Source: a virus. Taken from it: a DNA stretch of 30,729 bases. The stretch lies in the IMG/VR virus record IMGVR_UViG_3300036651_000864, positions 1 to 30,729 of that record; one strand, 5' to 3'. Positions 1-30,729 of this stretch are shown here, in pieces; within the stretch, counting starts at the first letter, position 1; each line of letters opens with the position of its first letter. The notes under the pieces are model-generated. The model was not told where the DNA came from. It did not search any database and saw nothing but the letters and a program-made list of their open reading frames with translations. The position numbers and the translations under genes were made by a program.

Positions 1-3000
1 GAACCCCCCAAACCCACCAAGCCCCAACTCCCGCCCACCGACAAAGTCCCCGGCGGCAAAGAACGCGGCCTGACCCGCAACATGAAAAAATCCGAGAATT
101 TCAGCCCGGAATTGCGCGCCCAGATAAGCAGCTCATACAAGCCGTTCACCGACGACGCTGCGACTGCCGAAACCAGCCATTTTATGAAACAGTCGCTATC
201 CAATGCCTACAATCATGCCATGGCATCCCTAGCCGGTGACTTGCAGCGTGTCAGTAGTCTCAAGGGTCGTATGGCTGGCGAGAACAAGCAGCTCGTCAGC
301 AACGCCGGTGCTGTCATACAGGCCCTCGACGCCACTAAAGGCAAAGGCACCGAAGCCCAGGCAGTTCACGACCTGCTAGGTAAATACTTGACCGAGGCCG
401 GTCAAACCAGCCAAGCCGCGAAACTAATTTATAACCGCACGCCCCAGGGTATGCACAACATGGCGCTGCGCGACCTGCGTAATGCTGGCGTCCCAATCAC
501 CGAGGAACTAAAGCAAGAGCTTGCCACTGCCAAGGCTAAGATACAGGCCGCCGACAAAGCGACTGGCACGAAACCTGGCACCTCAGCCGACCAGATGCCC
601 CGCGAATCATTCCTCGCGCGCGCGCGATACTCTAAGCTCGTTGGCAGTAAAATCCCCACCGATAATGGTAAAAAAGCCGTAGCTATATGGAAAACGAACA
701 TCCTATCCAGCCCGAAAACTGCCGTCAAGGTTGGTATAGTACAGCCCGTTGGCGCCACTGGCGAACAAATATCGAGCGCCGTTGCCACCCCATTCGATAT
801 GCTTACCTCACTCGCCACCGGCCAACGTAAGGTCACAGGCCCAGGCTTGCGCAGCACGGCCTACGGTGCCAAATACGCCATTCAGCACGGCATACCAGAC
901 GCCAAGACGCGGTTCGCTGAAAACATCGTCATGCCCCACTCAACCGGCTTCGGTAGCGAAGAGCTTGGTGCCAACGGTTTCAAGGCCGAGGGTGCGAACT
1001 TCGGCGTCGGCAAGAACGGCCAGCGCACCATGCTCGACAAAGCAACGGGTGGCATATCCAGCAAGTTCCTAAACGGCTACACCACGGCCGTCGGCCGCGT
1101 ACACGGTGCCTTGCAGGTGCCGTGGTACGAGTTCCGCTATGCACAGCACCTTATGCAAAGCGCCCAACTTGACGCCAAGAATCGGGGGCTATCCGGCGAC
1201 GCAGCCGACCAGCACGTTCAACAATACCTCGCCAAACCGCCCAAAGCCGCCCAAGACTCCGCCGACCTCGCCGCGCAGTATTCCACGTCGCAGCAACCCA
1301 CCGCACTCGGCCAAGCTGCCCACGGCCTGCAGCAAACACTGCCAGGCGGTCAAATCATCGCTCCGATTACTCGCGTACCTGGTGCCGTTGCCACACAGCT
1401 CGTAAACTACTCCCCGGCCGGATTCGTCAAGACTGGCGGCAAGGCGCTCATCGACGCATCCAAAGGGCGACCATTCGACCAAGAGGCATTTAGCATGGGC
1501 CTCGGGCGAGCTGTCACGGGTAGCGCGGCAGTAGGCGGTGGGGTAGCACTCGCCACTCAAGGGCGGGTGTCCGGCGCGTACCCGAAAGATAGAGCGACCC
1601 AAGCCCTCTGGCAAAGTGCCAATATACCCGCTAACGGCTTATACGTCGGCGGTCACGCGTTCCCCGGCTCACCCTGGAAAAACTACGGCGGCACTTGGGA
1701 ACAGGTCGGCAGTCCCGGCGGCGCTATCGCCCAAACTGCGCTAGCTGGCGGCGCTATCGCCGATGGCTACAAAAAAGGCGGCCTGCCAAACGCCGCGCTG
1801 CAGGGCTTCGCGGGTGGTGCGCAAATCGCCACCGACCAGCCGTACTTGACCGGCATTAGCGGCGCCATGACCGCGATAAAGACACCGAATCAGGCAAAGT
1901 CATTCCTCGACCAGACGGCCGGTTCAGTCGTGCCTAACATCGTCAGAGACTTGGCGTCAGCGACCGACCAGCAACAGCGCCAAACCAGCGTCCAGAGCCC
2001 GATTACCAGTATGAAAAACTCCATCACCAATGGCATACCACGCCTGCGTGAGCACAACCTGCCGCAAGTCGACACGTTCGGCAACACCGTCCCGCGCAAC
2101 AACATATCGAGCAACAATGCCGTCAATATACTCAATTCCGCGTTCAATCCGTACAACCCGCAGAAGTCCAACCCGAGCGCCATCACGAACGCCCTAGGCG
2201 ACATCCACAATACCCTCGACCAGAACGGCAAACCGCTCACCATCCCGACCCAAATCAACAAAAAGTACAACATTACCCAGAACGGCAAAACGGTCCCACT
2301 CACCGACGCCCAGCGCACCCAGTTCATCCAGCAATCCGGCCAAGCGACGCAAGCCGAAATGCCGAAACTCATGGCATCCCCACAGTGGCAACAGGCCACG
2401 CCTGCCCAGCGCAGCGCCATGATTAGCGGCACCAACGGCATCATGACCGGCCAGCGCGACCTCGCCAAACAGCAGTTCGGCAGTACCACCAAAATCGGCA
2501 CCGCAGGCACCGCAGCCAAGAACGGCCAGCTGCCGATGCTCAGCACCAACGGCAAAATCACCAACAGCATCCAGAACGGCCTCAGCCTCAACCTATCCGG
2601 CGACGACAAGAACATCCTGATGCAGTACAAGAGCCTGAGCGCCCCGCAACGCACCAAACTATTCAGCAGCCAGAACAACGCCCAGTACCTGTACAACAAG
2701 GCTAGCTACGACAACAAAGTCGCCAACAACCAACTATCGACCGCCCAGAAAATCAGCGGCGCCCAGGCCCTCAAACGGGACTCTGTCGGCGCCAACTACA
2801 GCCAGAACGTCCGCCAGATATTCGGCCTCAGCAAGCCCGAGATTTACAACTATCTGAACACGTTGCCCAGTGACCAGGCCAACAACCTGTACCAGCAGCT
2901 AAACAAATACGGCAGCGACCTCGTCGCCAACGGCCTCGAAAAGTCCAACAAGGTAGCCAGCCTCACCAGCAGTGGCAGCGGCAGCCGGGGCAGCTCCAAG

Positions 3001-3276
3001 AGCACCGGCAGCACCAAGCTCGCCGCCTTCCAGAAAAAGGAAATCAGCACCACCACCAGCCTTGCCAAACGAGCCGCAGGCGCCAAGGTCAGGAAAGCCA
3101 CGCTATCCACCAGGTTCAAATCGTCCGGCACTAAGATGTCCAACAAGAGTTACGCGGTCAAGAGCGTCAAAGCGACCGCTAAAGGCACCCGTCCGAAACC
3201 TATACTGACAACTGCCGTCAGCCGGGCATCTGGGGCTAACAAATCGAAAGCACTCATGAAAGGAGTACTAGCATGA
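1..3276 (+). CDS. Large virion protein, probable internal/ejection protein (5' partial)
   Basis: The frame is open from base 1, so the gene enters from outside the window and the ATG at 82 is probably internal; at least 1,091 residues are present. The visible protein is rich in Ala, Gln, Asn, Ser and Gly. A Gly/Ala-rich, weakly hydrophobic middle third is followed by an Asn/Gln-rich third and a basic Ser/Gly/Lys tail. The first residues (ERGLTR..K.S...SPEL) and the central NYSPAGF-like stretch recall the large polyvalent-associated (LPD) regions of phage internal proteins; that is family recollection, not a search. Its place just before adaptor and nozzle candidates supports a packaged or ejected protein. 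A scaffold or tape-like role is the alternative. It overlaps the next gene by ATGA, so translation is probably coupled. Confidence 0.7.
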   Translation, partial: EPPKPTKPQLPPTDKVPGGKERGLTRNMKKSENFSPELRAQISSSYKPFTDDAATAETSHFMKQSLSNAYNHAMASLAGDLQRVSSLKGRMAGENKQLVSNAGAVIQALDATKGKGTEAQAVHDLLGKYLTEAGQTSQAAKLIYNRTPQGMHNMALRDLRNAGVPITEELKQELATAKAKIQAADKATGTKPGTSADQMPRESFLARARYSKLVGSKIPTDNGKKAVAIWKTNILSSPKTAVKVGIVQPVGATGEQISSAVATPFDMLTSLATGQRKVTGPGLRSTAYGAKYAIQHGIPDAKTRFAENIVMPHSTGFGSEELGANGFKAEGANFGVGKNGQRTMLDKATGGISSKFLNGYTTAVGRVHGALQVPWYEFRYAQHLMQSAQLDAKNRGLSGDAADQHVQQYLAKPPKAAQDSADLAAQYSTSQQPTALGQAAHGLQQTLPGGQIIAPITRVPGAVATQLVNYSPAGFVKTGGKALIDASKGRPFDQEAFSMGLGRAVTGSAAVGGGVALATQGRVSGAYPKDRATQALWQSANIPANGLYVGGHAFPGSPWKNYGGTWEQVGSPGGAIAQTALAGGAIADGYKKGGLPNAALQGFAGGAQIATDQPYLTGISGAMTAIKTPNQAKSFLDQTAGSVVPNIVRDLASATDQQQRQTSVQSPITSMKNSITNGIPRLREHNLPQVDTFGNTVPRNNISSNNAVNILNSAFNPYNPQKSNPSAITNALGDIHNTLDQNGKPLTIPTQINKKYNITQNGKTVPLTDAQRTQFIQQSGQATQAEMPKLMASPQWQQATPAQRSAMISGTNGIMTGQRDLAKQQFGSTTKIGTAGTAAKNGQLPMLSTNGKITNSIQNGLSLNLSGDDKNILMQYKSLSAPQRTKLFSSQNNAQYLYNKASYDNKVANNQLSTAQKISGAQALKRDSVGANYSQNVRQIFGLSKPEIYNYLNTLPSDQANNLYQQLNKYGSDLVANGLEKSNKVASLTSSGSGSRGSSKSTGSTKLAAFQKKEISTTTSLAKRAAGAKVRKATLSTRFKSSGTKMSNKSYAVKSVKATAKGTRPKPILTTAVSRASGANKSKALMKGVLA

Positions 3277-3959
3277 ACTACACGACCCGCACCGTCGACT
3301 GGGTGATTCAAAAAGCGTTCGGCGTGGGTGAGGGCAAGAGCTCCGCACCGGCCCTGGGCTCGAATAAGTACAACCTGCTCATCGAGCTGGTCGACAACGA
3401 GCAAAAGGACTGGGCCGACGAACAGGGCGTGCAGTGGAATAGCCTGTACCAGCCGATTACTCTAGCCGCGCTCATCCAAGCCAATGTCGCCACCTACGCG
3501 CTCGATATGACCGTCGGCGACCCTAGCCTGTACTTCGACGACAAACTAATCCTGACACCCGCAGGCGGTGGCACGCAGGAGTATGCGAAGTTCATCCGCC
3601 CCGACCAGCTGACACAGTACAGCACCGACCTGGCGGCGGCTATCGAAAAGCGCAACCTGGTGTTCTCGCAGGCGTTCAGCCCGAGCGACGCGCTCATCGG
3701 CGGCACTATCCAAATCCCGAACTACGGCTACGTCAACGACCTGGCCAACGCCACCGACATCGTGCAGGTTGATAACCCCATGTACCTCGTCTACATGACC
3801 GCTGCAGCATTCATCATGAACGACATAATCAAGGCCGGAAACTACAATCTGATGCTCGCCAAAGCCGCCGAACTGATGGCCAAAATGAAAGAGCTCAACG
3901 ACGCCCACTATGACCAAGCGGTAAACGACCCCGTCGTACAAGGGATGAGCTGGGTCTAA
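3273..3959 (+). CDS. Probable head-tail adaptor (tail accessory) protein
   Basis: This 228-residue protein starts at the ATG of an ATGA overlap, preceded by AAAGGAG at good spacing. It has a helical N-terminal third containing YNLLIELVDNEQKDW, a mixed middle, and a helical C-terminus rich in Ala, Met and Lys. No catalytic motif is visible. Size and position, directly before a large beta-rich protein and after a long internal-protein candidate, match the podovirus arrangement of adaptor (T7 gp11 / P22 gp4 class) before nozzle. The assignment rests on context and predicted shape rather than a recognised motif. An uncharacterised minor virion protein is the alternative. Confidence 0.5.
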   Translation: MNYTTRTVDWVIQKAFGVGEGKSSAPALGSNKYNLLIELVDNEQKDWADEQGVQWNSLYQPITLAALIQANVATYALDMTVGDPSLYFDDKLILTPAGGGTQEYAKFIRPDQLTQYSTDLAAAIEKRNLVFSQAFSPSDALIGGTIQIPNYGYVNDLANATDIVQVDNPMYLVYMTAAAFIMNDIIKAGNYNLMLAKAAELMAKMKELNDAHYDQAVNDPVVQGMSWV

Positions 3960-3960
3960 C

Positions 3961-6003
3961 ATGGCAATCAAACCGTCGACAGCCACCCCCGGCCGCGCGA
4001 CAGCGGCGCCACAGCCTAAAATCAGCTTCGTCAGCTGCCCCGGCTGGCCTCAAGGTAGTTATTCCTACCCAGACACCGACCGCGTGCCACAGGCGGGCCT
4101 AGCGACTGCCGAAAACGTCCAACTGACACAGTACGGCACGGTCGGCCCGCGTCCAGGGCTATCGCTCTACGGCGCCCAGCCGCTCGGCACGGTGCTCGGC
4201 CAGATATTCGAGTTCGTACACACGAACACCAGCACCAACCCGAACACCCACGAAACCTGGCGCATCTGCATACAGGTTATCGGTGGCGTCGGCGTGCTCT
4301 GCGTCGCCAAGGACAAAGGCGCCTGGCAGCAGATAGCCGGTAAGACCTACTCGGCAACGGCCGCCGCTCATTTCGAGCAGGTATTCGGCTCAGTTACGGT
4401 TACAAACGGGTTCGACAATATCAGCTATTTCGACGTCAACACGTTCACGATTACATCTACCCAGTCACTTTCGGTGCCCAGTATGACCTCTGGCGTGGCC
4501 ACGGGCATTAGCGGAACTAACATCACATTGCGCTACCGGGCGAGCGCCGCCAACCAAGGCGAAACCCCGGCCTCCGTCGCGCAGACGGTCGGCGTTACTG
4601 AAGAGCGCCAACTATGGAACGGCACCAGTCAGTACGTCACTATATCCGGCACCGTACCGACCGGCGCGCAGCGTATCAATGTCTATGTCGGCGAAGTGAC
4701 CGGCGACGAGTTTTTCCTTACCAGCATAGCGGTCAGTGCCGGACAAACGACATTTACCTTTGTCGACACGGGCTCTATCGCAGAAACGACAACCCGCACC
4801 GCGCCAGTCGGCGACAGTACCGCCGGACCGCGCACCACCCGCGTCACGAACGTGGCTGGCATCCCGTTCATGGTCGGCGACAGTGACGATTTCGGCAAGG
4901 TGTGGTTCGGCGGCACCGGCAACGATGCGCTCAACTTCAGCTCGTACAATGGCGGCGGCTACGTCTACCCGAATAAAGGCGGCAAGGACTTCCCTATCGC
5001 CGCCCGCGCGTTCCGTGACGGCAAAGGCACTCCAATGACTGCCGTGCTATCCCAGGGCACCAACGGCGAGGGTAAACGCTACCTGTTGTCACCCGCTTCG
5101 ACCACGCTCGGTACGACCGTTATCACCTACATGGCCGTCCAAGAGGACAACGGACAAGTCGGCACCGACAGCCCAGACGGGGTGGTGCTGTACAACGACG
5201 CGCTGTGGTACCCGTCCAGTACCGGCTTCCAGACGTCCAACACCAAAGCGAACATCCAAAACATCATCTCGACCTCGCAAATCAGCCTCAACATTTCCGA
5301 CCGCATCGCCAGCCTGACCCCGCTCACGATGGGCAGCTGCGTCGGCCTGGCCTACGAGCAAATCATCTACTGGGCGCTGCCGTTCGGCCAGACTACCAAC
5401 AACCAGATATGGATGCTCGACCTGCGCAACCAAGGCGCCTGGATTGAGCCGTGGGACATCAACTGCCAGTGGATGATGCTGTACCACGACAACAGTGACG
5501 GCTTGACCAAGTTCCTGATGCTCGTCAATAACCAGATTTACCTGCTCGACCCGTCGATGCAGACCAACGACAACGGTGTCAAATGGCCCACCAACATCGG
5601 TACCGGCAACCTGCGGTTTAGCTCCGACGGCGCCATCTCGGGCAACGTCATCGACGCCACGTTCGTATTCCTGCGACCACAGGGCAACATCAACCTCAGC
5701 GTCCAGCTGAACACCCAGGACGGGCTCGTAACCTATACCGATGTGCTCAATTCCAGTACCGCGCAGGGACTACCGGCATGGGGGTTGTATGGCTGGGGCG
5801 GAATCGGCTGGGGTTCGCTCCCGCAAGGCGTCGGCACTATCAAGGAAATCACCGCCGAGAGCCGCGTGCCTATCACCATCGACATCGGCGAAACCTGCGA
5901 CTGGCTGACGTGCGGCGTGAACACCGTCGACGCTGGCTGTGCGTACCAATTAGAGGAAATAATCATCCGATATGTTCCGGTCGGCTTTATACCATCCGAT
6001 TAA
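3961..6003 (+). CDS. Probable tail nozzle / DNA-stabilisation protein, beta-propeller-like
   Basis: This 680-residue protein begins one base after the preceding stop and has only a weak ribosome binding site, suggesting translational coupling. The first 110 residues contain a GWP...Y..TDRVPQAGL segment and GTVGPRPGL, the kind of N-terminus seen in P22 gp10-like and T7 gp12-like tail proteins. The rest is Thr/Gly/Val/Asn-rich with blade-like motifs such as GVVLYNDALWYPSS, IIYWALPFG and IWMLDLRNQGAW. The end carries a Trp/Gly run (WGLYGWGGIGWG), a cysteine-containing stretch and a final beta segment. This fits a nozzle or packaged-DNA stabilisation protein below the portal and adaptor. No enzyme motif is seen. 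Confidence 0.6.
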   Translation: MAIKPSTATPGRATAAPQPKISFVSCPGWPQGSYSYPDTDRVPQAGLATAENVQLTQYGTVGPRPGLSLYGAQPLGTVLGQIFEFVHTNTSTNPNTHETWRICIQVIGGVGVLCVAKDKGAWQQIAGKTYSATAAAHFEQVFGSVTVTNGFDNISYFDVNTFTITSTQSLSVPSMTSGVATGISGTNITLRYRASAANQGETPASVAQTVGVTEERQLWNGTSQYVTISGTVPTGAQRINVYVGEVTGDEFFLTSIAVSAGQTTFTFVDTGSIAETTTRTAPVGDSTAGPRTTRVTNVAGIPFMVGDSDDFGKVWFGGTGNDALNFSSYNGGGYVYPNKGGKDFPIAARAFRDGKGTPMTAVLSQGTNGEGKRYLLSPASTTLGTTVITYMAVQEDNGQVGTDSPDGVVLYNDALWYPSSTGFQTSNTKANIQNIISTSQISLNISDRIASLTPLTMGSCVGLAYEQIIYWALPFGQTTNNQIWMLDLRNQGAWIEPWDINCQWMMLYHDNSDGLTKFLMLVNNQIYLLDPSMQTNDNGVKWPTNIGTGNLRFSSDGAISGNVIDATFVFLRPQGNINLSVQLNTQDGLVTYTDVLNSSTAQGLPAWGLYGWGGIGWGSLPQGVGTIKEITAESRVPITIDIGETCDWLTCGVNTVDAGCAYQLEEIIIRYVPVGFIPSD

Positions 6004-6014
6004 CGTAAGCGTAA

Positions 6015-6023
6015 TGCTATAAT
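6015..6023 (+). promoter_or_regulatory. Extended -10 promoter before the fibre gene
   Basis: TGCTATAAT is a perfect TATAAT with the TGn extension, in the only gap (38 bp) between the nozzle and fibre genes. No good -35 box is seen at 5995-6000, as is common for extended -10 promoters. Transcription would begin near 6030. The identical nonamer occurs at 21995 and, on the minus strand, at 10798-10806. Confidence 0.6.
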
Positions 6024-6041
6024 TCATGAAAGAGAGCAAAA

Positions 6042-7859
6042 ATGAGCGCATCCATATCCGATAAACTCGACCGAGTAAGTGACAGCACAACCGCACGGCC
6101 GGTTCTCGCCCAACTGGTGACACCTGGCAAGGCCATCGGCGCAACATCTATCACCGTCAACAGCCTGTCGAACTGGACCACTACCACCAAGGTCCACTTC
6201 GCCATTTATAACCTCACCAGCGCAGGCGTCAAAGACCCGACCACGCAGACCGATTGGACCGGCATTGTCTCGGGCAACACCATTACAAATCTCACACTCA
6301 CCGGCGGCACCGACCAAACGTACAATCCGGGTGCCATTGTCGACCCAACACCAACGGCTGCGTGGGCCAAAGACCTTTATGATAATATTTCGAGCTTCGC
6401 CAATCAGAACGGCACGCTGCAAACTGCCGCAGTCCAAGCGGCGCTGAACATCGGCAACACCCCGGCTGCCGGTTGGACCCCGATAGGTACGACATTTACC
6501 TACACCGGCAATAACGGCAACCGTGAGTTCACGCTGACGGCGCCTATCGACCTTACGACCACACTGCAAAAGGGTATGCGCATGCAGTTCACACGCGGCA
6601 CTGCGCCACCGACGCAATGTATGAGCTTCGCCTCTGCCAGTAGTCAGTACGCGACGAAATCCAGTCCGAGCGGTATTACTTTCACAACCGCTTTCACCCT
6701 TGATTCATGGGTGTACCTTAATAGTTATGCGAATGCGGGGATAATTGGCAGGGCCATCCCAGGCACAAGCGGGTTCCTTATGTATCTTACTCTCGGTGGT
6801 CAAGTCGTATGTTATACAGTCCCCTCGCAACAGACTTCTTACCAGTCAGTACCTTTGCGTCGGTGGACGCACATCGCAGTTACTTACTCGTCCGGTACGA
6901 TGGTTGTCTACATCGACGGCACGATTGCCCCGTCATTTTTGGCTGGCTCAGGGTCGAGCTTTACACAGGGTAGTGGCCCATTACAAATAGGTGCATATAA
7001 CTCAACCAACTTCTTTGACGGCTACATATCCGAAGCCCGCATATGGTCGGTCGCCCAATCACAAGCACAGATTCAAGCGAACATGGGCATGGTAGTCGCC
7101 AGCAACTCCACCAACCTCGTATTCCAAGCAACCGGCAACGGCACTTTCAATGACTCAACGACCAACGCCAACAACCTCACTGCAACCAACGGCGCCAGCG
7201 CTACACAGACATTCGCCAGCATCAACGGTGGAACAGCCAACGAGCCAAACTGGGCCCCCATGAACAGTACCGAGTTCGTCATTGTTACTGATGTGAGCAC
7301 TTTCAGCGGTGGTGTTACAACGCTCAAGGTATTCAGCGGCACATGCTGCGTCATCCCTAATATGGCTCTATCCAATCCGCAATACTCTAATGCCAGGGCA
7401 CCGTTCGGCTTCCCGGCAGGTACAGATAAGTGGATTGTCGATATCCAATGGCAGATACGTCAGACTGCGACAACTGCCAGTAGTGCTACATGGGTCAACC
7501 CTGGTTCGTTCCAGCTATCCGTCCCGACAGGCGAATGGGATTTGGGCGGTTCAGTTACTTTAATCTGTACGACAGGGTCAGCAACTGGCTTCGTAGGTGT
7601 GGTAGGGGCTTTGTCTACTTCTAGTAGCGCTCTTACTGATTTGCGTCTCGTTGGTCAGACAATTACTGTCCAAGCCAGCGGCACTGAAACTGAAGGTGTC
7701 TATCTTCAACAAGTACCAGTATCACTCTCGTCACAAACTCCTTACTACCTCATCATGAATGCTCCTACTATCGCAGGCACAACTACACTGTACGCAGGTG
7801 CCCAAAGCTCAGGCGGCCTTGGTATGGAAAGAATATACGCCAAGTGTGCGTATATATAG
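6042..7859 (+). CDS. Tail fibre / receptor-binding protein with LamG-like domain
   Basis: This 605-residue protein starts after a short AG-rich ribosome binding site. Residues 1-120 form a beta-rich head (TPGKAIGATSITV, TDWTG, TPTAAW) of the type that anchors fibres. Residues about 193-350 form a concanavalin A/LamG-like fold: MSFASASSQYAT, FTLDSWVYL, RWTHIAVTYSSGTMVVYIDG and DGYISEARIWSVAQS are characteristic strands. The last 200 residues are beta-rich and hydrophobic and end in AKCAYI. LamG folds bind glycans or proteins, so host-surface recognition is likely. From about 6,650 onward the codons shift to A/T-ending forms (TTA, CTT, GTT, TCT), unlike the C-ending codons of the head, suggesting the distal part was acquired by recombination. 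Confidence 0.75.
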   Translation: MSASISDKLDRVSDSTTARPVLAQLVTPGKAIGATSITVNSLSNWTTTTKVHFAIYNLTSAGVKDPTTQTDWTGIVSGNTITNLTLTGGTDQTYNPGAIVDPTPTAAWAKDLYDNISSFANQNGTLQTAAVQAALNIGNTPAAGWTPIGTTFTYTGNNGNREFTLTAPIDLTTTLQKGMRMQFTRGTAPPTQCMSFASASSQYATKSSPSGITFTTAFTLDSWVYLNSYANAGIIGRAIPGTSGFLMYLTLGGQVVCYTVPSQQTSYQSVPLRRWTHIAVTYSSGTMVVYIDGTIAPSFLAGSGSSFTQGSGPLQIGAYNSTNFFDGYISEARIWSVAQSQAQIQANMGMVVASNSTNLVFQATGNGTFNDSTTNANNLTATNGASATQTFASINGGTANEPNWAPMNSTEFVIVTDVSTFSGGVTTLKVFSGTCCVIPNMALSNPQYSNARAPFGFPAGTDKWIVDIQWQIRQTATTASSATWVNPGSFQLSVPTGEWDLGGSVTLICTTGSATGFVGVVGALSTSSSALTDLRLVGQTITVQASGTETEGVYLQQVPVSLSSQTPYYLIMNAPTIAGTTTLYAGAQSSGGLGMERIYAKCAYI

Positions 7860-7876
7860 ATAAGGAGTAAAAAACA

Positions 7877-9421
7877 ATGGCTTGGTACGGACAAAAAAAC
7901 TATCAGCAAAAGGTCGGCAACGGCCCCTACACTATCGCCCAAATAGGCTGCTTCTTGGTGGCATTCTGCAACCTGATGCAGAAGTTCGGCAGCAACAACA
8001 TCGACCCCCCAACACTCAACCAGGATTTCAACCAGCGCGGTGTCTACCTACCCGACCCGAGCGCCGGTGCTGGTATCAAGGAAGAGCTCGGCTACAATTC
8101 AGTGACGGCCATAAACGGCCAAATCAAGGTCGTACAAACCGTCGACCACGGCCACGCACAGACCGCTGGCTGGCCGAACAGCAACAACGCTATCGTCAAG
8201 TTCTACTATAGCCTGAACGGTCATATGACTACGCATTTCTGCCTGGTCGCTGACGCCAATGCCCGCACCATTGTCGACAGCTGGGACGGCGTCATCAAAG
8301 GCGTCGGACACTACGGCCAGCCGGTCGCCTGGACGACTTACGACTACGTTGTGCCGCAGCCCGTCACCAAGCCGCACGTCCCCGTCAAGGTCAACAGCCC
8401 GTCCGTCGGTGTCGTCGCCGAGCTACCCACTCCTACCCCACCGGCTCCACGCGCCGGGGTACAGTACAAGTTCCAAAAGGGCGACACGTTCTACTCGATA
8501 GCCCCCCGCTTCCACACCACGGCTGCCGCCCTCATGGAATACAACGACATCACCGACGCCGAAGCACACAACATCCCGGTCGGTTTCGAGATATACATAC
8601 TACCTACGGCTGACAGTGCGCCGAGCACCAGCGGCTACACCATCGAGCCGCTCCCCGAGCCGAAAACCTACCACATTACGCGCAAACCATACGCAAACAA
8701 GTGGGGCTTCGGTAACATCAGGACCTGGGCGGATTTCGTCAGCAATGGCCAGACTACCGCCGACACCGATGTCACCATCACGGCCGTCGCCACGGTCATC
8801 GTCGGCAAGGAAACCGCTGCCTACTACATGGACAACCTGGCGTACAACAACGGCAAGGTCATCAACACCATCGGCTACAACTGGTCAGATTTAGCAGAGG
8901 GCGCATATAGCCCCCCAGCCCCGGCTGCCGCGCCAGCGCCAGCGACGGCAGCAGCGACTATCCCGACAGTCTCAACCGTCCCCAGCGCATCGACTACTAC
9001 AGCCCCGGCCGATTCAACCGCCGATACTACGGACAGCACCCCCTCGACGACGGCAGCCCCCGCTTCCTACAAGTCCACATACGACACGTTCAAAACCCCG
9101 CAGATTTACGAGGTCACACAGACCGCAACTTGTCCCGAATGCGATGGTCGCCGTCAGCCCCACACACTGCAGAAAGGCCAAGCCGTGAGTATCATCGGTA
9201 CGTTCGTGAAAGGACAGACCTTGTACGGCCGCCCGACGGGTGCAGCTAAAGCCGGTTTCTGGTTCGGGGTGCCGATGGACGACATCGAGCTGCAAGACGT
9301 CGTGTTTGATACCAAGACCACCATCCCCGAAAAGCAGGTGCTCAATGCCAGCCTGACGCTCGGCGAAAAGCTCGTCGTCCTCATCGGCAACACCAAGCGC
9401 GCCCTGGAAAAAACTAAATAA
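7877..9421 (+). CDS. Endolysin: C39-like peptidase with LysM and SH3-like domains
   Basis: This 514-residue protein has a strong ribosome binding site (AAGGAGT). Residues 1-160 look like a C39-type papain-fold peptidase. The candidate catalytic Cys25 lies in QIGCFLVAFCNL, His120 in MTTHFCLV and Asp134 in IVDSWDG; these assignments come from motif spacing. Residues 196-242 are a LysM domain (YKFQKGDTFYSIAPRF..., then IPVGFEIYI). Residues 264-340 form an uncharacterised beta-rich module. A Pro/Ala/Thr linker spans 345-400, and an SH3-like domain with a CPEC pair follows at 410-480. It probably cleaves peptide bonds of peptidoglycan, and the holin candidate directly downstream makes a lysis cassette. 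There is no signal peptide, so release would depend on a holin. A virion-associated hydrolase is the alternative. Confidence 0.75.
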   Translation: MAWYGQKNYQQKVGNGPYTIAQIGCFLVAFCNLMQKFGSNNIDPPTLNQDFNQRGVYLPDPSAGAGIKEELGYNSVTAINGQIKVVQTVDHGHAQTAGWPNSNNAIVKFYYSLNGHMTTHFCLVADANARTIVDSWDGVIKGVGHYGQPVAWTTYDYVVPQPVTKPHVPVKVNSPSVGVVAELPTPTPPAPRAGVQYKFQKGDTFYSIAPRFHTTAAALMEYNDITDAEAHNIPVGFEIYILPTADSAPSTSGYTIEPLPEPKTYHITRKPYANKWGFGNIRTWADFVSNGQTTADTDVTITAVATVIVGKETAAYYMDNLAYNNGKVINTIGYNWSDLAEGAYSPPAPAAAPAPATAAATIPTVSTVPSASTTTAPADSTADTTDSTPSTTAAPASYKSTYDTFKTPQIYEVTQTATCPECDGRRQPHTLQKGQAVSIIGTFVKGQTLYGRPTGAAKAGFWFGVPMDDIELQDVVFDTKTTIPEKQVLNASLTLGEKLVVLIGNTKRALEKTK

Positions 9422-9439
9422 GAAACAAGGAGTACCGTA

Positions 9440-9892
9440 ATGCTCAACACCCTCAACAACATCGTCAACTACTACCACCAAATACCGCCCGGATTCTGGC
9501 AGGCACTCATCGCCTCCGGCATCCTGTCGCCGCTCGTTCATGCTTGGCATCAGGTCCACGTCACGCGTAAGGAAAAAGAGATTGCTGACTGGGCCATGAT
9601 TATAATAGTCATCCTGGTCGCGTTCGCCGCATCGGTGTTCCAGTACCTACTCACTACGCACCCGAGCAACCCGACGGTCATTGCCATGCACACCGCCGTC
9701 GTCGGTTTCATGATGACACCACTATATATAATAGTAGTCAAGCCTCTGTGGACGTGGCTATCCAAGAAGAGCGCCGCCGCTGACATCTACAATAGCCAGC
9801 TCAAGAGCTCGCTGATTCCCTCCACCGGCCTGCCGATTGCCGGTACGAGCGTCAGTGCTACCGCCGATGCGGGCCAAAAGGACGGCTTCTAG
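9440..9892 (+). CDS. Holin-like membrane protein
   Basis: This 150-residue protein follows the endolysin by 18 bp and has AAGGAG before its ATG. Hydrophobic segments lie at about 17-35, 51-71 (WAMIIIVILVAFAASVFQYL) and 79-101, separated by a charged VTRKEKEIAD loop. The C-terminal 50 residues are polar. Two or three membrane spans plus position beside a peptidoglycan hydrolase fit a holin that releases the endolysin. Holins lack a universal motif, so the call depends on topology and context. Confidence 0.65.
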   Translation: MLNTLNNIVNYYHQIPPGFWQALIASGILSPLVHAWHQVHVTRKEKEIADWAMIIIVILVAFAASVFQYLLTTHPSNPTVIAMHTAVVGFMMTPLYIIVVKPLWTWLSKKSAAADIYNSQLKSSLIPSTGLPIAGTSVSATADAGQKDGF

Positions 9893-9904
9893 TACACTAG
9901 AGGC

Positions 9905-10402
9905 ATGCGAAATGCGCGCTCACCGTTTGCGACCCCTTACCGACATCCGCGCCAAGTTGAGGGCAGCGAGCAGCAAAAGTTCGTCAACTGGGTCAAGCGC
10001 GAGTTCCCCCACGTCATCCTCTTTGCCGACTGCATCGGCGAGGACCTCACCGACACCGGACGCAAGCGCGCCCAGTCGATGCGAACCCGCCGAGGTATCC
10101 CCGACATCACGATTCTTTTCCCCTCACGCGGTTGCCACGGGGCCTGTTTCGAGTTCAAAAAAGAGGGAACACGGATTTATAAACGCGATGGCAAAACGCT
10201 CCGCAAACAGTCGTATAGTTATAAAGATTCGCAAGGCCGCATCCACACCGGGGACCATCTGGCCGAGCAAGCGGCGACGCTGAAAGAGCTGCGCAGACAT
10301 GGCTACTACGCGCGGTTCGTGGTGGGACTTGAGGACGCCAAGGCCAAGTTCCGTGAATACATGGGCATACCCGAGCCTACTGAGTTCGACCTGCCCTTTT
10401 GA
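9905..10402 (+). CDS. VRR-NUC family nuclease
   Basis: This 165-residue protein starts at an ATG preceded by AGAGG. The PD-(D/E)XK core is visible: Glu22 with QQ in the first helix, RRGIPDITILFP with Asp67, CFEFKKEG with Glu83-x-Lys85, then a helix with Gln122 and GYYARFVVG. This order matches VRR-NUC enzymes, which cut branched or flapped DNA. Phage members probably process replication or packaging intermediates. It is the last rightward gene before the convergent leftward operon. The family call is firm; the exact substrate is not known. Confidence 0.85.
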   Translation: MRNARSPFATPYRHPRQVEGSEQQKFVNWVKREFPHVILFADCIGEDLTDTGRKRAQSMRTRRGIPDITILFPSRGCHGACFEFKKEGTRIYKRDGKTLRKQSYSYKDSQGRIHTGDHLAEQAATLKELRRHGYYARFVVGLEDAKAKFREYMGIPEPTEFDLPF

Positions 10403-10568
10403 GGGCTGCCTGAGCCTGCGCGTTGGCTAGATGCTCATTCAGTACGTCCGGCACGCCCACGAGCGATTCTAGGGCCTCCTGCGGCCAATCGAGCTCTATG
10501 TTATTTACAGACCGGGGCCGGTAGCTTCGCTTTTTGTGTAGCCGGTAGTGCCGCATATGCGTTGGCAC
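10377..10568 (-). CDS. Possible small protein overlapping both neighbours
   Basis: This 63-codon frame overlaps the 3' end of the VRR-NUC gene by 26 bp and the following minus-strand gene by 68 bp. The C-terminal part (NIELDWPQEALESL then VLNEHLANAQAQAAL) reads as an amphipathic helix, which is protein-like. The basic N-terminus lies inside another gene, so the true start may be a later GTG near 10,460 that follows AGGAGG. No family is recognised. Confidence 0.3.
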   Translation of the reverse strand: MPTHMRHYRLHKKRSYRPRSVNNIELDWPQEALESLVGVPDVLNEHLANAQAQAALKRAGRTQ

Positions 10569-10791
10569 CTTTCACGCACTGAGATTGCATGCCAGTATAG
10601 GCATCTGTCAGTTGAGCGTACTTCGTCGACCAGCTTTTTTGCACGCTGACCACAGCGGCGTCTACCTTTTGCACGGTTGTTTCTACCGGGGCTTGTGTCT
10701 TTTTATATTCGTCGTAGTGGCGGACTGCAGCGCCGGACAGACCGGCAACAGCGGCCAGAGCCACCCCTGTTAAAAGAATGTGTTTGACCAT
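10501..10791 (-). CDS. Small secreted or membrane-anchored protein
   Basis: This 96-residue protein begins with a signal-like segment, MVKHILLTGVALAAVAGLSGAAV, followed by a polar helical region and two cysteines near the end (SQCVKGANAY, APVCK), which could form a disulfide outside the membrane. It lies leftmost in the minus-strand operon, close to the lysis genes on the other strand, so a spanin-like or superinfection role is conceivable but unproven. A near-perfect extended -10 box ends six bases before the ATG and no ribosome binding site is present, so it may be translated from a leaderless mRNA. Confidence 0.6.
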   Translation of the reverse strand: MVKHILLTGVALAAVAGLSGAAVRHYDEYKKTQAPVETTVQKVDAAVVSVQKSWSTKYAQLTDAYTGMQSQCVKGANAYAALPATQKAKLPAPVCK

Positions 10792-10797
10792 AAGCGC

Positions 10798-10806
10798 ATT
10801 ATAGCA
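10798..10806 (-). promoter_or_regulatory. Extended -10 promoter giving a leaderless start
   Basis: On the minus strand this reads TGCTATAAT, then GCGCTT and the ATG at 10791. A start 6-7 bases past the -10 box falls on the initiation codon. No clear -35 element is seen at the usual distance. It lies between the stop of the 131-residue gene and the signal-bearing gene. Confidence 0.6.
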
Positions 10807-10815
10807 TGGTTCGCA

Positions 10816-11211
10816 TTATGTATTCTTCTCCTCCATATCCTTGAGTTGCTGGGTTAGGGCGGCTAACCTGTCTGTTATTTCGGCATGGCGCTCAGAGTAG
10901 GCGGCTGCCGTTAAATGACCGCCTTGGAATTGCTCAATGTTTTCATGTAGTCGTCCGTACAGCTCAGCCCGCTGCGTGTAGGCGCTTAGGGCATTTACAA
11001 AGCCGCTGAGCGGTCGCCTACCGTCGTGCCAGTCCAGGTAGATGCGCTGAATCTGCTGATACTGTTCATCCTCCCCAGAACCGCTGTCTTTGTTGGTGTT
11101 GGGGGAGCTCATCTGCAACCCTCTCGACGGGCTAGGGTCATCGCTGAGAGGCTGCTGGATGCTGTCTGGCGGCAATTCGGGGATGTCGCTGCTTTGTGGG
11201 TCTGGAGTCAT
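10816..11211 (-). CDS. Hypothetical coiled-coil protein
   Basis: This 131-residue protein starts in an ATGA overlap with the 39-residue gene upstream, with AGGTAG before the start. The first 50 residues are Pro/Ser/Asp-rich and probably disordered. Residues 50-131 are charged and helical (QQIQRIYLDWHDG, HAEITDRLAALTQQLKDMEEK), suggesting a coiled coil. No family is recognised; the overlaps support real expression. Confidence 0.6.
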   Translation of the reverse strand: MTPDPQSSDIPELPPDSIQQPLSDDPSPSRGLQMSSPNTNKDSGSGEDEQYQQIQRIYLDWHDGRRPLSGFVNALSAYTQRAELYGRLHENIEQFQGGHLTAAAYSERHAEITDRLAALTQQLKDMEEKNT

Positions 11212-11327
11212 AGCTTTACTACCTTTTGCTCTTGATTGTTATTGATACAGTTACCCGTGGCGTGAGTGAGCAGCGCCCTTTTATCAACAGGGTACTTGCA
11301 GTATTTGCATATGGTTAACGTGCTCAT
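11208..11327 (-). CDS. 39-residue zinc-finger-like microprotein
   Basis: This short frame is tied by ATGA overlaps to both neighbours and has GGAGGGAGG-like bases 6 bp before its ATG, so it is a good gene despite its length. It contains CKYC at residues 7-10, then His22 and Cys27, a Cys2HisCys spacing that could hold one zinc ion. The remainder is basic. Function is unknown; such proteins usually bind nucleic acid or another protein. Confidence 0.65.
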   Translation of the reverse strand: MSTLTICKYCKYPVDKRALLTHATGNCINNNQEQKVVKL

Positions 11328-11947
11328 AATCCTCCCTCCGAATCCTGCCGCCGTGCGGCGAGGCTCTTTACTCGTTCAATGTAGTATTCATGGAAACGCT
11401 CCGGCGTAACTTCGTCGTAAGCGTTGTCTAAGCGTGTCAGTTCGTTAATGCGGGCTGTCTGTTCCCTCTGGGCCAGAAGTGCTTCTGCTTTCTCGGCAGA
11501 TATATTCTGCCACAGCAAATCTTTTATGATGGTATGTGTGCTGTCCGGCTGCTCCTCCTTCAGCTCGACAACCTGCTCACGAGTCGCTATAATCCGCATG
11601 ATGTTATCTGTTGTAAGCACACAATATTTACAGCTATGCGGGTCGCCGGGTATGTCGCAGTACTCATTACAAGCATTAAGTACTTGCTCGTATAGGTCGC
11701 TCTCCGGCTGCTGCCCCTGGGGCTGTGATTGCAGGGAATCATCTTCTGCTATACTAAAAGGCTCAAAGACCCCTCGTTGTTGAAGGGGTTTTTGTTTGCG
11801 ATTGGCCAAGAAGAAGTCGGCTATATCTAAAGCGTCAGCATATACAAACCTGTGGCTGTTACCCTTATAGGCTTCGTCTAGTATTTCATGAGCAAGTTGT
11901 TCCCGCTCATCGGCCGTTGGCCGTGATTCTAGGGAATCATCAGTCAT
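11324..11947 (-). CDS. Hypothetical protein with Cys/His cluster
   Basis: The start is placed at the ATG at 11947 (MTDDSLES), overlapping the upstream stop by 8 bp, rather than at a longer start whose first residues would read through the upstream gene. The 207-residue product has an acidic N-terminus, a Gln-rich middle (about 72-82) and a cluster C93, C97, H104, C106, C109 (CNEYC...HSCKYC) that could bind zinc. The C-terminal half is helical and charged. Together with the neighbouring CxxC microprotein it suggests a small metal-binding set. No family is recognised. Confidence 0.6.
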   Translation of the reverse strand: MTDDSLESRPTADEREQLAHEILDEAYKGNSHRFVYADALDIADFFLANRKQKPLQQRGVFEPFSIAEDDSLQSQPQGQQPESDLYEQVLNACNEYCDIPGDPHSCKYCVLTTDNIMRIIATREQVVELKEEQPDSTHTIIKDLLWQNISAEKAEALLAQREQTARINELTRLDNAYDEVTPERFHEYYIERVKSLAARRQDSEGGL

Positions 11948-12161
11948 TAGGATGCCCATCCAGAGTATTGCGGGCGTGCTGCAGGATTTTAATATCGCGC
12001 TCAACCATATATATGCAAAGGTCCTGAATGAGTTGGCTGTGCAGCTCCTTGGACATGAACCCGACGTATGGCTCAGTAATTTTGATGATGTCCGTAGCGA
12101 GGTCGTCGGCCTCTTTTTTGATTGCCTCGGGCAGCTTTGAGTTAGTTGGTTGGTTCGCCAT
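11940..12161 (-). CDS. Small helical hypothetical protein
   Basis: The start at 12161 (MANQPTNS) is preferred because AAAGGA lies about 12 bases upstream, whereas the ATG at 12173 falls directly on that ribosome binding site. The 73-residue product is mostly helical and acidic/basic mixed, with no cysteines. It overlaps the 3' end of the helix-turn-helix gene by 20 bp. No function is recognised. Confidence 0.55.
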   Translation of the reverse strand: MANQPTNSKLPEAIKKEADDLATDIIKITEPYVGFMSKELHSQLIQDLCIYMVERDIKILQHARNTLDGHPND

Positions 12162-12345
12162 TTTGTAGGTCATCCTTTGTAATCCATTTTTGCATAATGT
12201 TGAAAGTCACGCCCCACGTTTTTGCCATGCTCGTGATGCTGGCACCTTGGGCTCGCATGCGCCGAAAAGTCGTATAGCTCAAGCCATCCGGCGAGTGTTC
12301 GTCAACCCACCGTTCGATGCCCACTGTATCAATGCTTTGTTTCAT
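12142..12345 (-). CDS. Small helix-turn-helix protein
   Basis: This 67-residue protein contains a readable helix-turn-helix at residues 33-57: QGASITSMAKTWGV then TFNIMQKWI, matching the pattern G-x-S-I-xx-hAK-x-x-GV-x-x-x-T-I-xx-W. It is joined to the NinB-like gene by an ATGA-type overlap. It is a candidate regulator or DNA-targeting accessory factor. Whether it binds the operators at 18536-18574 is open. Confidence 0.65.
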   Translation of the reverse strand: MKQSIDTVGIERWVDEHSPDGLSYTTFRRMRAQGASITSMAKTWGVTFNIMQKWITKDDLQNGEPTN

Positions 12346-12755
12346 AACCAGTGTTCACTCCGTTCTATCTCGTTCTGAATCGCCATCAGCCATTCCTGGT
12401 CCGTCGCCAGTGGCAGCGGGTAGCCCTGCTCGGCGGATGCTTGCCGGAATCGGTCGATACTCTTCGTCATTTCGAGCTTGTCTAAGTCCGCAGTCGAGCG
12501 TAAGAACGTCCGACCTTTTTTCTCGTACTTGAATACTCCGGCGTTTAACTCTTTGTATATCAACTTTGCTTCGTCGGATGTGTACCCGAAGTGGGCGCCG
12601 AATGCCGCTATTATCAAATGCAAGTAATTGTTCTGCGCCAGTGAGCGCTTGGGCCGGACATGCTTTATCTCCGTGATGGCGTGCTTGCCCACGAGCTCCG
12701 TCAGGTACTCGAACGCCTGGTCGCACTGGGCCAAGTCCGCCAGATTGTATCTCAT
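12342..12755 (-). CDS. NinB-like recombination protein
   Basis: This 137-residue protein carries RPKRSLAQNNYLHLIIAAFG followed by GYTSDEAKLIYKELN, which resembles the conserved start of NinB/Orf-type proteins (R-S-x-x-QN then a helix). Lambda NinB binds single-stranded DNA and helps load recombinases in the Red pathway. The same operon encodes an annealing protein and a lambda-type exonuclease, which supports the role. It ends in SEHWL and overlaps both neighbours by 4 bp. The family call is by motif only. Confidence 0.6.
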   Translation of the reverse strand: MRYNLADLAQCDQAFEYLTELVGKHAITEIKHVRPKRSLAQNNYLHLIIAAFGAHFGYTSDEAKLIYKELNAGVFKYEKKGRTFLRSTADLDKLEMTKSIDRFRQASAEQGYPLPLATDQEWLMAIQNEIERSEHWL

Positions 12756-12898
12756 TCATCTTTTACCTTATGCTCTACAATTTTCACGATTTTTTCGAGT
12801 TGGACAACGGCCGTATCGAACCCGTGTTTACTGCCCATAGCATAGCCATAGGCAGCCCCAGCGCCAAAGATTCCGATGAGTGCGAATAGTGTGCCCAT
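12752..12898 (-). CDS. 48-residue single-span membrane protein
   Basis: The frame starts at the ATG of a TAATG overlap with the upstream zinc-ribbon gene and ends in an ATGA overlap with the NinB-like gene, which is strong evidence for translation. Residues 3-20 (TLFALIGIFGAGAAYGYAMG) form one Gly/Ala-rich membrane span. The remaining residues form a Lys/Glu helix (VQLEKIVKIVEHKVKDE). Function is unknown. Confidence 0.65.
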   Translation of the reverse strand: MGTLFALIGIFGAGAAYGYAMGSKHGFDTAVVQLEKIVKIVEHKVKDE

Positions 12899-13143
12899 TA
12901 TTTGCCTGCCGCCTTTTTCGCTTCATCTTCCTTGGCGTAACAGCCCTCACAGACCGGGTAGCCGAAGCCAAACTTATTGTGAATCCTGCGCGACGTGTAG
13001 CCGTCGCCAAACGGCATGCGTTTGCCACACTCGGCACAATCGACCTCGGCGACCATGTCCTCGCTGTAGAGCGTTGTGACGCGCGCCGGGCTCTCAAACG
13101 GCTCGTACTTGTGGGTGCTGTAGTTCCATTTGTCGAGCAACAT
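12898..13143 (-). CDS. Zinc-ribbon protein
   Basis: This 81-residue protein has two Cys pairs, CAEC at about residue 36 and CEGC at about 66, separated by a basic loop with FGFGYPV, a classical zinc-ribbon layout. The tail is Lys/Ala/Glu-rich. It starts in a TAATG overlap after GAGGAA. Small zinc ribbons in phage replication operons often bind nucleic acid or host proteins, but nothing here fixes the target. Confidence 0.65.
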   Translation of the reverse strand: MLLDKWNYSTHKYEPFESPARVTTLYSEDMVAEVDCAECGKRMPFGDGYTSRRIHNKFGFGYPVCEGCYAKEDEAKKAAGK

Positions 13144-13421
13144 TAATATTCCTCTAAATCCTGGGCCTTGAAACCCTTATCTTTACCGAACACAATCTCG
13201 CCGTTTACAATCGACGCTTTGGCTTTCAGCTCGTCAATTAAAAAGTCCATTTCGTAGTGGTGGCCGTTCGCACAGACACCCTTATAAATAGCCGTTTGGC
13301 CCTCAATCGAGTGCAGCGTCGCCTCGAACGCGTCGCAGTAGCTATACCGCAAGTCATCGTTGACCATCATCTTCATCGGGATGCCGAGTGCAGCAGCTTC
13401 GGATTCTAGCGTTTTACTCAT
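13143..13421 (-). CDS. Hypothetical 92-residue protein
   Basis: Joined to the AAA+ gene by an ATGA overlap and to the zinc-ribbon gene by TAATG, with AAAGG upstream. The acidic product contains YSYCDAFEATLHSI and GVCANGHHYEMDFLIDELK; the CxxGHHY segment could be half of a metal site. No family is recognised. Its place between an ATPase and a zinc ribbon suggests it belongs to the same complex or pathway, which is inference. Confidence 0.55.
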   Translation of the reverse strand: MSKTLESEAAALGIPMKMMVNDDLRYSYCDAFEATLHSIEGQTAIYKGVCANGHHYEMDFLIDELKAKASIVNGEIVFGKDKGFKAQDLEEY

Positions 13422-14605
13422 GCCTGTACCTTTTGCAATCCGCCGTGTCCGCGCTGGGTGGTGGTCCCAACGACACGGCCATAGCCATGCGCATGCTCTT
13501 CACGGGCGTTCTCGAACTCAATCATAGATTCAGTTTCGAGCTGCAGCGCTTTTACGAGGTGCTTCATAGTGATGCACTTGTCGTCGTCCGGGATGGGCTC
13601 GATAGCTGCCATCCGCGCAGCCCGCAGCACGGCGTTCTTAATGTAGCCACCGGACACCTCGACAATCGCCAGCCGGGTCCAGTCAATGCCAGCATCCAGC
13701 GGGCACTCTTCGGGAAACATCCGCTGCCATATCTCAGCCCGCTCTGCTTGGCTCGGCATAGCGAACTCTAGCTTGAGGGCCAAACGCCGGTTCACGGCCT
13801 CGTCGAGCGTTCCTAGGCGGTTTGTAGTGAACACAGTGATGCCGTCGAAGCGCTCAATTTGTGACAGTAGTTCGTTTATCTGCGCGCCCATAATAGCGCC
13901 GACGTTTTGCCGGGTGTAAATCAGGCTGTCGCACTCATCAAATAGCAGGATGTTTTTAGCACCCTTGGCGGCCTTGAAATGTTTGCGGATATTCCGCTCA
14001 GCCTCGCCCGGTGCCGAGCTTTCGATGTCGGCCGTGCTGATGACCGTCAGCTTGCGTTTGAGCTTGTTGGCGATAGCTTGGGCCATGAGCGTTTTGCCGG
14101 TGCCAGGTGGCCCGTAAAACAGCATGCTCACGCCCTTGCCTTTTTCGATGGTTTTGCCGAAGCCCCATTTCTCGAAAATCAGGTCGGACTGATTCACCTG
14201 TTCCAGTGCTTCGAGTATTTGGTTGCGCTTCTCGTCGGCGATGATGACCGTGTCGAAATCGACCTCGGCTTTGGCATTGCCACCGCGCAGCTGCTCTTCC
14301 TCTTCAATGATATCTTGTCCGTTCTCGCTGTCGAGGAAATAGGTGCGAATCCAACGGTAGCCATTATTGTGTTCCTCAAACCGTTTGACAGTGTAGAGCG
14401 TTTTGCCGGTGCGAACCGTCACGCGGTCGCCCTCAAGATACTTGGGCGGTTCTAAGTCGTTATTATCCATAGGTGGTGTCTTTGTGGGCGTACCATTCTG
14501 CGCCTGTTGCATTAGTTGTTGTTGCATGTTCCATTGAATGTTTGCCTGCTGTTGCCAGTAGCGTTCCAAATCGGCGGCCAAATTACCCGTAGTTAGCCCG
14601 GCCAT
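13418..14605 (-). CDS. AAA+ ATPase
   Basis: This 395-residue protein has AAGGA before its ATG. Residues 17-36 are Gln-rich. Residues 54-105 look like a small beta-barrel (YLEGDRVTVRTGKTLYTVKRF). The AAA+ core follows: Walker A GPPGTGKT (165-172), Walker B ILLFDE (219-224), sensor 1 TTN (260-262), an arginine-finger pair NRR (272-274) and a sensor-2-like GGYIKNAV near 325. The core resembles the FtsH/Cdc48-type classic AAA group, yet there is no protease domain and no membrane segment. It probably remodels a protein or nucleoprotein complex in replication or recombination. The barrel may recognise the substrate. Confidence 0.8.
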   Translation of the reverse strand: MAGLTTGNLAADLERYWQQQANIQWNMQQQLMQQAQNGTPTKTPPMDNNDLEPPKYLEGDRVTVRTGKTLYTVKRFEEHNNGYRWIRTYFLDSENGQDIIEEEEQLRGGNAKAEVDFDTVIIADEKRNQILEALEQVNQSDLIFEKWGFGKTIEKGKGVSMLFYGPPGTGKTLMAQAIANKLKRKLTVISTADIESSAPGEAERNIRKHFKAAKGAKNILLFDECDSLIYTRQNVGAIMGAQINELLSQIERFDGITVFTTNRLGTLDEAVNRRLALKLEFAMPSQAERAEIWQRMFPEECPLDAGIDWTRLAIVEVSGGYIKNAVLRAARMAAIEPIPDDDKCITMKHLVKALQLETESMIEFENAREEHAHGYGRVVGTTTQRGHGGLQKVQA

Positions 14606-14610
14606 CTGCG

Positions 14611-14859
14611 CTATTCCTTATCGTCGACGAGCTTGTCGAGCTGCTTGCTTAGTTTGTTGACGTTGCGGTCGTCGCTGCCGATTTTTTCGGTGAGGATGTA
14701 CGCCTTGATTAAGCTGTCGCTCATGCCATCGACGATTTTGGCGGCTTTGAGCCGGACCATAGGGTCGGCCTTTGCATCGGCGGCGAGTTCCGCCATCGCT
14801 TCCATAACAGTTTTAGTAGTGGCGAACCGTAGTTCTTCAATTCCTTCGGAAAACATCAT
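14611..14859 (-). CDS. Small helical hypothetical protein
   Basis: This 82-residue acidic protein is almost wholly helical (TVMEAMAELAADAKADPMVRLKAAKIVDG, KLSKQLDKLVDD). Two adjacent ATGs (14859, 14856) can start it and the ribosome binding site is poor. It lies between the exonuclease and the ATPase with short gaps. It resembles small-terminase-like or adaptor helices only loosely, so no function is assigned. Confidence 0.5.
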   Translation of the reverse strand: MMFSEGIEELRFATTKTVMEAMAELAADAKADPMVRLKAAKIVDGMSDSLIKAYILTEKIGSDDRNVNKLSKQLDKLVDDKE

Positions 14860-14863
14860 TTTT

Positions 14864-15703
14864 TTACACTTTCTCTGCCCGTGCTGGCAGCATTATATTG
14901 TTAGATTCATTTAACAGGCGGACGGTTAAATCGTCCAATTCTTTGAGCGTGCGCAGCTGGTATTTCAGCATGGTTTCGGGCCAGTGGCCCAGGTCCTCGC
15001 GCTCGACCGTTAACACGAACATCGGCAGCATCGGGATGCGCGGGTCGCGGAATACCCAATACAGCCGTTCGAGCTTCTCATTGACGACGAAGTATTGCAC
15101 GTTCTGCGTCCAATAGTCATCGGGTATGCGACGCTCGAAAAACGCCATGAGGTGCTTGGCTGACGACAGGTGCTTGATTTCGACGGCTTCCGTAATGGCG
15201 TCGCCCTCGGCAGGTTTCACCAGCCGGTCCGGTGAGTTGATGATGCGCGGGTCGACGTCGCTGACGCAACACGCAACTACCATCAGCTCCTTACCACTGT
15301 ACGCGGTGAACGCTGCAGCTGCGTCGTCCTCTTCGCCAGTGCCCCGTTCCATCGCGCCGTAGTAGCTACGGCCGTCCTCAAATGTCTCATCGTCCGGGGC
15401 AATCGCCACTTGGTCGGCAAGTACCTGGTAGTATTCCAGTTTCTTCGCGCCATCGCTCGACAGGATTGCCCTATCGTCCTCAGTCAGCAACGCTTCGAGG
15501 TCGGCCTTGAGCGGTGTTTTTTTGCCGGTTAGGATACGCAGTTGTTCCTTATCCAGTCCGCGCTCACCGAGCAGGTTTTCGATGTCCGATTTCGTGTACT
15601 GGCGGGCCGACCAAATGGTACCGAGCCGGGTGCCGGTAATCTTACCGAGCCGGAATGCGTGCCACTCGTCCGAGCCTTGGGCGAACGCGTCAATTATCTG
15701 CAT
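14864..15703 (-). CDS. YqaJ/lambda-type recombination exonuclease
   Basis: The start is set at the ATG at 15703, eight bases after AGGA and overlapping the upstream gene by 14 bp; a longer start would read deep into that gene. The 279-residue product shows the YqaJ fold: QGSDEWHAFRLGKITGT near residue 9, MERGTGEEDDA (Glu119), SPDRLV (157-162), EIKHLSSAKHL (Glu175-x-Lys177) and WTQNVQYFVV (Gln200). These are the PD-(D/E)XK residues of lambda exonuclease relatives, which degrade one strand from double-stranded ends. The annealing-protein gene directly upstream completes a Red-type pair. Confidence 0.85.
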   Translation of the reverse strand: MQIIDAFAQGSDEWHAFRLGKITGTRLGTIWSARQYTKSDIENLLGERGLDKEQLRILTGKKTPLKADLEALLTEDDRAILSSDGAKKLEYYQVLADQVAIAPDDETFEDGRSYYGAMERGTGEEDDAAAAFTAYSGKELMVVACCVSDVDPRIINSPDRLVKPAEGDAITEAVEIKHLSSAKHLMAFFERRIPDDYWTQNVQYFVVNEKLERLYWVFRDPRIPMLPMFVLTVEREDLGHWPETMLKYQLRTLKELDDLTVRLLNESNNIMLPARAEKV

Positions 15704-16298
15704 GAGCTTCGTCCTGGCCCTCTGCGGGCTTTTCAGCGGCTTTGGCGGCTGCGAACCCCGCCTGCTTCTCACGGGCGGCTGCAACGATGTCCTGGTGCTT
15801 CAGCAACGAACTGTTGGCTGCCAGCACCTTGTTCAACTCTAGGTTGTTGGTTGTCGCCTGGATTTGCTCAACGACCGCTGCGCGCTGCTCAGCGTTCTGT
15901 TGCTCGCGGAACTTCTCGAACTCTTCCATTTCCTCGCTACTGGCGATTTCGCCGCTGGCTAGGTAGCCCATCATGGCGAGTGCTCGCCCGAGCGCGATAG
16001 TTTGCAGCTTCTCGAAGTCCTTTTGCTTGACGCCAACCTCGCCTTTGGCATCGCCATCGGCGTCGGCTGTCGAACGTAGTATTTCCCGGTCGCTGACACC
16101 GCCTTTCACGAGCTCGATGTACTCGGTTTTGTCTTTCCAAATCCACGCCTTGAACTCGACGCTTTTGTCATCCAAATAGGAATGGTCGGTTTCAATTTTG
16201 CTTTTCGGGTGGTCGCTGCGAAACAGCTTCAACCGCTCGGCAACTTTCGCGTAATCGTTGCCGGACAGCTGCATGGTTTGCGCCTTACGGTCGGCCAT
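15690..16298 (-). CDS. Single-strand annealing protein (ERF/Sak3-like)
   Basis: This 202-residue protein has an N-terminal domain (VAERLKLFRSDHPKSKIETD, then FKAWIWKDKTEYIE) and the signature LQTIALGRALAMMGYLASGEI at about 98-118. That corresponds to the (E/T)AIGRALAxxGY motif of ERF/Sak-type annealing proteins. The C-terminal 80 residues are a Lys/Glu/Ala helix, as in many such proteins. It would anneal the single strands made by the exonuclease encoded next. The gene overlaps the 51-residue gene upstream by 14 bp and the exonuclease gene by 14 bp. Confidence 0.75.
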   Translation of the reverse strand: MADRKAQTMQLSGNDYAKVAERLKLFRSDHPKSKIETDHSYLDDKSVEFKAWIWKDKTEYIELVKGGVSDREILRSTADADGDAKGEVGVKQKDFEKLQTIALGRALAMMGYLASGEIASSEEMEEFEKFREQQNAEQRAAVVEQIQATTNNLELNKVLAANSSLLKHQDIVAAAREKQAGFAAAKAAEKPAEGQDEAHADN

Positions 16299-16440
16299 CG
16301 TCGAACTCCTTTTGCATATTCATTATGTGCTTGATTTCAGCCCGAACGCAGCGACGACACTGACACAGGACGTCGTGTTTGCGCATCGGTTTTGGTTTCC
16401 GGTAAGCCGGACTAAGTTTTGATTTTAGACGTTTGAGCAT
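16285..16440 (-). CDS. 51-residue basic CxCxxC protein
   Basis: GAGGGGG lies 5 bases before the ATG, and the 3' end overlaps the annealing-protein gene by 14 bp. The product is strongly basic (MLKRLKSKLSPAYRKPKPMR) with CQCRRC at residues 26-31. Half of a metal site or a redox motif is possible. The charge suggests DNA or RNA binding. No family is recognised. Confidence 0.6.
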   Translation of the reverse strand: MLKRLKSKLSPAYRKPKPMRKHDVLCQCRRCVRAEIKHIMNMQKEFDDGRP

Positions 16441-16441
16441 G

Positions 16442-16561
16442 TTACCCCCTCATGAGCCATTTAGACGGTTTTAGTTTTCTGGTGTCGTCAATGTATTTCA
16501 CAGTGACCCCGCCGAACCGTAGCGACGGACGTAAATAATATGGTCCTCTGACCCTCTTCAC
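16442..16561 (-). CDS. 39-residue basic protein with GTG start, first of the leftward operon
   Basis: The frame starts at GTG (16561) six bases after AAGGGGG and ends one base before the ATG of the 51-residue gene. The product is basic with Trp/Tyr (KRVRGPYYLRPSLRF, KPSKWLMRG). No ATG is available upstream in frame. The strong ribosome binding site and tight spacing support expression. Function unknown. Confidence 0.5.
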   Translation of the reverse strand: MKRVRGPYYLRPSLRFGGVTVKYIDDTRKLKPSKWLMRG

Positions 16562-16593
16562 GTAAGCCCCCTTACTCGTTGTTAGCACATATT

Positions 16594-16622
16594 ACTGTAC
16601 TGAAATACGTTGAGTTCTGCAA
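16594..16622 (-). promoter_or_regulatory. Candidate leftward early promoter
   Basis: On the minus strand TTGCAG (16622-16617) and TACAGT (16599-16594) are 17 bp apart, matching the consensus at five and four positions. A start near 16587 gives a 25-base leader carrying the AAGGGGG site of the first leftward gene. It would drive the whole 10.5-16.5 kb recombination operon. Confidence 0.45.
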
Positions 16623-16637
16623 GCGGTTATTCTGGCG

Positions 16638-16643
16638 TATAAT
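16638..16643 (+). promoter_or_regulatory. -10 box giving a leaderless rightward start
   Basis: A perfect TATAAT is followed by exactly seven bases and then the ATG at 16651, so the transcript would begin at or next to the start codon. The -35 region is weak (TTCTGC at 17 bp). It stands back-to-back with the leftward promoter at 16594-16622. Confidence 0.55.
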
Positions 16644-16650
16644 TACACGT

Positions 16651-16842
16651 ATGACAGCTTCTCAACTCGTCGACGTTGGCACCGCGTACCGCTTCCGCAT
16701 GGTCGCCGGATTGCTCTGCATGTACGAGGCAACCGAGTTCACTGCCGAGCCGGAACGTGCCGACACGGGCCTGGAAATCGGCACCCGGTTCACGTTTGAA
16801 AACGGCCGACTCGTGAAACATCTGCCGGTTTCGTTTGCGTAA
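16651..16842 (+). CDS. Small hypothetical protein, probably leaderless
   Basis: The ATG at 16651 is chosen because a TATAAT box ends seven bases upstream; a longer frame from 16579 would start before the promoter. The 63-residue product (TASQLVDVGTAYRFRMVAGLLCMYEATEF, GTRFTFENGRLVKHLPVSFA) looks like a small beta-barrel. It is the only rightward gene in a leftward region and diverges from the recombination operon, a position typical of regulators, but no DNA-binding motif is seen. Confidence 0.55.
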   Translation: MTASQLVDVGTAYRFRMVAGLLCMYEATEFTAEPERADTGLEIGTRFTFENGRLVKHLPVSFA

Positions 16843-16969
16843 GAAATCGCACTGGCGCAGCGTAACGATTCAGTGCATACTAGAACGTGTTTGAGCAGAA
16901 ATAAAAACTTCACGCAAATGCCCAAACACACCAAAAACAAAAACTGAAAACAAAAATTCACAAACATAA

Positions 16970-16998
16970 AGCCGCCAGGTCGAGGCGGCTATTTTATT
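16970..16998 (+). terminator. Rho-independent terminator
   Basis: AGCCGCC (16970-16976), a seven-base loop and GGCGGCT (16984-16990) form a perfect 7-bp stem followed by ATTTTATT. Read leftward, the stem is followed by TTTATG, so it may also stop the leftward transcript that ends near 17090. The preceding stretch 16897-16969 is A-rich and G-poor. No gene is seen from 16843 to 17089. Confidence 0.7.
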
Positions 16999-17089
16999 GA
17001 CAGTTGTATAAATAGGTTATGCAAACGCTTACTATATAATATATACACCATATTCCGCTATTGACGAAAAAGGTTTGGTTATTTTATGG

Positions 17090-17182
17090 CTAGCGTTCTA
17101 TGCCGATTATGGCGTTGCAGCGGACACAGCGCCCGTTCATGTTTATCTTATGCCCGAGTAGCTTGCACCAGATTTTGCGCAT
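17090..17182 (-). CDS. 30-residue Cys-pair microprotein
   Basis: The ATG at 17182 follows the upstream stop by one base, with GGTGAG nearby. The product reads MRKIWCKLLGHKINMNGRC then VRCNAIIGIER, with Cys6, His11, Cys19 and Cys22, a compact CHCC zinc-binding spacing. It is the last gene before the terminator at 16970. Such tiny finger proteins are frequent in phages but functions are rarely known. Confidence 0.6.
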   Translation of the reverse strand: MRKIWCKLLGHKINMNGRCVRCNAIIGIER

Positions 17183-17183
17183 G

Positions 17184-17543
17184 TTAGTACTCACCAAGCT
17201 CGCCACTCATGGCCTTAGCAGCATACTTGCTACGCAGCCGTTGCTCGGTTTCGCGTTCCCAGTGCATGCGGGCAATCTTTTCGTAGTCTTGGTCCATTTC
17301 TTTCATAAACGCCTCGTCGCGCTCGCGTCGACGGCGCTCGAACTTCATGAACGTGGCCATACCGAATACGCCGAGATACACACCGAAACCGATGCCGTGC
17401 CCCAGCGCGTCGCCTCGGGTTTTTGCGGTAAACGCTTGGTAGCCCCATAGAGCAGCAACCGGCGCATTTGCAATCCACTGGGCCCACTCAGCGAGGAACC
17501 CCCGCAAAGGTTCTGGGATGATTCTTTTGATACTCATAGTCAT
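17184..17543 (-). CDS. Membrane-associated protein with basic cytoplasmic tail
   Basis: This 119-residue protein (or 117 from the ATG at 17537) has hydrophobic stretches at about 16-38 and 46-66 (LGHGIGFGVYLGVFGMATFM), then a highly charged helix (KFERRRRERDEAFMKEMDQDYEK). Two membrane spans and an internal coiled coil are likely. It starts three bases after the 3' end of the tRNA-like element and lacks a clear ribosome binding site. No family is recognised. Confidence 0.6.
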   Translation of the reverse strand: MTMSIKRIIPEPLRGFLAEWAQWIANAPVAALWGYQAFTAKTRGDALGHGIGFGVYLGVFGMATFMKFERRRRERDEAFMKEMDQDYEKIARMHWERETEQRLRSKYAAKAMSGELGEY

Positions 17544-17545
17544 AG

Positions 17546-17652
17546 TGCGAGGCCCCGGAATCGAACCGGGCGGCTAATCATGCATGTTTCACCACACAGT
17601 ACTTCACCGAGCGACGGCTTCACCGCTGCCTGTACCACCAGGCGTACCTCAC
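17546..17652 (-). tRNA. Atypical tRNA or tRNA-like RNA (about 107 nt)
   Basis: On the minus strand a 7-bp acceptor stem (GTGAGGT with GCCTCGC, discriminator A), a 4-bp D stem (GCCT/AGGC around a GGTGGTAC loop) and a canonical T arm (CCCGG, TTCGATT, CCGGG) are all present. Between D and T arms lie a stem AGCGG/TCGCT with an 8-base loop (TGAAGCCG) and a 39-base extra region containing CGGT/GCCG and TGTGTG/CATGCA pairings. It is longer than a usual class II tRNA and the anticodon loop is not standard; GAA would be the anticodon if TGAAG is read conventionally. CCA is not encoded. It fits exactly between two genes. Confidence 0.55.
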
Positions 17653-17844
17653 TCATTTAGATACTCCCAGTTTCTTACGATGCTCGCGGTAAAACGTAAC
17701 CGCTTCGGTAGCGGCATCGGCAAGGCCCAGCCCGGCGTTTTTACGCTCGATGGCGAGCTCGTCGCGCAGGGCTTCGATTTCGTCATGTTGGAACTGGCGG
17801 AACTTGATGTTTCTGAATCTATTTTCTTTTATCTCAGCTGCCAT
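17653..17844 (-). CDS. Ribbon-helix-helix-like small protein
   Basis: This 63-residue protein has GAGGC before its ATG. A strand (RNIKFRQF), a helix (DEIEALRDELAIERKN), a Gly turn (AGLGL) and a second helix (ADAATEAVTFYREHRKK) give the outline of a ribbon-helix-helix DNA-binding fold. That class typically represses its own operon by binding short inverted repeats as dimers. The gene lies downstream of a promoter carrying an operator-like repeat (18049-18063), so it is a candidate repressor. The stop abuts the tRNA-like element. Confidence 0.55.
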   Translation of the reverse strand: MAAEIKENRFRNIKFRQFQHDEIEALRDELAIERKNAGLGLADAATEAVTFYREHRKKLGVSK

Positions 17845-17853
17845 TCTACTGCC

Positions 17854-18048
17854 TCACTTTACGGTTGCTCTCATTGATAAAACTTTCTGACCAAAAGTGC
17901 CAGTGAAATCGTTATAGGTTTTGCGCTGCTCGTCAGACAGACCGAGCTTGTCGAACTCGTCAGCCGTTTCATTCAGCATTTGTAATATCTCGCGTTTGAA
18001 CTGCCCCAGCAGCTCGTTGACTACCTCGTCCCGGTCCGTTCTACTCAT
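17854..18048 (-). CDS. Small helical protein, probably leaderless
   Basis: The ATG at 18048 is chosen because a -10 box ends eight bases before it; the longer start at 18084 lies inside the -35 box. The 64-residue product is acidic and helical (DRDEVVNELLGQFKREILQMLNETADEFDKLGLS) and ends with a basic segment. No family is recognised. Confidence 0.55.
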   Translation of the reverse strand: MSRTDRDEVVNELLGQFKREILQMLNETADEFDKLGLSDEQRKTYNDFTGTFGQKVLSMRATVK

Positions 18049-18056
18049 GTACCGAT

Positions 18057-18084
18057 AGTATACTAGTAGTGCGCTTTTGGTCAA
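18057..18084 (-). promoter_or_regulatory. Leftward promoter with operator-like repeat
   Basis: On the minus strand TTGACC (18084-18079), 16 bp, and TATACT (18062-18057) form a strong housekeeping-type promoter whose start falls at or next to the ATG at 18048. On the plus strand 18049-18063 reads GTACCGATAGTATAC, which shares GTACCGAT-R-GTA with 18560-18571 beside the rightward promoter. The shared sequence suggests a common regulator. Confidence 0.65.
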
Positions 18085-18476
18085 CGACTAATCGGCTGGG
18101 TAGCCGGGTCGAACATCGCATGCACCTCGGCAATCAGCCGGGCGTCGTTGGCGGCAAGTTGTTGGTCATTCTTGGCCAGGCGGTCGTCGCTGCTATCACC
18201 ATGTATGGCAGCCAGGGCTGCGCTCATAGCGCCGAACTCGGTGGCGAAATTGGCGTACAGTGACGCCTCGATAATAAACAAATCGGCTGGGTTCGGGTGC
18301 AAACTTGGCACGAACAGGACGCCGATAATGTTGGCGAGCCAGACGAACGACATGCAGCGGTGAAACTGGTACTGAATTTTCGGGTCGACCTGCAAGGCGT
18401 GAATAACGTGGCGGCCGAGCACGCCGATGATTATGGCGATAACGGTGACAGTGTAGGCGAGCGAATTTCCGTGCAT
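18081..18476 (-). CDS. Multi-span membrane protein
   Basis: The start is placed at 18476 because the upstream ATGs lie within or before the predicted leftward promoter (18502-18530). The 131-residue product has spans at about 8-28 (YTVTVIAIIIGVLGRHVIHAL) and 43-60 (MSFVWLANIIGVLFVPSL), and a weaker third segment near 68-90, followed by a polar helix (RLAKNDQQLAANDARLIAEV). First gene of the leftward group. A membrane role such as superinfection exclusion is possible but untested. Confidence 0.6.
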   Translation of the reverse strand: MHGNSLAYTVTVIAIIIGVLGRHVIHALQVDPKIQYQFHRCMSFVWLANIIGVLFVPSLHPNPADLFIIEASLYANFATEFGAMSAALAAIHGDSSDDRLAKNDQQLAANDARLIAEVHAMFDPATQPISR

Positions 18477-18501
18477 GTTTGCTGTGGGTTTACTTGAGCC
18501 C

Positions 18502-18530
18502 ATCATAGCAGGCGCTAAGGGGGCTTGCAA
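18502..18530 (-). promoter_or_regulatory. Leftward promoter sharing its -35 box
   Basis: On the minus strand TTGCAA (18530-18525), 17 bp, then TATGAT (18507-18502) preceded by TGC. Transcription would begin near 18495, leaving about 20 bases before the ATG at 18476. The -35 hexamer is its own reverse complement and is also used by the rightward promoter. Confidence 0.55.
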
Positions 18531-18553
18531 TGTTAGTACACCTGTGGTATACT
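18525..18553 (+). promoter_or_regulatory. Rightward promoter with TG-extended -10
   Basis: TTGCAA (18525-18530), 17 bp, then TATACT (18548-18553) preceded by TGG. The start is near 18560, giving a leader of about 45 bases before the ATG at 18605. It would drive the operon 18605-20949 and probably read through the pentamer tract, since no terminator is seen before it. Confidence 0.65.
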
Positions 18554-18574
18554 GTCGGTGTACCGATGGTACGT
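18536..18574. promoter_or_regulatory. Two operator-like inverted repeats
   Basis: The first (18536-18552) is GTACACC-TGT-GGTATAC and covers the -10 box. The second has a perfect core GTACC-GAT-GGTAC (18560-18572) at the start site. Both follow a half-site like GTRTACC with a three-base centre, as expected for a dimeric repressor that blocks the rightward promoter. Confidence 0.5.
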
Positions 18575-18604
18575 TATTATTAAACTCATGAAAGGTGTAA
18601 AAAC

Positions 18605-18832
18605 ATGAGCAACCAACTATCAACTTACAATACTACTAGCACTGTGCGGAACAAGACGCTGCTCGTCGAGCACTGGAACGACTACGCTTCGTTTAGCTTG
18701 AACTCAAGCGACGAGGACGGCGAGTACTTACTTATTTTCACTAAAGAAGCCCTTGGCGACAAGCATTCCACTGTCATTAGCATTTCAGGCGACGACCTCG
18801 ACGCACTCAAGAAGCTTTTGGGGGACCGCTAA
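18605..18832 (+). CDS. Small acidic hypothetical protein
   Basis: This 75-residue protein is the first gene of the rightward operon, with AAAGGTG 8 bases upstream. The sequence (TLLVEHWNDYASFSLN, GEYLLIFTKEAL, ISISGDDLDALKKLLGD) looks like a small alternating beta/alpha fold. It is acidic. Early position makes anti-host or regulatory activity plausible, but nothing in the sequence shows it. Confidence 0.6.
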   Translation: MSNQLSTYNTTSTVRNKTLLVEHWNDYASFSLNSSDEDGEYLLIFTKEALGDKHSTVISISGDDLDALKKLLGDR

Positions 18833-18833
18833 T

Positions 18834-19166
18834 ATGTCACTCAACTGGAACATCACCCAAGTCAAAGACTACGAAGAGCTGCAAGAGGGCGCAGCGTGGC
18901 AACTGACCGATGCGCTCATTTGGCTGACACTCACCGTCGGCATACCTACAATTACCGACGCCAACTGGCAGGAGTTTTACGCCCGTGTGCATTTGCTCGA
19001 CCTGCTATACAGGTCGCCTGAGAACTGGATTAAGCCCGAGGACGTGCAACGTCGCATCGGCCTCACAACCAACGTCAGCTCGCTCACTCGCAATCAATTC
19101 GTAAAGCGCGCTATCACGGACCGTTTTTTCACGGACCAGCTGGCGCGATTGAACGGAACCTACTAA
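18834..19166 (+). CDS. Hypothetical 110-residue protein
   Basis: The ATG at 18834 follows the previous stop by one base with GGGGGA upstream; a longer frame would overlap the previous gene heavily. The product contains WNITQVKDYEELQ, a hydrophobic segment WQLTDALIWLTLTVGI, then YARVHLLDLLY and a basic C-terminus. No family is recognised. It ends in a TAATG overlap with the next gene. Confidence 0.6.
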   Translation: MSLNWNITQVKDYEELQEGAAWQLTDALIWLTLTVGIPTITDANWQEFYARVHLLDLLYRSPENWIKPEDVQRRIGLTTNVSSLTRNQFVKRAITDRFFTDQLARLNGTY

Positions 19167-19336
19167 TGCAAATCAGCAAGGCACAAATCATCAAAGACTT
19201 GCGTGCCATCATCGGGGACAATTACGTCCCCGATGAGCACCGGGGCGCAAAGACCAACGAACTAGGCATGACCAAATCCCAGGTCATCAGCTTGGCGACT
19301 GAAATCGCCGACTACATCAACGAAAGGAATCAGTAA
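19166..19336 (+). CDS. 56-residue hypothetical protein
   Basis: It starts in a TAATG overlap with the upstream gene and its stop is immediately followed by the next ATG, so it is held within a coupled operon. The product begins MQISKAQIIKDLRAIIG, has a polar middle (DEHRGAKTNELGM) and ends with a helix (SQVISLATEIADYINERNQ). No family is recognised. Confidence 0.6.
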   Translation: MQISKAQIIKDLRAIIGDNYVPDEHRGAKTNELGMTKSQVISLATEIADYINERNQ

Positions 19337-19525
19337 ATGCAAATCACAGTAGCCATCAAGAACGTCTACGGCAACGAGCTCATTTACCCGGCCTATAAAC
19401 CCGGTGAAAATGAAGCCGCCGAACTGTTCCTTGCCCTCACCGGCAAAAAGACATTCAGCCGTAGCGACATCAAACTAATTAAGAGCCTAGGCTACGACGT
19501 AGCCGTGGCACCACAAGAACTATGA
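19337..19525 (+). CDS. 62-residue hypothetical protein
   Basis: The start directly follows the upstream stop, and AAGGAA lies about 10 bases before it. The product is beta/alpha mixed: MQITVAIKNVYGNELIYPAY, then EAAELFLALTGKKTFS and KLIKSLGYDVAVAPQEL. Its last bases belong to a 27-bp direct repeat whose second copy encodes a nearly identical C-terminus (VAVASQ, stop) 238 bp downstream, so the gene end appears to have been duplicated. Confidence 0.6.
   Translation: MQITVAIKNVYGNELIYPAYKPGENEAAELFLALTGKKTFSRSDIKLIKSLGYDVAVAPQEL
19497..19523 (+). repeat. 27-bp direct repeat, copy 1
   Basis: Begins ACGTAGCCGTGGCA and ends AACTAT. It matches 19735-19761 at 25 of 27 positions. This copy spans the end of the 62-residue gene. 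Confidence 0.8.
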
Positions 19526-19734
19526 AATACATGACCGCAGACCAGTACAGGACTAGGCGCATGGGCAGGGCTCGCACAACCGTAAGGCTTACGAAAGGCG
19601 AGATAGCTGCCCTGACGAACATGATTGATGAGTACCTGAAAGCTCACGACCCTGAGTTCGAGCCTGAGTATCAGGCTGACCACGACTACTATGGAGTAAT
19701 TCGAGAAGTGCTGAATGCACGAAGTACATCGTAA
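19522..19734 (+). CDS. 70-residue ribbon-helix-helix-like protein, probable insertion
   Basis: Starts in an ATGA overlap. The basic N-terminus (YRTRRMGRARTTVRLT) leads into a helix (KGEIAALTNMIDEYLK), an acidic loop and a second helix (YYGVIREVLNAR), the outline of a ribbon-helix-helix DNA-binding protein. The gene is enclosed by the two copies of a 27-bp repeat, the second starting at the base after its stop. It therefore looks like a cassette inserted at, or duplicated with, the end of the upstream gene. Confidence 0.55.
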   Translation: MKYMTADQYRTRRMGRARTTVRLTKGEIAALTNMIDEYLKAHDPEFEPEYQADHDYYGVIREVLNARSTS

Positions 19735-19761
19735 ACGTAGCCGTGGCATCACAATAACTAT
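19735..19761 (+). repeat. 27-bp direct repeat, copy 2
   Basis: Matches 19497-19523 at 25 of 27 positions. Here it is non-coding and leads straight into the AAGGAG site of the next gene, so it is probably the original end of the 62-residue gene. Confidence 0.8.
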
Positions 19762-19775
19762 AAGGAGTTTTACAA

Positions 19776-20432
19776 ATGGCAACAACTAACAAGACCGAGC
19801 ATGTGACTATCACCGCTCCGAACATTCAGAGCGTCCAGGTCCGACTCGTCGGCACCGCCCCGCTCATGACCGCGCGCTTCAGCCAAAAGGCAATGCGCAT
19901 GATGCAAGACAAAATGACCGGCGTGACCAAAGCCGGTAGCCGAGTCCGCGAAAAGCGCGACTTCAATGACGACTACGAACAGGCCAAGCACGTCAGTGCC
20001 GACGGCTGGCCCGGCTTTCCGAGCTCCGGCCTGCGCGCTGCAATGGTAAGCGCCTGTCGCCTCGTCGACTTCCAAATGACCCGCGCTAAGATTTCCATTT
20101 TCGTCAAGGCCGACGGCTACGACGTGGTGGACGGCGTGGGCCTGTTCCAAATCTACGGCGAACCGCACCCCAACACATCCGGCGTGCGCAACGCGACCGG
20201 CGTGCTCGACTTGCGCGTCCGCCCAATGTGGGACCAGTGGTTTGCCGAGCCGGTCGTCCAGTACGATGCTGACCAGTTCAGCCTGAGCGACGTCATCAAC
20301 TTGCTCAAGCGCGCTGGCATGCAGGTCGGGCTGGGTGAGGGTCGGCCGGACAGCAAAAAAGGCGTGGGCCTGGGCTTCGGTACGTTCGACGTCGAAACCA
20401 TCGACCAGCCTCGTCCGTTCAAAGTAAAATAA
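19776..20432 (+). CDS. Conserved phage protein, possibly RAMP-like
   Basis: This 218-residue protein has AAGGAG before its ATG. Landmarks are VRLVGTAPLMTARFSQKA (about 22-39), WPGFPSSGLRAAMVSACRL (78-96), a strand MTRAKISIFV, LDLRVRPMWDQW (144-155) and a C-terminal Gly-rich run GVGLGFGTFDV (196-206). The FPSSGLRAAM helix start and the late Gly-rich loop recall Cas7/RAMP RNA-binding folds, though this is a resemblance only. The arrangement is familiar from unannotated phage early genes that travel with the next gene. Strong translation signals suggest abundant product. Confidence 0.55.
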   Translation: MATTNKTEHVTITAPNIQSVQVRLVGTAPLMTARFSQKAMRMMQDKMTGVTKAGSRVREKRDFNDDYEQAKHVSADGWPGFPSSGLRAAMVSACRLVDFQMTRAKISIFVKADGYDVVDGVGLFQIYGEPHPNTSGVRNATGVLDLRVRPMWDQWFAEPVVQYDADQFSLSDVINLLKRAGMQVGLGEGRPDSKKGVGLGFGTFDVETIDQPRPFKVK

Positions 20433-20451
20433 AGTCATAGGAGGATTTCAT

Positions 20452-20949
20452 ATGGCAAGTAGTACACGTAAACTAACACCCGACGTCCAAAACGCGTTTC
20501 AGCGCATCATGGACCAAAGCCCCACGCGGGGACTCGTGGCGCGGGATGTCGTCGAACACGCACGGGCAGACAGCAGCCCATTGCACAAGTATTTCGAGTG
20601 GGACGACGACAGGGCAGCCGAGCTGTGGCGCGAACGCCAAGCGCGTGAGCTCATCAGCTCGTTCACCATCACGGTCGAGAACTACGAAACGCCAGTGCAG
20701 GCGTTCGTCAGCCTCGACTCGGACCGCTACAATCACACCGGCTATCGTTGGACGGTCGACGTCATGGCCGAGCCAACACTGCGCGACAGTTACCTACGCA
20801 CGGCGCTGCATGAGCTGCAGTCAATCGAGGCGCGCTACGCGCACGTTACGCAGCTCTCAACCGTGTTCCGCGCGGTACACAAAGTTGAGCGCAGCCTGAA
20901 GCAAGAAATGACACCAGCAGGCCGGAAATCGGTCAAAGCTGGCAAGTAG
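20452..20949 (+). CDS. Conserved phage early protein
   Basis: This 165-residue protein has a perfect AGGAGG seven bases before the ATG. Residues 35-70 read EHARADSSPLHKYFEWDDDRAAELWR then QARELISSF, a signature I associate with small phage proteins of unknown function that often accompany the preceding gene. The C-terminal half is helical (YLRTALHELQSIEARYAHV) with a basic tail ending PAGRKSVKAGK. It is the last gene before the pentamer tract, which makes a nucleic-acid-binding role worth testing. Confidence 0.6.
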   Translation: MASSTRKLTPDVQNAFQRIMDQSPTRGLVARDVVEHARADSSPLHKYFEWDDDRAAELWRERQARELISSFTITVENYETPVQAFVSLDSDRYNHTGYRWTVDVMAEPTLRDSYLRTALHELQSIEARYAHVTQLSTVFRAVHKVERSLKQEMTPAGRKSVKAGK

Positions 20950-20950
20950 A

Positions 20951-21510
20951 TACGGCAGGTATCGCATGGCATGGCATTGCATGGCATGGCAAGGACAGGT
21001 TCGCCCAGGCTAGGTAATGTGAGGTCCGGCAGGTGCGACAAGGCAAGTTTACGCACGATGAGGCAAGCCCTGTTCGGGCGAGGCGAGATATAGGTTCGGT
21101 TCGGCAGGTAAGGTTCGGTTCGGCGGGGCGTGGCTAGGTTGCTTGAGGCTAGGTATGGCAGGTACGGCTAGGCAAGTTCTGACTAGGTAAGGCAGCGTTC
21201 GGCAGGGAAAGGTTCGGTAGGGTATGGCAGGTGAGGTAAGTCGAGTTCCGGCTAGATGTGTTGAGGCCAGCTGAGGCTTGGCGGGGTAAGGTCCGATATG
21301 GTACGGCAGGTAAGGCACGGTAACGGTTAGGCGAGGCGGGTTTCGGCCTGCTAAGGCATGCTCTGGTTCGGCCAGATTCGGCAGGTAAGGCAGCGTTTGG
21401 CTAGGTACGTCGTGGCAAGGCAGGTTGTGGTGCGCTTCGGCAGGTAAGGCTAGGCTAGTTGCGCTAAGGACTGGTGAGCTCGGATGGGGCGAGGCATGGC
21501 AGGCAACAAC
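20951..21510 (+). repeat. Degenerate GGYNN pentamer tract, about 560 bp, non-coding
   Basis: GG dinucleotides recur at five-base steps with only occasional one-base phase slips: for example 20983, 20988, 20993, 20998, then 21008, 21013, 21023, 21028. I count roughly 80 GG pairs, nearly all followed by C or T. The start is almost regular (GGCAT repeats) and the rest is diverged. The top strand is G-rich and C-poor. A five-base step does not fit codons, stops occur in the rightward frames, and no ribosome binding site is seen. Spaced (GGNNN)n is also the pattern of two-layer G-quadruplexes. Confidence 0.85.
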
Positions 21511-21516
21511 CTGTAG

Positions 21517-21522
21517 TACAAT
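21517..21522 (+). promoter_or_regulatory. Possible -10 box before the tRNA pair
   Basis: TACAAT lies 43 bases before the tRNA-like element, just after the pentamer tract ends. No good -35 box is present at 16-18 bp. The hairpin GGCGG/CCGCC follows at 21532-21554. Confidence 0.25.
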
Positions 21523-21564
21523 TTGACCTGTGGCGGATGTCTTAAAAAGCCGCCAACATCATGA

Positions 21565-21630
21565 GCGCGTAGTGTACGCAGCACGTCCCGTTGAGACGGG
21601 AAGGCCCGGGCCCATCCCCGGCGCGCTCCA
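21565..21630 (+). tRNA. Degenerate or minimal tRNA-like element
   Basis: GCGCGT pairs with GCGCGC followed by T and an encoded CCA. Inside are GTG/CAC (D-like arm), TCCCG/CGGGA with a 6-base loop TTGAGA, and CCGGG/CCCGG with a 6-base loop lacking the usual TTCRA. The 63-base body and the non-standard loops argue for a decayed or unusual tRNA, with the cloverleaf outline intact. It stands seven bases before a normal-looking tRNA. Confidence 0.45.
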
Positions 21631-21636
21631 CCTTAA

Positions 21637-21711
21637 TGCAGGGGGTAGGTTGGATTCTGGCGAGCCTCATAAACTCGTTACAAGTCGGTTCGATTCCGGC
21701 CCCTGCTACCA
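21637..21711 (+). tRNA. tRNA with CAU anticodon (Met or Ile2)
   Basis: The acceptor TGCAGGG/CCCTGCT forms six pairs with a T-T mismatch at 1-72, followed by discriminator A and encoded CCA. The D stem is TAGG/TCTG. The anticodon arm CGAGC-CTCATAA-ACTCG gives anticodon CAT with the standard CT..AA loop. The T arm GTCGG-TTCGATT-CCGGC is canonical. The open 1-72 pair is a feature of bacterial initiator tRNA, but the three G-C pairs of the initiator anticodon stem are missing. CAU could also be an isoleucine tRNA after lysidine modification. Confidence 0.75.
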
Positions 21712-21752
21712 AAGTTATTAGTTAACACGTTAATCAATTTTAGGGGGATATA

Positions 21753-21974
21753 ATGGCAGACGAAACACCAACGAAACACATTTTCCAAGCCCGACTTTTT
21801 CAGCAGGCGCGCGTCAACACCGAGACATTCGAGATTGAGGCAGCCAACGCGCAAGAAGCCAAAAACCGCGCCGAGGCGATTGCCAAGGACAAAGGTTTGA
21901 CCGACTACGATTTCGAGTTTACGGACCTCACGAGCGTGGCCGAAAGCTCGGCAAATCAAGCGCCGAGTGAGTAG
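21753..21974 (+). CDS. Small acidic hypothetical protein
   Basis: This 73-residue protein has AGGGGG 8 bases before the ATG. The sequence (HIFQARLFQQARVNTETFEIEAANAQEAKNRAEAIA, then YDFEFTDLTSV) suggests a small beta-alpha-beta fold with an acidic tail. It lies between the tRNA pair and the initiator leader. A 12-bp inverted repeat TTAAC-AC-GTTAA precedes it at 21722-21733. No family is recognised. Confidence 0.6.
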   Translation: MADETPTKHIFQARLFQQARVNTETFEIEAANAQEAKNRAEAIAKDKGLTDYDFEFTDLTSVAESSANQAPSE

Positions 21975-21994
21975 TTTTTCGGCCCCGTTTTCTG

Positions 21995-22003
21995 TGCTAT
22001 AAT
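21995..22003 (+). promoter_or_regulatory. Extended -10 promoter for the initiator leader
   Basis: TGCTATAAT, identical to the box at 6015, lies just after the stop of the 73-residue gene. No convincing -35 is present. Transcription would begin near 22010 and first produce the structured leader. Confidence 0.6.
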
Positions 22004-22009
22004 GCCGAG

Positions 22010-22181
22010 TAATGGGGTCAATCAGTTTCGTGTCGCAACAGCTGTGCGGCTCCATGAAAACATCCACTAACTAACAGGGGTGTTTACATCGGACACAAGC
22101 CATGCTAATGTATCAGAAGCGATACGGAACTGAGTGGCTCAAAACTCACCGATTTAAGCGCCCCGAGAGAGGCGCTTTTTT
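22010..22181 (+). ncRNA. Structured leader RNA or small RNA ending in a terminator
   Basis: Between the promoter and the initiator gene lie about 170 bases with successive hairpins: CGCA/TGCG (22033-22047), GTGT/ACAC (near 22080-22096), GTATC/GATAC (22109-22124), TGAGT/ACTCA (22132-22149) and the terminator at 22156-22181. The terminator T-run ends one base before the ATG at 22183. This arrangement suggests either transcription attenuation of the initiator gene or a separate small RNA. No known riboswitch consensus is recognised. Confidence 0.5.
22156..22181 (+). terminator. Intrinsic terminator abutting the initiator start codon
   Basis: AAGCGCC (22156-22162), an 8-base loop and GGCGCTT (22171-22177) form a 7-bp stem, and the RNA runs into six Ts (22176-22181). 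It leaves no room for a ribosome binding site before ATG 22183 unless the loop's GAGAG is used with the stem open. Confidence 0.75.
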
Positions 22182-22182
22182 C

Positions 22183-23040
22183 ATGAAAGGCTTTGGCATC
22201 TACGTCAAGAATGACCTGCTAGAACCAAAACATGTGGCTGCAATGGGTGAGGCTGTATGGCTGTACCTGTGGCTACTCGACAAAATGACATCGGTGAACG
22301 AGAACGGGGTAGGGCGCGTGCTCGGTGGCTCGGCAATCACCTACGAGCAAGCCAAGGCTGACCTCGGTATCCATCGCAACACTTATGTCAAATACGTGCG
22401 TCGACTGCGTGATGCAGGCTATATCCAAACGCTCCGTACTCCTTATGGCATGATTATCAGTGTTGTCAAGGCTCAAAAGCCGTTCAAACCAAGAAGCACA
22501 CGAACGCGTGCAACTAAGAAGTCGACGGATGAGATGCACACGAAACGGCACATCTCTAGTGATGCACACGAACATGTGCAACCAGATGCACACGAACATG
22601 TGCAACCAGATGCACACGATTGGGGCAGAGATGCACACGATTGGGGCAGAGATGCACACGAAACGGTACATGTAATTAAGACAATACAAGACAATACAAT
22701 AGACAATACAAGTATTACTAACGTAATAGACGCATCCGCGTCGAAGCGTTATGGAAAACCTGAAATAAACGAACTGTTTGATTTTTGGGCTACAATTTGC
22801 GGTTATAACATCGAATCACGTGTCACTGCAAATCGTCGTGCAGCAAGCTCATTGCTCAAAAAGCACGGCAAGGACAAACTCGAACAACTAATCCGAGGCG
22901 TCGGTATGGCTCACAGCGACCGATATGCGCCTCGGATTTCTGATTTCACCCAGCTACAGCAAAAGACCAACGAACTCGTAATGTGGGGTCGCAAGAAACA
23001 TGGGGGCGATGTCAACGCACCAAGGAGTTACAAAATATGA
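22183..23040 (+). CDS. Replication initiator candidate with winged helix
   Basis: The start is placed at 22183 (MKGFGIYVKNDLLEPKHV) because the longer frame from 22102 would read through the terminator hairpin. Residues 20-95 form a winged-helix domain: AITYEQAKADLGIHRNTYVKYVRRLRDAGYI is the helix-turn-helix and TPYGMIISV the wing. Residues 100-165 are a basic linker with DAHEHVQP and DAHDWGR repeats, encoded by the iterons. Residues 190-275 form a helical domain (INELFDFWATICGY, ASSLLKKHGKDKLEQLIRGV, RISDFTQLQQKTNELVMW) similar in outline to the C-terminal part of phage replisome organisers. It would bind its own internal origin and load a helicase. No catalytic site is seen. Confidence 0.7.
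   Translation: MKGFGIYVKNDLLEPKHVAAMGEAVWLYLWLLDKMTSVNENGVGRVLGGSAITYEQAKADLGIHRNTYVKYVRRLRDAGYIQTLRTPYGMIISVVKAQKPFKPRSTRTRATKKSTDEMHTKRHISSDAHEHVQPDAHEHVQPDAHDWGRDAHDWGRDAHETVHVIKTIQDNTIDNTSITNVIDASASKRYGKPEINELFDFWATICGYNIESRVTANRRAASSLLKKHGKDKLEQLIRGVGMAHSDRYAPRISDFTQLQQKTNELVMWGRKKHGGDVNAPRSYKI
22533..22711 (+). other. Putative replication origin: iterons plus AT-rich unwinding region
   Basis: GATGCACACGA occurs exactly six times, at 22533, 22561, 22585, 22609, 22630 and 22651, spaced 28, 24, 24, 21 and 21 bp. The first copy is read in a different frame from the other five, so the DNA rather than the peptide is conserved. Three copies of GACAATACAA (22680, 22690, 22702) follow in an AT-rich stretch reaching to about 22735. 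Iterons next to an easily melted segment inside the initiator gene is the lambda ori arrangement. Confidence 0.75.
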
Positions 23041-23477
23041 GCTATTCCATCCGATTCCGTGGGCGCGATATGCCTGACGTCGAAGTCAGCACCGAGCGTG
23101 GCGATAAGCTGAAAGAGATTTGGTTCGACATGAACCGGCAGGATGACCACATCGACATCGACGGCAACGCGTATGTCGTCAAAGACATCAAAGGGTTTCG
23201 TCGCACCGCTGACCCAATCCCAGCCAAACCACGCGACTACTCGCAGACCGCGCTGACATCCGGCAGAATCTGCCGTGGCAAGTACAGCATCCAAAAGGAA
23301 ATCCTGCGCATTGCCCGAGAGGTCGGCGGCAAAACCAGCGACCAAAACCCCGAGGGTACACGCTGGACGTTACTGATTCAGGACCTCGACTGGAAAGAGA
23401 TGATTCGCCACCAGTTACGCGAACAATCCGGTGTCCTCTGGTGTGACCACCGGGCAGGGGATTGCGCTTGTGACTAA
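23037..23477 (+). CDS. Hypothetical protein coupled to the initiator
   Basis: The ATG at 23037 overlaps the initiator stop (ATGA) and has AAGGAG at good distance. The 146-residue product starts SYSIRFRGRDMPDVEV, continues with a beta-rich region (HIDIDGNAYVVKDIKGFRR) and ends with CDHRAGDCACD. The N-terminal half looks like a small beta domain. The cysteine-rich end may bind metal. No family is recognised. The operon position links it to replication. Confidence 0.6.
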   Translation: MSYSIRFRGRDMPDVEVSTERGDKLKEIWFDMNRQDDHIDIDGNAYVVKDIKGFRRTADPIPAKPRDYSQTALTSGRICRGKYSIQKEILRIAREVGGKTSDQNPEGTRWTLLIQDLDWKEMIRHQLREQSGVLWCDHRAGDCACD

Positions 23478-23991
23478 GGAAATCACATGGCAGCAGTTCA
23501 GCTACGACGACCGCCTGAGACTGCGCAAGGCATACGAAGCACGCTGGGACGAGCTAACGCACGGTGAAAGGATTGACCCTTACGCCATATGGCCCCACAA
23601 CTGGACAGCCTACATGTCACCGATAGAGTGCAACGTGTGGGGTGACATTCGCTCTCATGGCCTGCCGCTTTATCCACAACTTCCAATCGGACCCTATTTC
23701 GCGGACTTCGCCAGCCCAAGCCTACGCCTTGTCATCGAAGTTGATGGGCGCGCGTACCACCTCGACAAGCAAAAAGATGCTCAACGCCAGAAGTACCTCG
23801 AAAGCGTGGGCTACGAAGTGCATCGTGTTGATGGTCACACCACGTTTGCCGACGTCGGCGTGCTAGAGGAAAAATGGGCACAGCAGGAATTGGACCAAGA
23901 GCAAATTGAGTCCGCCAAGCGTCTACTCATCGAGCGAGGGTGTGCCGAGTTACTCGTTATCGAGTTGGCCCGAGGTGTCCGTTATGCTTGA
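23470..23991 (+). CDS. DUF559/Vsr-like PD-(D/E)XK endonuclease
   Basis: The preferred start is GTG 23470, with AGGGG 10 bases upstream and an 8-bp overlap with the previous gene; the frame also opens with an earlier GTG at 23431. The 173-residue product contains LPIGPYFADFASPSLRLVIEVDGRAYH (71-97), giving Asp79 and Glu90-x-Asp92. DAQRQKYLESVGYEVHRVDG follows, the order found in DUF559 and very-short-patch-repair nucleases. It probably nicks or cleaves DNA in replication, recombination or host-DNA breakdown. Confidence 0.75.
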   Translation: MTKEITWQQFSYDDRLRLRKAYEARWDELTHGERIDPYAIWPHNWTAYMSPIECNVWGDIRSHGLPLYPQLPIGPYFADFASPSLRLVIEVDGRAYHLDKQKDAQRQKYLESVGYEVHRVDGHTTFADVGVLEEKWAQQELDQEQIESAKRLLIERGCAELLVIELARGVRYA

Positions 23992-24241
23992 CGACTACCA
24001 AATCGCTTGCGGCGCCCCCACCTGCGAGTTCTACGGCGACACGTTCGAGCTCGTTCTGCGCCACAACCGCCGCGCTCATCCCGAACGCCTACAGCCCGAA
24101 TCGCCCGACATCCGCCGCATCCTCGACGAGCTTGTCACCAACGCCCACAACCACTACGTCTACGGGGACAGCTTCGACTTCACGCTGCGCGCAATCGACG
24201 TCGCCGAGTTCAAGCTGAAACGGCTCATGGCTCATGGCTGA
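23984..24241 (+). CDS. Small Cys/His protein
   Basis: The ATG at 23984 has GAGGTG upstream and overlaps the nuclease stop by 8 bp. The 85-residue product contains CGAPTC at residues 9-14, and LRHNRRAHPERL, giving two Cys and two His at zinc-finger-like spacing. The rest is helical (IRRILDELVTNAHNHYVYG, VAEFKLKRLMAHG). A C2H2-like finger is possible. Confidence 0.6.
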   Translation: MLDDYQIACGAPTCEFYGDTFELVLRHNRRAHPERLQPESPDIRRILDELVTNAHNHYVYGDSFDFTLRAIDVAEFKLKRLMAHG

Positions 24242-24326
24242 CACCCCGCTCTGCCCGAAATGCGGCGCCAAACTACTCGTCAGCAGGTACGGCACGCTTT
24301 GTGGTTATTGCCTTTGGGAACCGTAA
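24234..24326 (+). CDS. 30-residue zinc-ribbon microprotein
   Basis: Its ATG overlaps the upstream stop by 8 bp and the frame is short but intact: MADTPLCPKCGAKLLV, then CGYCLWEP. CPKCG and CGYC 16 residues apart are the two knuckles of a zinc ribbon. The late promoter at 24308-24336 begins inside its 3' end. Confidence 0.65.
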   Translation: MADTPLCPKCGAKLLVSRYGTLCGYCLWEP

Positions 24327-24336
24327 CCGCTACAAT
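24308..24336 (+). promoter_or_regulatory. Late promoter before the terminase genes
   Basis: TTGCCT (24308-24313), 17 bp, then TACAAT (24331-24336), each close to the consensus. A start near 24343 gives a leader of about 14 bases holding GAGGGA for the small terminase. It separates the replication genes from the packaging and structural operon. Confidence 0.65.
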
Positions 24337-24356
24337 GCCTGCAAACGAGGGAACCT

Positions 24357-24965
24357 ATGGCAGCTCATAACGGCACCAACGACACACAAACAGTAGTCGC
24401 ACCGCAAAAAGGGGGCGTCAAACAATCGGAAATGAAGCGTCGTGATGGCCAGCTCGTCACTCCAAAGCAAGCAGCGTTTATCAAAGGGGTAGCAGCAGGG
24501 AAGTCCGGCACACAGGCTGCGCTCGACGCGTACAACACCACGAGCGCGGACACCGCCAAGGCCATCGCATCTGAGAACTTATCGAAACCCAACGTGAAAA
24601 TTGCACTCCAACAGGCGTTAGAACGTAGTGGATTAAGCATCGACCGCGTGGCAGAGGTCATCACCGACGCATCCAATGCCACCCGAATCGCATCCGGCCC
24701 ACGCGTCGCCATCGCACCAGACGGCACAGCCACCACCATACCGGGCCTAGTCGAAACCGACATACCCGACCACGGCACCAGGCTCAACGCCGCTCGGCTC
24801 GCCACACAGCTGATGGGCGCGTTCGACAAAGACGACGACGGCAGCGGCAAAGTCACGTTCAATTTCGGCGGAAACGCCAAGGTTTATCTCAAAAATGATA
24901 TACACACGGCCGACACGAAGCCGCAAGGACCTCCAAAAGACGCTGAAACACCCGAGGTCGCGTAA
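24357..24965 (+). CDS. terS: Terminase small subunit
   Basis: This 202-residue protein has GAGGGA before the ATG. Residues 34-85 show the Terminase_2-type DNA-binding motif: LVTPKQAAFIKGVAAGKSGTQAALDAYN, then TAKAIASENLSKPNVKIALQQALE. Small terminase binds the packaging start site and recruits the large subunit. A mid-length loop rich in Pro/Thr and a C-terminal acidic/Gly stretch (FDKDDDGSGKVTFNFGGN) follow. It heads the late operon and overlaps the next gene by TAATG. The family call is confident. Confidence 0.8.
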   Translation: MAAHNGTNDTQTVVAPQKGGVKQSEMKRRDGQLVTPKQAAFIKGVAAGKSGTQAALDAYNTTSADTAKAIASENLSKPNVKIALQQALERSGLSIDRVAEVITDASNATRIASGPRVAIAPDGTATTIPGLVETDIPDHGTRLNAARLATQLMGAFDKDDDGSGKVTFNFGGNAKVYLKNDIHTADTKPQGPPKDAETPEVA

Positions 24966-25498
24966 TGGCTACATCATTCACGACGTCAGACACCATGCAA
25001 ACCTACTTCGAGCAGTACGCCATGCACAAGTACGGGCTCACTAGTCTCAAGATATCTCAGCAGCCATCCATCAAGGGTTACGTTATCACCGCCAGCCGTA
25101 ACGGTGCCACCGTCGACGCCACAGTCTCAGACGCGCAGGTCGACGGTTTGCTCGGACCGGACCAGTCCGTCCAATACCTAATCGACAAAATGGCCCACGA
25201 ATTAGACCGTATAAGCCCGCGCAAAGGCAAAACCATATCGTTTACCAAGTACGCCCCACAAAGCCCGTCAGACGTCCTAGATTTGCGTCACAGAGCAATT
25301 GAGGGCATGGGCGACATCCGCACTTTGTACGAGCAACGCATGATGGACACGCCCGACCGTCCCCGCGTGCTCGTCCTTACCCTCCAACAACTCAAGGCAG
25401 CCGAGCAATCCCCCGAATGGCTAGGGCGCGTGATGCTCAACGAGGGCGACCACATTCCCGAAATCCACGGCATGAAAGTCGAGGTGCGGCGTGATTGA
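24965..25498 (+). CDS. Hypothetical protein in the packaging operon
   Basis: This 177-residue protein starts in a TAATG overlap with terS. It has alternating hydrophobic strands and charged helices (MQTYFEQYAMHKYGLTSLKI, SVQYLIDKMAHELDRI, RPRVLVLTLQQLKAAE) and a basic end. No family is recognised. The overlap with both neighbours suggests it is made with the terminase genes. Confidence 0.6.
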   Translation: MATSFTTSDTMQTYFEQYAMHKYGLTSLKISQQPSIKGYVITASRNGATVDATVSDAQVDGLLGPDQSVQYLIDKMAHELDRISPRKGKTISFTKYAPQSPSDVLDLRHRAIEGMGDIRTLYEQRMMDTPDRPRVLVLTLQQLKAAEQSPEWLGRVMLNEGDHIPEIHGMKVEVRRD

Positions 25499-25916
25499 CC
25501 CGAGCATCAAGTGGAAAGCCAACAGGCGGCTCATCACACCCGTCGACATCATCCACTCGCGTTTATCCAAGAAGCACTCAGTCGGCAAGGTCCTCGCGGT
25601 CGACTTCGACGGCGTCATCCACGACCACAAGCGACCGATTGACGGCAAGCGCATGGGCAAGCCACTCCCCGGCGCCGAGCAATCCGTCAACGACCTGTAC
25701 AACCAGGGCTACACCATCATCATTCACTCGCAGCGCGCCAACAGCGAGAGCGGCAAGCAGTCAATCGTCGACTGGCTCGACCACTACGGCATCTCGTACA
25801 GCGCCGTCACCGCACTCAAACCACCAGCCGACTTCTACATCGACGACAAAGCCGTCACGCACAAAGACTGGCCGACGACGCTCATGCACATTGGCTACGT
25901 GCCCGAGGTCAAGTGA
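25491..25916 (+). CDS. HAD-like phosphatase
   Basis: The start is GTG 25491, overlapping the previous stop by 8 bp. The 141-residue product carries the HAD motifs in order: VLAVDFDGVIHD (nucleophile Asp38 and Asp40), IIIHSQRAN (Ser80), a Lys near 110 and ADFYIDDKAV (Asp118-Asp119). There is no large cap domain, so it may act on nucleotides or DNA/protein ends. HAD proteins of this short type occur in phages near packaging or nucleotide genes; the substrate cannot be read from the sequence. Confidence 0.75.
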   Translation: MIDPSIKWKANRRLITPVDIIHSRLSKKHSVGKVLAVDFDGVIHDHKRPIDGKRMGKPLPGAEQSVNDLYNQGYTIIIHSQRANSESGKQSIVDWLDHYGISYSAVTALKPPADFYIDDKAVTHKDWPTTLMHIGYVPEVK

Positions 25917-26146
25917 TGGCAGACGCACCCAAAGGCCAACCACTCTGCGCCGGTTGCCTAGAGCCCATCGAAACACCCGACGTCATCCAACAATTCAGCC
26001 TAGAGAATCGCTACAAGCGCGACTACGCCAACACACACTTGGGTACCATCCACGAGCACGGGCTTGAGCCGCGCGTCCTACTCTGCAAGAACTGCCTCGC
26101 CAAGCTCGAAGCCATAAAAGCCAAGGACCACGCCCATGGCAAATAA
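25916..26146 (+). CDS. Zinc-ribbon protein
   Basis: The ATG at 25916 overlaps the previous stop (TGATG), and GAGG lies upstream. The 76-residue product has CAGC at about residue 11 and CKNC at about 57, with a polar His-containing region between, fitting a zinc ribbon. Function is unknown. Confidence 0.6.
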   Translation: MADAPKGQPLCAGCLEPIETPDVIQQFSLENRYKRDYANTHLGTIHEHGLEPRVLLCKNCLAKLEAIKAKDHAHGK

Positions 26147-26453
26147 CCGCATGATGTTGGTGTGCAACACTTGCTACCCTACCGACGAGGACATCTATGC
26201 CAACCATGGCAAAAGCTGGGCTGAACAACGGCCCGACTTCATTAGTGTCGGCAAGTGGTATCCCGTCGGCAGCTACCGCACACACACCGATTTAGAGCTT
26301 GGAAACGCCATCAACGAGTACCTCGACCGACACTCCCATGAACTAGACGACCCGAAGCTGAATGAGAACCCGGTGCGGCTGACGTATGAAACGTGGGTCA
26401 TCGACCAACCCGCCATAACAGCATGGAAGTACGAACCAAATGCCAGTGATTGA
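26136..26453 (+). CDS. Hypothetical protein before the large terminase
   Basis: This 105-residue protein starts at an ATG within the previous gene's end, with AAGGA upstream. It begins MANNRMMLVCNTCYPTDEDIY, where CNTC may be half of a metal site, and is acidic with several Trp/Tyr (SWAEQRPDFISVGKWYPV). It overlaps the terminase ATPase gene by 14 bp. No family is recognised. Confidence 0.55.
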   Translation: MANNRMMLVCNTCYPTDEDIYANHGKSWAEQRPDFISVGKWYPVGSYRTHTDLELGNAINEYLDRHSHELDDPKLNENPVRLTYETWVIDQPAITAWKYEPNASD

Positions 26454-27447
26454 CTACAAAGGTTTCGCCGAGGCGCATTTCTACATCAAGAACAAACACG
26501 GCGTCTTAGAGCCGTTCAAGTTCAACGACGTGCAGCGCGACTACTACGACGCCTTACAAGCCGACTATCCCGACATGCAGGGCATCCGCGAGAACATCCT
26601 CAAAGGGCGGCAGTTCGGCCTGAGTAGCGAGATAACCGCCATCTTCGCGACCGACCTCATCATGTCCGAAATCGGCGAAATCCCCATCATCGACAGCGAC
26701 GTCTACTCACACAAAGACGAAGAGACTGCCGCACACATCGAACGGTTCAACCTGTTCGTAAACAGCTACCTGTTCGCCACACAAGGCGGCTCCGCACTCG
26801 ACATCGAGGATAACCGCGACGCGCTGCTCATGATGCGCAAACAGTTCTTTCAGTCCGATACTGGTGGCGACCTCATCACGCGCCGACGCCGGGCGCAATA
26901 CCACTGCCAAACCGCCAGCGCCAAAGTCTCCGGCCGTGGTGGTACCAAGCAGAACATTCACTGGTCCGAGGTGGCGTTCTACCCGAACACCGAAATCATG
27001 AACGCCAAGAAGCTCGTGGTCGGTGCCGAGAAGCAGGTGCCGCAGAACTACGGCAAGATATTCCGCGAAACAACTGGCAACCTGGCAGCTGACTACTTCG
27101 CCGAAGAGTACAAAGCCGGTAAGGACGGCATCAGCCTGTTCAAGAGCCGCTTCATCGCCTGGTACACGTACAAGGATTATCGCGCGCCCGCGCCCGAGGA
27201 CTGGAACGCCCCAGCCTACTACGCCGCACTGCTCGAAACCCGGCAAGCCGACCGCGACCAATGCTACTGGCACTATCGCCAGACCAAAGGCTTGCAGGAC
27301 AAAGAAGAGCTGCGCGAGTACCCGACCTACGACACCGAGGCGTTCCTGTACGGCGGCAAACCGTTTTTCAATGCCGAGGCCCTGATATTCCACACCAACC
27401 GCATCAAGCAACCGATAAGTGAAGCGATGTATGTCCAAGCGCTTTGA
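26440..27447 (+). CDS. terL: Terminase large subunit, ATPase part (divided gene)
   Basis: This 335-residue protein holds the motor half of the large terminase. The adenine-binding motif is FNDVQRDY (28-35). The Walker A-like loop is KGRQFGLSSE (55-64). NIHWSEVAFYPNTE (172-185) holds the Walker B/catalytic Glu analogue, and FRETTGNLAADYF (208-220) is the coupling-type motif. It ends YPTYDTEAFLYGGKPFFNAEAL...PISEAMYVQAL, the place where intact large terminases lead into their nuclease domain. That domain is encoded separately at 27658-28290, and the two parts together (545 residues) equal a normal subunit. Confidence 0.8.
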   Translation: MPVIDYKGFAEAHFYIKNKHGVLEPFKFNDVQRDYYDALQADYPDMQGIRENILKGRQFGLSSEITAIFATDLIMSEIGEIPIIDSDVYSHKDEETAAHIERFNLFVNSYLFATQGGSALDIEDNRDALLMMRKQFFQSDTGGDLITRRRRAQYHCQTASAKVSGRGGTKQNIHWSEVAFYPNTEIMNAKKLVVGAEKQVPQNYGKIFRETTGNLAADYFAEEYKAGKDGISLFKSRFIAWYTYKDYRAPAPEDWNAPAYYAALLETRQADRDQCYWHYRQTKGLQDKEELREYPTYDTEAFLYGGKPFFNAEALIFHTNRIKQPISEAMYVQAL

Positions 27448-27658
27448 GTGCATCCGTAAGACGCAGCAGTTGCCCAATGGCCCAGTCATTGACGGCCATG
27501 CGTATAAACCAGTCGTGGGCATAAACGACATCGACACCGGGCGCACATACTCGGTGATGCAATGCGTGAGGTGCGACAAACTCAGCGTAGGTTTTTACGA
27601 GGGGTACGAACCAGTGACCGACTCGATAGGCCCAATTGTCAACGTGGGGGGCGCCTGA
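27431..27658 (+). CDS. Small CxxC protein lying between the two terminase parts
   Basis: The ATG at 27431 overlaps the ATPase gene by 17 bp and its stop overlaps the nuclease gene (TGATG). The 75-residue product contains ECIRKTQQLPNGPVIDGHAYKPV and MQCVRCDKLSVGF, with one CxxC pair plus a distal Cys and His. It resembles no terminase segment, so it looks like an inserted gene. No endonuclease or intein motif is visible. Confidence 0.6.
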   Translation: MSKRFECIRKTQQLPNGPVIDGHAYKPVVGINDIDTGRTYSVMQCVRCDKLSVGFYEGYEPVTDSIGPIVNVGGA

Positions 27659-28290
27659 TGTTCCGCTTATACCGCCCCATCCAACCCGGCGAGTTTTTCG
27701 TATGCTTCGGCGACACCGCGCAGGGCGGCATCGACAAGAACTACGTGCAGTTCATGAGCCAGACCCAGCTCGACATCCCGCTCGTCCTGGCGATGCACGG
27801 CACCGCTGCCGAGGCCACGCCGTTCCTCATCCAAGCGCTGCGCTACATCCGCCAGAAAACCGGCATCCCGCCAACCGTCGCACTGGAACGGCAGAACGGT
27901 GGCGCCAGTGCCATGCACGACCTGATGATGGCCAACAGCAGCGACGAGTACACCATCTACATCGCCAAGACCGAGGGTGGCGTGATGGGCGAGGACCAGA
28001 CCAAGAAGCTCGGTTGGGACACGAACGCCATTAGCAGACCGCAGATGCTCGGCCAGTGGCTCACCGCGTTCAACTCGCGCCAGGTCAAAATCTACGACCG
28101 CGAAACCATCGAGCAGCACAGCACGTTCATCGTCAACAAGAACGGCAAACCCGAAGCCGCCCCCAACACCCACGACGACGCCGTCATGAGCTGCGCCGGT
28201 GTCTGGCAGATGTATCAGACCGAGCAGCCACCATCGACCGAGCCACAGGAATACACCAGCGGCAACTTTGCGAGTGCGTGGCTATCATGA
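27658..28290 (+). CDS. terL: Terminase large subunit, nuclease part (divided gene)
   Basis: The ATG at 27658 lies 8 bases after a GGGGGG site in a TGATG overlap. The 210-residue product begins LYRPIQPGEFFVCFGDTAQGG, exactly how the RNase H-fold nuclease domain of large terminases starts. Asp19, Glu77 (in VALERQNGG) and Asp173-Asp174 (in THDDAVMS) are the likely metal ligands. It would cut concatemers at packaging start and end. Its function probably needs association with the ATPase part encoded upstream. Confidence 0.8.
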   Translation: MFRLYRPIQPGEFFVCFGDTAQGGIDKNYVQFMSQTQLDIPLVLAMHGTAAEATPFLIQALRYIRQKTGIPPTVALERQNGGASAMHDLMMANSSDEYTIYIAKTEGGVMGEDQTKKLGWDTNAISRPQMLGQWLTAFNSRQVKIYDRETIEQHSTFIVNKNGKPEAAPNTHDDAVMSCAGVWQMYQTEQPPSTEPQEYTSGNFASAWLS

Positions 28291-28313
28291 AACTAAACGA
28301 AAGGACCGCATGA
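28287..28313 (+). CDS. Eight-codon bridging reading frame
   Basis: ATG AAA CTA AAC GAA AGG ACC GCA TGA starts within the stop of the nuclease gene and ends within the start of the next gene (ATGA at both ends). It also contains the AAAGGA site for the next gene. A role as a reinitiation bridge is more likely than a functional peptide. Confidence 0.35.
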   Translation: MKLNERTA

Positions 28314-28606
28314 AATCCCAAGATTGGGCCAATCCCGACGAAACCCGCAAGCACATCATCGACAGCCTGGGCGCGTTGTGCAACGACCTCGGCTTGAGTT
28401 ACGCCTACACCGAAACGCATTTCCGCATCACCCTACCAAGCGTGCAGGAAATCAAGTTCTGGACAGCTACCAAGAAGCGCCGCGTGTTCAACTGGGACGC
28501 CATACCCAGCAGCGGCGAAGTCGAGGGCCTGCCGGACGAGTTACCACCAACCACAACGCCACTTGACGAGGGCGAGAAGCCAGAGGACAAAGATGCAGAG
28601 CGATAA
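28310..28606 (+). CDS. Hypothetical 98-residue protein
   Basis: AAAGGA lies 5 bases before the ATG. The product starts MKSQDWANPDETRKHIIDSLGALCNDLG and has a compact beta part (FRITLPSVQEIKFWTATKKRRVFNW) and an acidic Pro-rich tail (PDELPPTTTPLDEGEKPEDKD). It lies in the packaging operon between terminase and portal. No family is recognised. Confidence 0.6.
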   Translation: MKSQDWANPDETRKHIIDSLGALCNDLGLSYAYTETHFRITLPSVQEIKFWTATKKRRVFNWDAIPSSGEVEGLPDELPPTTTPLDEGEKPEDKDAER

Positions 28607-28874
28607 AACAGTTTCAGACGTATTGCACTACCTGTATGCCAACGGCCAAAAAGAGCTGGCCGAGGTTGTGCTCGAAGAGTACCGCACTAAGCGCCAAACG
28701 TTCACGCCAATGTCGCCACAGGTCATTCATGTACCTACGCCGCCTACGCCCTGTACACGTCCGCACACATCACCGCTATTCCCAGGCGTCATTATGGGCG
28801 GCGGCATTGGTAATGGTATCGGCACCCCACTAAAAGGATTAAACGGGACCATGCAGCTATGCGCGACAAACTAA
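28593..28874 (+). CDS. Hypothetical 93-residue protein
   Basis: The ATG at 28593 has GAGGAC upstream and overlaps the preceding gene by 14 bp. The N-terminal third is helical (VSDVLHYLYANGQKELAEVVLEEY), followed by a Pro/Thr/His-rich segment and a Gly-rich hydrophobic stretch (FPGVIMGGGIGNGIGTPL). A short surface-exposed or membrane-interacting tail is possible. No family is recognised. Confidence 0.55.
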   Translation: MQSDKTVSDVLHYLYANGQKELAEVVLEEYRTKRQTFTPMSPQVIHVPTPPTPCTRPHTSPLFPGVIMGGGIGNGIGTPLKGLNGTMQLCATN

Positions 28875-29251
28875 ACCCACTCAACGACATCGAACTCAAT
28901 TACGCGCCAGGTGTTGACCCGAACAAGCGCGTCAAGACCGGCGGCAAAACCAGTGTCGAGGCGGCCGTCGAGTACCTCGAAACGATGGACGAAATGAAGA
29001 GCGTGTTCGACATGGACGGCCTGGAACGTGCTGCCCTGCGCCGCGCAATGGGCTTCGACTTCGATATCACGTTCGCCCCCAGCAAGATATTCGTCAGTGC
29101 CCGCGACCATAAGAAGCTGCGCGTTCACGTCAAGCTCACAGACGGCGACGTCGACGCCAATGGCGACATCATCCCCGGCAAGGTCGAAAGCCGCTTAGCC
29201 GACGCCTGCGTGCGCCTCAAAGCTAAGTTCGATGAGAGGCAGCTTGCGTAA
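28859..29251 (+). CDS. Hypothetical 130-residue protein
   Basis: It overlaps the previous gene by 16 bp. The sequence has a helical middle (VEAAVEYLETMDEMKSVFDMDGLERAALRRAMGFDFD), then strands (ITFAPSKIFVSAR, LRVHVKLTDGDVD) and a basic C-terminal helix. It could be a small head or neck component, given its place before the portal, but no motif confirms this. Confidence 0.6.
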   Translation: MRDKLNPLNDIELNYAPGVDPNKRVKTGGKTSVEAAVEYLETMDEMKSVFDMDGLERAALRRAMGFDFDITFAPSKIFVSARDHKKLRVHVKLTDGDVDANGDIIPGKVESRLADACVRLKAKFDERQLA

Positions 29252-29529
29252 TGTACGGCGAGAAAACCACCACGCACGTCGACGACACCGGCATCGCCAC
29301 GGCACTCGTCGAGAAGTTCATCGCTGGTAAGGTTGCCAAGACGTTCGTGCGCCAGAGCGAAACCGTCCACGTCGCCAACGATAGCGAAGCACTGGCCGAA
29401 CTGCTCAAGCTCATGGACCGTCAAAAGGCTGGCGAAATCCACAGCATCACGTTCGAGTGTGTGCCCGACGACCGCGATGAGCGGCGCATCCACCGCGTAA
29501 AAATGTCATGGATTTGTACGACAACATAA
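29251..29529 (+). CDS. Hypothetical 92-residue protein
   Basis: It starts in a TAATG overlap. The product (THVDDTGIATALVEKFIAGKVAKTFVRQSETVHVAND, then LLKLMDRQKAGEIHSITFECVPDD) is of mixed alpha/beta type. Its last codons contain the -35 box of the portal promoter. No family is recognised. Confidence 0.55.
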   Translation: MYGEKTTTHVDDTGIATALVEKFIAGKVAKTFVRQSETVHVANDSEALAELLKLMDRQKAGEIHSITFECVPDDRDERRIHRVKMSWICTTT

Positions 29530-29541
29530 GCGTGTTATAGT
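29514..29541 (+). promoter_or_regulatory. Promoter for the portal operon
   Basis: TTGTAC (29514-29519), 16 bp, then TATAGT (29536-29541) preceded by TGT as an extended -10. The start is near 29548, leaving a 55-base leader that ends with AAGGGG before the GTG of the portal gene. Confidence 0.6.
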
Positions 29542-29603
29542 AACTGTAAATCCGGCCAACTCCATAACGAGAAGCCTACACAAAACCTTATAAGGGGTAA
29601 CGA

Positions 29604-30729
29604 GTGGCTTCATCGACATCGGCAACAGCGCCGACCAAAAAACTAGCAAAGACTGCCGAGGATAACCCGGCTGGCGACCTGCCAGCAACGACCTCGTCCG
29701 ACAAGACCGACAAAGCTAAAAACCCGTTCCTGACATCCGACCAAGCGCGGGATGCCTACGAGGACGCCTGGAAATGGTACCGCGTCTACATGAACCCGCT
29801 CGACGAGCTCGAACGTATCGCCCGCAACCGGCCCAGCCCGACCATCGACCCGAGCCTGCCGCGCATCACGGACGGCACCACGGCTGGCATTATCCTGGAA
29901 ACACCCAAGCGCGTGTTCGAGCAAGTCCCAACCGGCCACGTCATTAACAAGGATGCCCCCGAACTCGCCCCGATTGCTGACACTATCCTGCGCGAAAAGC
30001 TCTTATTCCTGTACAACCGCCAGGGCAACCTGCTCCAAAAGACCTGGAACATGATAGGCAAGTCGATGACCTACGGCGTAGCCAGCTCGTACACCTTTTT
30101 CACGAGCACCAACGGCAAAATGCACACCGATTTCATCCTGCCCTATGCCAAAGACAGCTTCGCCGAAAAGGGCAAAGTCTATCAGCCCGACAGCAACTTC
30201 CGCTTCCTGCGCAGCTGGTACACCAAGCGTGACATCAAGGCCATAATCGACCGCGAACAGCGCCTGGAAAAGACCCTCAAGGGCTACAAGACGCCCTACG
30301 ACCTGCCAAAGATGGCCGACTGGATGGAATCAGGCCCGCAACAGAAGCCCGTATACCTCATGACCCCGGCCGAAAAGGAAAAAGGCGGCGATACCGGCGG
30401 TTACGAGATGATTCACGTCTTTCAAAAGGGCGTCGGCGCCAATTTCTTCGGTTTCGCGCCCCGATTCGCCGAGGGACAGAACTTATACGTCAAACCCAAC
30501 CCCGACCCGCGCGGTGCAATGCCTATAGATGACCTGTATTGCAACATCGACCTGTCAAACCCGATGGGACGCGGCCAGGTTGAGCTTTGCGGCGGCTTGC
30601 AGAACCTGATGGACCAGCAAATGCAGCTGTACCAGTTCATGAGCACCATCATGCAAGGCCCACCGCTCCAAACTTGGGGCAACGTCAACAAAGCCACGCT
30701 GAAATACCGCCCGAATGCCATCTGGGACA
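29604..30729 (+). CDS. Portal protein (3' partial)
   Basis: The frame opens at GTG 29604, eight bases after AAGGGG, and stays open to the right edge (375 codons). After a Thr/Ser/Lys-rich leader, DAYEDAWKWYRVYMNPLDELERIARNR and PTIDPSLPRITDGTTAG lead into an alternating helical core (LFLYNRQGNLLQKTWNMIGKSMTYGVASSYTFF). The segment NIDLSNPMGRGQVELCGGLQNLMDQQMQLYQFMS is the stem-helix type typical of portals. It would form the 12-subunit ring through which DNA is packaged. Position two operons after terminase supports this. The portal assignment is from pattern and context. Confidence 0.7.
   Translation, partial: MASSTSATAPTKKLAKTAEDNPAGDLPATTSSDKTDKAKNPFLTSDQARDAYEDAWKWYRVYMNPLDELERIARNRPSPTIDPSLPRITDGTTAGIILETPKRVFEQVPTGHVINKDAPELAPIADTILREKLLFLYNRQGNLLQKTWNMIGKSMTYGVASSYTFFTSTNGKMHTDFILPYAKDSFAEKGKVYQPDSNFRFLRSWYTKRDIKAIIDREQRLEKTLKGYKTPYDLPKMADWMESGPQQKPVYLMTPAEKEKGGDTGGYEMIHVFQKGVGANFFGFAPRFAEGQNLYVKPNPDPRGAMPIDDLYCNIDLSNPMGRGQVELCGGLQNLMDQQMQLYQFMSTIMQGPPLQTWGNVNKATLKYRPNAIWD

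What the first reader, a model, noticed from the sequence alone, without database searches (positions are those of the whole stretch)
20951..21510. Non-coding tract of about 560 bp built on a five-base GGYNN period
Seen directly: GG recurs every five bases for over 500 bp with small phase slips, about 80 GG pairs by my count, followed almost always by C or T. The left end is nearly exact (GGCAT units) and the rest diverged, as if an old pentamer expansion kept only the GG. A five-base period cannot be codon-driven, and two units equal about one helical turn. Four successive GGNNN units also form a two-layer G-quadruplex motif. The G-rich strand is the non-template strand for the rightward operon, which favours R-loops. 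Possible roles (inference): R-loop-primed replication, a recombination or packaging signal, or an RNA decoy. The two strongly translated genes just before it are candidate binding partners.
Basis: partly seen in the sequence, partly recalled or inferred. Interest (0 to 1): 0.85.

Follow-up and report, generated by a model that had tools for sequence, protein, structure and literature searches.

The report
Phage-encoded RNA-guide array (VIPR system)
The odd tract is a row of about eight guide RNAs made of GGYNN pentamers, next to the gene for their CRISPR-related carrier protein, so this phage most likely carries a recently described RNA-guided weapon (VIPR) against competing phages.

Summary
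In detail: 92 GG pairs in 560 nt, with a lag-5 GG signal 8.4 SD above dinucleotide-matched shuffles and found nowhere else in the window. It is not a decayed microsatellite or a DNA-structure element. It is the guide-RNA (vrRNA) array of a VIPR system, described in a 2026 preprint (PMC13142463).

The gene at 19776-20432 encodes a Vipr: its family profile matches the solved SUSP1 Vipr (PDB 36pp, E=5e-10), and its model has the Cas7/Csm3 RAMP fold. The next gene (20452-20949) is its conserved partner.

The "phase slips" are punctuation. A 4-nt unit GGCA|GG recurs and cuts the tract into about 8 guides of 11-16 units. The same punctuation occurs in almost all related phages: 202 of 222 spacings are 5n+4 nt. 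Relatives with near-identical flanks differ by whole guides.

One guide of cultured mycobacteriophage Quico matches the tape-measure gene of phage Che8 at 18/18 bases of nine units under the published 1-nt-skip code, with skipped bases at codon wobble positions. No target was found for this window's own guides, so function here rests on homology. Verdict: new member of a very recently described kind.

The parts
19776..20432 (+). vipr gene: 218-aa single-domain RAMP protein (phrog_4652, previously 'unknown function') with C-terminal glycine-rich loop VGLGEGRPD
   Evidence: Profile A1 hits PDB 36pp_D 'SUSP1 Vipr protein', E=5.3e-10 over 175 positions; AF2 model pLDDT 80.8; Foldseek matches with E<=0.001 are all CRISPR RAMP / class 1 effector chains; VIA Z up to 11.5
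20452..20949 (+). vap-like accessory gene: 165 aa, invariant HKYFEWDD motif (phrog_15946); function unknown, possibly a winged-helix N-terminal half
   Evidence: Found together with vipr at nearly all related loci that are long enough to show both; alignment A2; weak forkhead-like matches Z 4-5, inconclusive; not detectably related to the second gene of the SUSP1 operon
20954..21507 (+). vrRNA (guide RNA) array: GGYNN pentamers punctuated by 4-nt GGCA units
20954..20957 (+). first GGCA|GG boundary, 4 nt after the vap stop codon
20958..21031 (+). guide 1 (15 units, last one the 4-nt GGCA); low complexity, NN = AT in its first six units
21032..21106 (+). guide 2 (15 units)
21107..21160 (+). guide 3 (11 units; the cleanest GGY register)
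21161..21229 (+). guide 4 (14 units)
21230..21308 (+). guide 5 (16 units)
21309..21383 (+). guide 6 (15 units, contains one +1 slip near 21324)
21384..21442 (+). guide 7 (12 units); a further GGCA|GG at 21419 may split it into 39 + 20 nt
21443..21501 (+). guide 8 (12 units)
21498..21507 (+). terminal motif GGCA|GGCAAC that closes the array; the same or a near-identical end is seen in L007, L008, L009, L045 and L059
21563..21629 (+). tRNA gene downstream of the array (may help define the transcript's 3' end; inference)
   Evidence: Rfam tRNA 32.8 bits, above gathering score; fold -32.1 kcal/mol

Best explanation
The tract is the guide-RNA array of a VIPR system carried by this phage. Transcribed rightward with vipr and vap, it yields short RNAs of 11-16 GGYNN units. 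By analogy with SUSP1, Vipr subunits (a single-RRM relative of Cas7/Csm3) assemble along each RNA, hold the GGY of every unit, and present the two free bases NN. The NN pairs read double-stranded DNA through the gapped code NNxNNx (one skipped base per unit), and bound complexes block transcription of genes of competing phages or satellites. The GGCA|GG units, where the register slips by -1, mark where one guide ends and the next begins, so the array is continuous and has no tail hairpins between guides. Shown here: the repeat, its punctuation, its linkage to vipr and vap, homology to a solved Vipr, the RAMP fold, whole-guide turnover in relatives, and one natural target match in a cultured relative. 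Inferred: transcription, processing at GGCA|GG, RNP assembly, repression, and the identity of this phage's targets.
For: (1) Sequence homology of gene 19776-20432 to SUSP1 Vipr (PDB 36pp): profile E=5.3e-10 including the glycine-rich loop; alone, the single sequence matches only weakly but in the right place (E=0.1). (2) Predicted fold: all Foldseek matches at E<=0.001 are CRISPR RAMP / class 1 effector chains, VIA Z up to 11.5 over 157 residues. (3) Same locus logic in unrelated phages, plasmids and prophages: vipr + vap + GGY/NN array in IMG/VR contigs, Cyanophage Cy-LDV1, Mycobacterium and Gordonia phages, Rhodoplanes plasmid and bacterial genomes. (4) Guide length 11-16 units fits the 9-16 reported for vrRNAs (PMC13142463). 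(5) Punctuation: 296 of 338 four-nt units are GGCA against 789 of 2271 five-nt units starting GGCA; 202 of 222 boundary spacings equal 4 modulo 5. (6) Guides turn over as units: L027 and L028 differ by one 44-nt segment (8x5+4) in 5.6 kb; cultured Cheoctovirus phages with about 93% identical flanks carry different guides. (7) Quico guide 2 matches Che8 gene 14 at 18/18 bases over nine units, 19/20 over ten, only with a 1-nt skip and with skips at codon wobble positions; 1500 unit-permuted and 1500 random guides reach at most 16 of 18; the variants in Wachhund, Squirty and Minnie differ only at skipped bases, and Quico's own tape-measure region scores only 14/20.
Against: No target was found for the window's own guides: local search at chance level; exact nine-unit scans of viral contigs gave 0 hits for guides 3, 5 and 8, and six low-complexity hits for guide 4, rejected because the rest of the guide does not match. 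Several units deviate from GGY (GTNNN, GANNN, CGNNN), so some guides may be degraded. The per-guide hairpin tail of SUSP1 vrRNAs is absent. The Quico guide also has a 17/18 match under a 2-nt skip in Fruitloop, Minnie and Tweety, so one target match should not be over-weighted.
Confidence: 0.9

Rival explanations
1. The array is a VIPR array, but in this phage it serves the phage's own regulation or acts on host genes (for example host defence) rather than on competing phages.
For: No competitor target found for the window's guides. Vipr is programmable, so any DNA could be the target (PMC13142463).
Against: No self-match above chance in the window under skip 0-2 (the skip-3 hits are the array itself). 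In the same clade a guide points at another phage's structural gene. The preprint reports mostly phage or prophage targets.
Confidence: 0.1
2. A degraded pentanucleotide repeat left by polymerase slippage, with no function beyond sequence drift.
For: The left end is close to perfect (GGCAT)n and the rest is diverged.
Against: GGY is kept and NN is free, the opposite of uniform drift; GGCA punctuation in 5n+4 register across phages; linkage to vipr and vap in nearly all relatives examined; whole-guide gain and loss.
Confidence: 0.02
3. A DNA or RNA structural element (G-quadruplex, R-loop origin, packaging or recombination signal).
For: Any four successive GGNNN units fit a two-layer quadruplex motif; G-rich on the non-template strand (direct from sequence).
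Against: Structure does not explain Y after GG, the GGCA|GG register slips, or obligate linkage to a RAMP protein. Two sampled guides fold no better than shuffles as RNA (z 0.89 and 0.29). Quadruplex predictors were not run.
Confidence: 0.03

Closest known systems
VIPR system of Escherichia phage SUSP1 (called type II in PMC13142463; locus KT454805.2 26019-31558)
   Same: Phage-encoded; single-RRM Vipr with glycine-rich loop; adjacent accessory gene; GGY/NN pentamer guide RNAs of 9-16 units in a downstream array
   Different: SUSP1 guides are separate, each followed by its own hairpin tail; here guides run on without tails, cut only by GGCA|GG. The accessory protein is unrelated by profile comparison. 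Vipr similarity is remote.
VIPR loci of cultured Mycobacterium (Saal, Quico, Mattes ...) and Gordonia (UmaThurman, ODay, Pipp) phages and Cyanophage Cy-LDV1
   Same: Homologous vipr (31-56% identity over 86-98% of the query) and vap; same GGCA|GG punctuated arrays
   Different: Array lies before vipr or between vipr and vap; here it lies after vap and just before tRNA genes. Mycobacteriophage arrays keep GGY more strictly than this window.
Class 1 CRISPR-Cas effectors (Cas7/Csm3 of type III and VII)
   Same: RAMP fold, subunits assembled along an RNA guide
   Different: No CRISPR array, no Cas1/Cas10/Cas5/Cas6 set, five-base guide period read in a gapped code rather than contiguous spacers

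Membership tests
VIPR | Vipr protein: small RAMP with RRM core and glycine-rich loop, homologous to characterised Vipr | tested here: met
   PDB 36pp_D SUSP1 Vipr, E=5.3e-10 by family profile; RAMP fold
VIPR | vrRNA of 9-16 tandem GGY/NN (YNNGG) repeats encoded next to vipr | tested here: met
   Eight segments of 11-16 units, GGY kept and NN variable
VIPR | adjacent accessory (vap) gene | tested here: met
   Conserved partner gene at nearly all related loci. Which of the six vap classes it belongs to could not be tested (supplement not available)
VIPR | carried by a phage or prophage | tested here: met
   IMG/VR virus record; terminase domain and helicase-loader genes in the window
VIPR | target recognition by NNx (1-nt skip) pairing | tested here: inconclusive
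   No target for window guides; one strong match in the clade, Quico guide 2 to Che8 gene 14
VIPR | guide RNA expressed and bound by Vipr | not testable with these tools
   needs small-RNA sequencing and pull-down
VIPR type II (SUSP1-like) | each vrRNA ends in an invariable structured 3' tail | tested here: not met
   No tail between guides; sampled guides fold no better than shuffles
VIPR type II (SUSP1-like) | SUSP1-type accessory protein | tested here: not met
   Profile comparison with the gene after vipr in SUSP1 (L050:3088-3528): hhalign probability 0.1%
CRISPR-Cas class 1 | CRISPR array of long identical repeats with unique spacers | tested here: not met
   Only the pentamer register in the tract; no long identical direct repeats
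CRISPR-Cas class 1 | RAMP backbone protein | tested here: met
   fold only

The most novel reading that the evidence does not exclude
In this branch of VIPR the guides are packed end to end without tails, and a single register-slipping 4-nt unit, GGCA before GG, serves as the universal delimiter (processing site, or start/stop of Vipr assembly) across phages of very different hosts. The array would then be a self-punctuated pentamer code, distinct from the tail-capped vrRNAs characterised so far, and guides would turn over as whole units by recombination at these delimiters.
Probability: 0.4. Interest if true: 0.75.

Novelty: new member of a known kind. Interest (0 to 1): 0.6.

Why it matters
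VIPR was described only in April 2026 as an RNA-guided DNA-recognition system older than CRISPR with a gapped code. An independent, blind reading of raw sequence arriving at the same element supports that discovery. This locus and its relatives add: (i) the apparent delimiter GGCA|GG, which lets guides be read out automatically from hundreds of phages; (ii) easily cultured phages of the same branch (Mycobacterium smegmatis and Gordonia phages) in which the system can be tested; (iii) one concrete natural prediction, Quico guide 2 against the Che8 tape-measure gene; (iv) likely names for two PHROG families of unknown function (phrog_4652 = Vipr, phrog_15946 = its accessory protein).

Tried and rejected
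Targets of the window's guides: NN strings with skip 0-3 against all loci in hand gave only chance-level matches. Exact nine-unit scans of viral contigs: guides 5, 8 and 3 gave 0 hits; guide 4 gave 6 hits, but the remaining units match 19-22 of 26 in all and, where checked, the skip falls on codon position 2, so rejected as low complexity. Guides 1, 2, 6 and 7 were not scanned in the collections (cap reached). A guide shared by three soil phages: 6 hits at 16 bases with no extension, chance. A Saal guide: 0 hits. Two guides of a Bradyrhizobium prophage in 196 genomes of the genus: 0 and 1 (one mismatch, chance). A Mattes guide matches TM4 gp66 at 17/18 but not in wobble register, taken as chance. 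RNA families: no hammerhead or other known RNA in 13 relatives except one tRNA. Vap fold: no convincing match. NCBIfam and PADLOC have no model for Vipr. Assignment to one of the seven VIPR types was not possible because the supplement cannot be read.

Full report
1. Observation. The tract was recomputed from sequence. Between 20951 and 21510 there are 92 GG dinucleotides; 78 of the 82 not followed by G are followed by C or T. GG autocorrelation at lag 5 is 44 against 14.8 +/- 3.5 in dinucleotide shuffles, with harmonics at 10-30, and the spectral peak lies at 0.202 per base. No other part of the window shows it.

2. Parsing. Cutting the tract before every GG[CT] shows almost only units of 5 nt or multiples, plus 4-nt units that are GGCA in 9 of 10 cases. 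These GGCA units fall at 20954, 21028, 21103, 21157, 21226, 21305, 21380, 21439 and 21498 (one more, at 21419, is followed by a compensating 6-nt unit and is ambiguous). They cut the tract into eight segments of 74, 75, 54, 69, 79, 75, 59 and 59 nt, i.e. 15, 15, 11, 14, 16, 15, 12 and 12 units with the 4-nt unit counted. The overall period of 4.95 is what a -1 slip about every 14 units gives. In clean-register segments positions 1-3 (G, G, Y) carry 1.52, 0.87 and 0.81 bits, positions 4-5 about 0.13 bits.

3. Neighbouring genes. Directly before the tract lie 19776-20432 and 20452-20949. Homologues of the second gene were sought in IMG/VR. The two genes occur together at nearly all loci long enough to show both, and most of these loci carry a GG-period-5 tract of different sequence. 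In most relatives the array lies between the two genes; in mycobacteriophages it lies before vipr; in the window and L016 it follows the second gene. The same arrangement is present in Cyanophage Cy-LDV1, Mycobacterium phage Saal, Gordonia phages UmaThurman and ODay, a Rhodoplanes plasmid and bacterial genomes including Bradyrhizobium, Roseococcus and Azohydromonas.

4. What the protein is. The 17-member alignment A1 finds one protein among all solved structures: 36pp_D, 'SUSP1 Vipr protein', E=5.3e-10, aligned over 175 positions including the C-terminal glycine-rich loop. The single window sequence alone finds it only at E=0.1, so the relation is real but remote. An AlphaFold2 model (pLDDT 80.8) matches CRISPR RAMP and class 1 effector chains in all 50 Foldseek hits at E<=0.001 and reaches Z=11.5 with Csm3.

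5. The known system. The preprint PMC13142463 describes VIPR: a phage-encoded ancestral RAMP (Vipr), an accessory gene (vap) and guide RNAs (vrRNAs) of 9-16 GGY/NN repeats. The NN pairs recognise double-stranded DNA with one base skipped per unit; targets lie mostly in competing phages, with the skipped base usually at the codon wobble position. The window has the protein, the accessory gene, the repeat and the guide length. Only this one paper in the library holds both the words Vipr and vrRNA.

6. How this branch differs. In SUSP1 each guide is followed by a hairpin tail. Here and in relatives the guides run on directly. Across 40 loci (several of them close relatives of one another), 202 of 222 spacings between successive [GC]GCA|GG boundaries equal 4 modulo 5, with a median of 49 nt, and 296 of 338 four-nt units are GGCA. 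The end of the array in the window, GGCA|GGCAAC, recurs in L007, L008, L009, L045 and L059. Two sampled window guides fold no better than shuffles. The accessory protein (invariant HKYFEWDD) is not detectably related to the second gene of the SUSP1 operon. The preprint mentions 'staggered arrays with overlapping vrRNAs' in a supplementary figure that could not be read; this branch may be that type.

7. Guides behave as units. L027 and L028 are nearly identical over 5.6 kb except for one 44-nt segment, exactly one guide (8x5+4). Six cultured Cheoctovirus phages with closely similar flanks carry different sets of guides, with some guides shared.

8. Targets. None was found for the window's own guides, with only four of the eight scanned against the viral collection, and exactly. 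In the same branch one convincing match appeared: guide 2 of Mycobacterium phage Quico (AA TT AT TT TT AT GC CC TC AT) against the tape-measure gene of phage Che8, 18/18 over nine units and 19/20 over ten, with a 1-nt skip and the skipped bases at codon wobble positions. The unmatched tenth unit (AT) is commonly the last unit before GGCA in these arrays, so it may be part of the delimiter (inference). Permuted and random guides reach at most 16/18 in 1500 trials each. The variants in Wachhund, Squirty and Minnie differ only at skipped bases (19/20 each), while Quico's own tape-measure region scores 14/20. A caveat: the same guide has a 17/18 match under a 2-nt skip elsewhere.

9. Verdict. The finding is correct as an observation and important as an element, but it is not a new category: it is a VIPR guide array. 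The function in this phage (repression of competing phages) is inferred from homology and from the relative's target. The least certain points are the exact ends of each guide RNA and the identity of the targets.

Noticed in passing
window 21563-21629 and 21638-21711: Two tRNA genes just after the array that ARAGORN missed: the first scores 32.8 bits with Rfam; the second looks like a tRNA-Met with anticodon loop CTCATAA and an encoded CCA.
   Followed up: partly
window 22561-22661: Two perfect in-frame tandem repeats (24 nt x 2.5 and 21 nt x 2.6) inside the DnaD-like helicase-loader ORF 22102-23040.
   Followed up: no
window 26440-28290: The terminase-like region is split: an ORF at 26440-27447, then one at 27562-28290 with a terminase match, with a small ORF 27419-27658 between; possible insertion or mobile element.
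   Followed up: no
L046, L089-L092 (annotated vipr starts): Several mycobacteriophage records annotate vipr about 150 nt longer at its 5' end than the Quico record does (733 against 880 in the loci), with the array lying just upstream, so the called starts are inconsistent.
   Followed up: partly
L052 and L053 (Sulfitobacter and Paracoccus plasmids); L010 and L011: Divergent VIPR-like arrays with other punctuation: GGC|GGTCNA in the plasmids, and GGA-rich units with GGCAGNAG in L010 and L011.
   Followed up: partly
L055 (HRbin16 contig): Three separate GGY/NN arrays within about 2.5 kb of one vipr gene.
   Followed up: no
L095 (Che8), with the 2-nt-skip site in L096, L105 and L107: The Quico guide that matches Che8 also has a 17/18 match under a 2-nt skip in Fruitloop, Tweety and Minnie; probably chance but unexplained.
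   Followed up: partly

Follow-up and report, generated by a model that had tools for sequence, protein, structure and literature searches.

What becomes of a viral packaging motor when its ATPase and its nuclease are no longer made as one protein? Such motors are usually explained by force transmitted through a covalent hinge between the two domains, and a large and apparently old clade of phages in which these domains are separate, and have once been re-fused, would offer a natural test of the need for the covalent link. The question is raised by the viral record IMGVR_UViG_3300036651_000864, all 30,729 nt of which were analysed (hereafter the window) and in which a large terminase appears to be divided between two genes, with a small third gene lodged between them. 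At issue are the identity of the two parts, the origin of their separation and the role of the gene that lies at the junction.

Three open reading frames on the plus strand were confirmed at this locus. The first (26440-27447, ending in TGA) encodes the 335-residue ATPase half of the large terminase, the second (27431-27658) a protein of 75 residues, P0008, with cysteines at positions 7, 45 and 48, and the third (27658-28290) the 210-residue nuclease half. As originally predicted, the CxxC gene is complete and overlaps both of its neighbours, sharing 17 nt with the end of the ATPase gene (27431-27447) and a single nucleotide, within the sequence TGATG, with the start of the nuclease gene. Each half also has a separate start. 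That of the nuclease has a good ribosome binding site, with GGGGGG upstream and the best anti-Shine-Dalgarno duplex energy among the window starts tested (-9.3 kcal/mol), and the nuclease frame extended further upstream does not have a coding-like codon usage in the window. The codon usage of P0008 is coding-like, scoring 0.38 bits per codon, a value matched by none of 188 off-frame stretches of equal length; among in-frame stretches this score is low, with 15 of 94 scoring as low. A terminase small subunit gene lies upstream of the ATPase gene (24357-24965, plus strand; Pfam Terminase_2, E 1.2e-7; phrog_51, E 1.3e-15), and a candidate portal gene at 29604-30728 gave no significant family match in Pfam and PHROG searches. 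Elsewhere in the window, the minus-strand translation of 21049-21318 is repetitive (PYLPYHIGPYP-like) and possibly reflects a non-coding repeat, and a 312-residue ORF at 22102-23040 contains the internal peptide repeats DAHEHVQP and DAHDWGR.

Profile, fold and catalytic-residue evidence agrees in identifying the halves as the two domains of a large terminase, ATPase and nuclease. A profile of the split-family ATPases matched a single-chain terminase (MW202692, locus L020) with an E value of 7e-57, and the ATPase motifs KGRQFGLSS, IHWSEVAF and RETTGN align with KARQMGLST, HGSEVAFW and LESTANG of that protein. The first of these contains a Walker A-like element, KGRQFGLS (residues 55-62; 26602-26625, plus strand), opposite KARQMGLS of L020; the second is the Walker B region (IHWSE-AF, opposite HGSE-AF), whose catalytic glutamate E177 (26968-26970, plus strand) is invariant in the ATPase alignment. 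The structural model of this half is weak (pLDDT 63), and a second look at its fold gave HK97 TerL and the T4 gp17 ATPase as best matches (Z 7.5-7.1). Searching the PDB with a profile of the aligned ATPases produced no meaningful match. Alignment, profile and weak-model fold together point to the N-terminal ASCE ATPase of a large terminase, with its Walker A, Walker B and coupling motifs. For the nuclease half, the AlphaFold2 model (pLDDT 86) had T4 gp17 as its top Foldseek match (3cpe, E 4.5e-8), with the RB49 gp17 nuclease (3c6h, E 6e-8) and the G20c and P74-26 nucleases also among the structure matches, and the protein matched the terminase family phrog_24361 (E 1.7e-13). Residues D19 (27712-27714), E77 (27886-27888) and D173-D174 of an HDD motif (28174-28179), all on the plus strand, occupy invariant columns of the nuclease alignment and form the acidic triad of a C-terminal RNase-H-fold nuclease.

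Alignment with two distant single-chain terminases, L020 and L023, shows the position of the cut. The last residues of the ATPase half lie a little beyond the EAFL-SG-F region, and the first of the nuclease half just ahead of a GE motif, itself followed by the first catalytic aspartate; exactly at this point the single-chain proteins carry approximately 34-43 additional residues. This indicates that the split falls at the domain linker, in agreement with the original prediction, and that the two-gene form has dispensed with most of that linker.

We then considered how far this arrangement extends beyond the window. Related loci were gathered by single-protein and alignment scans of viral contigs and by one scan of bacterial genomes. 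Removal of identical nuclease sequences, with near-identical ones counted separately, left 84 rows, namely 81 split loci, one fused ingroup member (L091) and the two single-chain outgroups. ATPase and nuclease are separate genes in all 81 split loci, which include six contigs from Saccharibacteria genomes, and the two domains share one polypeptide within the ingroup only in L091. Catalytic residues are invariant in both halves across these relatives. Chance is excluded as the source of the arrangement because both halves are conserved in about 80 related loci. Where no insert is present (61 split loci), the halves overlap by 1-47 nt in 58 cases, most commonly by 17, 8 or 4 nt, with the qualification that start codons were assigned automatically and individual values may be off. 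Shine-Dalgarno-like matches of at least 5 nt precede 33% of nuclease starts versus 3% of control ATGs within the same ATPase genes, and the duplex energies of the two sets differ (Mann-Whitney p 1.6e-7). Synonymous divergence was saturated or not computable for the window versus L002 and for L137 versus L138, so that no dN/dS ratio was obtained for these pairs.

The Saccharibacteria contigs provide information on hosts. Away from the terminase, CAMVNH010000001 encodes UDG, thymidylate kinase, anaerobic ribonucleotide reductase and a pseudouridine synthase (Pfam), and two further contigs, read by eye, carry UvrB, GatA/GatB and EF-G in one case and SecA, SerRS and HisRS in the other; a fourth, the last of those inspected beyond the terminase, had no diagnostic genes. 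At least three of the six contigs thus lie in bacterial chromosomes. The nuclease is present in 4 of 392 genomes of the class of G001 (Saccharibacteria), and no host for the second half of the clade was found among 380 genomes of the phylum of G001. Phages of Saccharibacteria are reported to use the standard code (PMC10746230), which is consistent with reading frames called in table 11. One genome of this phylum (G484, locus L157) encodes a distant single-chain terminase of the wider family (516 residues) adjoining a portal-like ORF. Neither half was matched by Pfam or NCBIfam, and profile-based terminase finding can consequently miss phages of these bacteria.

A tree of the concatenated halves contains two large groups of split loci. 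The sole single-chain terminase within the split clade, at L091:2818-4407 (529 residues), is sister to the split locus L007 (SH-aLRT 100), and a topology holding all split loci together without L091 was rejected (lnL difference 94, AU p 0.0002). In the L091 protein the long linker seen in distant single-chain terminases is missing, and the old nuclease methionine is retained. These sequences argue strongly for one ancient split and a later re-fusion in L091 as the simplest history, which depends on a root placed by long-branch outgroups, leaving some room for multiple parallel splits, and on a single contig for L091. The nesting of this fusion within the split clade suggests that the halves can act as one unit, and is indirect evidence that both belong to one machine.

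That the gene between the halves had itself split the terminase is contradicted by the relatives, which are split without any insert; the insert therefore came later than the split. No gene separates the halves in the nearest relatives (L002, L009 and L003), and the ATG of P0008, 17 nt before the ATPase stop, occupies the position at which the nuclease starts in most close relatives and which is the commonest such position overall. It thus appears that the gene took over the former nuclease start and that a new start for the nuclease lies at the end of the gene. Gaps of more than 60 nt separate the halves in 20 loci, and 18 of these, the window included, have junction ORFs, which in most cases cover the gap and overlap slightly at either end. 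Their products include an HNH endonuclease (L057), a NinG-like nuclease (L096), three methyltransferases, a nucleotidyltransferase, a HAD protein and several small unknown proteins; they are mostly unrelated among the loci, with only two related pairs detected by blastp. The junction methylase of L061 has homologues 3' of the nuclease in L069 and 5' of the ATPase in L039. As far as can be judged from sequence, this diversity is what would be expected of passengers at an ordinary border between genes, and not of a conserved bridge. Within the window, a HAD-phosphatase-like gene upstream of the ATPase (25491-25916; phrog_1238) resembles the HAD protein of the L068 junction, and a 180-residue protein encoded on the minus strand (18081-18623) is 32.5% identical over 80 residues to the 121-residue junction protein of L042.

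Since the corresponding junctions of relatives are either empty or occupied by quite dissimilar genes, P0008 is itself most likely a passenger, one of many genes that would have settled at this and nearby gene borders. Searches of viral contigs and phage records for its relatives returned only the identical contig described below and one chance match. Of the original interpretation, which is supported in part, the suggestion of a selfish insertion suits only a few other loci, such as those with the HNH and NinG-like nucleases; the insert in the window shows no mobility function. Alternatively, the CxxC protein could function as a third subunit of the motor, bridging the two halves or regulating them. 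Its coding-like codon usage and a position translationally coupled to both neighbours through the 17-nt and 1-nt overlaps would be expected of such a subunit, but the nearest relatives manage with no gene there, other loci have enzymes or unrelated small genes in its place, and P0008 is without a homologue even in the other split phages. We consider this reading, and with it the bridge originally envisaged, unlikely. A broader version, in which the motor of the whole clade is a multi-subunit machine with exchangeable ATPase and nuclease/translocation subunits, and in which the CxxC protein was recruited here to replace the lost hinge, strikes us as quite improbable.

The split could alternatively be only apparent, if a single chain were made from both halves by programmed frameshifting. 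Of the 58 overlapping junctions, 45 place the nuclease in frame +1 relative to the ATPase, and the ATPase gene of the window ends in CTT TGA (27442-27447), which resembles the prfB +1 frameshift site. However, the ATPase-frame stop often coincides with conserved Y/F-R codons at the N-terminus of the nuclease (TAT AGG), which can account for the preferred frame, and the remaining 13 overlapping junctions have the nuclease in the +2 frame; such a difference between loci speaks against a conserved frameshift. Moreover, a +1 shift in the window would fuse the ATPase only to the CxxC protein and not to the nuclease, complete genes intervene in 18 loci including this one, the last codons and stops differ between loci, and nuclease starts have Shine-Dalgarno-like sites of their own. 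Frameshifting is thus very unlikely. A self-splicing intron or intein was also rejected: no Rfam intron was found in 26000-28800 (one chance match fell below the gathering score), both halves are bounded by start and stop codons of their own, and P0008 has no endonuclease domain in Pfam and PHROG searches. An artefact of assembly or sequencing, or gene decay, has the metagenomic nature of the data as its only argument and a negligible probability. A second IMG/VR contig is 100% identical across 9,290 nt including the junction (possibly from the same sample), and the split recurs, with invariant catalytic residues, at about 80 loci across many samples as well as on contigs of bacterial chromosomes; a sequencing frameshift had likewise been set aside in the original prediction.

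We therefore return to the reading that is, in our judgement, very probably correct, namely a two-polypeptide terminase that arose by one ancient linker fission, is made by coupled translation, works as a non-covalent motor and acquired P0008 as a later passenger. The window would then encode its ATPase and its RNase-H-fold nuclease as independent proteins, the products of a single fission of the interdomain linker in the ancestor of a phage clade to which prophages of Saccharibacteria belong. Translation of the nuclease would normally begin at its own start within the last ATPase codons, through an internal Shine-Dalgarno sequence and termination-reinitiation, and the two proteins would assemble non-covalently on the portal into a working motor. 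In the window, the 75-residue CxxC gene would have been added later at the junction, where it occupies the old nuclease start, and the nuclease now starts at the TGATG at the end of this small gene. Separate ATPase and nuclease proteins could also provide motor components for mixing in vitro.

Comparison with known systems places this arrangement in context. The large terminases of T4, RB49 (gp17) and HK97 share the nuclease fold (3cpe, at the E value given above) and the ATPase fold (Z 7.5 for HK97 and 7.3 for T4) but, unlike those of the window, are single chains. The interdomain hinge of T4 gp17 is reported to be essential for translocation, while its separated domains keep their activities (PMC9958956); a split motor would hence need compensation, a non-covalent solution to the loss of the hinge. 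The terminases of Podoviridae sp. ctuNt529 (MW202692) and Vibrio phage 252E42.2 are distant homologues over both domains and differ in being single chains of about 560-640 residues with the extra linker of about 34-43 residues. Campylobacter phage CP220 has a terminase with a distantly related nuclease domain and a gene that is also interrupted, but here one ORF contains an annotated intein and the chain would be restored by protein splicing. The closest parallel is provided by the cluster AY Arthrobacter phages, for which a split terminase has already been reported (PMC11920828). BillyTP (PP978841) of this cluster resembles the window in having ATPase and nuclease in two consecutive genes, which overlap by 17 nt, the commonest overlap in the present clade, and differs in having no gene between them. 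Neither the ATPase nor the nuclease of BillyTP was matched significantly by the split-family profiles, and the BillyTP nuclease matches 1,842 phage records, mostly from actinophages and mostly annotated as one terminase; the two fissions are for these reasons probably independent. In the literature covered, mostly papers available without subscription, we found no split terminase other than that of the AY phages and no report of a gene lodged between terminase halves. The two-gene large terminase described here is apparently independent, old and widespread. While the split itself is known from the AY phages, what appears to be new is a separate clade of two-gene terminases with an internal border that accepts passenger genes.
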